DNA of 64,000 bases from Actinernus sp. WN-2022. Taxonomy: Eukaryota; Cnidaria; Anthozoa; Actiniaria; Actinernidae. The position numbers were made by a program, and so were the translations under genes. The notes beneath the pieces are model-generated. The model searched no databases. It was not told the DNA's origin and was given only the letters and a program-made list of their open reading frames with translations. Numbering within the stretch: the first letter of the stretch is position 1; each line of letters starts with the position of its first letter. The DNA lies in NCBI GenBank assembly GCA_030867875.1, contig JAOWCC010001501.1, forward strand, positions 14,599,524 through 14,663,523, in the 5' to 3' direction. Below, one piece after another: positions 1-64,000 of the stretch.

Positions 1-1459
1 GATTCTTGTTTAAGTTGACCTTGAGAGTTGAATATTGCTTCGCTCATCATAAATTATTCTCCGGTGTTTATTTCTCCGGGGTATTTCTGACAGCCCAAAA
101 CACGCTCAAAATTAATTTAGTGCATGTTGGCCTACAGATCACGGTGTTTGTGCTGGTATGTATTATGACCGAGAGGCATAAAACCTACGAAACGTACGTA
201 CCTCAAACAAGAATACCGTCCGATGGCAAAATCTATCAGCGCCACGAGATCAACAAATCGACAAAGAAATGCAGATATAAACACGCAATGATTTCAACTT
301 CACCGTACCTTAATTCATGACCTGACAAGACACTGTTCATTTTCACTTTCACTCTCAGCTTTGCTCTTGAGTTTGAGTTCGGCTTTGTTAAAGACTTCTT
401 ATTCAGTTCTATGGTATTGTGCAGTATATTTGAGTATACCAATCCACAGAGATTCAAATAACAAAGCCGTGGCGAAAGAGAAGCTTAAACGAGAAATATT
501 TTGTCTTCCTAGAAAAACACAACATCTTGCCCTTTCTATCGAAGAAGCCTTGGTTTCAGCAGAAAGGAAAACGCTAAATTCCAATTCGATATGTGTGGAT
601 CTTTGAGTCCTTCAGATCCGGCGTCGTGTCGTATATAAAATCACAGGCCATCTGGGTAAAAAACGCGGTCCTTCGGCTCCGACAAGAGCGCCAGTTGCAA
701 TATCCTGAGCCTGTTGAAGGCTTTCGCACGAGTGAAGTTAAATAAAACATTAAAGTGCATATGAGCCCTAGCCAGTTATCTTTGATATCGTTTGTACATG
801 AAGTGGATAGTCCAACGGTAGAATATTTCTTGATTTGGGTGTTGCGTCTTCGAGATATAAAGGTTTATATTTCCAATATGCTAATGATGTGATGTCATCA
901 CCGACATTTGCTGAATTTCTTTGTGCTTGTGAATTAAGCTATTTTCTAATTTAGAATTTTTGGGGGGTAAAATCACTTTGATAAGCTTCAAATATAACTT
1001 AGAATTTAAAAATAGGTAATTTCTCTCTACCAGCATGCTTTTGTATAATAAGTGATGTCGGCGATGACATCACATCATTAGCATATTGGAAATATAAACC
1101 TTTATATCTCGTAGACGCAACACCCAAATCAAGAAATATTATATCGTTGGACTATTCACTTCATGTACAATCGATATCAAATATAACTGGCTAGGGCTCA
1201 TATGCACTTTAAACTGCTTACATTTGAGACATGGGACTCCAAATTTGAGAGAGATTTGCTCGCGGATCCACCATTTTGATTTACTGTATTAAATTATGCA
1301 AATAAATTAACCTGGCGAGTGTTACGTGACCAGCACAGTGCGATCTGATTGGTGTGAATTTGACCTTTAACGCATGCGCAGAACGCTTGCTACACTGAAT
1401 AAAATAAAATAAACGACTTGCATTTTAAGACTCGTTGCTGCCACAGGCAGCCCGAGTAA
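1..1459 (+). mobile_element. Helitron-like copy A, 3' portion
   Basis: The 3' terminus is a hairpin (GCTGCC-ACA-GGCAGC) closing with CCCGAGTAA at 1,459. The same terminus ends copies at 3,094, 46,656 and 61,470. Read on the minus strand from about 1,390 down to 590, it matches the interiors of the 46.7 kb and 61.5 kb copies: an NRF1-like GCGCATGCG site, a start-codon region near 1,270, and a decayed short ORF. The 5' terminus is not seen and may lie outside the window. Positions 1-590 are weakly related to other interiors (a shared stretch near 165-225 also occurs near 2,876-2,935). Assignment to Helitron2/Helentron is inference. The dispersed family itself is seen directly. Confidence 0.55.
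754..1208. mobile_element. MITE with TTAA target duplication
   Basis: Long terminal inverted repeats (over 150 bp) start AGTGCATATGAG and end with the reverse complement. TTAA flanks both ends (750-753 and 1,209-1,212). The homologous copies near 46,910 and 61,730 show the uninterrupted site with a single TTAA, so the boundaries are well supported. There is no coding capacity. The TTAA duplication is characteristic of piggyBac and Kolobok superfamilies; which one is not resolved. Confidence 0.88.
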
Positions 1460-2204
1460 AAAGTATGCGCTGACGAAGAACCTTACAGCAAAACAACTGC
1501 TGTGTAATATGTACCGCTTTGTATCACTTGCTATTAAACCTAACTAGTTGTATTGATCGAATACAATTTGCCCTCAACCAGGTGGTGCTTATAGGTTATT
1601 TAACAGTGAAGATGGTTATCTACATTATGACTGTGTACGTGCTGTTTGTCATCTGTCGAGCAGCCAATTGGTGGTTTTCATCGTCATGACAACGCGATCG
1701 CAAAATTGGTTTGCATTGATAAAATCAAATAAAACATCTTGGTCCTTGTAGAACTACCAAAAATACACTTATAAACTAAATTTAGGAACATTAGATTATT
1801 TCCCAACGGAGCTGTGGGTCTGTTGGAAATAGAGATAGCTTCACAGTAATCACGATTATATTCTCCTTTAATATCACACAGTATACATTCACGTTTCGGC
1901 TCAAGGTAGTTCACGTCTCGATATCTGTACTAAAACTCTACTCAACTTGAATATACGCATTCCACTGATATCAGTATATCCGCGCGCTGACCTTATGCTG
2001 ACCCGCTGTCTTATCAGTTCCCATACATTGCCTACGACTCACGCAAAGGTTTACATTTAAGATACAAAAATTATGACAGCACAATTTCCGACACACTCCC
2101 CTGTTTAACTACAGGGTAGGCAAACACACCGAAATTATGCACTGACGGTAACTAACATGGAAATAATAGCAATACAAAATGTTCAGATACAGTGTTCAGC
2201 AATC
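1460..2204. other. Non-coding stretch, nothing recognised
   Basis: AT-rich sequence without a convincing ORF, exon or repeat structure beyond short A/T runs. A 76-codon minus-strand ORF near 1,684-1,914 has no recognisable motif and is taken as chance. Confidence 0.4.
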
Positions 2205-2610
2205 TTTTTTTTTTATTTAAACAATATTAATACTTAACATTTGCTCTAAGAGCTTAGAAGCTCATCTAGAGAACTTATGTTAAATAAATTACAATGATAT
2301 AGCCGCGTTACATGTCAGACGATAATAATAATAGTTGTAGGAGTTGAGTACATAAATAATTAGCAATAATAATTAAAAACAATTATAATCAAAAACGGTT
2401 CGATTGGACAATAAATGAATGGACGCATACAGAGGTTTACATTGGTGTTGTAGTCAAGCCCTGGAACACCGTAAAGGAACCAGTCGACTTTCTTTTTATC
2501 AGATGCGGACAGCCATTTAGGTCCAATTATTTGTGCAGCGGAGGCAAATAAAGTGTCACGCAGAGCAGCAAAAGTGTCACGCAGAGCAGCAAAAGTGTCA
2601 CATTTAAGAA
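2205..2610 (-). pseudogene. LINE-A, C-terminal end and 3' UTR
   Basis: On the minus strand this holds the last part of the LINE-A polyprotein (after a CxxC-type tail motif found at 3,095-3,237), a stop near 2,360, and a short 3' UTR ending in a poly(A) tract (T-run 2,205-2,214 on the plus strand). A 21-bp tandem duplication at about 2,548-2,608 repeats DTFAALR in the protein. The piece is separated from the rest of LINE-A by copy B and by the 10.7 kb palindrome. Confidence 0.7.
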
Positions 2611-3094
2611 AACAAGAGCCCATCTGGGCTTTCACTCGGGCCACATGAGATTGAAGATGAAATACACTTTCATTTGAAATCCTCTTAGTAATATTAACCA
2701 AAGAGAAGAATTATTAGCTGAATTTAGCAGTCTTTAGGAGTGACCAAGCATATATGTAATTTTATATTTTTGTTTTTCTCGTACGGTTGACCTTTTAATT
2801 TAAACACTACTTATTCATGTAACACACGTTTACAATTTAGTCTGCTGTTCTGTTATACTGCAGGTTCCGAGTATATATTATGACCGAGAGTAAAATGAAA
2901 TGTGGCATAAAACCTACGAAACGTACCCCAAACAAGCTGATAGCGTCCGCAGAATCTTAAGATGGCGACTGGACTTGAGATAAATTTATTAGCTCCAATA
3001 ATTAATGCATAATTTAACGCATGCGCAGAAATTTTGCTGCACAGAACAAAACCTGCAGATTAAGACTCGTGCCTGCCACAGGCAGCCCGAGTAA
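2611..3094 (+). mobile_element. Helitron-like copy B, short complete copy
   Basis: The 5' end is AACAAGAGCCC followed by a small hairpin and ACTCGGGC. The 3' end is a GCCTGCC-ACA-GGCAGC hairpin closing in CCCGAGTAA at 3,094. Both ends match the copies at 46,656-48,475 and 61,470-63,669. It sits inside the LINE-A C-terminal coding region. It is 484 bp long and non-coding, so non-autonomous. Confidence 0.75.
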
Positions 3095-3237
3095 TAATGT
3101 TTAGTGTTTTCAATGGGAGCACCACAACTAGTACATGCAGGTGATGATATTCAATTCTTTGTAAAAAGGTCGTAATTTAAAGCACTATTACTTAATCTTA
3201 AACGAGTATGCAAAATTGAAGGCAATCGGTCTCCAAG
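3095..3237 (-). pseudogene. LINE-A, internal piece of polyprotein C-terminus
   Basis: The minus-strand frame continues the reverse-transcriptase C-terminal frame left at 13,903. It then shifts near 3,150 into a short segment with a CTSCGAPIENTKHY motif typical of the zinc-binding tail of LINE polyproteins. The frame continuity across the palindrome is what defines the palindrome insertion site. CCAAG at 3,233-3,237 is one copy of the target duplication. Confidence 0.75.
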
Positions 3238-3259
3238 AGTAGTATACAAAGTAGGGGGA

Positions 3260-3370
3260 CTGGGACACACACAACAAATTTCAACGAACAAATGCAACAA
3301 AAAGCAACAAAGAGCATCAAACGGCTGGGACACGTACAACAAATTTCAACGAACCGATGCAACAAAAAAA
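3260..3370 (+). repeat. Outer direct repeats of the left arm
   Basis: Two imperfect copies, starting at 3,260 and 3,325 (spacing 65 bp), share CTGGGACAC and ACAACAAATTTCAACGAAC. They lie directly inside the element end. They could be binding sites for the element's Rep or HTH protein (inference). Confidence 0.7.
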
Positions 3371-3498
3371 CAAACATATGACACAAGAAAAAAAAAACAT
3401 ATAATAAGACCCTCATTTTTTCGTTGTATTTTTTAGTGCCCGTTGTTGCATTTTTTTTTTCACCCCATTAGAGAAAGGTTACTATTAGGTATTGCACT

Positions 3499-6398
3499 AT
3501 GGCCGAACCCCGTTTATTATATCGTGCGATATTCTATCGTATTTTCTCTAGCGATTCTCGTTTTTCCAACCCCGGGACTTTCGCAACATTATTAGAGCGA
3601 TCGTGCTATAATCGAGTAATCGAAGCCCTTCAAACAGAAGCAGTCGTCCGTAGTTGGACATCCGATTCGTTCATAAATATTTATTCTTCACGATGTGGAA
3701 CCGTACTTATAGGACCCTCATTTTTTTTTTCGGCTACCCCTCGTTTCGGCAACCATTTTGGCGAACACTTGCCACCCCCCAACAAGAAAGATGCAATTTG
3801 TTGCCAAGAAACTTCGTGTTGAACACTGGTGGCCCAAGGGATATAGGCAACCATTCCGATTGCCCCAAACCCTACAGCAACATGGCAGCTATCCACGCAA
3901 CATTCGAAAGCATGGGACTTCGTATGGAAAAGAACACAGCCCTCCATCTCCTACAAGAGAATACCTACGATAGCAACCTCGTTTCGATGTGGACTATCTG
4001 TCTGGAAACGAAGGCCAAACCAACCTGGTTCCACTCGAAGGTCTCCCAACGTTCGTGGACGACGTATACGTGTTCGGCTATCTATCTCGCGAGGAAGTAG
4101 TCTACAAAGGCCGAAAGGTTCTACTATCCACAGGAGAAGGTGGGAAAGCGAAACAGGTGGTTGCAGCAATCCAACTCGCAATCCAAAACTCTACCCTATC
4201 GAGCAAATCCCTACACGCAGCCATTGTCCACACAGTTCGATCTACCACCACTGGTATTGTCTCTACGACGATAGCCCGAATAGAAAACGACACAGAAAGC
4301 CGAGCACTCCAAGCATGGCGCAAGCTATATCCAGACAAAGAACCCGAGGCCTACTTCGTCGCCAAGGTAGATGTATCGGAAATTCCAATGGAGCAACTAC
4401 GAGATGCACTTGCAGGATTCGAAAGGCACCTCGAAATCGGCGGATACGGAATCTATTGCATAGACTATACCCAAGACTTCTCGGGAGTACTAGATCGCCC
4501 AACCCCTTGTGGACCATCTGGTGGAAAACGAAGGCATGCGAGAACAAGGAGACCTGGGCAGTGCAATGCGAGCCGACAGAGCAACCATCTTGGACAACAC
4601 AGGCTCTGTTGGAAAACACGTTTGCACGTATCTTCGCACCACACCAACAGGCAAGACGATTCGTGCAAAGATATACAACAAGATAGTTTCCAATTTCGAA
4701 GCAGGAGAGATTCGAGAACCTTTTGGTGGCCACCTTGCAGACTATGTCGACTGTCCCAACGAACATCTTCGCAAAACATTCCAGCAGCCGGATGTCCAGG
4801 CTAGAGGATGCACTCGAGTCGAAGTTTCGCTATATGCATGCCGCCTTGGCGAAGAGTTGTCTACCAATATAGGCAAAGAGCTGGTAGAGGGGGTTCTACA
4901 GACCTTGGGCCAAGATCTCTTCGTAGTACAACCACCATCCAGGCAATGGAAGAATCTCGCCCAAGAGCTGGACCGTTGTTGTATTCTTGCAGATCGGCCA
5001 TCCCACACAATATATGCAGTGTGGTATGCCCATTCCAAGACGAAGAGGGTAGCAGGAGTGCGGGTAGCTCCTACAGCAGCCATATGCGACAACGACCAGT
5101 ACTGGGAGAAAGCAGTACAATGGACGATTTCCGAGTTTGGTTTCCGATGCTGCCCAATATTTCGTGTGGATATTCTAGAGGCCACAGACGATGGCATCGA
5201 CATAGGTCCACTTCGCTGCTACACAAAAGCAGCCAACACTTCTACTATTCTTGCTGCCAGCAAACACCCAGTGCAGAAACACACCAACTGCCTTCCACCA
5301 AGCCAACTGTTTCCAGAAACCACCCAAGTAGCATGGATATGGCGAGAAAAACACACAAACCATGCTATAGGGAAAGAAAAGATTCGATGGCCACTAGAAG
5401 AAATACCCACAGATCGCGAAATATCCACGCTATCTACACACCATAGGCTAGCTAGATTGTTGTCTATTGCAGATGCGAAGAAGGCCGAGTTGTGGCGTCG
5501 TAGAGTTGTCGAAGAACAAGTTGCACTTCGAGCGAAAAGGATAGAAGAGATCGCGAACATAGAACGCTTCCTATCTGGAAAGAGAGCTTTCGAAGCAAAA
5601 GCAGCCAAGGTCGTAGGCAGGATAGAGATGGCCGCGAAAAACCCAACCTACAAGCTAGACTACTTTCTTCCCCACACCAACTTTCGTGTCCTAGGATTCC
5701 GAAGATGCAAAAGCCAGTATGGCAATACAGCCAGAATCTTTGTAGATGTCGAGGTGCCAGGGTGCGACGTACGAGAGGATATGGCCATATGGAGCACAAA
5801 AGGACTGTCGACTATACTCGACAAACTCGAGGGCAACTTCTCGCAGGCCAACCAACTATACTACCTAGTCCAACTATCCCCAAACAAACCAACCTTTCGT
5901 TTCCAAACCCAACCGGCGAAAAAGTTCTATGCCAACAACAAACAAATCGAATGGATTCCCATATCTATGCAAGAGACCCCAAACCCAGCAGACAAGCCTT
6001 TGGTAGAAGCCCTATTGCAAAAAGCCAACGAGGCATACGACGAGCTTCGTAGACACCCACGCAACCTTGCTATTGTACCACCACCCAAAAGAACAGAGTG
6101 CAACAAAGCAGTCGATCTAGCTATAGGCGAGTACATTTGCTTCCTATATTCTACAACCACCTTCCGAGGTAGTCCAAGAACTATTCTACATCTTCTTCCT
6201 GCAGATAGCGATGGCGAGCCTACCACCGACGAAGAGATGCCTACATATGGTTTCTTCCTAGAGCGAGAACTAGAAGCAATTGGCACAACAAACTTGGAAC
6301 GGGCTCTAGCTCCACTTCGCTGCTATCTTGGAGACATTCGAACCACACCAAACAAGAAGAAGGACAGACTTGCCACCATATCTATCTGCCAAGACTAG
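3499..6398 (+). pseudogene. Rep-like initiator gene, left copy, frameshifted
   Basis: This is the mirror of the open gene at 10,737-13,346. The frame is broken three times: a 10-T run at 3,721-3,730 separates an ATG-started leader ORF (from 3,499) from the Rep frame; a 10-bp deletion occurs near 3,986 relative to the right arm, at a CG microhomology; and one extra C lies in 4,503-4,506. From 4,509 to 6,398 the frame is open (629 codons) and nearly identical to the right copy. Amino-acid differences are few (for example G versus D in the FxGHL segment). The breaks look recent. Reads spanning one arm would decide whether they are real or assembly noise. Confidence 0.85.
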
Positions 6399-6732
6399 CC
6401 AGACGTTGGAATGCCGGACTATCTGGCCATGGCAAAACAAGACCATCCTCGTTGCACAACGAAGGAGTCTCGAAGTCTACGTCTCGCACAAGATACAATG
6501 GCCCGAGAGCAAGAGAATCGCATAGCGATTTCCCCACACTTTCTATTCCAACATCTTCCACACCTACATAGCACAAAATACCTTCTCCCTTTTTCGGCGA
6601 AGCAAGATATGCCTCCAAGGAAATCTGGGTCGCACCCGAAGACACTGCCGTAGCCATGGCTTCCTTCCAGGCCCGTATCGGATAGAACATTGGCCACTTT
6701 CCCCAACAACCGTACATTCGTAGAATATCCAT
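6382..6732 (-). CDS. Small convergent ORF, 116 aa, left copy
   Basis: An ATG-started ORF on the opposite strand to rep; its last codons overlap the rep 3' end by about 17 bp. The translation is identical in the right arm. It looks protein-like: an N-terminal aromatic segment (WGKWPMFYPIRAWKEA), a short alpha/beta-like middle and a C-terminal DVDFETPSLCNEDG stretch. No family is recognised. The spliced or unspliced state is unknown. A shorter plus-strand ORF in the same place (6,411-6,653) looks like a shadow. Confidence 0.45.
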   Translation of the reverse strand: MDILRMYGCWGKWPMFYPIRAWKEAMATAVSSGATQISLEAYLASPKKGEGILCYVGVEDVGIESVGKSLCDSLALGPLYLVRDVDFETPSLCNEDGLVLPWPDSPAFQRLASLGR

Positions 6733-6946
6733 ATTGCCATATACCTACATATAGCCATTCTCCAAAAGGGAATACATATACATATACGCGCTGCGAGATC
6801 TACGATTCTACTGCAAAGCTACGATCCTATTGCAAAGCTACGATCCTATTGCAAAGCTACGACTACAGCTCCAACTATGGATATCGTCTCTAGCTATACG
6901 TACATGTTGGAGAAACAGCTACATATATAGATATAGATACTATACG

Positions 6947-7552
6947 ATGCCACACAAAGCAGTTCTTTCGCCAGACCAGATCCAAAGTATTGCTTCGGGA
7001 GAGGTTGGTATTCGAGAGGCAGTACGACTCTACGGTATAGGACAAGGTAGAGCCTACCGAATCCAGAAAGGTTTGGAAACGCCTTCCATTGCTCCGACTA
7101 TACAACCCGAGACCAAAATCCACGAGCCAATGCAGGATATAGCAATCCTAGATCGTATACTAGATCTAGAACAAAAAGTGCAAATCCTAGAGGAAAACCA
7201 ACAATCCAATATAGTAGAAGATCCTATCCTAGAGTTGGAGATCCCAACCGAGCCAACGCAAGATGTAGCCCAACTACTAGAGTACATACAGGAACTGGAG
7301 ACAGATCTAGATGTTGCAAATCTGCGAGCCGATATAACGGAATCGAACCCAAAAGAAGTAGTATGGCCAAGTGTGCTTTTCTGCATCTTTGCTATATCCT
7401 CCGCAACCATAGAATATCGATTGGCAGAAAATAGAAAGCACATAGGACCTACCAAATTAGAAGGAAAAAAGAGCAAACATATACAGCCCGACAAATTGGA
7501 AGGAAGTAGACCAAACCCACATATACATAGACCACCACCCGACATGGAGTAG
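6947..7552 (+). CDS. HTH / coiled-coil / membrane-segment protein, left copy
   Basis: 201 aa from an ATG at 6,947. Residues 6-42 (LSPDQIQSIASGEVGIREAV and on) resemble a resolvase/Hin-type helix-turn-helix. Residues about 61-85 and 107-128 are acidic, leucine-rich coiled-coil-like segments. Residues about 138-157 are hydrophobic (VLFCIFAISSATIEY), a possible membrane span. The tail is basic and proline-rich (HIHRPPPDME). It could be a DNA-binding accessory or partition-like protein of the element; this is inference. It lies downstream of rep in the same direction. The stop is followed at once by a second, headless copy of the 3' two-thirds of the gene. Confidence 0.7.
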   Translation: MPHKAVLSPDQIQSIASGEVGIREAVRLYGIGQGRAYRIQKGLETPSIAPTIQPETKIHEPMQDIAILDRILDLEQKVQILEENQQSNIVEDPILELEIPTEPTQDVAQLLEYIQELETDLDVANLRADITESNPKEVVWPSVLFCIFAISSATIEYRLAENRKHIGPTKLEGKKSKHIQPDKLEGSRPNPHIHRPPPDME

Positions 7553-7928
7553 GAAATTGAGGAAAACCAACAATCCAATATAGTAGAAGATCCTATCCTA
7601 GAGTTGGAGATCCCAACCGAGCCAACGCAAGATGTAGCCCAACTACTAGAGTACATACAGGAACTGGAGACAGATCTAGATGTTGCAAATCTGCGAGCCG
7701 ATATAGCGGAATCGAACCCAAAAGAAGTAGTATGGCCAAGTGTGCTTTTCTGCATCTTTGCTATATCCTCCGCAACCATAGAATATCGATTGGCAGAAAA
7801 TAGAAAGCACATAGGACCTACCAAATTAGAAGGAAAAAAGAGCAAACATATACAGCCCGACAAATTGGAAGGAAGTAGACCAAACCCACATATACATAGA
7901 CCACCACCCGACATGGAGTAGGAAATTG
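7191..7928 (+). repeat. 369-bp tandem duplication within the HTH gene
   Basis: 7,191-7,559 is repeated at 7,560-7,928 with almost no change. The second copy encodes 105 codons without the HTH. The right arm has only one copy, so the duplication postdates formation of the palindrome, or was lost from the other arm. The length is a multiple of three, but a stop codon separates the copies. Confidence 0.92.
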
Positions 7929-7952
7929 CCTATGTAGACCACCACAAACAAA

Positions 7953-8578
7953 GCAAAAATAGAAAACAAGTAGCATCGCAAAAATAGAAAACAAGTAGCA
8001 CAGCAAAAATAGAAAACAAATAGCATAGCAAAAATAGAAAACAAATAGCATAGCAAAAGTAGAAAACGAATAGCATCGCAAAAATAGAAAACAAGTAGCA
8101 CAGCAAAAATAGAAAACAAATAGCATAGCAAAAATAGAAAACAAATAGCATAGCAAAAATAGAAAACAGTAGCATCGCAAAAATAGAAAACAAGTAGCAT
8201 CGCAAAAATAGAAAACACGTAGCATTGCAAAAAATAGAAAACAGTAGCATCGCAAAAAATAGAAAACAGTAGCATCGCAAAAAAATAGAAAACAGTAGCA
8301 TCGCAAAAAAAAAAAATAGAAAACAGCAGCATCGCAAAAAAAAAAAGAAAACAGTAGCACCGCAAAAATAGAAAACAAATGGCAAAGCAAAAGTAGAAAA
8401 CAAATAGCAAAGCAAAAGTAGAAAACGAATAGCATCGCAAAAATAGAAAACAAATAGCAAAGCAAAAGTAGAAAACAAATAGCATCGCAAAAATAGAAAA
8501 CAAGTAGCATCGCAAAAATAGAAAACAAATAGAAAAACAAATGGCACCGCAAAAGATAGGAAAACGAATGGCACGGCA
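7953..8578 (+). repeat. 25-bp tandem array, left arm
   Basis: About 24 units of GCAAAAATAGAAAACAAATAGCAT(C/A), with variants of 23-27 bp (an A-rich stretch lengthens near 8,310-8,345). It lies between the HTH gene and the palindrome centre. Because 25 is not a multiple of three and the unit lacks stops on the minus strand, long Phe/Cys/Leu-rich ORFs appear in several frames; these are artefacts. The position suggests iteron-like replication or partition sites (inference). Confidence 0.9.
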
Positions 8579-8792
8579 AAATACGAACCATAGCAAACAA
8601 CGTCCAGCCTACAGTCCACCACCACGAATCTGCAGACAAATACAATCCATAGGCACCACAAAAGAACTACTATCTTTGGCGATTGCTTTCTCCAGGTACG
8701 TATGCGTAGTATCGTGTCTCTGGATGTGTAGTATCTTGTCTACCCACATATGTTCGTACCTGTAGAGGCGATACGATACTAGTCCGGACTAG
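8541..8792 (+). other. Inner tip of the left arm, with a weak 74-aa ORF
   Basis: Between the array and the centre. An ATG-started ORF (8,541-8,765) is kept in both arms with one difference. It has a basic start and a hydrophobic C-terminal half. Starting inside the array makes it doubtful. The last bases before the centre run into the CTAG palindromes. Confidence 0.35.
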
Positions 8793-8824
8793 CAAAAAAC
8801 TAGCAAAGGTCTAGTCCGGACTAG
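8779..8824. repeat. Palindrome centre: two 14-bp palindromes around an 18-bp loop
   Basis: CTAGTCCGGACTAG occurs at 8,779-8,792 and again at 8,811-8,824. Each is a perfect palindrome, and together they close the 5 kb arms. The spacer 8,793-8,810 is not symmetrical and holds another CTAG. The layout resembles a duplicated hairpin telomere or concatemer junction (inference). Confidence 0.9.
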
Positions 8825-9026
8825 TATCGTATCGCCTCTACAGGTACGAACATATGTGGGTAGACAAGATACTACACATCCAGAGACACGATACTACGCA
8901 TACGTACCTGGAGAAAGCAATCGCCAAAGATAGTAGTTCTTTTGTGGTGCCTATGGAGTGTATTTGTCTGCAGATTCGTGGTGGTGGACTGTAGGCTGGA
9001 CGTTGTTTGCTATGGTTCGTATTTTG

Positions 9027-9552
9027 CCGTGCCATTCGTTTTCCTATCTTTTGCGGTGCCATTTGTTTTTCTATTTGTTTTCTATTTTTGCGATGCTACT
9101 TGTTTTCTATTTTTGCGATGCTATTTGTTTTCTACTTTTGCTTTGCTATTTGTTTTCTATTTTTGCGATGCTATTCGTTTTCTACTTTTGCTTTGCTATT
9201 TGTTTTCTACTTTTGCTTTGCCATTTGTTTTCTATTTTTGCGGTGCTACTGTTTTCTTTTTTTTTTTGCGATGCTGCTGTTTTTTTTTTTTTTTTTTTTG
9301 CGATGCTACTGTTTTCTATTTTTTTGCGATGCTACTGTTTTCTATTTTTTGCGATGCTACTGTTTTCTATTTTTTGCAATGCTACGTGTTTTCTATTTTT
9401 GCGATGCTACTTGTTTTCTATTTTTGCGATGCTACTGTTTTCTATTTTTGCTATGCTATTTGTTTTCTATTTTTGCTATGCTATTTGTTTTCTATTTTTG
9501 CTGTGCTACTTGTTTTCTATTTTTGCGATGCTACTTGTTTTCTATTTTTGCT
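9027..9552 (-). repeat. 25-bp tandem array, right arm
   Basis: About 21 units, the mirror of the left array, again with a homopolymer-expanded part (9,255-9,300). Unit number and T-run lengths differ from the left arm. Confidence 0.9.
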
Positions 9553-9582
9553 TTGTTTGTGGTGGTCTACATAGGCAATTTC

Positions 9583-10188
9583 CTACTCCATGTCGGGTGG
9601 TGGTCTATGTATATGTGGGTTTGGTCTACTTCCTTCCAATTTGTCGGGCTGTATATGTTTGCTCTTTTTTCCTTCTAATTTGGTAGGTCCTATGTGCTTT
9701 CTATTTTCTGCCAATCGATATTCTATGGTTGCGGAGGATATAGCAAAGATGCAGAAAAGCACACTTGGCCATACTACTTCTTTTGGGTTCGATTCCGCTA
9801 TATCGGCTCGCAGATTTGCAACATCTAGATCTGTCTCCAGTTCCTGTATGTACTCTAGTAGTTGGGCTACATCTTGCGTTGGCTCGGTTGGGATCTCCAA
9901 CTCTAGGATAGGATCTTCTACTATATTGGATTGTTGGTTTTCCTCTAGGATTTGCACTTTTTGTTCTAGATCTAGTATACGATCTAGGATTGCTATATCC
10001 TGCATTGGCTCGTGGATTTTGGTCTCGGGTTGTATAGTCGGAGCAATGGAAGGCGTTTCCAAACCTTTCTGGATTCGGTAGGCTCTACCTTGTCCTATAC
10101 CGTAGAGTCGTACTGCCTCTCGAATACCAACCTCTCCCGAAGCAATACTTTGGATCTGGTCTGGCGAAAGAACTGCTTTGTGTGGCAT
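9583..10188 (-). CDS. HTH / coiled-coil / membrane-segment protein, right copy
   Basis: 201 aa from an ATG at 10,188, essentially identical to the left copy. N-terminal HTH (about residues 6-42), two coiled-coil-like stretches, one hydrophobic segment (about 138-157) and a proline-rich tail. Here the gene is single and ends shortly before the array. It sits downstream of rep in the same direction, with about 550 bp between them partly filled by the convergent ORF. A role in binding the 25-bp array is an inference from position only. Confidence 0.72.
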   Translation of the reverse strand: MPHKAVLSPDQIQSIASGEVGIREAVRLYGIGQGRAYRIQKGLETPSIAPTIQPETKIHEPMQDIAILDRILDLEQKVQILEENQQSNIVEDPILELEIPTEPTQDVAQLLEYIQELETDLDVANLRADIAESNPKEVVWPSVLFCIFAISSATIEYRLAENRKHIGPTKLEGKKSKHIQPDKLEGSRPNPHIHRPPPDME

Positions 10189-10402
10189 CGTATAGTATCT
10201 ATATCTATATATGTAGCTGTTTCTCCAACATGTACGTATAGCTAGAGACGATATTCATAGTTGGAGCTGTAGTCGTAGCTTTGCAATAGGATCGTAGCTT
10301 TGCAATAGGATCGTAGCTTTGCAGTAGAATCGTAGATCTCGCAGCGCGTATATGTATATGTATTCCCTTTTGGAGAATGGCTATATGTAGGTATATGGCA
10401 AT

Positions 10403-10753
10403 ATGGATATTCTACGAATGTACGGTTGTTGGGGAAAGTGGCCAATGTTCTATCCGATACGGGCCTGGAAGGAAGCCATGGCTACGGCAGTGTCTTCGGG
10501 TGCGACCCAGATTTCCTTGGAGGCATATCTTGCTTCGCCGAAAAAGGGAGAAGGTATTTTGTGCTATGTAGGTGTGGAAGATGTTGGAATAGAAAGTGTG
10601 GGGAAATCGCTATGCGATTCTCTTGCTCTCGGGCCATTGTATCTTGTGCGAGACGTAGACTTCGAGACTCCTTCGTTGTGCAACGAGGATGGTCTTGTTT
10701 TGCCATGGCCAGATAGTCCGGCATTCCAACGTCTGGCTAGTCTTGGCAGATAG
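10403..10753 (+). CDS. Small convergent ORF, 116 aa, right copy
   Basis: Same translation as 6,382-6,732. It overlaps the rep 3' end (10,737) tail to tail. No family is recognised. Identity between arms is not independent evidence of selection, because the arms are nearly identical everywhere. Confidence 0.45.
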   Translation: MDILRMYGCWGKWPMFYPIRAWKEAMATAVSSGATQISLEAYLASPKKGEGILCYVGVEDVGIESVGKSLCDSLALGPLYLVRDVDFETPSLCNEDGLVLPWPDSPAFQRLASLGR

Positions 10754-13346
10754 ATATGGTGGCAAGTCTGTCCTTCTTCTTGTTTGGTGTGGTTCGAATG
10801 TCTCCAAGATAGCAGCGAAGTGGAGCTAGAGCCCGTTCCAAGTTTGTTGTGCCAATTGCTTCTAGTTCTCGCTCTAGGAAGAAACCATATGTAGGCATCT
10901 CTTCGTCGGTGGTAGGCTCGCCATCGCTATCTGCAGGAAGAAGATGTAGAATAGTTCTTGGACTACCTCGGAAGGTGGTTGTAGAATATAGGAAGCAAAT
11001 GTACTCGCCTATAGCTAGATCGACTGCTTTGTTGCACTCTGTTCTTTTGGGTGGTGGTACAATAGCAAGGTTGCGTGGGTGTCTACGAAGCTCGTCGTAT
11101 GCCTCGTTGGCTTTTTGCAATAGGGCTTCTACCAAAGGCTTGTCTGCTGGGTTTGGGGTCTCTTGCATAGATATGGGAATCCATTCGATTTGTTTGTTGT
11201 TGGCATAGAACTTTTTCGCCGGTTGGGTTTGGAAACGAAAGGTTGGTTTGTTTGGGGATAGTTGGACTAGGTAGTATAGTTGGTTGGCCTGCGAGAAGTT
11301 GCCCTCGAGTTTGTCGAGTATAGTCGACAGTCCTTTTGTGCTCCATATGGCCATATCCTCTCGTACGTCGCACCCTGGCACCTCGACATCTACAAAGATT
11401 CTGGCTGTATTGCCATACTGGCTTTTGCATCTTCGGAATCCTAGGACACGAAAGTTGGTGTGGGGAAGAAAGTAGTCTAGCTTGTAGGTTGGGTTTTTCG
11501 CGGCCATCTCTATCCTGCCTACGACCTTGGCTGCTTTTGCTTCGAAAGCTCTCTTTCCAGATAGGAAGCGTTCTATGTTCGCGATCTCTTCTATCCTTTT
11601 CGCTCGAAGTGCAACTTGTTCTTCGACAACTCTACGACGCCACAACTCGGCCTTCTTCGCATCTGCAATAGACAACAATCTAGCTAGCCTATGGTGTGTA
11701 GATAGCGTGGATATTTCGCGATCTGTGGGTATTTCTTCTAGTGGCCATCGAATCTTTTCTTTCCCTATAGCATGGTTTGTGTGTTTTTCTCGCCATATCC
11801 ATGCTACTTGGGTGGTTTCTGGAAACAGTTGGCTTGGTGGAAGGCAGTTGGTGTGTTTCTGCACTGGGTGTTTGCTGGCAGCAAGAATAGTAGAAGTGTT
11901 GGCTGCTTTTGTGTAGCAGCGAAGTGGACCTATGTCGATGCCATCGTCTGTGGCCTCTAGAATATCCACACGAAATATTGGGCAGCATCGGAAACCAAAC
12001 TCGGAAATCGTCCATTGTACTGCTTTCTCCCAGTACTGGTCGTTGTCGCATATGGCTGCTGTAGGAGCTACCCGCACTCCTGCTACCCTCTTCGTCTTGG
12101 AATGGGCATACCACACTGCATATATTGTGTGGGATGGCCGATCTGCAAGAATACAACAACGGTCCAGCTCTTGGGCGAGATTCTTCCATTGCCTGGATGG
12201 TGGTTGTACTACGAAGAGATCTTGGCCCAAGGTCTGTAGAACCCCCTCTACCAGCTCTTTGCCTATATTGGTAGACAACTCTTCGCCAAGGCGGCATGCA
12301 TATAGCGAAACTTCGACTCGAGTGCATCCTCTAGCCTGGACATCCGGATGCTGGAATGTTTTGCGAAGATGTTCGTTGGGACAGTCGACATAGTCTGCAA
12401 GGTGGCCATCAAAAGGTTCTCGAATCTCTCCTGCTTCGAAATTGGAAACTATCTTGTTGTATATCTTTGCACGAATCGTCTTGCCTGTTGGTGTGGTGCG
12501 AAGATACGTGCAAACGTGTTTTCCAACAGAGCCTGTGTTGTCCAAGATGGTTGCTCTGTCGGCTCGCATTGCACTGCCCAGGTCTCCTTGTTCTCGCATG
12601 CCTTCGTTTTCCACCAGATGGTCCACAAGGGTTGGGCGATCTAGTACTCCCGAGAAGTCTTGGGTATAGTCTATGCAATAGATTCCGTATCCGCCGATTT
12701 CGAGGTGCCTTTCGAATCCTGCAAGTGCATCTCGTAGTTGCTCCATTGGAATTTCCGATACATCTACCTTGGCGACGAAGTAGGCCTCGGGTTCTTTGTC
12801 TGGATATAGCTTGCGCCATGCTTGGAGTGCTCGGCTTTCTGTGTCGTTTTCTATTCGGGCTATCGTCGTAGAGACAATACCAGTGGTGGTAGATCGAACT
12901 GTGTGGACAATGGCTGCGTGTAGGGATTTGCTCGATAGGGTAGAGTTTTGGATTGCGAGTTGGATTGCTGCAACCACCTGTTTCGCTTTCCCACCTTCTC
13001 CTGTGGATAGTAGAACCTTTCGGCCTTTGTAGACTACTTCCTCGCGAGATAGATAGCCGAACACGTATACGTCGTCCACGAACGTTGGGAGACCTTCGAG
13101 TGGAACCAGGTTGGTTTGGCCTTCGTTTCCAGACAGATAGTCCACATCGGCAATGTCCGAAACGAGGTTGCTATCGTAGGTATTCTCTTGTAGGAGATGG
13201 AGGGCTGTGTTCTTTTCCATACGAAGTCCCATGCTTTCGAATGTTGCGTGGATAGCTGCCATGTTGCTGTAGGGTTTGGGGCAATCGGAATGGTTGCCTA
13301 TATCCCTTGGGCCACCAGTGTTCAACACGAAGTTTCTTGGCAACAA
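10737..13346 (-). CDS. Rep_trans-like replication initiator, right copy (open)
   Basis: 869 codons open from a TTG at 13,346; the first in-frame ATG is at 13,262 (841 codons). Rep_trans-type initiators and Tn916-like relaxases (family knowledge) share three blocks in order: an acidic strand, a Y-x-K block and an R-x-E block. Here I see CIDYTQDF (about residues 224-231), IRAKIYNK (about 291-298) after a G-T-rich strand, and CTRVEVSLYA (about 341-350). The nicking tyrosine would be sought in or near the second block; this is not certain. A charged helical stretch spans about 560-615. No Walker A helicase motif is seen, and no HUH motif. The C-terminal 250 residues are unassigned. An ATG leader ORF (13,644) is joined to this frame only if a T-run (13,414-13,422, 9 T) is read with one base fewer, so the true start is unsettled. 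The protein probably nicks the element to start copying or transfer. Confidence 0.7.
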   Translation of the reverse strand: MLPRNFVLNTGGPRDIGNHSDCPKPYSNMAAIHATFESMGLRMEKNTALHLLQENTYDSNLVSDIADVDYLSGNEGQTNLVPLEGLPTFVDDVYVFGYLSREEVVYKGRKVLLSTGEGGKAKQVVAAIQLAIQNSTLSSKSLHAAIVHTVRSTTTGIVSTTIARIENDTESRALQAWRKLYPDKEPEAYFVAKVDVSEIPMEQLRDALAGFERHLEIGGYGIYCIDYTQDFSGVLDRPTLVDHLVENEGMREQGDLGSAMRADRATILDNTGSVGKHVCTYLRTTPTGKTIRAKIYNKIVSNFEAGEIREPFDGHLADYVDCPNEHLRKTFQHPDVQARGCTRVEVSLYACRLGEELSTNIGKELVEGVLQTLGQDLFVVQPPSRQWKNLAQELDRCCILADRPSHTIYAVWYAHSKTKRVAGVRVAPTAAICDNDQYWEKAVQWTISEFGFRCCPIFRVDILEATDDGIDIGPLRCYTKAANTSTILAASKHPVQKHTNCLPPSQLFPETTQVAWIWREKHTNHAIGKEKIRWPLEEIPTDREISTLSTHHRLARLLSIADAKKAELWRRRVVEEQVALRAKRIEEIANIERFLSGKRAFEAKAAKVVGRIEMAAKNPTYKLDYFLPHTNFRVLGFRRCKSQYGNTARIFVDVEVPGCDVREDMAIWSTKGLSTILDKLEGNFSQANQLYYLVQLSPNKPTFRFQTQPAKKFYANNKQIEWIPISMQETPNPADKPLVEALLQKANEAYDELRRHPRNLAIVPPPKRTECNKAVDLAIGEYICFLYSTTTFRGSPRTILHLLPADSDGEPTTDEEMPTYGFFLERELEAIGTTNLERALAPLRCYLGDIRTTPNKKKDRLATISICQD

Positions 13347-13769
13347 ATTGCATCTTTCTTGTTGGGGGGTGGCAAGTGTTCGCCAAAATGGTTGCCGAAA
13401 CGAGGGGTAGCCGAAAAAAAAATGAGGGTCCTATAAGTACGGTTCCACATCGTGAAGAATAAATATTTATGAACGAATCGGATGTCCAACTGCGGACGAC
13501 TGCTTCTGTTTGAAGGGCTTCGATTACTCGATTATAGCACGATCGCTCTAATAATGTTGCGAAAGTCCCGGGGTTGGAAAAACGAGAATCGCTAGAGAAA
13601 ATACGATAGAATATCGCACGATATAATAAACGGGGTTCGGCCATAGTGCAATACCTAATAGTAACCTTTCTCTAATGGGGTTAAAAAAAAATGCAACAAC
13701 GCGCACTAAAAAATACAACGAAAAAATGAGGGTCTTATTATATGTTGTTTTTTCTTGTGTCATATGTTT

Positions 13770-13881
13770 TTTTTTTGTTGCATCGGTTCGTTGAAATTTG
13801 TTGTACGTGTCCCAGCCGTTTGATGCTCTTTGTTGCTTTTTGTTGCATTTGTTCGTTGAAATTTGTTGTGTGTGTCCCAGT
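13770..13881 (-). repeat. Outer direct repeats of the right arm
   Basis: Mirror of 3,260-3,370: two copies with 65-bp spacing just inside the element end. Confidence 0.7.
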
Positions 13882-13902
13882 CCCCCTACTTTGTATACTA
13901 CT

Positions 13903-14440
13903 CCAAGATAATAAAGATAATTACGTGATGAAAAGTTATATAACTTGGATAATTTATACTTGAAGCAGCTTAACGTTGGAGAAAGGCGCACTTCAGATGG
14001 AAGACTATTCCACAATTTAGTTGATGAAAAAACAAAAGATTTGTTGTGCCTTTCCGTACGAACAGAGGGCAGTGTGAGGTTGCTAGAGGTGCGAAGGCTA
14101 TAACTCGATCTTTCACTAACCTGAATAGGACATAGATCATTTAAGTAGGGTGCTGCTAACTTAGATACAATTTTATACATCATACACAGTTTATGAACAC
14201 TTCGTCTCTGTTTTAATTCCACCCAAGAAATATCTTGTAGTAGGCTGGCTCTATGAGTACCTTTCATTGCACCAGTAACCCTAGCACCTTTAATTTGCAA
14301 ACTTTCTAATAGATCACTATTGGTTACCAAACACCCATCCCAGACAACATCAGCATATTCTAATGATGAACTAACAAGGGATTTGAAAAGCACTTCAAGA
14401 GTAGATCTACTCAGTTTATACTTTAGAGGCTTTAGCATGT
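13903..14440 (-). pseudogene. LINE-A reverse transcriptase, C-terminal part
   Basis: The minus-strand frame encodes the thumb/C-terminal part of a CR1/L2/jockey-type RT polyprotein: KPLKYKLSRSTLEVLF, SSSLEYADVVWDG and KLWNSLPSEVR blocks. The catalytic RT core is absent upstream, where a Bel/Pao fragment abuts. The frame runs straight into the palindrome at 13,902 and continues at 3,237, giving a natural marker of the insertion. CCAAG at 13,903-13,907 is the second target-duplication copy. Confidence 0.82.
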
Positions 14441-15401
14441 TCAGCAATCTGGCGTATCCGCTGTTCTGCAGCCACCGCCGAATCTCTTTTGGGTCTGAAT
14501 GCAACTGCTTTCGGATTCAGTGCTGTATTGTTGGGTCTCACGCCTTGTCTGTCACTTGAAAGCTCAAGAGGATACAAGTGTTGGATGGCACGTTCGAGAT
14601 GTGAGTTCCCTGCCCGCAATCTCGCCGCACGTACCACTCCTGAGATTCAATTTCTTCGGTTGTCAGTGGTCCTCTAGTTCTTTGGGAGATCGGCTTTTTA
14701 GCATTGCGCACGAACCGCATCATCCACGCACATACCCGTAAGACTCGCCAGTAGCTAGTCTTAGAGAGGAGGTCGTCTAAATCGTCGTCTGATGAAGTGG
14801 CCAAGGCGAATAATTGCTTTGTCGCCTTTGTCTCTGCTTTCGATTCTGCCGCCTTTGTCTCTGCTTTCGATTCTGCACTAGCTGCGGTTACAATGTCTGG
14901 CGGCCACTTATCACAATCACCCAGCCACTCTGGCCCGTTCCACCATAGCTTGTTCTCCTCGTTCACCGGTCCGCCTCTGCTACCAAGGTCTGCTGGGTTT
15001 TCGTGGGTGGACACATGTCTCCAGACGACTCTGTCGTGTTCCTTTATCTTGCGAACCCGGTTGCCCACAAATTGCTTGTACTCACCATCTCCACGCAACC
15101 AATGCAGGGCTACACTGCTATCAAGCCAACAGTGTAGTGCGGTCACAGGAAATCCTTGTAGTGCGTCACGCACGTTGGTCAGTAAATTGACAGCCATGTG
15201 ACCGGACACTAATTCCATGCGTGGAATTGTGAGTCCTTGTTTTGCTAGTCTTGCCCTCGCTGCAACAAGTCCCTCTGATGCTTGCGTGACAACAGCGTAT
15301 ACAGCCACAGCAACGCCCTTGCCGCTAGCATCTCCAAAGGCGTGGAGGGAGATATCCACGGTGGGCTCTTGAACACGTGCCAACGTCCGCGTGACGCTCA
15401 C
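14437..15401 (-). pseudogene. Bel/Pao retrotransposon: RNase H region and pol C-terminus, integrase deleted
   Basis: From 15,401 down, the frame shows the Bel/Pao RNase H-like block (LHAFGDASGKGVAVAVYAV, IPRMELVSGHMAVNLL, CWLDSSVALHWL, HVSTHENPADLGSRG), then the start of the integrase N-terminal region (RGPLTTEEIESQEW). At about 14,640 it jumps to the pol C-terminal segment (RAARLRAGNSHLERAIQHL, PLEL) in another frame. The DDE integrase core that normally lies between is missing, so this copy is inactive. A TAA separates this part from 15,402-15,728 in the same frame. Confidence 0.85.
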
Positions 15402-16905
15402 TTACTCGGGAAGACTACTCTCCCATTTCTCCCACCGTTGTACTAGTTCATCGGGTAATGGTGCATCCCAGGCGCACTTCTTGTCACAGGCTTCCCGATA
15501 TAGCAGCTTCCCTTGAAGGATGGTTGGTGCAACTAAGCCGAGAGGATCATATATCTTGGCCACTTTGCCAAGTATACCCCTCTTCGTAGGCTGGGCGACG
15601 CCCATCGGATAGGCGACTGCTATCGTGTCAGTTCGTTTGTGCCATTTCAATCCGAGGAGACCGCACTCCCCAGACTTGACACACAACTGCTGCTTAGTGT
15701 AGCTCAGGCTCCCTTCTTTCTTCTGCATTTCAATCTAGTTCTAACTCACAAATGTTAGAGTTCCATTTGTGCAACTGAAAAGTTGCCTTGCTGAATATCT
15801 CGGTCGCAGTTTTCTTCATTTCGCGCACTTGTTGCACAGTTTGTCCTCCAGTGACTAGGTCATCGACGTACAAGCTGCGCTCGATTTCCTTTACGCACTC
15901 TGGATGTTCATCTGGGCACACATCTAGATGGTGTTGTATTACACCACCCAGCAAGAACGGCGAAGGTCCCAGGCCAAAGAGTGCCCGGGTGAATTGCAAT
16001 GTTTGCACTCGTTGGGGGTCCTTTGCGTCCAACCAGTGAAACCGCAATGCATCTCGGTTCTCAGTGCGAATCCGCACTTGAAGGAATGCCTTGCGAATGT
16101 CGCCAGCGAGTGCTACGGCGTGGAATCTCCCCCGCACGAGTACCTTCCACAGCTTGTTCTGCAGAGGTGGGCCGATCTCGAGACAGTCGTTAAGGGAGAG
16201 CGCAGAGTCGTTAGCCTTCGCGGAAGCATCGTAGACAATCCGCATTTTTGTTGTCTCTGCACTCTCTCTCACAACTGCTTTGTGAGGTATGTATAATTCT
16301 CTTCCAGTGGCTGGCATCTCTGCATCCTCTACCACTCCTGTCTGCAACTGGTCCTGAATGATGGCATCGTATTCGTCTAGTCTCCCGGTTTTCTTTAGTC
16401 GCTGAACAAGGCTTCCCAGTCGTCTCAAGCTTCCAGCTTCGTTGTTTTGCAAGGGGGGGTGGTCTCCCCTGCAGGATAAGGTTGTTTCGTACCACCCCTC
16501 CGGATTGCGTTGGAGCTGTTCCAGGAACTCCGTATGCACGACATTTTGATCTCCGGTGGGCGTGACCTCGAGCCCGAACACATCCAATCTGCACAGCATT
16601 TCATAATCGGTACTAGTGGTGTGAGTAAGAAACATATTGTCAATGTTCGCTTCGGTACCTGAGGACATTATTATCCAGCCTAATAATTTGGTATGCTCAG
16701 CTACAGGTTGGCCCATACTTCCGGTTCTCTGGGTTTCACGTGTTTTGATTTTAGCGTACTCGCTAGCTCCAAGGATAATGTGGACCGGAAGCATGCTCTT
16801 AGTATCAATATCCTCCATTCGCACTCCTTTCAAGTGTGGATAATTACGTATCATTTCCGCATACCGACAACAAACAATTCCCCGCGATCCACTCGCGTAG
16901 CGCAC
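15402..16905 (-). pseudogene. Bel/Pao pol: RT and A17-type region, decayed
   Basis: 15,730-16,905 gives 391 open codons: a protease-end segment (MLPVHIILGASEYAKI), a linker, and the Bel/Pao RT with KMRIVYDASAK, GDIRKAFLQV and the catalytic YVDDLV. A frameshift near 15,729 leads to 15,402-15,728 with the KRGILGKVAKIYDPLGLVAP block. An in-frame TAA at 15,402-15,404 follows. The upstream protease core and gag are truncated near 16,950-17,000. No LTRs are seen in the window. Confidence 0.85.
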
Positions 16906-16999
16906 ACTGGAATAACAAAGTTCCTTTTAGTGTCACTTATTTGTTAGTCATAGGTCTCGATTCGCTTTGTAACAACGCCCACAATGTCTGAATGCGGCG

Positions 17000-19120
17000 T
17001 GTGAGCGTGGACAATGGATGGCAGAACTTTTCTCCGCTTTGGGTGGCCGTTAATGCTGCACCTCCATTATCCGGTTCGTTCACTTGTTCTTGGTTAGGGA
17101 CGGACCATTAGAAAAGTTATGGAGGGGGTGGGGGAATTCCAAAAATAAAATCCATACGAGGGAAAATTATATAAAAAACAATTCATGCACAGCCAGCAAC
17201 ACAGAAAAAAAATCCTACATGGAGGGGAAGAGGCAAGGCAGAGGCCAGGGATTGCATCAACTGCAAATGGTTTCCTTCTATCGGACTGTTTTTGTTGCAG
17301 CAACTCTTTTGTGAGAGGTACACATATGTATCCTTTGATTTATCCACTATTAAAATCAGGAGAAATTTACATAATTTTTCGTCTCTCAAAAATATTTGTT
17401 TGAATGGGATTTTCACTAGTCTCGCTACGAGCTTGAATCATAAACAACCATTTGCCATGCAAGGTGATGCAGCTGTACACTTTTATAGGTATCAATATTA
17501 AAGTATAACTTTTAATATGGGCACGCTAGCCCTGATGCCCTGATAAAAAATAAATTCACAGGAGCATGGCTCTTAAAGTTTACTTAGGACAAGAATTATT
17601 AAGTCATATCAAAATCATTGCACACAGAAGAGGACATTTGCTATTGGTCATCGCTTTGAAGTAAATGCGATTTTATTTGAGAGAGATAACAACTTCAGTC
17701 GCATTACAAGTTTATAATGTGGCTTACCTGTTGATACCAGAACTATACGAAGCAGAATTCTCTGCTTTAATTCGTTTGAACGCTCCAAATTCTCTCCTAC
17801 TGCAGCTCCCGCCATACCAAAAGTCACACACACAAAATTGTACGAAATCATGACGAAATGGAACTTTAACAGTGATTTGTACCACTCTAAACTTGAGAAA
17901 CCTCAATACACCAGAAAACTGCAAATTTATTCTTCTATCTGAATTCAGCGGTAAGTATTCAAGCAAACCCAGGTAGTTCCTAAACCAGTAACGCCATGTA
18001 AAAACTCACTTTACTCGCGAAAGCAAATTCAAATTTGTACGGTCGAAATCTTAATATAATCACTCCAAACAGTTATCAGTTGCAGATTAGATTAATGAAT
18101 AAAGAATTAGTATATTCAACACGGAAACCTACATAGATCATGCAATTTGATTGGCTCGCTATCTCGAAATAATTAGCAATGTCGGTGAATAGTGGTGGAT
18201 ATTTACCGAGCCGCTTCGGCAGTTAAAAGTATAATACCACACTGCAGGTGAATAGCCAGCACCAAATAGTTATTTTATTTTCTGTCAAATGGACGAAAAC
18301 TCGCGCGAGGTGATCGCTGCTTCGCTCAGAGGTGAATCTGAAATCATATTCACTGTTTGAGTAGCCAATCAGAGCGCGCGAAAAGTGATATTCACTGGTG
18401 TGGTATATACTAAAGAGCAATAGCCGCCTACAAAACTCGGGTAATTTTGAAACAAAATAGCAGGCGTAAATTCACGTTTCGCGATTGTTTCCGATGCGAA
18501 AAATTTAGAAATTCAACAAAATGTAGTGCCCAAAAGCAGGTTCCGTGTTGTATATACTAAAACAATTATTCGCCTCAGGCTCAGTCGATATTGGTGAATA
18601 TTCACCAATATCGACTTCGCCTTCGGCGAATAATTGTTAAATAACATGACTTTTGGAGGGTATATTGAACAGGAGCCCATTATCCGGATCGTCCATCTCC
18701 CATACGTATATACTATGTCTGTGATGCAGCGTTTGTACAGACCGGGTTATTTCCCGCGCGTTTGGTTCCGCTAGCCAATCACAAGCGTTTGCGTAATTTT
18801 AATTCATATGATTAAAGTTGGTTGACCAAACAAGAGAAGCTAACGAGGCATCTTTTGTTGACAACATTCCGCGATGGAAGCGAACAACGAGATGTGAAAT
18901 CTAAGGCTTTGATTTTATTTTTATCAATGAGCTTTCATTCTACGAGAAACTGTAGTTCAAAACTTGCATAGTTTTCCCGCGTTAACAACTGATTGGTTAA
19001 AATGCATCTGATGACGACCCGAGAACCAATCGCTGCAGGGCTGATAATGCAGAGCAGCCCGCTAAAAGTCATTTTCCGCCCGCAGAGGGCGTGTTTTCAA
19101 GAGGGCGGTTTTCTATTGAT
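17000..19120. other. Non-coding stretch with small foldbacks
   Basis: No convincing coding exon. It contains an inverted-repeat MITE-like unit at about 18,229-18,412 (ends near ATACCACAC and GTGTGGTAT) and a foldback at 18,561-18,638. The rest is AT-rich unique-looking DNA. Confidence 0.45.
18561..18638. repeat. 78-bp foldback with a perfect 32-bp core palindrome
   Basis: The outer arms AACAATTATTCGCC / GGCGAATAATTGTT flank a perfect palindrome at 18,584-18,615 whose centre is TGAATATTCA. It resembles a tiny foldback transposon or a cruciform-forming repeat. Confidence 0.8.
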
Positions 19121-19241
19121 GGCGCAATTTTCTTTGACCCCAATTGATCCGAGCACATGTTTCCTCAGCAGTAATTATGCATTGGCGCAATTTCCTTTGA
19201 TCCCAATTGATCCGAGTACGTGTTCCTCAGCGGTAATCATG
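19121..19241. repeat. 63-bp tandem repeat, two units
   Basis: Units start at 19,121 and 19,184 with GGCGCAATTT and share CCAATTGATCCGAG. It abuts the 3' end of LINE-B. Confidence 0.75.
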
Positions 19242-19650
19242 CAAGAACAAGAACAAGAACAAGAAGTTTATTTCACTCTAGATAATAAAATTTACATTAA
19301 TTTTCACACACACAACAAAAAGAAACTACTTTTATAAATTTATAGTACAAGAGTAGGAAAGTTCTGAAAAAAACCACAGGGCTATCAAGTCAGAACTACC
19401 TGGTCGGTCAGGTGATAAATATCATTTATAATTACAAGCAAATACGAAAAAATAAAAAATAATTACAAAGTGAGAAACATGCATAGTTCTATTAGTTATA
19501 ATGTCGAGAGGAGAGACTTGCAGGCAATATGGTTAATGATGTTGACCAAGTTGCAGCAAAATGTTTGAATTGTTATTACAGGTATATATACAGTACATTT
19601 ATACATATTTATACAAGACTTAAATATCTATATACATTAAGGATATAAAT

Positions 19651-22600
19651 CTAACTGTCCTCAGCAATATATCTATCAATATACAGAGATGAAACTTCTT
19701 TTTTAAATAAATGCTTTTGAACTATTGATTTGATGTTTTGAGGTATCTCTTCCCATATCTTGATTCCATTTATAGTAATAAATTTTAATTTATAGCTAGT
19801 ATTGCTAGATTTTATAAAATATGTTTGCCTCTTTAATTGTCTGGTATTATAATTGTGAATATCTGATAAAGGAATAAACATATCAACAAAAGTATTACCT
19901 ATTCTTTTATAATATATATCATGCATGAATAGAGCTGAGTTTAATTTATAAATGTCATCAATTTTTAGTAAATTTAATTGACGAAAAAGTGGTGTAGTAT
20001 GACTGTGCCACTTCTTGTTTGATATTAGTCTAATGGCTTTTCTTTGAATTATTCTTAGAGGTTCAATATAGGAATTGAAAGTGTTTCCCCAAAGTAGGAT
20101 TCCGTAATTTAAATGAGGAAGTAACAAAGAATCATAAATTTGCTTGAGGATTTTAGGTGGGGCATAATGCTTTGCTTTATAGAGTATCCCAAGGGACTTA
20201 GAAGTTTTAATTTTAATATGCGCAATATGTTCATTCCAACTGAGGTGTTTGTCTATGATCATACCAAGATATTTTGTTGATATTTTTTCTTCAATTTGTT
20301 CGTCATTAATTTTAAGCAGGAGGTGCCTTTCGGTTTTCTGTCTTCTAGGAGTGAAATGGACAAAATTCGATTTATTTGTATTTAGTGTTAGTTTATTATA
20401 TGAAAGCCACTCTTGAATTTCATGCAATTCTCTATTTACTGTGGTCTCCAAATTATTAATATTATTGCTTGAGTAGAATAGACTAGTATCATCTGCAAAT
20501 AAAAGAAATTTTAAGAATTTGGATGAATTTGGAAGGTCATTAATATATAGCAGGAAAAGCAGTGGCCCTAGAACAGAGCTTTGAGGAACACCATAGTTTA
20601 CAGTACGTTTGTTGGAGAGAGTACCATTTATAGATACTAATTGTTGTCTATTGATAAGAAAAGACTTAAACCAATTTAAAGCTATACCTCTTATGCCATA
20701 AGATTCTATTTTGTCAAGTAATATATTTAAATTAATGGTGTCGAAGGCTTTAGCAAAGTCTAGGAAAATCACAGTTGAAAAATTTTTGTTTCAAAGGATT
20801 CAATTATATCATTTATTAAGTCTAAAACTGCTAGGATTGTTGATTTGCGTTTTTGAAAACCATACTGATGTTCAAATAGAATCAGGTTCTTTTCCAAGAA
20901 ATTTTGAAGCCTAATAAGCATAATCTGTTCAATTAATTTTGAAAAAATCGGTAAAAGAGAAATTGGTCTATAATTAGCGACCTTTAGTTTAGATCCACTT
21001 TTATGAAGCGGAATAATTTTTTGTATTTTTAATTTTTCAGGGAAACAACCATTTACAAAGGAATCGTTTATTATATTAGATGACTAACTAGTTTAATAAG
21101 TTTGACTGGAATGTCATAAATACCTGAGCTTTTACTAGGGTTTAATTTATCAGTGAGACACATTACTTCAGTGGAGGATGTAGGATTAATAAAGAATGAA
21201 TCAGTAATACAGGACTGAAGATAGTCTTTGTGAGATTTCTTAGACGGCTTCATTTTTGAAACTAAATTTGTTGCTATATTATTAAAATAAGAATTAAATT
21301 TATTTGCAACTTGGAGAGGATCTGTAATAAGCTCATTGTTTTCTTCAAGACAAAAATATTTATCTTTTAGCGTGGTAATGTGGATAAGGTTTTTGATACC
21401 TTGCCAAGTTTTTTTCATATTTCCTTTAAATTTATTAAAATATTCTAGATAATAATTACGTTTAGATAACCTAATTAGATGGTTTATCTTATTCCTATAT
21501 CTTTGATAGACATGTAAATAAGTCACTACTTTTGAGTTCATAAATTTCTTATAATATTTATTTTTAATTTTTATAGACTTTCGGATGCCCTTTGATATCC
21601 AGGGTTTGCTGGCTTGTTTTAATTTTCTTTTTGAAATAGCTTTTAATGGTACATGTTTGTTTATAATCCTTAAAAGTTCATTATGAAAAAAAATGTATTT
21701 TTCATTGGTTGATGATAGATAAGGTAAGTGGTTTTCTAAGTTTAAATCAGCTACATCATGAGCAAAGATTTCTTCATTTAGATGAGAGAAGTCTCTTTTA
21801 TGAACATTGCAAGGGATTTTAATTGATGCATCTGTATTTAATAAAATTAGAAAATTTGGCAAGTGATCAGTGACATGAGGTATTAGATTACCAGAAACGG
21901 TATTTGTAGTTACATTATTTATAAATATATGATCAATTAAAGAAGGATTTGAATATTCTGTAAATCTTGTAGGTTGGGTTATTTGAGGAATCATGAAATA
22001 TGAAAGTAAGGTAGATAAATAGTCGTTAATATGAGTAATTGATTCATATTTTAATAAATCAAAGTTTATATCCCCAGTTAAAATTGTAGTTTTATTTTCC
22101 TTATTTCCTTTATTGAGAGTTTTTTCAAAATAATCAAGAAAAATTGAAGGTTTTTTCGGTTTAGGGTGGAGGTAAATGACGCCGATTAAGATATTTTGCT
22201 TGCAGTTGTTAACTACTTCTATCCAGAGAGCCTGGAATTCACAATCAGTTGAAAACATGGAGAGAGATAAGTCATCTCTTCTGGTATATATCAAATTGTT
22301 AGAGACGTAAAACCCACAACCACTATTGTTTGTAGAGCCAGTTAGATTTACAAAGTCATAATAATCAGGTAGTTTAGGAGGGGTTTTCAGGTCCTTTTTA
22401 AGATGAGACATCCAAGTTTCAGTTAGGGCTATGATATCAAAATTAAAATCAAGGCTAGATAGCAGGATTGACAAGTCTTCAAAATTGTGAGTTAGACTTC
22501 TGATATTTGAATGTAGTATGGAAAAATGGTAATTTTGATTTTTGGTGTTATTTTTGATAAGTTTATGAAATTCATGGAGACTATAGTAATTAAAGTTTGG

Positions 22601-23290
22601 TTCAAATGAAATTTCGTTATCAGGATTATTTTTATCATTTTCTGAAGTTAAAAAATTATAATTTGAAGATACTATATCTAATTTGGGAAGTAAGTTTGTG
22701 TCAGTTTTATTTAGGTTTATAGAACTAGTGCGACAAGAGCAATCATAGTTACTATTGAAAGTGAAATCAGATAGGGAAGAGATAGAATTAAATGGAAAGC
22801 AATTAGAAACACAAGCATAACAAATCCATGGTAGGTTTAAACATGAGAATCTAAAAAGGTTAATTTCAGTTTCATTTAAATGAGAACATTTCAAATGAAT
22901 TTTTGAATGGCAAGAGTCACATGCTATGTTATTTTGATATTGTTTGACGAGTTTCTTGCAAGTTGTACATTTCTTTGTATAAACAATTTCGTCTCTGTAA
23001 TTCAGATTAATTATTTTCGGGACATTGTCGGAAGTAGATTTTATACCTTTTCTACAACAGTAAGATAAAGAAATTATTTGAGATTTTGAAAGTGTCGAAA
23101 ATGGAAAAATGGATCTGATACATTTGGAACAATACCAAGGATCGGAACATTCAGAAAGTTTGAAGAGTTCACATTTAGTTATTTTAATACATTTTGAGTG
23201 CAGCCACGTAAGGCAAAGGTCACAAAAAATCGACGACTGATCATCATAAACATGATGGCTACAGATGTGACAGATTGTTATTTCACTCAT
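19651..23290 (-). pseudogene. LINE-B ORF2: two PHD fingers, endonuclease, reverse transcriptase
   Basis: The start ATG is at 23,290. Residues about 8-57 form a PHD-type zinc finger (CHIC, CDLC-x4-H-x2-C, WYCSKC) and about 100-160 a second (CTTC, CDSC-x4-H-x2-C, WICYAC). The exonuclease-endonuclease-phosphatase domain follows (SNIRSL, ALTETW, GDINFD, SLIDHIFIN, TDHLPN), then RT. Frames break near 21,070 and 20,775. The RT core GTPQSS-like turn ([13 protein letters not shown]) and catalytic [11 protein letters not shown] lie in 19,651-20,772. PHD fingers in ORF2 suggest chromatin-targeted integration (inference). Five short segments and two frame repairs separate it from an active protein. Confidence 0.85.
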
Positions 23291-23311
23291 TGGTAGTCAA
23301 GTATACTCATC

Positions 23312-24082
23312 TTATGTGAAGACCAGGGAAGTAAGGTTATCTTCACTCGTGATTCTTTTGATTTCCGAACTTTCAGTTTTCCTGATAAAGATCTTACCGT
23401 CTCGAGACCAAATGTATTTGTATTTCTGCTCTTTGCGAAATTTTAGGGCTTTACCAAAGAGGATCTTGTTTTGACGGGTTAGACTCTCGTTGATAAAGAG
23501 TTTTGATGCAGCCCGTTCTCTCACCAGTCCTAGGTTGTGCGTAGATTTACCCTTCAGTTGAGATTTACTTTGCATGACTTGGTCACGAAACTTTCTGTTC
23601 GAGAATTTTACGATGATATTGGCTGATTCTTTTGAGGACAGTCGATGCACGACTTCGATATCGTTGTCGTTGAAGTTATGTCCAAGGAACTCGCAGATTT
23701 CCCGAGCGATGAGTTCCACATCTTCTTCTGAAGAGCGGGGTACACCCGCTATTTCCAGCATGGATCTTCTACCATATTGTTCTAAGTCATTTATGGCTTC
23801 GAGGGCTTTCGCGTTATCTTTCTTACAGTCCTTTAGCTGTCGGTTTAGGTCGTCGTTTGCCTTGTGCAGTAGCACATTATCCTTTAGTATGTTGTCGGTG
23901 ACTTTCTGGAAATTATCGAATTTATTGCTGATGAATTATTGGCTTTGTTTAAGGTCTTGTAACTTCGCATCTAGTTCGTCGTACCTCGTGTTGAGTGAGT
24001 TCATGATTTCGCTTAAAATGGCTTCTATCTTCGTTAATCGCTCTCCCAGATTTTCATTCTTAGCGACATCGACGTTAGGCAT
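23312..24082 (-). pseudogene. LINE-B ORF1: coiled coil and RNA-binding region
   Basis: 257 codons from an ATG at 24,082, with one TAA at 23,936-23,938. The N-terminal half is heptad-like (ERLTKIEAIL, LLHKANDDLNRQL). The C-terminal half (YGRRSMLEIAGVP, VVHRLSSKESANIIVKF) resembles the RRM-like part of L1-type ORF1 proteins. It ends 21 bp upstream of the ORF2 start. The role would be RNA chaperone in the retrotransposition particle. Confidence 0.75.
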
Positions 24083-24482
24083 GTTTGCTTGAAGGTAATA
24101 CTTTAACTTAAACTACATATTGCTTGGTAATATTGATGAAATTGATCCACTCCTAACTCCCCACCCATAATTCCCTCTTTTGCTCTGACGAAGGGCTATC
24201 GTTCGAAACGTCAGCTGCTACTCGCTTTCCACGGCGGTTAGCAACCTCAATCGACTTTTGTTGATTATATACCAGTGGTTTTCTATTTGGCCGCGTATAT
24301 TTGATAATAATGGTGAATTCCTCACCTGGCGTGTTGAAAGGTACTGGGAGTTTCGTCATAATAACTACAATAACAACAGTTTCGGGATCGGATTTTGAAA
24401 ACGGACGAGTTCGTTTCGGGCTCGGATTTTCAAATCGCTTAAGTCTCGGGCTCGGAGTCTCGGCGTCTCGCAAAGTCTAGGA

Positions 24483-26239
24483 TCTACCATTCGCCATGTT
24501 TGCTAATTAACGAAATGCAACTATCTACCTAGGCCTAGAGCCAGAGGTTCTCTCCCTCAGCGTAGAGCGAAATGGAAACCGCGCGTGTGTGATAAATATC
24601 CAGCTCAAGTCAATATTTTACAGCCTAAACTCCCATGGTAAAAAACATACCGCGTCAACTTAATTTTCGTTCAACTCTTCTGGCGTTTCGGTTTATTGTC
24701 ATATGAGGTTTGGGCTACACTTTACGTGGTCTTTGGGCTGAAACCGAGTTCTCAAACACTAATTCCTAGAGTTAAGTGTAGTTTCTACCACCAGAGAGAT
24801 GCGATTAATATACTACTTTTACGCACATGAAGGCAGTACAAATTATGGAATTCATCGACATACCGTGATTCAAGTAACTCATGATCGTATCGGCTCCAAC
24901 AGCTCTCCAATCGGCAATCGTACCATTACAGCAAAATCCTAGGCCGAAGCGGCCTCGGGACTTTTACAAATCTTCCCGCGGCTCTCGGGGCAATTTAAAT
25001 CACTAATACCCCGAAATGCCATGGTATAAGTTTGTTGTACCATGATCGCCGAGGAACGGAACAAATCTCTGAGAAGTTTAGTTTTCTCTGCCGAAACTAA
25101 AGACGTCGCAGTCGAGTTGCTTTCGAAAACGTTTTGTTTGATGCTTGACTGAGCGCCATTGATTAAACGACCCTGGCTTCCCCTGGGGAAAAGCGTGTTG
25201 TTTTTGAGAAGAATAACACTAAAATACAATGTAATTATGCGGTTGACTAAATATTCAAAGAGCATGAATGGATTTTAATTACGTCACGTTTATGGTTTTA
25301 AGTATCCCGCATGGAAGAAGCGGGTTTGAGAAATTAAGAGAAGAATATGCAGATTGAAATACGTCATCCCACATGGATTACATTGAAGGTTATGATGAAG
25401 ACAGGTCAGTTTGGATTCAGTATTTTTCATCCGGGAGCCTAGGGCTAGTTGTGCCAGAGGGGAGCAGGAGTTGATGCTTTTGACCTTCTCACTTCCAGCC
25501 TGCATTCTCTTCTAATTTTCCCTCATTACGCATGCAGGGGAAATTTAGGAATATGCATTGTCTGCATATTTCTAAATATCCCTGCCATCAGGGAAAATTA
25601 GTGGTTTAAATGTGCCTCGGAGAACAAAAGAATCCGAGGCTACCATGGTATAATTGGGTGAAATATATATTGGGTGAAATAGCAGCATCTCGCATCACGG
25701 CAGCTTGCTTCTGTTTTGTTTTCTTGCAGATCGCAACAGCAAAAAAACACAGAAGTAACGAGTTCGTAACCAGCGCATCTCTGTCGACGTTTTCCTCTGT
25801 CGAAGAGTTGTTCGATCTGTTTAGAATCCTTGCATGGTTTTGTGAATATTGGTGTACTTTACAATACAATGAAAATGTCAATCAATCTTTGTTAAGGCAA
25901 ACTATAAAGGCTTTGTTTCAACCGTGAAAATCCAATCCCAGCTGAAAACGATTGTGCCATGCATGGTTTGTGCTAGGGGAGCCAGATAATTGGTTCACTA
26001 CTGACACATCTACTTTATGAGAAAAAAATATAGTCAACAATATTTAATAAATGCATTTTCTCAAATTCTCATACAAACCTAAAAACCTAACCCTGAAATT
26101 TAAAAAACCCTAACCATTTCAACCCCAAATCATTCATAGAACGAGTCTAAATGCACCTGAGCTAAATGGATAATTTTGCACAATTGTAAGGGCTTTTCAA
26201 GTGATCTATCGAAGTGGCGGGGTATTCTGTAGTTGTACC
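24483..26239. other. Non-coding stretch holding an old dispersed repeat
   Basis: No clear gene. 25,070-25,340 is a diverged relative of 57,885-58,165 (shared ACTAAA, GACTAAATATTC, GGAAGAAGCGGGTTTGA islands), so it is an old repeat. A foldback lies at 25,512-25,601. Confidence 0.5.
25512..25601. repeat. 90-bp foldback
   Basis: CTAATTTTCCCT and AGGGAAAATTAG form the ends, with inner complementary ATTTAGGAATATGCA / TGCATATTTCTAAAT parts. A weaker relative lies at about 58,283-58,345. Confidence 0.75.
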
Positions 26240-27250
26240 GCAATGGCTCTCAAAATTAAACTAGCGAAGTCTTGGATTATTCTTGTTGGTATTTATAGAC
26301 CTCCGGCTCCATCCTGAAATCTCAATGGAAACCTATTTCGAAGCAGCCACGGCACAGACAAATGATGTATTCAGTTTCTTGGTGACTTCAACTGCGACTT
26401 GTTGCATCCTGAGAAACCACCAAAAGATGGCCGAGATCTGTCTGATTTATTACAGATCGTTGATCTTGAGACACTTCTTGATGCATGTCAGAGACACTTC
26501 TTGATGCATGACCTCAGTCCTCATCCTTACGAATAACAAGAGAACTGAGAATCCCGACATCTGGTTTGGTAGACGCGCAAATAAGTGCCTCAGCGCCACG
26601 ATCGCGTTCTCGCAGGATTTATTTTCGAAGTCTCAATAACTCAGTTCTACCAGGACTTGTTTCTACAGGATTTGCATAACGCCCTTTTACGCCTTTGAGT
26701 CATGCATTGTACCTTGAAATTCTTGATTAGCACGCCCTGCTCAAACAAGTTCATGTTAGAGGGAATCAGGTACCTTTTACAATGGCGTAAGGCTATTCGG
26801 CATCGCAATAAATTATGGAAGGCACTTTTGCTGAATACAAAACCCAGCGAAATAAGTGTATCTCACTTAATTAGGTGTAAGGCGATAAAAGACCACTTTC
26901 TAAGAAAAACCATGGCAGAAAATCCAGGTGAGTTTTGGGACGCTTACCGGCCTTTTTTGCACTCTAAAAAATAAACAGGCCAATGATATCATACTGAAAG
27001 AGAATGACGTGTCATTACTGACGACAAGAAACAGATTTCTGAAATGTTCAACAATCACTTCGTGCACATCGCTGATGGTGTTGCTGACATAAACGAAATT
27101 GACTATGGTGAGTGCTTTGTTGATCATCCAAGCATCAAGGCCATTCACCCTAACAGATTCCCAGTTGTACCCGAACAGATCCTGAAGGATTTATAGGAAT
27201 GGACTCATGGAAAGTGGATGGAACGTGGTAAACTTCGCTAATATATTCCG
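26240..27250 (+). pseudogene. LINE-D endonuclease and pre-RT remnant
   Basis: Scattered frames give an EEP-type YRPP, a FLGDFNCD segment, and a pre-RT stretch (RKAIRHRNKLWK). Many stops and shifts. The last part (about 27,165-27,235) recurs inverted at 41,710-41,790. Probably the 5' half of the LINE whose RT lies at 41,940-42,475. Confidence 0.65.
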
Positions 27251-28190
27251 GGCCTTACTTTACAAACCTGAGACATAAAAGGGCAAAACAGAGGCACGCA
27301 CTGCGAAAGTCTTCTAGCTTAGATAGATCCTAGTAGCTTTGTGATACCTTTCCATTGCTTATTTATACAAGTAAACTACATTTCGAGCCATTTAGTATAC
27401 CTGTTTTCACTGCATCGTTCGTCGCGTGGAAATACCGTTAATCGCTTCTCGCTCACTCCGGATTGGGATACCTATGGTTTGTAACGTCATGAAACATTTC
27501 CATATTTAGCTTGGCCGCCATATTGGATGCCACATCACGTGATTAAAATCTCCAGGATTTCTGGAGATTTTTGGTCACGTCATTCAGCCTTTACCAGGGT
27601 CTTCTCTCGGAGTAGCCGCCATCTTGGATCTGACCGAGAAGACCCTGGTCACGAGGTTGATACAAATGTATATATAATATTAGAAAGAAAGACGTACAGG
27701 GAATGGGGGATGAATGGACGAATGAACGAACGAATGCTAGCTCTCTATCTGTTTTTAAGACTAAGCTTGGATAGTATTTACAGGATTAATTAATGTTTTT
27801 CTACTTTTTATTTTGCATTTTATTGTAAATAGGATATATTTTATTTATTTTTATATTTAATAATTGAATGTTGGCGTCATTATAGTTGCTGCCAACTAAA
27901 TAAATGTAGATGAAAAGAAAACAGGTTTGAGTCACAATATATGTCATGTTCAGCAATTCACCTTATCGGGATTTAGTTGTTGTTTAACTTTAATAGCTGT
28001 CGCGGAATTCTCCACTGCGTTAAGAAAAATCTCCGCTCGCGCTGGTTCAATAACACTGGGACTGTATCTTTCTCACTTTTTCTTTATTCGTCGATCACAC
28101 GACGTTACACATTCGTTCGCTCTAACCATCTGCCTTAAAATTACAATGACATCATTCTTATTCTAACTGCGGAAATACATACTTTGTCCT
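27251..28190. other. Non-coding stretch, nothing recognised
   Basis: No ORF with protein-like content. A direct repeat of a CCAGGGTCTTCTCTCGG / CGAGAAGACCCTGG type (27,594-27,650) forms a small inverted pair. Otherwise unassigned. Confidence 0.4.
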
Positions 28191-28326
28191 AGACCTTTAG
28201 CAATGCTAGCATTGCTAGCATTGAGTGTAACTGCATTGCAGTTACACTCGAACAGAACGAAAGGTAGCCGCTTGTGAAACACTCTCTCTCTCTCTCTCTT
28301 TTAAGCTTTTACACTTCTGGTGTACA

Positions 28327-29742
28327 ATGGCTACAGTTTACCCCAGTTTGTCTTACGTAAAGTCAAATAAACAACTAAAATGGCATGGAGACAAAGATGA
28401 TCTTTTACAATTTCTTTCGGAAAGATTGAAAATCGACACAAAGGAATTCGCTATCACCTCAAACGGTACTTGTACAGTTCTAAAGTCGGAAAATACTACC
28501 TGTAATTTCTACTACAAATCCAAGACCTTACAAATACAAGGAAAAAACTCTACGAGCGTTAAAAATGATCTGATCAATTTCACAACCACTGATCGACAAG
28601 CCCAATCCGACGACGAACAAGAGACACAGGAAATGCAAGAAGAACAAGATGGCGGCAAGCAAGAAGAACAAGATGGCGGCAGAATATCCGGGGAGGAATC
28701 GATAAGTAGCGAAGATGCGCCAGTCATTCTACCTACGTGTGTATGCGACTGCAAAACAGAAATCGAGAGGCTATGGAAGACGGTAGACGATTTCAAGGGT
28801 CTCCTGGAAAGCCATCACACTCCCCAACTCGAGCGCCGCGAAGTTGAAAAACTTAGAACTCTCACTCAAACACAGCAAAGAACAATCAACGATCTTGAAA
28901 AGGAGAATGAAAGCCTTCGGCTGGGTCTCAGGCTAATAGCTGCGAACGATCAGGTTCCCCGGACTAAAGACGGAAAGAATGAACCCTCGGTGGAAAGACG
29001 GACTAAAGACGGAAAGAATGAACCCTCGGTGAAAAGACGGACTAAAGACGGAAGGAATGAACCCTCGATGGAATCTCAGCCCGTTGAAGTTTCATCATCG
29101 GATGATGAGTCTGAAGGTGAATGGAAGGAAGTCAAACAAAAAGCAAAGAAGAAAAGAAAACAACACCAAACTGGCAAAGTCAACCCGACCGGCAATACCG
29201 CAGCAAAGCGCCCGAGTAGCGATAAACCAACACAGAATAGGCCAACAATCGTACTAGCCGGAGATTCCATCGTGCGAAATGTACAGGGCTGGCGCCTTTC
29301 CAACCAAGCCAGAACCATCACTAAATCATTTTCAGGAGCAACGATAGACGATATGTTTCATTACATTCGTCCCACGGTAGCAAAAAAGCCTGACGAAATT
29401 ATCGTACACGTTGGTACTAACGACCTCAGATCCGAAAACCTCTCTCCGAGGGACATCGCAGACAAGCTGACGCAACTCGGAAAGATGATCGAGAACGATT
29501 CGCCGAACACAAAGGTCTCCTTTTCGCAAATTCTCTTTCGATCTGACGACGCTGCGTTAAACGCGAAGGGAACTGAAGTAAACCAACTGTTCAAGAGTCA
29601 TGCAAGAGAAAACGAGTGGACTCTCTTAGACAACACCAAACTTACTAGCACTCATCTAAACGCCAGTGGTCTACACTTGAATGCTGATGGGGTTAAACTA
29701 TTCTCGAGTAATGTAATAAAGCATATCAGAAATGGCAATTGA
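28327..29742 (+). CDS. LINE-C ORF1, SGNH-hydrolase-type (intact)
   Basis: 471 aa, ATG at 28,327. Acidic Gln-rich low-complexity stretch (about 92-130), coiled coil (about 140-205), three tandem 13-residue repeats RTKDGKNEPSVER (about 212-248), a basic segment (about 265-285) and a C-terminal SGNH/GDSL domain (about 305-471). The catalytic blocks are visible: GDS at 312-314, GTND at 363-366 and HLNADG at 450-455 (His near the C-terminus). SGNH domains occur in ORF1 of several CR1-type LINEs. They may bind or process lipids or RNA caps; function is unproven. No stops, so this ORF is still open although ORF2 is dead. Confidence 0.88.
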   Translation: MATVYPSLSYVKSNKQLKWHGDKDDLLQFLSERLKIDTKEFAITSNGTCTVLKSENTTCNFYYKSKTLQIQGKNSTSVKNDLINFTTTDRQAQSDDEQETQEMQEEQDGGKQEEQDGGRISGEESISSEDAPVILPTCVCDCKTEIERLWKTVDDFKGLLESHHTPQLERREVEKLRTLTQTQQRTINDLEKENESLRLGLRLIAANDQVPRTKDGKNEPSVERRTKDGKNEPSVKRRTKDGRNEPSMESQPVEVSSSDDESEGEWKEVKQKAKKKRKQHQTGKVNPTGNTAAKRPSSDKPTQNRPTIVLAGDSIVRNVQGWRLSNQARTITKSFSGATIDDMFHYIRPTVAKKPDEIIVHVGTNDLRSENLSPRDIADKLTQLGKMIENDSPNTKVSFSQILFRSDDAALNAKGTEVNQLFKSHARENEWTLLDNTKLTSTHLNASGLHLNADGVKLFSSNVIKHIRNGN

Positions 29743-31804
29743 TCTGAATTACTCAAAGGTGAAGTCGTAGCAGCTAATGGTGAGTCAGATAATTCATCGA
29801 TTCATAACCTAAATGCCCGCAGCTCCATTTTACCTAATGAGCGCGGATTTAAAATGGCATCACTAAATATTACAAGTTTGACAAAGCATATAGATGAATT
29901 GAGAATTATGCTGTCTGACCAAATAATTGATATCCTCGCCCTTAATGAAACTAGGCTCGATACTTTAATCCAAACAAGACGCCCGCTGGGCGTTTACTCG
30001 GGCTGTCACTTTTAGGTACGAGGCCAACTGTTTCTAAAATAAATTCTGCCAAAAAAGGACGACTTCGTGAAAATCATTAAAAATTAAAGGCACTTGTAAG
30101 AGATTGGTAGTGTTATTAGCAAAACCTGTTTGTAAATGCTATTTTCCACCTTCTTACAATTCTCAACCACCAAAGGTGGTCACGGTCACTTACAGGAGCT
30201 TCTAATTGCAAAGTTTTACTAATAATTAAAACCAGGTTGCATAAGGGTGGTCGCTGAAGGGACTGGTCAGAAATTAGCAGGGGAAGGGGTTGTGAAAGGG
30301 GGAGGATCATATTGTTTTGAATCCCCAAAATTGGATGGTCATAAATATTGGGCAACTGAAAAAGGATTGGTTATAGGGGAGAAAGGGTCAACAAATTTCA
30401 TACTAATACATACTATACATTTTTAGACTTTTTTATCTCCACCCCACCCCCTTTGCACCTCCCCTGCTAATTTTTGACCAGTCCCTAATGTTTAATAAAA
30501 TATTGTGTGCATTGAAAATTAACTTTATTTAATGAGGGTAACACCAACCACGAGTTAAAAACGAGTGAACACAAGTAGAACACGAGTGACTGCAAGTAAG
30601 CTAGGTTACCCTAGGATAACACAGGTAGCTCAAAATGCTCGGATGCAAATACTATTGTTAATCTGTTCTAACTCCACAGTACACCAGTGAACACGAGTGT
30701 ATAATTGTTCATTATTTAATTTAACACTATAATTAAAAGAACTAAGAGAAACAACCCGAGGAATCAATAGACCTCATTTCCAGTGGTAACGAGTTCCATA
30801 AAATAAGAGCAGATACCAAAACATCCGAAGTCCACATGATTTCAAATTATACTTCACGATCTTGAATAAATGCTGACTTGCCGAGCATAGCTTCGGGACT
30901 TGTCGAACTAGTAGCTTGTTGAAGAAATTAAATGCTCTTGCAATTGATTGTTTATTTGTTTCATGAAAGAAGTACACGTGCTTTGGGTAACAAATTTCAT
31001 AATTTCTACCGGATTAAAAACACAATCAAACCCATGAATTTCCCCGGTGCTTCGAATATGATTTGACCTCGGCAGGAAGCCAGTAATATTCGTTTAGGAC
31101 TTTAGATTCAAATTGGATTTACGAAAGCACAAGCAAACAAATACTCTTGGTAGCTTGAAATGTACCAGGCATCACAGACACATATTAAATAGAGCGATAA
31201 TTAGAACAAAAAGCAAATAACAGACAAACTGAGAGGGTTTTTTTCACTCATGAATGCAGTTCGAATTTATGAGTGAAAAAATGTGTCTGTACCAGGCTAT
31301 GTTTCGATTTCCAAAGTCTTATCCTGTTCAGTTTATACAGTTTCCAATGACAAATCCAACTTCTAGTAGCTTGTCGAAGTAAAATGCTCTCGTTGTTTAT
31401 TTGTTTCATGAAAGAAGTAGACATGCGCTTTGGGTAACGAATTTCATTATTTCTAGCGGATTAAAAACACAATCGAACCCATGCATTTTCCCCGGATGCT
31501 TCGAATATGATTTGACCTCGGCAGGAAGCCAGTGTATTCCTGTACGAGTGGAACTTTTCACAACCACGCTTGGTAGTTTGAAATGTACTCGACATCACAG
31601 ACACACAGACTTTAAAACAGAGCGATAATTAAAATAAAAGAACGAAAAGCACAATAACAGACTATAGAATCCTCGTAAGTCTTGCAACGATACCGAAACA
31701 CGATCCCGTAAATTTTGAATGAGTAAGTCTATTGAGTCTTGACAACACAGTGACAAGTCTTGAATAAAATCCCGTTCGTTAAGTCGAGTTTTAATTTAAT
31801 TGAG

Positions 31805-32486
31805 CTCAAGCATGTTAAGGCATGGTTTGAACATGAAAACGAGGCTACAGCTATTTTGTTGAATAGAGTCACTTGAATTTGCTCAAATCCTAGAAGAATA
31901 GGCGTTATAACTAATCTCAGCGTTTTTAGTCGTCCTAATATAATATTTTGGTAAAATGTATATCACGTGACCAACCACGTGTTCACAAAAAGTTGAAAAT
32001 TAAATTAAAAACGGGGTGGTGAATTGTATATTTTAAGTAACGATTTTGTGTTTTTCTGATTACACTTGTGGTTGGCTTTAAAGATCAGTTCGGAATGGTT
32101 GACCCTGATAGACTGTTAAGGCGAAAATATAGAAAACAGGTCACGTGACCTATTCTTGGAACCATTTTTCGCCATTTATATCCTCTTCAGTGATAAAAAG
32201 TCAACCATTCCGGACACAGTTTCATTTCCCATACCAAGCTTAACATTTCCAACCGAAAATCTGAAACAAAATAATAACTTCCGCCACCCCATTTTGATTT
32301 CTTTGTTTTATCAGCCTTAAGGTCACGTGACCTTCAAAACACCAAAATACCGATACCTGAATGCTAAGACACACGATTACCGTATTATTCCAAAGTTTTA
32401 GGGTATTTTATACATAAATAACAAAGATAGCGAATTTTGAATATTTTATCAGAACTGCTCAAAAACCATGCCTTAACATGCTTGAG
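31805..32486. mobile_element. 682-bp TIR element, AG target duplication
   Basis: TIRs CTCAAGCATGTTAAGGCATG (20 of about 24 bp shown) at both ends. The other tandem unit shows the empty site (near 35,632), so ends and a 2-bp AG duplication can be read directly. No ORF. It postdates the tandem duplication. Confidence 0.88.
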
Positions 32487-32689
32487 AGGTCTGGCACACA
32501 ATCTTGGCCCGTAGATAATTCCGATTTCTATCCTTTGTCGTGAAACTGTCAGCAGAGTCCGCTGAAAGTGTGTGGACAATCTTTAGAGAATTCTGAAAAA
32601 AATAATTACAGAAGACCCGGCAAGCAGGCTACTTTGCTTCCCGTTCGCCGAAGTACTAGATTCGGCTACCATGTATATTTATGTCATAT

Positions 32690-32854
32690 CAGGGCTAAAA
32701 ATAACGGCCGGTCATCGGACAATGTCCGGCCAGAAATGGAACTTGTCCGGTCAAATCTTTGCCTTGCCGGTCATGTTGACCAGTCAATGTTACTTCAGTT
32801 TCAACCAAATACTGATCTTGACCGGCGACTGACGGGCCATTATTTTTAGCCCTG
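32690..32854. mobile_element. 165-bp MITE, CATAT target duplication
   Basis: Ends CAGGGCTAAAAATAA and complement. CATAT lies on both sides (32,685-32,689; 32,855-32,859) and occurs once in the empty unit near 35,832. CAGGG-type ends recall hAT, but the duplication is 5 bp rather than 8. Postdates the tandem duplication. Confidence 0.88.
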
Positions 32855-35800
32855 CATATGCAGATGACTTTAAGCCACCGGTTTTGAAAATCATCCTTAT
32901 TTTTCAATCGCTCCAAACTTACCAGAGTTGAAATACAGTGTACTTTGTTGAAAGTAATCCCAACGAACACTCTTCTTCCCCGCCGAACCACAGACAATGA
33001 TGGACTTCGGCCGCAAAGCTAAACAACACGAAACTCGTCCGCTTTGATTTTGTTTCAGTAGAGCCATTTCCTCCGTTTATCAGCTGTAACACAAGCTGCT
33101 GGGACGTTTAGGGTTTCGAGTCCTTCATCAGTGCAATTAGGGAAGAGATATAAACTACAATAAATACTTTCCGAGACAAACAGACTTGACTGTATACGCG
33201 GCGTGATGGCGATAATTTCACAAGTTCACTTGCGCTCGCGACGAGTTGAGCCATTTGAAAATTCAAGGACCCTGGAACTAACTGAGAAGGCGGCTGTATT
33301 TCAGGCTAGTTATCAAACTCAATGCAATGAGGGTTTCTTCAGTTTTCCCCATATTAACAGACATGTAACAGTATATTAATGTCTCTCAATCTAGTAGAAA
33401 GACTCTCTAAGCTGTGTAGTTGACCTGACAGTTCAGTTACCCATTGACAGACGGTGGTATTGCCTAATTTTACGCCGGGAATAGATTTCTGACAATGACT
33501 CATAGAAATCGATATCTCCTTGTCTCGCCTTGTCTGAGAGCTTTGACCTTTGTTATCTGAGCGCGCCTGACGAAATCTACCCTGAGATTATAATTCGATA
33601 CCTTTTATATCTAAACGTGTTTAGAAACACTTAAGCTGATCGAACAATGGGCTCCTGTGTAATCTGATTGGTTGCTGGCGCATTTCAGCGACACAAAAAA
33701 TAATAATAACAAGAGGCCCTGATTGGCCTTAACTCGGGCCACCTATAAATAGGTTAATACATGGAGTTCTAGCATATTTTTGTGTCATACATGGTTTGTA
33801 CTAGGGGACCGGATAATTGATTCACTTCTGATGCTTGTGATAATTTATGGACCCATGGACCTTTTGCAGGAATGCAATAATGTGGCTGTACTAGATGGCA
33901 AACAAATATTTAAAGCCACTTGTACGAGATTGGTAGTGTTATTAGCAAAACCTGTTTGTAAATGCTATTTTCCACCTTCTTACAATTCTCAACCTCCAAA
34001 GGTGGTCACGGTCACTTACAGGAGCTTCTAATTGCAAAGTTTTACTAATAATTAAAACTAGGTTGCATAAGGGTGGTCGCTGAAGGGACTGGTCAGAAAT
34101 TAGCAGGGGAAGGGGTTGTGAAAGGGGGAGGATCATATTGTTTTGAATCCCCAAAACTGGATGGTCATAAATATTGGGCAACTGAAAAAGGATTGGTTAT
34201 AGGGGAGAAAGGGTCAACAAATTTCATACTAATACATACTATACATTTTTAGACTTTTTTATCTCCACCCCACCCCCTTTGCACCTCCCCTGCTAATTTT
34301 TGACCAGTCTCTAATGTTTAATAAAATATTGTGTGCATTGAAAAATAACTTTATTTAATGAGGGTAACACCAACCACGAGTTAAAAACGAGTGAACACAA
34401 GTAGAACACGAGTGACTGCAAGTAAGCTAGGTTACCCTAGGATAACACAGGTAGCTCAAAATGCTCGGATGCAAATACTATTGTTAATCTGTTCTAACTC
34501 CACAGTACACCAGTGAACACGAGTGTATAATTGTTCATTATTTAATTTAACACTATAATTAAAAGAACTAAGAGAAACAACCCGAGGAATCAATAGACCT
34601 CATTTCCAGTGGTAACGAGTTCCATAAAATAAGAGCAGATACCAAAACATCCGAAGTCCACATGATTTCAAATTATACTTCACGATCTTGAATAAATGCT
34701 GACTTGCCGAGCATAGCTTCGGGACTTGTCGAACTAGTAGCTTGTTGAAGAAATTAAATGCTCTTGCAATTGATTGTTTATTTGTTTCATGAAAGAAGTA
34801 CACGTGCTTTGGGTAACAAATTTCATAATTTCTACCGGATTAAAAACACAATCAAACCCATGAATTTCCCCGGTGCTTCGAATATGATTTGACCTCGGCA
34901 GGAAGCCAGTAATATTCGTTTAGGACTTCAGATTCAAATTGGATTTACGAAAGCACAAGCAAACAAATACTCTTGGTAGCTTGAAATGTACCAGGCATCA
35001 CAGACACATATTAAATAGAGCGATAATTAGAACAAAAAGCAAATAACAGACAAACTGAGAGGGTTTTTTTCACTCATGAATGCAGTTCGAATTTATGAGT
35101 GAAAAAATGCGTCTGTACCAGGCTATGTTTCGATTTCCAAAGTCTTATCCTGTTCAGTTTATACGGTTTCCAATGACAAATCCAACTTCTAGTAGCTTGT
35201 CGAAGTAAAATGCTCTCGTTGTTTATTTGTTTCATGAAAGAAGTAGACATGCGCTTTGGGTAACGAATTTCATTATTTCTAGCGGATTAAAAACACAATC
35301 GAACCCATGCATTTTCCCCGGATGCTTCGAATATGATTTGACCTCGGCAGGAAGCCAGTGTATTCCTGTACGAGTGGAACTTTTCACAACCACGCTTGGT
35401 AGTTTGAAATGTACTCGACATCACAGACACACAGACTTTAAAACAGAGCGATAATGAAAATAAAAGAACGAAAAGCACAATAACAGACTATAGAATCCTC
35501 GTAAGTCTTGCAACGATCCCGAAACACGATCCCGTAAATTTTGAATGAGTAAGTCTATTGAGTCTTGACAACACAGTGACGACAAGTCTTGAATAAAATC
35601 CCGTTCGTTAAGTCGAGTTTTAATTTAATTGAGGTCTGGCACACAATCTTGGCCCGTAGATAATTCCGATTTCTATCCTTTGTCGTGAAACTGTCAGCAG
35701 AGTCCGCTGAAAGTGTGTGGACAATCTTTAGAGAATTCTGAAAAAAAAAAATTACAGAAGACCCGGCAAGCAGGCTACTTTGCTTCCCGTTCGCCGAAGT

Positions 35801-38674
35801 ACTAGATTCGGCTACCATGTATATTTATGTCATATGCAGATGACTTTAAGCCACCGGTTTTGAAAATCATCCTTATTTTTCAATCGCTCCAAACTTACCA
35901 GAGTTGAAATACAGTGTACTTTGTTGAAAGTAATCCCAACGAACACTCTTCTTCCCCGCCGAACCACAGACAATGATGGACTTCGGCCGCAAAGCTAAAC
36001 AACACGAAACTCGTCCGCTTTGATTTTGTTTCAGTAGAGCCATTTCCTCCGTTTATCAGCTGTAACACAAGCTGCTGGGACGTTTAGGGTTTCGAGTCCT
36101 TCATCAGTGCAATTAGGGAAGAGATATAAACTACAATAAATACTTTCCGAGACAAACAGACTTGACTGTATACGCGGCGTGATGGCGATAATTTCACAAG
36201 TTCACTTGCGCTCGCGACGAGTTGAGCCATTTGAAAATTCAAGGACCCTGGAACTAACTGAGAAGGCGGCTGTATTTCAGGCTAGTTATCAAACTCAATG
36301 CAATGAGGGTTTCTTCAGTTTTCCCCATATTAACAGACATGTAACAGTATATTAATGTCTCTCAATCTAGCAGAAAGACTCTCTAAGCTGTGTAGTTGAC
36401 CTGACAGTTCAGTTACCCATTGACAGACGGTGGTATTGCCTAATTTTACGCCGGGAATAGATTTCTGACAATGACTCATAGAAATCGATATCTCCTTGTC
36501 TCGCCTTGTCTGAGAGCTTTGACCTTTGTTATCTGAGCGCGCCTGACGAAATATCGAACAATGGGCTCCTGTGTAATCTGATTGGTTGCTGGCGCATTTC
36601 AGCGACACAAAAAATAATAATAATAATAATAAACGGCTTGCATTTTCTGACTCGAGCCGGCCAAAGGCCCGGCCCGAGTAAATAGCGATATTCATATAAA
36701 CGGTTACAATATAGTACGTAGAGATAGGGATCGAAAAGGTGGGGGAGTTGCTTTCTATATTCGCTCAAACATTAATTACATATTGAGATCAGACTTGCAC
36801 CTGACAGATTTGGAAAATTTGTGTATTGAAATCTGCAAACCCAGATCTAAACCTTTCCTGGTATCGACCTGGTATAGACCTCCCAGTTCAAAAATAGATA
36901 TATTTAATCATTTCGAATTGCTTGTCCAACAATTAGATTTGGAGGACAAGGAATTTTATATTCTGGGAGATCTGAATTGCAATTTCGCTACAGATATCAG
37001 GGATAACAACACACACACACTCCAAAATATTATCGATATTTATAATTTAACTCAAACGATCGCTGAACCAACTCGTATTACTGCAACAACAAAATCTTTG
37101 ATCGATGTAATATTAACAAACCGCCCAGATAGACTGACTCTCTCTGGAGTATCACATTTAAGTATCAGCGATCACAGCCTCGTCTATGCATATCGCAAAA
37201 TAGCAATTAATTCTTCGTCCAAAGGCCCGCATAGCATTTATTATAGAAAATTCAATCATTTCAACTCAACCCAATTCCGCAGGGACATTTCCCTTCAACC
37301 TTGGCAGTCACTATTGTGTATAACTGATGTCAATGAAATGTGGCGCAAATGGAAAGAGCTTTTTCTTAATGTAGCAGATAAGCACGCGCCACTAAGAACA
37401 AAACGAGTCCGTGCGGCTAAGTCTCCATGGATTACATCTGAATTGAAAGACTTAATGCGCCGTAGGGACCGACTGAAAATTAAAGCCATACAGTCTAATA
37501 ACCTGCGTGATTGGGCTGAGTTCAAATTATCTAGAAACATGGTAAACAACGAAATTAAGAAAGCAAAGGCTTCCTACTATAAGGAAACATTTCACAATTG
37601 TGCTGGTGATTCCCGAAGGACATGGCAGACCATTAACGAGTTAAGCTCGCGCAAAGCGAACAAACTTTCTAATATAAATTTACTCGAACATGGCGGTGAT
37701 ACACTTAGTAACCCTGCGGAAATAGCAGACGCTTTCAATGAACATTTTACTAATGTCGCCCAAAAGATAAGCGAAGAGCTACAACCTGCCAGAAATTCCT
37801 TCGAAGATTGTTTACCAGAGATCTCTCCAAATTCTGCATTTTCTATTAACGAAGTTGATAGCCTCCATGTCTTCCAACTGATTTCAAAATTAGACAAGTC
37901 TAAGTCAACGGGCCTGGACAATATCCCAGCAAAATTGTTAAAAGAGTGTGCGGATATTGTTTCAGAATCCCTCTCCTGGTTATTTAACCGATCAATAGCC
38001 ACTGGTGTTTTTCCAACCGAACTACAGTGTTCCAAAGTATCCCCGATTATAAGAAAGGGAAACACATTGACCCTGATAACTATCGTCCCATATCAGTCAT
38101 TCCAATCGTCGCTAAAATTTTCGAAAGGCTTGTATATAACCAATTGTTTACTTATATCAATGACAACAAACTCTTATCAAGCAAACAATCCGGTTTCAGA
38201 CGTTTACATTCCACTTTGACGGCTTTGCTGGAAGCAACTGATGATTGGGCGCTAAATATCGACCGGGGAAACATAAATGCTGTTGTTTTTCTAGACCTCA
38301 AAAAGGCCTTTGATACCGTCAATCATAGTATTTTACTGTCTAAACTTGAGTATTACGGTATCAAAGGAAAAGCCCACGATTGGTTTTCATCCTACTTAAA
38401 TCAACGCTCTCAAAAATGTTTTGTCAACGGGTCTTTGTCAGGAACACGCTATCTCAGTCATGGCAATCATCAAGGAACAATCCTTGGTCCATTGTTGTTT
38501 CTATTATTTATCAATGATCTGCCTCACTGCGTTTTAAACTCTACACCAAGAATGTATGCTGACGATACCAGTCTAACCTTCTCAAGTAATGACATTGATG
38601 TTTTAAGCAACAACATTGTATCTGATCTAGCATGCGTTCATGAGTGGCTTAGAGCTAACAAGCTAACATTAAAT

Positions 38675-39596
38675 ATTATTCAAAAACTCATGAATAATTA
38701 ATGAGCATTTTGTCCAATCAGATGAAGCAAATCAGTCACGTGCATGCTCCTTTATACCTGATAAATCTCATCATACTAAAAGGGCCCGCGGAGGGATTTG
38801 AATTCTGTCCCAGGGGGAAACGGGGTTAATGATTGAGACAATGGAATTTCTATTGATGTTTCAGCTTTCTCATTGAATTGCTAATTAGGATGAACGTTTT
38901 ATATAAAGAATACCAATGAACATGAAATTTTATATAAAGTTTCATCCTAATTAAGAATTCACTGATAAAGACCCAAAGGTAACAAAAAGTACACGGAACA
39001 TAAGGTACCTAGATAATAAATTTTGCACTAAATTTACTAATATCAGCAGACTACCGAGATATACACAGATAATATTTTTAAAATGAAGTTATCCAACTAC
39101 CCGCATTACTTGTTTACCGAGCCACTGTTTAGTTCCAATTATTAAACCAAACTTTAAGCCGTAAAATAATAAAAACGTACATTAAACTTACATAGTTTGT
39201 GCCAGAGTCAAAAATTTAGAGTCTGCCGTCATGTCAGTCACATCGCTTTCCAAGTCTTGAACTTTATCGAGGTAAACCACGACACCAAATCGTTCATTGC
39301 GAAACGCCGCTTCAAAAACATAGTATGGTAATTTTTTCATGTCATTCCCTTGAGATGTTCGTAATTGCAGGCGGTGATTACTCGAATATTTTGCATGGCG
39401 TTGTGAATACAAAGGTTCAATGGTTCATTAAGTAACCATTCCCTTGAGATGTGCGTCTTTCTTTCATTGCATTCTTGAAGCGTTTTTGAAGCCGTTTAAA
39501 ACACTCACAGCACGTGTTTTATCAAGTCTAAAAATTCTCGGGCTTCGCCCTCGAATTTTTAAACTTGATAAAACACTGCTGTTCGTGTTTTAAACA
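38675..39596. mobile_element. Insertion in LINE-C RT with foldback end
   Basis: The LINE-C frame stops at 38,674 and resumes at about 39,597. The inserted DNA has an inverted pair at about 38,888-38,956 and, at its right end, a GTGTTTTATCAAGT...ACTTGATAAAACAC foldback with a CTCGGGCTTCGCCCTCG core (39,520-39,576). No target duplication or clear TIRs were found, so it may be composite. Confidence 0.65.
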
Positions 39597-40608
39597 GTAC
39601 GTAAGACAGAGTTCATGCTTATTAGTTCTAGACAAAAACTACATACTCTATCACAAACCGTCATATCCTCTATAAATAATATTGCAATCAAGCAAGTCAA
39701 AACGGCCAAATCACTAGGCGTGCATATTGATGAAAACCTGTCGTGGGAAAAAAACATTGAAATTACGTCTAAGAAAATTGCCACAGGCATTGGAGCCATA
39801 AAACGTATCAGACCCTTTGTTCCATTTAAAGTATTACCAAGCGTGTACAATGCATTGGTCCAACCACACTTTGACTATTGTAGTCAAGTGTGGGAAAATT
39901 TTAACAAGGGTCTAAGTGACAAACTACAAAAACTCCAGAACGGTGCTGCCCGTGTTCTTTTAAACGCTTCATATGACTCCAATGCTGAACGATTATTCAA
40001 AACGTTGGGCTGGAAGAATCTGAAGACTCAGAGGCTTATTCATTTATCGATAATGGTCTTCAAATGTCTAAATAATCTTGCTCCCGAATATCTTTGTTCT
40101 AAATTCATAGCACGAAATGAGATTACTAATTATGTTCTTAGAGATTCTTCCTTCAAACTTGCTGTTCCATATCCACGCACAAATTATTGCAAGCGCAGCT
40201 TCAGCTATCGTGGAGCAACCCTATGGAACAGCCTGCCAAGTGATATACGGAAAGAAAAATCTCTAATATCTTTCAAGAATAAAATTAACTGCTACGACTT
40301 CACAAATACGCCATTGTAATTAATTTAGATCACACGGCGCTCATGTAAAACAGGAATTAGTATAATAGGGATTATAGAGTTGTAGAGTAGAATTATAATT
40401 CTTTTATATAGTAGTATTTTTAGCATACCAATATTAGTAGTTTTTTTTTTATAAGTAATATTTTAGTATACCAATATTATTAGTTTCATAATGTTAGTAG
40501 AAGTTTATATCACTATAATTAATATAATTATTATATCTTTTACTCCAAATGTTATACCTGATGAGCCACACCGTGTTTAAATAAAGATTGATTGATTGAT
40601 TGATTGAT

Positions 40609-41700
40609 AGCAATGCTTATTTAGTACATGGCTAAACAAATGTCTTATTTGTCTTTCTAGATTTACCGCGATTTATACTATTGAGGGTTACTGATTTCTA
40701 AAATCGAGCATTATGCTTTTGAGCGTCACTCCTCAATAGAGAGAATTATGCTCAAAATTATGCTCGTGGTTCAGCATTATGCCCAACCCCCCACCCACAC
40801 CAAAAAAAAAGACAACTTATGATTATTATTCAAACATTTAATGAACCAAAATGGACAAAGTCCAAACTGCGGTGGAGTACAGTAAACGTACTACTAATTA
40901 AAAGCTAATCAGTAAGTCAACTGTATCAGCCAAGCCTTAGGAACCTGGCATAATGAGGCAACCAGGCTTCGAATAAGGTAACCAAGCCTCCAAATATGCA
41001 AAAAAGTACTAGAAACGCGCCAAAGGCTTTTTTAACTAGCAATATGAGACTTTTATGCTGCAAAATTTCATCATTATGCCGGCATTATGCTCGATGCTCT
41101 GACCATAGCATTATGCCCAAAATTATGCCGGCATAATCCGGCTGACCCTACTGATTTCATGTCATGGCGTCTCAGCAACTACATTCCGGTGTTTACTGCC
41201 CGGATTAATCTAATTAAATGTGTTTAACCCCGCACGCGATCAACTATCTTATACGTCACATGAAGCTTCAATTATGCCTCGACAGAACTACTCACAGTTT
41301 ACAACTTGAATGTAACACAACGTCTATATTGTATTATCTAGATTTATGATTATCAATAAACTAGAATATAATTATGTCAACTAGTTTTCTCAACATTAGC
41401 TCTGATTGCCGTAATTTAATGAGGAAAAATGAGTCACATTCGTACGCTAGCTGCACGAATACTGGTTAAAATTGTTGAAAAGAGTTATGGTTGCTAGTTG
41501 AATATTAGTTATATAAGTTGTAGTAGTTACATATTTGATTCAATAAAAAACAGAAATTTTTTTTTAAACAATTTTACAAACAAAATGTGTAGTCCAAGGT
41601 TGCAGATCCCGTTCCGGTCCCGCTTACGTAACTAAAGTCACGTGACTAATGATGTCATCAGCTTGGAGTCACGTGTCATCAATGTTTGCTCTAGAGGGGG
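40609..41700. other. Non-coding stretch with ATTATGC-rich segment
   Basis: 40,700-41,150 has many CATTATGC/GCATAAT repeats. A near-direct repeat TACTGATTTC flanks it (about 40,688 and 41,150), so it may be a decayed transposon. No coding sequence seen. Confidence 0.4.
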
Positions 41701-41780
41701 AATGTTGACCAAGTTTGCAATTTAGAGAAGTTTACCACGTTCCATCCACTTTCCATGAGTCCATTCCTATAAATCCTTCA

Positions 41781-41905
41781 GGATCTGTTCGGGTACAATT
41801 GGGGATCTGTTCGGGTTCTGGGATCTGTTCAGGTACAATTGGGGATCTGTTCGGGTCCTGGGATCTGTTCGGGTACTGGGATCTGTTCGGGTCCTGTACA
41901 GAGCC
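41781..41905 (+). repeat. Minisatellite GGGATCTGTTCGGGTCCT
   Basis: About six units of 17-19 bp, partly in a 34-36-bp higher-order order (GGTACAATT variants). It seems to have expanded from the LINE-D-related inverted fragment just upstream (41,710-41,800). Confidence 0.85.
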
Positions 41906-41939
41906 TGTAGTTAACCTTGTCTAGTTCTTCATAGTAACA

Positions 41940-42475
41940 GTATTCCCAGCTCTCGACAATATATTTGAGAGGCTGCTGGCAGCTCAACTGAACGATTTCT
42001 ACCTTGAGATCCTGTCAGACTTTATATCCGCTTATAGAAAGCAATTCACTCAGCTGCGAAACGTCTTTATTGCGGCTAACAGAGGACTGGAGATCAATGC
42101 GGGATAAAGGGGAGTTAGTAGCGGTCGTATCTGTGGACCTGTCGAAAGCTTTTGACGTAATCCCTCACTCACTGCTCCTAGCGAAGCTAAGAGCGTACGG
42201 AGTCGACGATAACAGCTGCGCCTTACTCAGAGAGTACTGACTTGAACGGCAGGAAGCAGAGGATTAAGATCGGAGATACTTTCTCAAGCTGGGATACAGT
42301 TAAGCGAGGAGTGCCTCAGGGGAGCGTCTTAGGGCCAATGTTTTTAAATATATTTATAAATGATCTGTTTTATCACGTGAAACGGACTCAACTCAACGCG
42401 TAAGCGGACGACCAACAATTATACGATTCAGATGTTGATCCTGTCGCCCTGGATGCTCGTCTAATAAGCGATGTG
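41940..42475 (+). pseudogene. LINE-D reverse transcriptase remnant
   Basis: Segments in shifted frames: IFERLLAAQLNDFYLEI, VAVVSVDLSKAFDVIPHS (finger/palm), VKRGVPQGSVLGPM, and a YADD-like site whose first residue is now a stop (near 42,402). Decayed. A LINE fragment without 5' or 3' ends. Confidence 0.75.
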
Positions 42476-42859
42476 CCATGATATTGGGCGCCACAGATTA
42501 CCAATTTTCTTTCCCTGTAAATTGCTGGTTTTCACTCAATCCCCAGAGATTCAAATGACAAAGGGTATGGCGGCCATGTTGGTGCCCCAACAAAAGAAGA
42601 TAACGAAGCCTGAATTTCAGCCGTCTCCTCCGGTTCGTTCCTCCCGAGAGAGACGTCTGAATCCAATAGCCGATAATGCCGTCCAGTGACGTCACTACCA
42701 GAAAACCTGGTAGTGATCTTTGATTGGTTCATATTCTATAATTTCGCATAATTATCATAATTAACTCATCCGAGAAGACGGCAGGATTCACCTTGAATTC
42801 GTAAGGAAAACATCTGAAATGGATTGAAAGTGTCCTGCACAATAACCGGCCGACTGTCC

Positions 42860-44965
42860 TGTAAACATGTACAAGCTTGCTAATGTATCGCCTATTCCAA
42901 AAGAGTCTCCTCTAATTTCCAGTAATCAGCTGATACCTATTTCTTTGACTAACATCATAATGAGACTTTTCGAAAGAATAGTATACAGAAAATATTTACA
43001 TGAAACTCTTAAATCGGTAATAGGTTCTGACCAGTTTGCATATAAAGAGGGTCACACTTCCACTATGGCCCTTATTAAGTGCTATCATACATGGCTTAAG
43101 CTGCTCGACAATCAGTCTATTGATTTTGTTCGCGTTTTCTCCTTTGATTTTAGTAAGGCCTTTGATTCAGTTACTGATAATATAGTATGTGATAAACTCA
43201 AACAGATTGACATTAACCCGTATATTATTAAAGGGGCTGGGTCAGCGCTCATTCGTTACCAGTCTATCGCACGGCCAAAGGCAAAATTTGATTTCCGACT
43301 CCGGGAGTACGAAATCAAACCTCCCTCCGAAGGAACCTTTCAGGAATCTATTTCCATCGCTCTTATTTCGAACCTCTAAAACATTTTTTTTGCAGGAACG
43401 TTTTGTTTAGCATTCATTCTAAATGTAGAGTATTTCATTTTTACATTTTTTGTTTGAAATTCTGATGAATGAAGGCTCTGGAGGAAGGGGAGCAGAGGTA
43501 AACGAGTCGGGGCAGGAAGAAAGAAAACGCCTGCCTTGAAGCAATCAGTGACGAAAAAAATAAATGACCGACACTGGAAAAGCCAACATGCTGCTATATA
43601 CTTAAGCAAACAAATATTCAAAACCTGGCGGGAGCTAAAGGCCAAGGAACTTTTGGTAGTGACTCGGCCTCAAGAGTAGTTGATTGAGATTGTTGCCACA
43701 CGAAAATGTTTAGTGTTTGACTCAGGGTATAACAAGAAGTAACGCCAGAAGATAAATAACATTGCCTAAAACCTTTTGCTAAAAAGCAATGTTTTATAAA
43801 ACGGACAAAATGAAAGAAGAGAAAGAGTTTATTTTGCGACTTTTCTGAGCACAAGCCAAACCACACCAAAGCCAAGACAAACTCACCAGCCAAAACACAC
43901 CAAAGCCAAGACAAAGGACAACCCGAACTCACCTGAAAACGTTTTCCAGAATCAAAACAAGGTAATAAAACATACCTCAAATTTAGCTGAACCTGCTACT
44001 TTGTCGGCTCTTCAAAAATAATTATTTAGGAAACGGCTAAGTTCGAGCCAAGCTATCTCACTGACTTTAATATTCCAGCGAAGCATTCATAACACTTCAC
44101 GAACGAACCAAGGCTTCACAACAATTATCATGAAAGGAGGCGAATTCCAACTCTCTTTACAAGTCTTTAGAACTCCAAACGATGGGAGTTTTCCGTTCAG
44201 CAAGGCAAGGAACGACGACTAAATTTGAAAACCGTCCGTTCAGCGTTCAAGTCAACACGGGACCAAAACCATGTTGACGATTTTCACAAGATATGGCGCG
44301 AGATTGTCCTAAGCGATGACAAGTAAACAATCCCTAGTATTACATTTGACGAGGTGAAGAGTTTTTGTACACATTTAGCCGGACTTTCATTGCCGTATTT
44401 TCGGATAAATCGAGGTGAACTTCCGTAACTGAATTTTCAGTCTTACACAAAATCTACCCGCTAACATTGAAAGGGTTTCAATCTTACCCTCAACCAATCA
44501 GAAATGAGCTCTCATTGAACTGACCAATCAGACACAATGCTACTGTTGCTTGCGAAAGAAACCATTGCGATTGCAGAGGAATTTTGAATATTTATGATAT
44601 GCTAATTACCTCAAGAGCATACTTACTGCGCACGGGCACCAGGTGACCCAGCCCCTTTAACTGGATACTGATTAGTTTTCTCAGTGGTAGACAACAAAGA
44701 GTCGTAACTGATGGAGTGTCTACTGTCTTTGTAAATATCAATCGAGGAGTCCCACAAGGAACGGTGTTAGGACCAGTGTTATTCTCCCTTATGGTCAATG
44801 TTCATCCATCTAGCAATATGCTAATTAAATATGCGGATGACATTACTCTTACGGTGCCAGTCAGAAAGAACCACGACTCCTCTGCTGCAGAAGTTAATAA
44901 CATTGAGAACTGGTCGTCCAATAATCGTATGACTCTTAATCAGTCTCTAACGCACGAAATTTGAC
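42860..44965 (+). pseudogene. LINE-E reverse transcriptase, split by a TTAA element
   Basis: The left half (42,867-43,227) has PISLTNIIMRLFERIVY and FSFDFSKAFDSVTDNIV. The right half (44,661-44,965) has RGVPQGTVLGPVLFS and KYADDITLTVPV. The open frame continues across the element when a single TTAA is kept. The fragment is truncated at both ends. Confidence 0.8.
43232..44656. mobile_element. 1.4 kb TTAA element in LINE-E
   Basis: Ends AGGGGCTGGGTCA and TGACCCAGCCCCT. TTAA duplicated at 43,228-43,231 and 44,657-44,660. Removing it with one TTAA keeps the RT frame. No transposase ORF; non-autonomous piggyBac/Kolobok-like. Confidence 0.88.
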
Positions 44966-44969
44966 AAAC

Positions 44970-46390
44970 AAAGCCGCCGAGACTGCATGATAATAATTTC
45001 CTATTCAAGCGAACTGTTATTCATTCACTATTCTCTCTTGAACTGGTTCTCTGGCACCAGCAACGAGATTGCCTGCTAGCTGATTATCTCTCTCTCTGCA
45101 GGGAAAAATAAAACCGAGGGGATAAACCTCTTTTCATAATTATTAGTATTCTCTGTTTATAGTACTGATGACAGGGTTCGGAAGCAGAAGGCCTTCACCT
45201 CTAAAGAGCGGCTTTCTGATTGGCTGAACATAATTACCGGTCGCGAAGGTCGCAAACCAATGAGAGGTATTGCTTTTAACGCGTGTTCGAAACGTGAGAG
45301 CCGCAAGCGTCGATCATTTCGCAATATATCTTCAGAAGAGCTCGGAACGGCAGAAGAGGAGATGCAGAGCTGGCACATAAGAAAGTGACCCTATACATGT
45401 CTAATTTCATGGTATCCATGAATTTGCAGAACATCATATATGTCATGGTGTACCATGACATGTATTGTGTCATGGTGTACCATGACATATTTAAGATGTG
45501 TTATTGAGATACAGCCGACTCAGTTCTGAACAGTGTTCCTTTCGCGTGTACAGACTTTAGGATGTGTTATTATACGGAGTTCTAATCGACATTCAGCACG
45601 ACATTCAGTACGTACTATGTTATTTTAGTGAGACACAGCCGACTCAGTTCTGAACAGTGTCTCATCTGAAGCTATAGACTTCGGCTTTAGGATTTTGGAT
45701 GTGTTATTATACGGCGTTCTAATCGACATTCAGTATCGGTTGTTTAGTAAGACAGCCGACTCAGTTCTAAATTCAAAGGCAATGTCTTATCTGAAGCTTT
45801 CCCGCGTGTACAGACTTCAGCTTTAGGCTTAAAGTTCTAATCGCATCGCGAACAGAAAAGCTTCGGTCAGCCAGTACCACAGCCGATCGACTCAGTTCTG
45901 CCAGGGTTTGTAGCTTCAATATAGACTTAAGATATGAAATTAACTTTATGTTCGCCGTGCGATTACGAAAAGTTCACTCCAGTGCAAATGCTTTTAGGTA
46001 AAACTACATTTTCCTGAAGTGGGATGAATTCGACGAAAATATGAGAACACATTATATCATGGGACAAGCTAGGTTTAAGGACTGAAACTACACGAGGTAA
46101 ACAGCACTTTTCGTGAAGTGATATTGTACACAACCACTGATTTAGCAGTGATTTAGAGGTTCATTGTACCTTTGAGCCGGGTGGTTGAACAGGTTTTCCG
46201 GTGATACCTTTAGACAACAAACAGCAGACAAACGGGAAGAACAAAGGGAAACAACAGCACCAACCGCCGAGACGGCCGAAACGTAAGAAAGGAAGTTCTG
46301 AGGATCGTGAGGTAATATACTGACACCCGACAAACGACCTTAAAGTGCCTATGAAGTGAACTTTTCGTCATTGATATTAAGATCATTGAT
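44970..46390. other. Non-coding stretch with tandem repeats
   Basis: 45,442-45,459 and 45,469-45,486 are two copies of the hairpin GTCATGG-TGTA-CCATGAC. 45,490-45,930 holds about four diverged units of about 117-127 bp that start CAGCCGACTCAGTTCT. No ORF is convincing. Confidence 0.6.
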
Positions 46391-46399
46391 ATTAAGACC

Positions 46400-46475
46400 G
46401 TAGAAGCGCAGTGTACATGTTGGTGCACGGCACTCTGTGCGAGTGGTCCCGAGTTCGATTCCCGGCCGACGCATC
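46400..46475 (+). repeat. tRNA-derived SINE-like segment (T-arm/B box)
   Basis: GAGTTCGATTCCCGG with flanking GTGCACGGCACTCTGTGC. The T-arm half of a tRNA is recognisable; the acceptor and D arms do not fold, so it is not a tRNA gene. The inverted partner is at 49,137-49,205, where the B box is damaged by a small deletion. Confidence 0.6.
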
Positions 46476-46740
46476 CGTATCGACTTTTCAGTAGTAGCTT
46501 CATTATAGCTTTGAATTCCGTTAATATATAGGGAGCTCTGATGGAAAAAGGGGGTAAAGTAGTACACCGTCGGCCTCCTGGACGATTACCTTCGAGTGAA
46601 GGGAGACCGACTTTTTTTTACTTTAAAAAGTGCCTATGAAGTGAAATTTTCGTCATTACTCGGGCTGCCTGTGGCAGCACCGAGTCTTAAAATGCAAGTC
46701 GTTTTTTTTGTTTGTTTTTTTGTTGGGTGTCGCAAAATTT

Positions 46741-46850
46741 CTGCGCATGCGTTAAAGGTCAAATTCACACCAATCAGATTGCACTGTGCTGATCACGCAA
46801 CAATCGCCAGGTTAATTTATTTACATAATTTAATACAGTAAAGCAAGATG
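46741..46850 (+). promoter_or_regulatory. Carried promoter-like region (NRF1- and YY1-like sites)
   Basis: CTGCGCATGCG at 46,741-46,751 fits the NRF1 motif. CAAGATGGCGG at 46,844-46,854 overlaps the ATG as in many YY1-regulated housekeeping promoters. The same pair occurs near 1,270-1,385 and 61,560-61,668 in related copies. Function is inferred from motifs only. Confidence 0.5.
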
Positions 46851-47339
46851 GCGGAGGACCCGCGAGGAACTTTCTCTCTAATTTGGAGTCTCATCTCTCA
46901 AATGTAAGCCAGTTTAATGTTTTATTTAACTTCACCCGTGCGAAAGCCTTCCAACAGGCTCAGGATATTTCAACTGGCGCTATTGTCGGAGCCGAAGGAC
47001 CGCGTTTTTTACCCAGATGGCCAGTAATTTTATTATACGACACGTACGACGACCTGAAGCCAGTGTAGGGGCCAGGATCCGGAAAGCTAAAATTCGAAGA
47101 AATACATATTGGAATCTATAAGCCATCGGCTCGCTGTGCTGCATTTAAAACATCCGAGGAGAACATCTTATTTTGGGCGAAGGCACTTCAAGACCAATAT
47201 TATGAGTCTCTTAAAAACTGTCAGAGATTTAAATTTACCGTAAGTTGGATCAGAGAGTATTGAGATCAAGTTATTTCGTTCCAGCGAGGATATTGACCTA
47301 GCGGAAACGGTACAAGCTGTCGAAGGATTTTACTTGTAA
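46848..47339 (+). pseudogene. Decayed gene carried by copy E
   Basis: ATG in a YY1-like context. About 160 codons in one order of frames, broken by a 1-bp loss near 46,870, a stop at about 47,066 and a shift near 47,246; ends at TAA 47,337-47,339. Segments: FNFTRAKAFQQAQDISTGA (also in the 61.7 kb copy and, damaged, at 590-1,270), GPRFLPRWPVILLYDTYDD, KTSEENILFWAKALQDQYY and SEDIDLAETVQAVEGFYL. Protein-like but unrecognised. It may be a captured host gene or the family's own lost gene. Confidence 0.55.
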
Positions 47340-48496
47340 TCATCCACGTCTACTTAACAACAGGAATAGTTATGTGCCAAGGCATGGGCAAAGATAGAGT
47401 TTCCCAGATTACAGATGAAAGTAGAGAACTTAATGAACGAAGAAACAGAGGTCACGCGCGACATGCTTGATAACATGAACATGTTCAACACTTTATGTTA
47501 TACCAAGAAAACAAAACAAATTACAGAGCCTGCAAGTTCACAAGTCAATGAAAAACCCCAAGAGCCTGTAGTTTTGGATCAACATATCCTTGAAACTCCA
47601 AAAGCAACATACACATGAGTCAAATTCAAACCGGAAGAGACGGAATTCTTTAGATTCTTCACGAGGATAAAAATATTTATTAGCCCGCAATAAGAACTCT
47701 CTCGCTGCTTTATTAACGACCTTGATTTGTAACATGGAGGCTGACCTAACTGATATGGGTAATGAATTCTTACTCTCGTCACATCAAAACACGAATCAAG
47801 AAACCAAACTCAGTCATTTGGAAGACAAATTAGTGCAGCAAGATAATATATACAAGACCGAAATCAAGATGCTGTCATCTCGAATATATTATTGACCTAG
47901 AAGTTGAAAATGGCGAGTTGAAAGCGGATATAACTTAAAGCTGAGATCCGACTTTCAAACTTAAAAAAAATATCAAGAATACAAAAAAGAAGACAATGTT
48001 CCGAGACTACCCAACCTACTGAAGCTTATCAGTTTGTTCAAGAGCCATATTTCTTACATGACAACCGATCCCTATTCATCAGATGATACATTTTCTGTGC
48101 TAAATGACGAGAGTTTACAATCACCTGACCGACAACTCACTACTAAAGAAAGGGACCATGAAGTACGGTAGTACGGTTAATTCTCGGGTTCAAAACAATG
48201 AATATATGCCTGCTCAAATGCAGTGTGTTAAACGAATAAGTAGTGTTTAAATTAAAAGGTCAACATACGAGAAAAAGAAAACTATTAAATTACATATATA
48301 CTAGGGGAGCAGAGAATGAAAGTCACCGCGCTACTGGCCACTCCTAAAGACTGCTAAATTCAGCTAATAATTCTTCCCTTTGGTTAATATTAGAGGATTA
48401 AGAGGATTTCAAATGAAAGTGTATTTCATCTTCAATCTAATGTGGCCCGAGTGAAAGCCCAGATGGGCTCTTGTTGATATTAAGATCTCATAATGG

Positions 48497-48765
48497 GTAA
48501 AAACAATTGACAATTTGCACATGTATGGTACTAAGGAAAATACACGTCATTATGCATATTAAGATGTTACCATGGTAACACTCTAGGCCCCAGGCTCTTT
48601 TCACCTTCAACATAAAATTGTAGTTTTTATCTGAGTTTCACAAAATATTGTACTTTAAGCCACTCATGCAGGTACATTTTCCTCATTAAGGAGCCTGGGG
48701 CCTAGTGTGTTACCATGGTAACATCTTAACCATACATGTGCAAATTGTCAATTGGTTTTACCCAT
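48497..48765. repeat. 269-bp foldback
   Basis: ATGGGTAAAA...CAATTGACAATTTGCACATG arm and its complement at the other end, with inner GTTACCATGGTAAC palindromes and a CTAGGCCCCAGGCTC arm pair. Core of the surrounding element, or a nested small foldback. Confidence 0.8.
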
Positions 48766-49205
48766 TATTTGCAGAGATATTCGTCATTTTGTGATTTGTC
48801 TTCATGGCTATGTCAACCTTACGACGTCACATACCATCTAATTTGCATATTACAAAATCCTTAATATATCCGGAACGAGATGAGATATTGACAAACAGAA
48901 AACACAATTCTTCCTCATTTCGACAGGGCGTTCAAATGAGATCTTAATATCAATGACGAAAATTTCACCTCATAGGCACTTTTTAAAGTAAAAAAAAGTC
49001 GGTGTCCCTTAATTCACTCGAAGGTAATCGTCCAGGAGGACGACGGTGTACTACTTTCCCCCCTTTTTCCATCAGAGCTCCTTATTAAGGGAATTCAAAG
49101 CTATAATGAAGCTACTAGGAACAGAGAAAAGTCGATACGGATGCGTCGGCCGGGAATCGACCACTCGCACAGTGTGCCGTGCACCAACACACTGCGCTTC
49201 TACGG

Positions 49206-49873
49206 TTAAATAATTAGCTCCTCAAGCCTACATCGCACAGAAGTCATTTATGCATCATTTTAAATTTAAAGCTTATTATACTGGCTAGCTATTGATATAA
49301 AATGCTCTCAATAATTTTATTTTTTAGAACTCCGTTTCGTCTTAGGAGTTATAACTCCTAAAATATTTTATCGATTTTGAATTTCTTCGTTTTTCTCAAA
49401 AAATATAAACGGTGTCGGCTATACATTTTAGGAATACTGAATAGGCCAGAATTTGAGTAAAAGGTGTCACTGTTCTCGGCTTATGGAAAATCAGGAATCT
49501 TCAATGAGGTTCTCTTTTTTACTGTCATTTCAAATCCCAGGCTGTGAAAACTTACGACTACGTTTCGACTGTAACGTTATAGGCAAATTCATTTTCCTGT
49601 TTTATCTCGTAGTTCCATTTCAAGGGAAACACCCCTAACAGCGCAAAAGAAGTCCAGGTATTGAAACCTTTACGACACAGTCAACACAGTTTGTGCGGTG
49701 TTTCAACTGGTCGGGCGTCCACTCGCAGGGAGGGAGGGGTTGAGTTCATTCCATTGTTTGTATATACCCAGCAAGAGCAATATATTGTTTGTCATACGTA
49801 TTCTTCTTTCTGGCTTGGGCGGTGTGCTTATAGCGGTATAGGTAAATAGTACTTTCCTTTCATTTTTCTTCAG
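49206..49873. other. Non-coding or unseen 5' exon region
   Basis: No protein-like ORF could be defined. It precedes the RING exon and may hold 5' exons or intron of that gene, but no splice pair is convincing. Confidence 0.35.
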
Positions 49874-50510
49874 TGCTATATTTGTAATACGAGGGAGAGA
49901 CCGATGGTACATCCGGACAATTGCACGCATAAGTTCCACCCCGTATGTATAAGCGAATGGGTCAAGGTAAGTTTCTATTTTACGTAGCTGGACCGTAGTT
50001 ACGACAAGTTAGTCACAAAACGGTACCGTTCATTGTTTATAGAGCTTCTCTTGACCCTTTTAGAACTGCAAGCCTTCCGCGAAGACGTGTCCGAAGTGCA
50101 ACATAGTATTCAGCGATACCATATATTTTGTAGATGGCGAACAGGTTTGTACATTTTAGTGATGCTTTGCGGAAAATTTCTAAATACATGTCACCAACAT
50201 ACCAACGCCTCAGTCACACACCTTTCGAAAAATATTATAGTATAGTTAGTGCGTACTTTATAACATTGATCTCATCATTTAATTGTTCAAGCAGTGCATG
50301 GAGGAGCCTAATTATTGCAATTACTATTAACTGGATACATAGGATACGGATGTCGAGGACGCTACGAATACATCATTGAAGAATGCAGCGGGGGATCTCT
50401 CTGTTGCAAAGAGTAGTACATCAGGCCAACTTCCTGTCGACAGCAGTGACCGTGTGCCCGAAATTCTCATCGACGACATCGAGAGTGCAGCGGGGGACCC
50501 TATGTTTTAA
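49874..50510 (+). CDS. RING-H2 finger gene, three short exons (partial)
   Basis: Exon 49,874-49,966 (AG before, GTAAGT after), exon 50,064-50,144 (TTTTAG before, GTTTGT after) and exon 50,343-50,510 (ATAG before, TAA stop) join in phase 0. Together they give a complete zinc-binding pattern: CYIC, CTHKFHPVC, ISEW, then CPKC in the second exon. The third exon is short and acidic (ILIDDIES). The spacing and the NC-x-H...EW...CPxC pattern recall PHRF1-like RING proteins. Probably E3 ligase-type or a chromatin-linked RING protein. Upstream exons are missing or unrecognised. A diverged relative of the third exon lies at 52,707-52,769 with a GTAAGT donor. Confidence 0.6.
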
Positions 50511-50620
50511 AGAGTAGTGCATCAGGTAAACTTCCTGTCGACAGCTTCAGTGACCGTGTGCCCGAAATTCTCATCGACGATATCGAGAGTGCAGCGGGGG
50601 ACCCCTATGTTTAAATGAGT
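50385..50620 (+). repeat. Tandem duplication of the third RING exon
   Basis: GCAGCGGGGGA recurs at 50,385, 50,487 and 50,591 (102-104 bp apart). The second unit repeats the acidic exon with a shifted frame and altered start. Confidence 0.8.
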
Positions 50621-50959
50621 AGTTAGGAGTACCCAGAAATGGCTCGGAAATGATATTTGGTTGCAGAGAAGAGAGGAAGTATTTTTCAGTTTATTTGCTG
50701 GGATAAAGCCCGAGAATTACTATCCTGGCTGGCAAGAAAACGATAGGAGAAAAATGCTGGGAAAACCAAGTCCAAATTCGTCCCCTGGCTGGGAAAAAAA
50801 TATCAGAACCATATCCTTGCTGGCAACTACATTTCAGAATATATAGCTAGCTGGCATTGGGGAGCGGATATTTTTTTCCCACGATAGTTAATTATTAACT
50901 TAAACTGACTTTCCCATTGCTGAAATATCATTTGGGGCAATATCAAATCAATTTTGTTT

Positions 50960-51740
50960 TAAGACGAAATGAATAAAATACATGATACTCTAATAATTTG
51001 TTACTTTAAACTTAAACCTATCCATGTAAATCAAACCTTTTAACCATTTGACTCAACTCATATAAACAATTAAAGTCTCAACACCTTATATCCTAAAAAA
51101 TTAACCAATTTTACAAAATAATTTATCCTCTAACTACATACTGCTCTAAACACTTTAATATGAACCAATATTTAAACATATGTATACATAATACTCAAAT
51201 AATATGTTATTTTAAACTATTCCAGAAAAACCGAACCTTTTAACGGCTGACTCAAATCATCTAAACAATGCCAAAACTATTAAATAGCACTGCGTCACCT
51301 GGTTTCACATCACTCCCATATAATTTTCTCTTTAGCAACCCTAAAATGACAAAGTACAGCTAAACTAATCAGCAGCTAGCTCACTACAAACATAAAATAT
51401 AAATATTTTAAAGACGAAATAAATAAAATACATGATACTCTAATAATTTGTTACTTTAAACTTAAGCCGATCCATGTAAATCAAACCTTTTAACCATTTG
51501 ACTCAAATCATATAAACAATTAAAGTCTCCGCACCTTATATCTTAAAAAAATAACCATGTTTACAAAATAATTTATCCTGAGCTACATACTGCTCTAAAC
51601 ATTTTAATATGAACCAATATTTAAATAATTTTAAAACATATATATGCATAGTACTCAAATAATATACTATTTTAAACTAATCCATGTAAACCGAACCTCT
51701 TAACGGCTGGCTCAAATCATCTAAACAATGCCATATTAAC
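50960..51740. repeat. AT-rich tandem repeat, about 225 bp, four units
   Basis: GACGAAAT...ATACATGATACTC recurs with a 450-bp period (50,963 and 51,413). Weaker half-period copies near 51,175 and 51,630 share CTCAAATAAT and ATCAT-x-TAAACAAT. It looks like a young satellite with higher-order dimers. Confidence 0.75.
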
Positions 51741-51779
51741 TTTTGAGTAGCACCGTGTCACCTGATTTCACATCACTCC

Positions 51780-52050
51780 CATTCCCATTTTCCCCCCTCC
51801 CCCCCCCCCTAAGCTCCCTCAACACCATCTATCTCACTCTAACATATAAACCTCTAAAATCTCTACAACATTTTGTATACCCTAGGCCGTACGAACCCTC
51901 TCCCTGACATCCATCAATCATCGCTACTATTACACGCCCCTTCTCCACACCCTTCAACCCCAAACCTCGCTCCAACAAAACAAACCCCCCACCCCGCCCC
52001 CCCCTGTTTCCAACAAAAATCACCATCACCCCTCTCCCCCTCCCTTTCCC
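51780..52050. repeat. C/A-rich low-complexity stretch
   Basis: Strongly pyrimidine-rich and purine-poor plus strand with runs of C (51,791-51,811; 52,000 region). No coding support. Confidence 0.6.
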
Positions 52051-53639
52051 GCATCATTACCATATATGGTAAGTTTTTCACCAAACTTAACACCTTCTAT
52101 TGGCCGTCTTTAAATAGCATCCGTTTTAAAACTAAACACCCGCATTCCTTTCCTTGACCTTTACTTGATAAAATACCACGAGCTGCATCTCCCCCAGCCC
52201 AGTACTGTTACTCTCCTAGGTAAGCATTATCTCCTCCCTTCCTATACTATTTAAGGTCACCATAATCATAACGAGTAGATACGCATTGTGAACTGAGTAT
52301 GTAGGGTCAAATCGTAGACGTCTTTCGATTTTGAAACATACGACTGCTTGGTACTTTCTCTCGGAGTTTCACACGGTTTTTAACTTTCTCCCACGTGCAT
52401 TTTAAATTGGCCAAATTTCCTTCTACAAAATATACAAATTCCACGAAATTACACCAGGCAATCCAGTATAATTTTTGACCCCTGATGATAAGAATTATAC
52501 TGTCAGTCTCGCAATCCAAAGTACTCCACTCGTTATACTATAAAATTAAAACGAGCTCGTTTTTAATCTGTTATATATGCATATCTAAAAATCCTCCTGT
52601 CCCTTGTATTACCTTATTACTTATTATATATATTTCAACATATTGACTTTGTAGATAGCCGTATAATTGCCAATTTTAGTAAACATGTCATGTTATACGC
52701 TATACCATACTGAGTAGTCCATCAGGCCAACTTCTTATGGATGCCAGTGATCCACGACACACATGCAATGTAAGTATGATACATGGAACGCCCACGTTTG
52801 TTTGTTGTTGTTAGTGGTTATTTATAGTATTGCTTTAAAGCAACCCGGCATTAGCAATTAATACAAAAGGTTGGCGGCTCTCCTGTCATACTGAGCTTAA
52901 AAGGTTATATTATGAACTTTCCAACCATAGGGTAACCATAGGGGAGAGTTACCCTACCAGCTTGCTAGATTGACCCTCCTAGAATGACTATCTTTTTGCT
53001 TGTTTATAGTGAATGTAATCTGCTATTACAGAAAAAAACGCCAAACAATAGTGGCGAGATAGCCCTAGGGATAATCCTTTGCATGACTGTAAAGGAGGGC
53101 TATCTTTTGACACTTTTGGGAAGATGCCCCTTCTAGGAGGGTCACCCTATCTTCATGTAAATAGCCCTTAAGAATGTATTTCATCCTATTCGTACAGTCT
53201 TCTACGGAGCCCGCTTAGGGCCATTGCAAATAATTTTTTTCTGGCCGAGTAGTGTGGGTCGAGTTTTGGGGAGGCTGCACGTGCACGTGCACATGTTCGA
53301 ATATATGCTTGGCACTGATGCATCTGATGTATCCGTATCCGATTCGATGGATGAGGTACGTTTTAAAGTTAAGTAAAGTTTGTCTGGAAAGTGTCCTCAT
53401 GACAATTCCTCAGCGCTTATCTACGACCGATTTATGTTGGTAATAATGGTTCAACGCGTCCCGCCAAAAACTTGAGTCTGTTGTTGTTTGATATTATCGA
53501 TACGGCCTGCAGGTGATTCGCAATTGGTTGATGGTCTAATTCGATGATTGTTCCAAAGTATTTCATCCCTGTGGAGTTCACCTCATTACATCCATGTAAC
53601 AAAACCTCAAACATTCTACTTGTATTACATTGGAATCAC
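52051..53639. other. Mostly non-coding, with one RING-exon relative
   Basis: 52,707-52,769 (SGQLLMDASD in translation) resembles the third RING exon and ends at a GTAAGT donor. An ATG-started acidic run at 53,294-53,356 ends at GTACGT and may be another small exon. Otherwise nothing recognised. Confidence 0.4.
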
Positions 53640-54200
53640 CATAACAACCACTTTCTCGAAGCTCTTTAAAATGTTGTACACCAATTTAGTAGTACACCCT
53701 CTTTGCAACTGCGACCACCAAGCTTCTATCCTTTGATTAGACACCGAGCGCGGCCATACATAAAGCTGCAAATGAATCGTTACAATTGTTTAGAAAACGT
53801 TGAATTCCAGCAACATGTGTGTTTTCTATACCGTAATCAGCTCTTACAATTCTTGCAGTGGCCCCGGGCTCTCGAATGCAATCTACATAATACCTGGCAA
53901 TGACTGCTGGGTCATTGTTTGAGATTCTAACTTCAAGCCAAAAAAGTCGTCTGATGTAGCCATCGATACAACCGTGCATGCAAAAACCAAAGGGTTTAAG
54001 TTTATCGTAGCCATCTGTATGCCAAAGAAAATTTGGCCCTCTTCCCTTATATTGACGCCTTTGTAGCCTATGCCTCAACCGCTTATCTACACCATCGGGG
54101 TCTATGATCCTGAGAGCATGCCGTACTGTACTGAGATAAATAAACCGGACATCGATCTTACAACAAAGCCAAAGGAATCCAGCAATAATTATATTAACCT
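53640..54200 (-). pseudogene. Integrase-core (DDE) gene remnant
   Basis: The minus-strand frame has RLQRRQYKGRGPNFLWHTDG, KLKPFGFCMHGCIDGYIRR, LFWLEVRISNNDPAVIARYY and a D-x-G-x-EN site written here as ADYGIEN, i.e. the first two acidic sites of an integrase core. A frameshift near 53,740 leads to a QRIEAWW block. The family is known as uncharacterised integrase-core proteins in invertebrates and fish. Truncated upstream where LINE-F begins. Confidence 0.72.
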
Positions 54201-55164
54201 GCATGACTCCCAAATGTCAACTAGCTACGAAAATCCTAACAACGACCAAACACCTCTGATCCCTCAAGGAACCAAGCAACCTGTTAAGAACAAAGCAAAT
54301 CCTTCTGGTACTTCCGATTCGAAAGTTTATGCCGATGTTATAGTACTAATGGACTCCAATAGAAAGTTTATAGACCCGAAAAGACTTTGTCCGGGCCAAA
54401 AAACTGCCATCATCAAATGCGGTAATCTGGAAAACGCAAAATCGCTTTTGAGCGCTCCTCGTTTCTCTTCTCCGAAAGTGATCGTTTTAAACGTCGGAGT
54501 TAACGACGTTGAGTCATCCTCAGTCGCTGATATTTGCGCTGATTTTACAGAAACTGTAAACATAGCCCTTCAAATGTTCCCTCACACTAAACTGGTTATC
54601 TCCGAAATCACTCCAAGAAATGATGATCTCAATTCACAAGTAAAAGAAGTAAACATGTTCCTAAACACAAAGTTCCTATCCCAACTCCCATCAAGCTCCA
54701 TGGTTACTACACATTCAAATATCAATAACAATGATTGTCTTTTCGACCGGAAACATTTATCTAAGAACATTGGTGTAAAACGTTTAGCTGGAAACTTAAA
54801 GGGTGCAATTCGTGCAGTTCTGGGTTTCCAGAAACCGTATCATCCTGATAACTCAGTGGATCAACAGTTTATATATCCTCCGAGCTTGGACCAACACCTC
54901 CCAAGATCGCCCGGGAATCAGCATTCTTACAAAACTAACGACCTAACGAAGGAGTTAATTTCACAATTAAAGTCTGTATCTCTATTGATGTCTACCCTTC
55001 ATCGACCTGCTCATGATCAGCACACGTTAGCACCCTCTTCACCACAGCTGCTTCAGATTCCACTACAACAACCTCCTTTAGGAAGTCAGCAGTTTCATCC
55101 AGTGTATCCGAATCAACCCTTGGCCTTCCGACCAGGGTCACAGCAGCCAATGAATCTTATATAA
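54070..55164 (+). CDS. LINE-F ORF1, SGNH-like with altered block I
   Basis: 364 codons; the first ATG (54,070) lies in sequence that also reads as integrase on the other strand, so a start at 54,118 or an upstream truncation is possible. The SGNH-like domain is at about residues 86-250: VIVLMDSN at 91-97 (Gly of GDS replaced), NVGVND at 141-146, DRKHLS at 226-231 for the Asp-His site. The C-terminal third is Pro/Gln-rich. Unlike LINE-C ORF1, it lacks the coiled coil seen there. A different LINE lineage. Confidence 0.78.
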   Translation: MPQPLIYTIGVYDPESMPYCTEINKPDIDLTTKPKESSNNYINLHDSQMSTSYENPNNDQTPLIPQGTKQPVKNKANPSGTSDSKVYADVIVLMDSNRKFIDPKRLCPGQKTAIIKCGNLENAKSLLSAPRFSSPKVIVLNVGVNDVESSSVADICADFTETVNIALQMFPHTKLVISEITPRNDDLNSQVKEVNMFLNTKFLSQLPSSSMVTTHSNINNNDCLFDRKHLSKNIGVKRLAGNLKGAIRAVLGFQKPYHPDNSVDQQFIYPPSLDQHLPRSPGNQHSYKTNDLTKELISQLKSVSLLMSTLHRPAHDQHTLAPSSPQLLQIPLQQPPLGSQQFHPVYPNQPLAFRPGSQQPMNLI

Positions 55165-55360
55165 CCCCCTCGTGTAAGTTAAAAATACACTTTTTTTGCT
55201 TCAAAAAGTTTTTCATATACAATTTCCTCGGTGTTTGAGACATCGGTAATACTATCTTTCTTAACGGTCTACCAAGTTTAACCTTAAAGGAGTCATGGAA
55301 TATAAAAATTCCCTTTCCTTTTGTTCTTTTAACGTTGAGGGTCTTCAACGCGTTCTCGAG

Positions 55361-55760
55361 GTTAAAAACAATGATTATCGTTAATTGTCAAATCGCTTTA
55401 AAATAATTATAATCATTATTCTAAGACAAGCCCTAACCCGAACCACAAACCGAACCCTAACCATCGGACGAGTTCACGGGTAAACGACGGGTTCTCACTC
55501 ACCTAGAGCTAGGGGTCACAGGTAAGCAAGAAGAGAAGGTAAACGAGAGAATTTTTTTTTTTGAGCGCACCTACTCTGGCTCGAACTCGTAACCGTTTGC
55601 GTGTAGTGCTTGGTAGTACAGACGTCATGACCACTACACTAAGCGTCTACCGCCGTTCGGAATTTGACAATTGTTTATCTTTATCCTTGACTGGTTTTAA
55701 GAATAATGATTATCATTGTTTTGATGTGATTTGACAATTAATGATAATCATTGTTTTAAC
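55361..55760. mobile_element. TIR element with nested SINE, CTCGAG flanks
   Basis: Long TIRs GTTAAAAACAATGATTATC and complement. CTCGAG occurs on both sides (55,355-55,360; 55,761-55,766). Because CTCGAG is self-complementary it could be target duplication or TIR end. It carries a tRNA-like SINE on the minus strand. Confidence 0.7.
55560..55660 (-). repeat. tRNA-derived SINE-like segment inside a TIR element
   Basis: On the minus strand: GGTAGACGCTTAGTGTAGTG (A-box-like), then GGTTACGAGTTCGAGCC (B box). Both internal pol III boxes with about tRNA spacing; a long variable region suggests a Ser/Leu-type tRNA ancestor. A tRNA gene is unlikely because the acceptor stem does not close. Confidence 0.6.
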
Positions 55761-56549
55761 CTCGAGGTTGTGTTAGGGTCTTTTAGTTAAACTAGAAGAC
55801 CCACATTTCATTGACATTATTTCCAAATACGACTTTGTCGCTCTCTTAGAAACATGGTTACCCTCTAATTACAAAGTCCAAATTCCTGTTTTTTACAGTT
55901 TCTCAAAAACGAGGTCAAAGCATCCTAAAGCAAAACGATTTTCTGGGGGAATTACAATTTTAATAAAATATTATTTAAGAAAAGGGATTAAAATCATATC
56001 AAATGATGATGATTTTTTTCTATGGTCCACATTTGACAAGGTTTTCTTTCAGTTAAGAAATGATGCGTATGTTTGTTCAGCATACGTACCGCCCTGTAAT
56101 TCAAGCTTCTTATCACATAACCAAAATGATCCGTTTGATACATTACAGAGACAGCTACTCAATTATGACAAAATAGGTGATATCATACTTTGTGGTGACT
56201 TTAACGCAAGGACGGGTTCGCTAAAAGATTTTACCGAGAACATTTCAAATTTGACGATAACGATATTCGCTATTATCGCACTTCGGCCATATTGGATTGA
56301 AAGCGAGGCTTCCGGGTTGTCGGTTACGTAGCGCTTACTATTTGCTCTGTTGTTGGTCGCGAGTTTGGATGAAAAAGCTATTTCATCTCCACTTCTGTAA
56401 TTCCAATTGTACAAATAATAGTCAGAAAAGAAGATCTAGGGATTCTTTTCACATATTTGATTCCAATGAACAGCTCTAAAAGCGATGGAGTTTGAAAATA
56501 CGCGGAGATGTCGACCCATACTTCAGACATCGATAAAATATCCAGTGAG

Positions 56550-59500
56550 TAAAAAACAGCTGATTATAAAATACTTCTTCGCTTAAATAAGTGTGACAGG
56601 TTTCCCCAGACTAACAGATAGCATAAGTCCATTTTCTACACGTACAAAACAAGAGAGAAGAGCTCCGAAAAGAAAAACCCTGCTGAAATCAGGTTAAAAC
56701 CACCCAACAAGGAGAGAAACACGACAGAAGACATCACAGTGACAAGGTAAGTCATTTTATTCAAATGTTTTACAGTATTTCTGGCTATAGTAAACGGAGT
56801 TCGCTACGCTCCCATACAAACCCTTATATTTTCGTAACTTGAGCTCGCTACGCTCCCATACAAACCCTTATATTTACGTAACTTGAGCTTGGGCTGCCTG
56901 TGGATGACAGTGCTAATAATGGCAATAAAAATTGCAACAATGACTACCTAATTGTTTTTAAATCACCTAACTTTAGTTTTCTAACTTTGTACAATTATTT
57001 TAATTTCCATAATTTATAATTGAAGTGAATATTAATCTAGATATTCAGAATCAGCTGATCAGGTTGGAGTCTGGCAGGGTACAGCCTACTTTTAGTTGAG
57101 CAATACTGTAAAATTATCATCAGGCTGGATATAGCCAATGGGTTAGGCCTTGTATGTCTCGGTAGTAACTATTTTGTAAACCAACTATCTCGTGCTTTAG
57201 CTATAGGGGAGCAGCCATACTAACAATATACCATCCAGCTTTTGTATCACTATTAATATTATATTTCAATCATGTAAATAAATTGTAACATATTAAAATA
57301 TATTGTAATAATAATTTCTATTATGTTAATAAATACTGCCAGACCCCAACACTGTCTCAGTTGTCTGTTTTGGTATATTACAACATTTTGTACAATATAT
57401 TTTCTTCTGCCATAATCATTGCAATGATGCAACTATGTTTTTTTATAACCTACATGTAGCTGCTAGCTGGATGGGTACTCCAGCATCATTTACATCCTTT
57501 TTATCAATTTATTATAATTAATATTATTTCTTTCCCAAGTCAAGCCAAACAAATTATGGAGGATAGCTTGATTTGAATTTATTTACAGATAGAGCAGATT
57601 GTTTTAACCCTGTTTATAATAAAATCGAATAGACCTAACAGTCAGGTTACTGGTAAGTAAAATCAGTCCAAACTCCAAAATATTATTATTATAAGTACTA
57701 ATGGCATGGCATAAGGTAAATTAGTTATCAAATTTCCCCCGAGAGCTGAGGGAGGATTTATGGCTGAGGGGGATTAGGGAGAATTTGCATAAATCCTCCC
57801 AAGGGTCAAGGGGAAATTTAATCACTAGCTAATTTCATGCTATTACTTTGTAATACTATTATCACTGACTAATGTAACTAATCTCAGAGGACTTTAGTTT
57901 TTCTCTGCCTAAACTAAAGTTACCATAGTTGAGTTTTTTTAATGTTTTGTTATGCTTGATTGAGCACCATTTGTTGAACTGGACCCTGCAAGTGTGTTGA
58001 TTTTGTGAAGAATAAATAAAATGTCAAGTATATAAAATGTAAAAATAAAATGTAATATGTGGCTGACTAAATATTCCCAGGAGCACGCATAGAGTTTAAT
58101 CATGTCATGTTTGTGGTGTTAAGTATAATTATCTCACATGTATGGAAGAAGCGGGTTTGACAAATGAAGGGAAGACCTTTCTTGAGCCATAAAATAGGTA
58201 GGGTACAGGGTTGACAGGCATTCATGCACTCTGCTAGGGACTAATTTTTATAATGACCTGCCATAACCCTCATCAGCATGCATGCATGCCCTTCTAATTT
58301 TCATTCTTGCATGTCAACGAGAGAAAATTAGAACAAGTATCCATGCTGATGAGGGAATTTAGAGTTTAAATGTCCCTGAACAAACAAACAAAGCTGAGGT
58401 GATCGTGGTATTACTCATATCAAACAATTGTTGTCGTTCAGAGTAATATTTGGGCCTGAATAGATGCATACTCTCATCCTTTTCAAATTTCGCTATCGAT
58501 TTTTTTAATAGCACTTCCTGTAGCCTACGTCGTATCTGCCTCTCTTCTACCGGCTCGCTACACTTCCTGAACGTGTTCTAGTATTCGACGACCGTCCTGC
58601 TTTCCAAATATGGAATATATTGACCATATATAGAATATCACAGGGAGCTCTCAGGAACGACACTTTTCTCAATAAATTGTTTGATATGAAGAAAATCACA
58701 CATGAAAATCCCAGATTAACTAATAAATAATTACTAAACCTTCATTTCATACCAGAAATTTGACAGTGATAAATATCATTGCATAACACCCATGACCATT
58801 CTAATAAAATCTCCCAAAATATTTCCCTTTGATTCAGTACAAATACATATGATATATAATATATTTTATATAAAAATTATTATTCACACATTAAAACTTT
58901 AATATGATGGCCATGACACTTCCAAAATTAGTGCCAATTTATTATTAGTGGTGTGCAAAGTACACAAGTCTTATTCGTAAAATGAAAAATAACGATCAAC
59001 GTGAAAATAGTCCCATGTGCATTAAAAATTATCAAAATATAATAATAGAGGGTGGCTGGTGCACGTGTATATATATTTATTGCGGGCGACCGCAGGGAGC
59101 CCGCAATCCTAATAGGCACAACAGATCTCGATTTGTACAAAAAATGTTCTGCCTATTGGTATGATTGGAATGCAGTCACGCAGGTTAGAAGCTTGTCATT
59201 TCAGCTGATCACGTGCTGGAATTTTACTTCACGATCCGAGCCGTGCGAACTGCGTTTTTTCGGTAAGTTAACGTGTTTTATATTCCATAATATTATAAAC
59301 AGTATTAGCATAGACACATAAATAAGACATCGCTTTGTATTTTGGAGGATTTATTTTTGCAGTGCTGGTATGTTTCGTGTCATAAATTCGCTACAAAGCA
59401 GGGCTCCAATTGATCGAATCCTACAGGGCACGTACGCGTGGAGATTCTGACAGAGATTAGTGAACCATTTCTTGGCTTAATCCAAGCGAATCGCTCTTTA

Positions 59501-60785
59501 CAAGTACCCAGGAACTGAATTGTTAAATCGTTACTGTTATAAAGTGCTTGTTATAACCCCATAATACGTTTGAATCTTTATGATGTCCATTATCACCAAG
59601 GTAAATGAAATAGAGCATTCAGGTAGCCTGTTCGTCTGTTGCGAAGTCAGCATGAAAAATATTACGGGGTTGAACTGTTTTGACGCAAAGAGAGCTGTCA
59701 ACCTGGTACTTCTTTTTATGCCGACTTCACAACAGACTACCCTATTTCCACCAGACGTACTCACTTGTTTGCTACTGTTGTGTTATTAACCTTTGTTGAA
59801 CATTAAATTATATTTATCGTTACTGCTGTGGTTATTTTAAAGCTCCTATAGTCTTATGGCTGTATCGCGTGACTGACCATCGATTGACCATCGATTGACC
59901 ATCGATTGACCATCGATTGACCATCGATTGACCATCGATTGACCATCGATTGACCATCGATTGACCATCGATTGACCATCGATTGACCATCGATTGACCA
60001 TCGATTGACCATCGATTGACCATCGATTGACCATCGATTGACCATCGATTGACCATCGATTGACCATCGATTGACCATCGATTGACCATCGATTGACCAT
60101 CGATTGACCATCGATTGACCATCGATTGACCATCGATTGACCATCGATTGATCCTTTTCCGCTATAAGGACCAGGGAGATTTCGGAGGACCCCCAATAAT
60201 TTGATATTAATTTTTGGTATAATTACTATTAAAAATGGCAGCAAAATATACCAAGGATCCCCAACCTGCTAACAGAGACTCTTCTTGTGTTCTCTCGCCA
60301 TTAGATTTCGTCTGTCACGAAGAAAACAGGCCAGCTACACGAAAATAAGAACAGCTACGCGAAGAGACACACACACGAACGACTCTTGGAAATACCTAAT
60401 AGTAGAAATGCTCTGCTAGGAGGGCAAGGATACCCCAATACGTACTACACTCCTGTTTATGCCTTTTATTCAAGGTGGATAACCTTTGGTTGTATAAAAC
60501 AGGGATATAAATTTGAGATCTCACCCACACCAGTGCCGGACTAAAATCAAAGCCAACATTAAGTAACGCTTATTTTCATGAAATTCGAGCTGCCTGTACG
60601 AGCCCGCACTTCATGACCAGGGGTTACAACTAGTTGAGAACAATAACTTAACATGTTCCATTCGCCCTGCTAGGTGAGGTTTCTCTCTTCTTATTTTACC
60701 TGTAGAGACCGGTGCTAGCTGTGAGTCTGAGGGAACCTGTGACACTTTAACCGAAGAAGTATTACTTGTTTTTTTCCCCTCACTC
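56550..60785. other. Interior of the long-TIR element, non-coding
   Basis: No ORF longer than 90 codons that looks like protein. A hairpin ATTGCGGG...CCCGCAAT lies at 59,079-59,107. Unassigned AT-rich DNA otherwise. Confidence 0.5.
59871..60150. repeat. 11-bp satellite GATTGACCATC
   Basis: About 25 perfect head-to-tail copies of GATTGACCATC. Almost no variants, so it is very young or unstable. The minus strand reads as an endless MVNRWSIDGQS repeat in all three frames, a period effect (33 bp = 11 codons), not a gene. Confidence 0.97.
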
Positions 60786-61469
60786 TACCTCTGGATATTT
60801 ATCGAAGTCTGAAGTGTGGGTCGACATCTCGGCGTATTTTCAAACTCCATCGCTTTCTGAGCTGTTTATTGGAATCAAATATGTGAAAAGAATCCATAGA
60901 TCTTCTTTTCTGGCTATTATTTGTACAATTGGAATTACAGAAGTGGAGATGAAGTAGCTTTTTCATCCAAACTCGCGACCAACAACAGAGCAAATAGTAA
61001 GCGCTACGTAACCGACAACCCGGAAGCCTCGCTTTCAATCCAAGATGGCCGAAGTGCAATAATAGCGAATTCAACCAATCGTGACAATCACATATCTAGT
61101 TTCGGTAGATCTTTAATCGAAACGTGCATAGCTTTCAACTTAAGAATCTTAAATGGGAGAACTAAAGGAGATCACTTACCTGTTTTAAGTACAATGATGC
61201 AAGTGAAATCGATTATGCTGTGGTTAGTTGCTTTCTTTACGGTTGCTTTCTTTACATTGCTTTCTTTACGGTTAACCCACCAAGTTTTAATTCGTGTCAC
61301 TCACCAATTTCATTTGCTTTGAACATCAGAATGCTCCGAATGAATGATAATGAATCCAATTTGAATACATTTCCTGTCTCTTTTAAATGGGATTCAATAT
61401 CAAAAGAACGATTTTGTCAATTATTAAATCTAAAGTTGTTTCAGATAAGTTTCAGTCTCTCAATTGTAA

Positions 61470-63669
61470 TTACTCGGGCTGCCTGTGGCAGCACCGAGTC
61501 TAAATCTGCAAGCCGTTATTTTTTTTTATTATATTTTTATTCCGTGTAGCACAAATTCTGCGCAAGCGTTAAAGGTCAAATTCACACCAATCAGATTGCA
61601 CTGTGCTGGTCACGCAACAATCGCCTGGTTAATTTATTTACATAATTTAATACAGTAAAGCAAGATGGGGGACGACGGCGCGAGGAATTTTCTCTCTAAT
61701 TTGGAGTCCCATCTCTCAAATGTAAACCAGTTTAATGTTTTATTTAACTTCACTCGTGCGAAAGCCTTCCAACAGGCTCAGGATATTTCAACTGGCGCTC
61801 TTGTTTGAGGTACGTTTCGTAGGTAATAAACACTCAGCACAGAATAATTTATGATGACCGAAGCAGTTATTCAACTATCAAGGTAAACAAGACTCCGTTT
61901 TGGTTCGAGAAATTAAAGGCTTCCAACAGTTCCCTTTATAGTTCTGTAATATAATGAGCAGACTGCAGTTTTGGGAAGGAGGGTAAAAGCTTTTAAATAG
62001 AGATAAACAAAACGGGCATTTCAGTTAATAATCTTTAGTCCAACAAATACCGATATGGACGCGATCAGCGAGCTGCGATAATAAAGAGCCGCAGGGTAGA
62101 AAGAACAGTAGAGAAATATAGTGATAGCTCCATCATAGGTGGACAGGATACAATTTATAATATGGGACAAATATAAACATACATTTGAGACACTCGTCTA
62201 TTAGTACTCTGAACCTGCAGAACAGCAGACTAAATTAGGGCCGAATTCGTATTTTTTTCGATCAAAAAAGAATCGATGCCTTCAGTAAGATTCCCAGTCA
62301 TATCAGTAATGGTGACTACCAAGCATTGTTGCTGGGGGAGATGTAAGAGTGACTCTAGATGTGAAAAACCTTCATAAATCCGGCGCTCAAAGAGATCTGT
62401 CTCGGAGAATGAAGCATCGATCGGTACACCGCTAGTAGAGGTTTCTCATCTTTTCTCGGCCTTTTTGATCACTCACAGGAGGAGCTTTACAGCAAATTCA
62501 GTGAGAAATGTCAGCGTTGGATAAATGTTTGTACAAGAGACCTTAAAAGCACAGAACAACGAGACTAGGTCTGGCAATGAAACGTAAGTGGCTATAAATT
62601 ACTGAAACCCTGACTATACCCACCAGTAAACAATGAGAAGGAATTACTGTTCAACCATTAAGTTTACTTGAATTTATCAGTGGATTCTAAATAAATTTTG
62701 GAAGCCAAGCCTCGTCTACAGTAAATCTACAATGCTTTGATTTATTTTCTGAGCACAAATGAAGTTAATTTCTTTCGGAGCTGCAGGTATTAAATTTGAA
62801 AACTCGATAAATGCACAAAATAATATAATGGTTTGAAAGAGCACACCAACATAAGCAAGATTGCCGAATTTTAGGATGCTATCAGTTCATAGTTTTAATG
62901 TATATGCTCTTCCAGCCATAACAGCTTTGGTCTCCGATGAGTTTTATTGAAGAATTTCCTATCTCCATTCGCCGATGAATGCACTCGGCACGCGGCTACA
63001 TTCTTTTGTTTTTGCCTTAATACAGGAAAACCTGACCTTTGTAACTTTTCAATGTTTAGGTGAAGTCTTACAACGATATTGCATGGGAAAAGATGAGTTT
63101 GGGATACAGTTTAAATAGGACTTGACAGTCTATATAGTAAGCATGTCTCGTTGGTTGGCCAGCGAAGATGCAAAACTCGCTTGACAAGATCGACGTTTGT
63201 CGCTTTGTTTCAATCCTCTGTATTTCAGCCAAAGTTTAAGCTGTTCGACAGTATAATCATCAGGTTCTCTTTCAAATATGGTCCAGGAAAGCAGTCATTT
63301 CTGGTAGAATAGACAGAGGACGAACTGAAGTGCTACTTTAGTCAATTCTTGTAAGTTGATACAAGAAAAGCGGTTTGTTTGTCTGAGTCTTGTGACGTAA
63401 TTACCGCACTCCGCTATTAGCGTGCGTAACATGAATAAGTAGAGGTCAACTTCTTTAATTTACATACACGAGAAAAACCAAAATATTAAATTACATATAT
63501 ATACTAGGGGAGCAGAGAATGAATGTCACCGCGCTACCGGCCACTCCTAAAGACTGCTAAATTCAGCTAATAATTATTCCCTTCGGTTATTACTAGAGGA
63601 TTTCAAATGAAAGTGTATTTCATCTTCAATCTCATGTGGCCCGAGTGAAAGCCCAGATGGGCTCTTGTT
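61470..63669 (-). mobile_element. Helitron-like copy F, complete
   Basis: 5' end AACAAGAGCCC at 63,669, 3' hairpin and CCCGAGTAA at 61,470. It splits the LINE-F coding sequence. About 330 bp at the 3' end (carried promoter and first coding segment, ATG at about 61,666) match copy E. About 250 bp at the 5' end match copies E and B. The middle (61,830-63,400) is unrelated to copy E: same ends, different cargo. Confidence 0.78.
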
Positions 63670-64000
63670 CAATAAATAATACATCTGAAACCTATGTATC
63701 AGATTTCACAAAAATAATCGTAGATGCTGCCAATATCTCGCTCATCGCTAAGAAACACAGTCATCATACTGGAAAAATGAGAAAAATCAAACCACAAAAA
63801 TGGTACGATAAATCATGCTGGGACTTAAAAAAAGAAATAATACAAATGAGTAACCTGATCCAAAAATTTATATAATAAGGGCTTAAGAGTTCTATTCAGC
63901 TTATTGAAAGATTTTCATCCACATCATAGAACACCCTTAAAAACCTTTCTTAAACTTTTTAACACTTTGATACGCCCTATTTTGACATATAATTGTGAAA

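Follow-up and report, generated by a model that had tools for sequence, protein, structure and literature searches.

A palindromic Rep-module element of the sea anemone Actinernus with candidate Rep_trans-like nickase genes and apparently borrowed Polinton-like ends

The window analysed here, a 64-kb stretch of the Actinernus sp. genome, exhibits a large inserted palindrome, both arms of which carry a Rep-like gene and a gene for a putative HTH protein. We consider with moderate confidence that this element is a chimera, consisting of a palindromic fold-back Rep module that has borrowed Polinton-like AGTAGTA ends for its integration.

The palindrome is real. Its inverted arms (3061, 521, 509 and 488 nt) exhibit a complementarity of 99-100%, the innermost arms being 18 nt apart. 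An alignment of positions 3237-8793 with positions 13903-8803 has 10 mismatches in 5083 aligned bases (99.8% identity, indels excluded), a likeness that far exceeds chance. The indels between the arms comprise a 369-bp tandem duplication in the left arm (7190-7928), a 100-bp difference in array length and several short ones. After removal of the element and of one CCAAG, the joined flanks form an open frame across the junction, which runs for about 27 residues until a stop and is presumably the C-terminal part of a LINE; a Pfam search with the right-hand flank frame returned only a weak, unrelated match. The CCAAG on both sides and the frame open across the joined flanks therefore point to one insertion into older sequence. 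The preliminary description of this locus, which saw one inserted unit made of two inverted arms with the same genes around a hairpin-like centre, is thus borne out. The coordinates of all features are listed in Table 1.

Table 1. Features of the palindromic element and its insertion site (positions in the window)
Feature	Position	Strand	Basis
Palindromic insertion as a whole (10,665 bp), with termini AGTAGTATAC / GTATACTACT	3238..13902	.	inverted-repeat search, arm alignment
Target-site duplication CCAAG, left copy	3233..3237	.	sequence comparison
Target-site duplication CCAAG, right copy	13903..13907	.	sequence comparison
Left outer segment, start of truncated frame inside	3238..3706	+	ORFs, comparison of copies
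Module boundary TTATAGGACCCTCATTTTTT, left arm	3707..3726	+	comparison of arms
Left-arm copy of Rep-like gene, frame broken by short indels	3882..6398	+	ORFs, arm alignment
19-bp tandem repeat, 3.3 copies, left arm	6800..6862	+	repeat search
Putative HTH gene, left-arm copy, overlapping the 369-bp tandem duplication (7190-7928)	6947..7552	+	ORFs, repeats, arm alignment
25-bp array, left arm	7953..8532	+	repeat search
Centre-proximal segments A-E, with CTAGTCCGGACTAG at their end	8681..8792	+	sequence comparison
Asymmetric 18-nt spacer, one CTAGCAAAGGT unit	8793..8810	.	sequence comparison
Segments E-A, right arm	8811..8922	-	sequence comparison
25-bp array, right arm	9071..9551	-	repeat search
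Gene for putative 201-aa HTH / coiled-coil protein	9583..10188	-	ORFs, Pfam
19-bp tandem repeat, right arm	10273..10335	-	repeat search
Intact gene for 841-aa protein, predicted Rep_trans/TBP-fold-like, C-terminal SSB-like region	10737..13262	-	ORFs, structure prediction, homologue comparison
Module boundary, right arm	13417..13436	-	comparison of arms
Right outer segment, inverted copy of left	13437..13902	-	arm alignment, comparison of copies

The 64-kb window also contains retrotransposon remains. Those of a BEL/Pao-type element (14538-16905; Peptidase_A17, weak RVT_1) adjoin the fragment interrupted by the palindrome. Elsewhere the window exhibits a perfect 11-bp tandem array (TGACCATCGAT, 25 copies, 59874-60151) and one kilobase with a strong GC skew of -0.60 (51001-52000). 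No tRNA genes were found in it.

The copies described below all come from one genome assembly (1.39 Gb, 1772 contigs). A DNA search with the Rep-like gene, in which 40 of 274 candidates were scored, gave 40 full-length matches (98-100% identity) and four short ones. The full-length matches correspond to 15 inverted pairs, the window's copy and nine single listings. The 10-kb stretches beside the singles contain an inverted second copy in all nine cases; at five of them (L040, L042, L044, L045 and L046), counted here as inverted, it is incomplete or runs past the end of the stretch. Thus, all of the 25 elements examined are palindromic. They represent 22 distinct loci, L009/L011, L013/L015 and L029/L031 having common flanks and each being counted once. 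Copies without arm inversion, which the preliminary description had named as counter-evidence, are absent among these 25 elements, and a single chance dimer is rejected since all of them are inverted. The two members of one pair (C888) lie 29 kb apart, with no second arm in the first 10 kb inside and with GCGCG at both ends.

Between the arms of a single element, the Rep genes diverge by 0-0.47% (median 0.17%, 11 elements, among which C903 and C1380a are one locus). The median difference between elements is 0.87% (309 comparisons, the lowest values coming from the locus present on two contigs and from a few closely related copies), so that the family is young and recently mobile. Near-identical arms mean either that a single template served for both or that conversion equalises them. 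An intact Rep frame is present in at least one arm at 10 of the 12 distinct loci compared (13 names, C903 being the C1380a locus). Variants of ten representatives against the majority sequence amount to 27 synonymous (about 595 sites) and 49 nonsynonymous (about 1928 sites) changes, and the resulting ratio of about 0.56 reflects a mixture of constraint and decay.

Each arm of the window's element carries one inward-pointing Rep-like gene. Its right-arm copy has an intact frame of 841 aa from the ATG, whereas the left-arm copy is frameshifted. The predicted structure of the protein suggests a region of TBP-like fold, aligned to 4cij/4cwe with marginal scores, and the D, D, Y-x-K, R-x-E pattern is conserved; in both respects the protein seems to resemble the Rep_trans initiators (PF02486: RepD, RepSTK1). 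It differs from them in its length of 841 aa, a long helix, an SSB-like C-terminal region, the lack of a Pfam match and its eukaryotic host. The conserved residues Y268-N-K270, D63/D64, D198 and E317 are on separate predicted strands, and were likened by pattern to the catalytic residues given in the relevant passages of PMC4797284. The protein is a candidate Rep_trans-like DNA-nicking enzyme, its catalytic equivalence being suggested by this pattern. Fold and residue pattern agree with the Rep_trans-like protein of the preliminary description, at marginal scores and with no Pfam match for the window's protein at E 1, PF02486 included. PF02486 is also absent among the best 25 of the 33 families listed for 48 relatives (E 0.5); one of these 48 matches DDE_Tnp_4. 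Pfam detected no transposase in the window's two conserved genes. By sequence, the window's protein has no match in the PDB, where its profile hits one TBP at E 0.64, and the best match in NCBIfam and PHROGs is no better than E 0.038. A function as TBP was rejected given the lack of a TBP family match at E 1, the length of the protein and its nickase residue pattern. SMA9 RstA (no Pfam family) and phage B5 (Rep_1 match) were dropped as seeds of a Rep_trans profile.

The Rep-like protein has at least 157 relatives at E <=1e-3 (8000 candidates scored), and its family seems broad. The named ones among the matches listed are from Elysia crispata (two), Nematostella (one) and an assembly of Candidatus Thiodiazotropha, a clam symbiont (one). 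No relatives were found in viral contigs, prokaryote genomes, phages or plasmids.

The 201-aa product of the second conserved gene exhibits a match to HTH_28 below the cut-off (E 0.0011), and a hydrophobic segment read by eye from the letters. No homologs were found at E 0.001 among 134 candidates. Within the genome, 16 of 23 loci have the HTH protein in one (nearly) full-length piece, three have it broken or partial (L039, L053, L062) and four lack a match (L044, L045, L058, L059). Its identity across loci ranges from 68 to 99.5%, with a constant N-terminus. It is about 68-75% in L049-L062 and L039-L047, where the Rep genes, as far as compared, are at most 1.6% different; this low HTH likeness beside high Rep likeness suggests a segment exchange among copies. 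L044 and L045, two of the copies without an HTH match, exhibit dozens of copies of the 19-bp repeat in their arms and a different centre. In some other copies, CTAG-rich arrays of several hundred nt occupy the centre. Rearranged centres, of the order A B C D E E D' B C D E and similar, look like turn-around products.

The Rep module is set off from the outer sequence by a sharp boundary (3707 / 13436 in the window's element), which the preliminary description does not mention. The boundary sequence TTATAGGAC[A/C]CTCATTTTTT is present in all 32 arms examined, while the sequence outside varies from element to element. Even the two arms of the same element are unlike at the boundary in six of 16 pairs (five of 13 distinct loci); in five of these six, both arms carry one outer sequence, cut at different points. 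The arms of L017/L018 diverge 30 and 66 bp ahead of the boundary. Those of L027/L028 are alike at the boundary, the local alignment of that pair being left out since it had settled on a different match. In at least three of the 16 pairs the outer part corresponds to the end of a Polinton/Maverick-like element, and in two of them a polymerase frame is cut at the boundary. These two are of one locus type: the outer segments of L013 and L015 contain the N-terminal 278 aa of a long frame, which is cut there.

The 278-aa frame was compared with its own genome, 135 places being scored out of 3380 first-look candidates. Two of the scored places are palindromes of this family, with all 290 residues matched. 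The remaining rows end at residue 278 or 280, many of them within frames that stay open for about 1,200 aa. By these counts, the family of this Polinton-like polymerase N-terminus is apparently large and recently active. Over about 1,070-1,080 bp, four parent loci match L013 at 96-99% identity, and five parent loci on the + strand start with a AGTAGTAT terminus 350-470 bp ahead of the frame. The frame of parent L068 contains LYLDANNLYGWAM, LMNNSVFGK and LLYTDTDS, which we take to be motifs A, B and C of B-family polymerases. An Endonuclease_7 match in this frame lies at its cut-off, and the family search reported no DNA polymerase family for it. Frames with such polymerase motifs are typical of animal Polintons, hence our designation of the parents as Polinton/Maverick-like, which follows these polymerase-like motifs. 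The parent frame was not found in viral contigs; its matches are one restriction endonuclease in the PDB (E 0.049) and endonuclease VII in PHROGs.

A comparison of 11 arms with ten parent loci gave long matches for L013, L014 and L023, short or weak ones for L009, L017, L018, L027 and L035, and none for L025, L033 and L037. As judged from these sequences, the assignment of polymerase-side parent ends is firm for L013/L014 together with L015/L016, which are of one locus type. It is good for L023 and tentative for all others, including the window's element. L033 (365-1108) contains a zinc-ribbon frame whose TFIIB repeat match is below the cut-off (E 0.0029), and L019 (610-1110) a similar one; it is possibly a gene of a Polinton-like parent. 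The outer segment of the window's element contains only a short frame start. These ~470 bp apparently lie outside the core and, by analogy with the other copies, may be the ends of a parent element.

AGTAGTA termini on both sides, together with exact 5-bp duplications that all differ in sequence, were identified at nine of 13 distinct loci. One more locus has a duplication matching in 4 of 5 bases, and the remaining three are without a clear duplication. A 6-bp duplication was rejected and 5 bp kept, the next base at the nine exact loci being A five times, G twice, and C and T once each; the A after the right duplication at five loci is a weak hint of target preference. AGTAGTA termini are common to the palindromes and the parents in this genome. 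The palindrome termini are unlike beyond the first eight bases or so, and consequently seem to be ends of several families with a common terminal motif.

According to the chimera model, the Rep module consists of two inverted arms (with the Rep-like gene, mostly the HTH gene, and the arrays) and a CTAG-rich turn-around centre, set between inverted outer segments that, in the copies that allowed an assignment, are Polinton/Maverick-like ends. The TBP-fold Rep_trans-like protein would nick via Y268 and join the TTATAGGACC end of the module onto Polinton-like parent DNA. The joined arm (parent end, Rep arm and centre) would then fold back at the palindromic centre, and copying through the arm, with a turn at the CTAG-rich hairpin-like centre and a return, would give a palindrome whose two parent ends are identical. 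Two independent joins, one at each end of the module, would leave parent pieces that are cut at different points. The product with its two AGTAGTA termini would be inserted in trans by the parent machinery (integrase), with a 5-bp duplication. Gene conversion and a helper-free life are possible, and some copies, carrying the ends of larger transposons, perhaps spread with their help.

The preliminary description had suggested that a linear replicon with hairpin ends may have integrated as a dimer; on this reading the replicon is free-standing and the outer segments would be its own telomeric parts. The near-identical arms, the rearranged hairpin-like centres and the Rep-like protein are all in keeping with it, as would be the lack of a parent for the window's own outer segment. 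We regard it as unlikely, however, since the outer segments vary from copy to copy beyond a fixed boundary, some of them being truncated Polinton-like sequence, and since exact 5-bp duplications suggest an insertion of the integrase/transposase type. Polinton/Maverick-like outer ends at a fixed boundary thus make a chimera with borrowed ends the likelier origin. It is likewise doubtful that the palindromes arose by snap-back (fold-back deletion) from a Polinton-like element with Rep and HTH genes of its own, with no separate module. Linear replicons naturally give rise to terminal fold-backs, and several palindromes do have Polinton-like ends. Yet a deletion series from one parent is expected to vary on both sides, whereas here the join is at the same base in 32/32 arms and the outer sequence is unlike, even between the arms of one element. 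An ordinary cut-and-paste transposon of the long-TIR or foldback kind, with an unseen transposase and arms homogenised by gene conversion, would account for the inverted ends, the 5-bp duplications and the long inverted arms with arrays and loop, and the single DDE_Tnp_4 match among the relatives could be put down to it; it is improbable given that neither conserved gene of the window matches a transposase and that variable outer parts and unequal cuts meet a fixed boundary. Finally, although some long-read libraries are known to produce artefactual palindromes, an assembly artefact of inverted read chimeras, including a misassembled second arm, is very improbable and was rejected on the different flanks of the two sides and the target duplications, to which are added the frame restored at the empty site, the substitutions and indels between the arms, and the same boundaries at many loci.

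The palindromic element has partial counterparts among known systems. With Polintons/Mavericks it has in common the polymerase-side ends of some pairs and the AGTAGTA termini of this genome's parents. Polintons generate a 6-bp target duplication, whereas the window's element is palindromic, has a 5-bp duplication and exhibits no Polinton genes, neither polymerase nor integrase being found in frames >=150 aa or by Pfam on the main frames. Foldback elements are characterized by very long inverted arms, internal arrays and a central loop. The window's element has all of these, a likeness of structure that leaves mechanism aside, but differs in its conserved Rep-like gene and variable outer ends. 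The hairpin-like, rearranged palindromic centre recalls the rolling-hairpin replication of parvoviruses, as a functional comparison only. Helitrons and Replitrons are similar in being eukaryotic transposons with a replication-type nicking protein. Replitrons, as characterized in the pertinent sections of PMC10741241, have no TIRs, short direct terminal repeats, a size of 0.9-4 kb and an HUH enzyme. In contrast, the window's element has full-length inverted arms and a predicted TBP-fold-like protein, and no HUH family was detected by Pfam on the window's proteins. Rep_trans is described in part of PMC13107129 as apparently restricted to bacteria; the same part presents Rep-Arvir, of archaeal viruses and plasmids, as a Rep_trans-related TBP-fold endonuclease whose link is not recognisable by sequence. 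Our protein is likened to Rep-Arvir by description only, and differs in host domain and in its palindromic element. Among the titles retrieved from the open-access full-text literature, none describes such an element.

The earlier suggestion of a candidate new kind of mobile element is supported. We tentatively propose that it may represent a new class of animal element, comprising the first eukaryotic Rep_trans/TBP-fold nickases, a palindromic module, fold-back copying and a satellite relation to Polinton-like ends. If true, eukaryotes would have a further transposon with replication-type nicking beside the HUH-based Helitrons and Replitrons. TBP-fold nickases, so far reported from bacteria and archaea according to the part of PMC13107129 that deals with them, would extend into eukaryotes. 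The family would also be a natural example of very long palindromes being formed and tolerated, and a satellite that makes use of Polinton-like ends would be a mobile-element counterpart of virophage-type parasitism.
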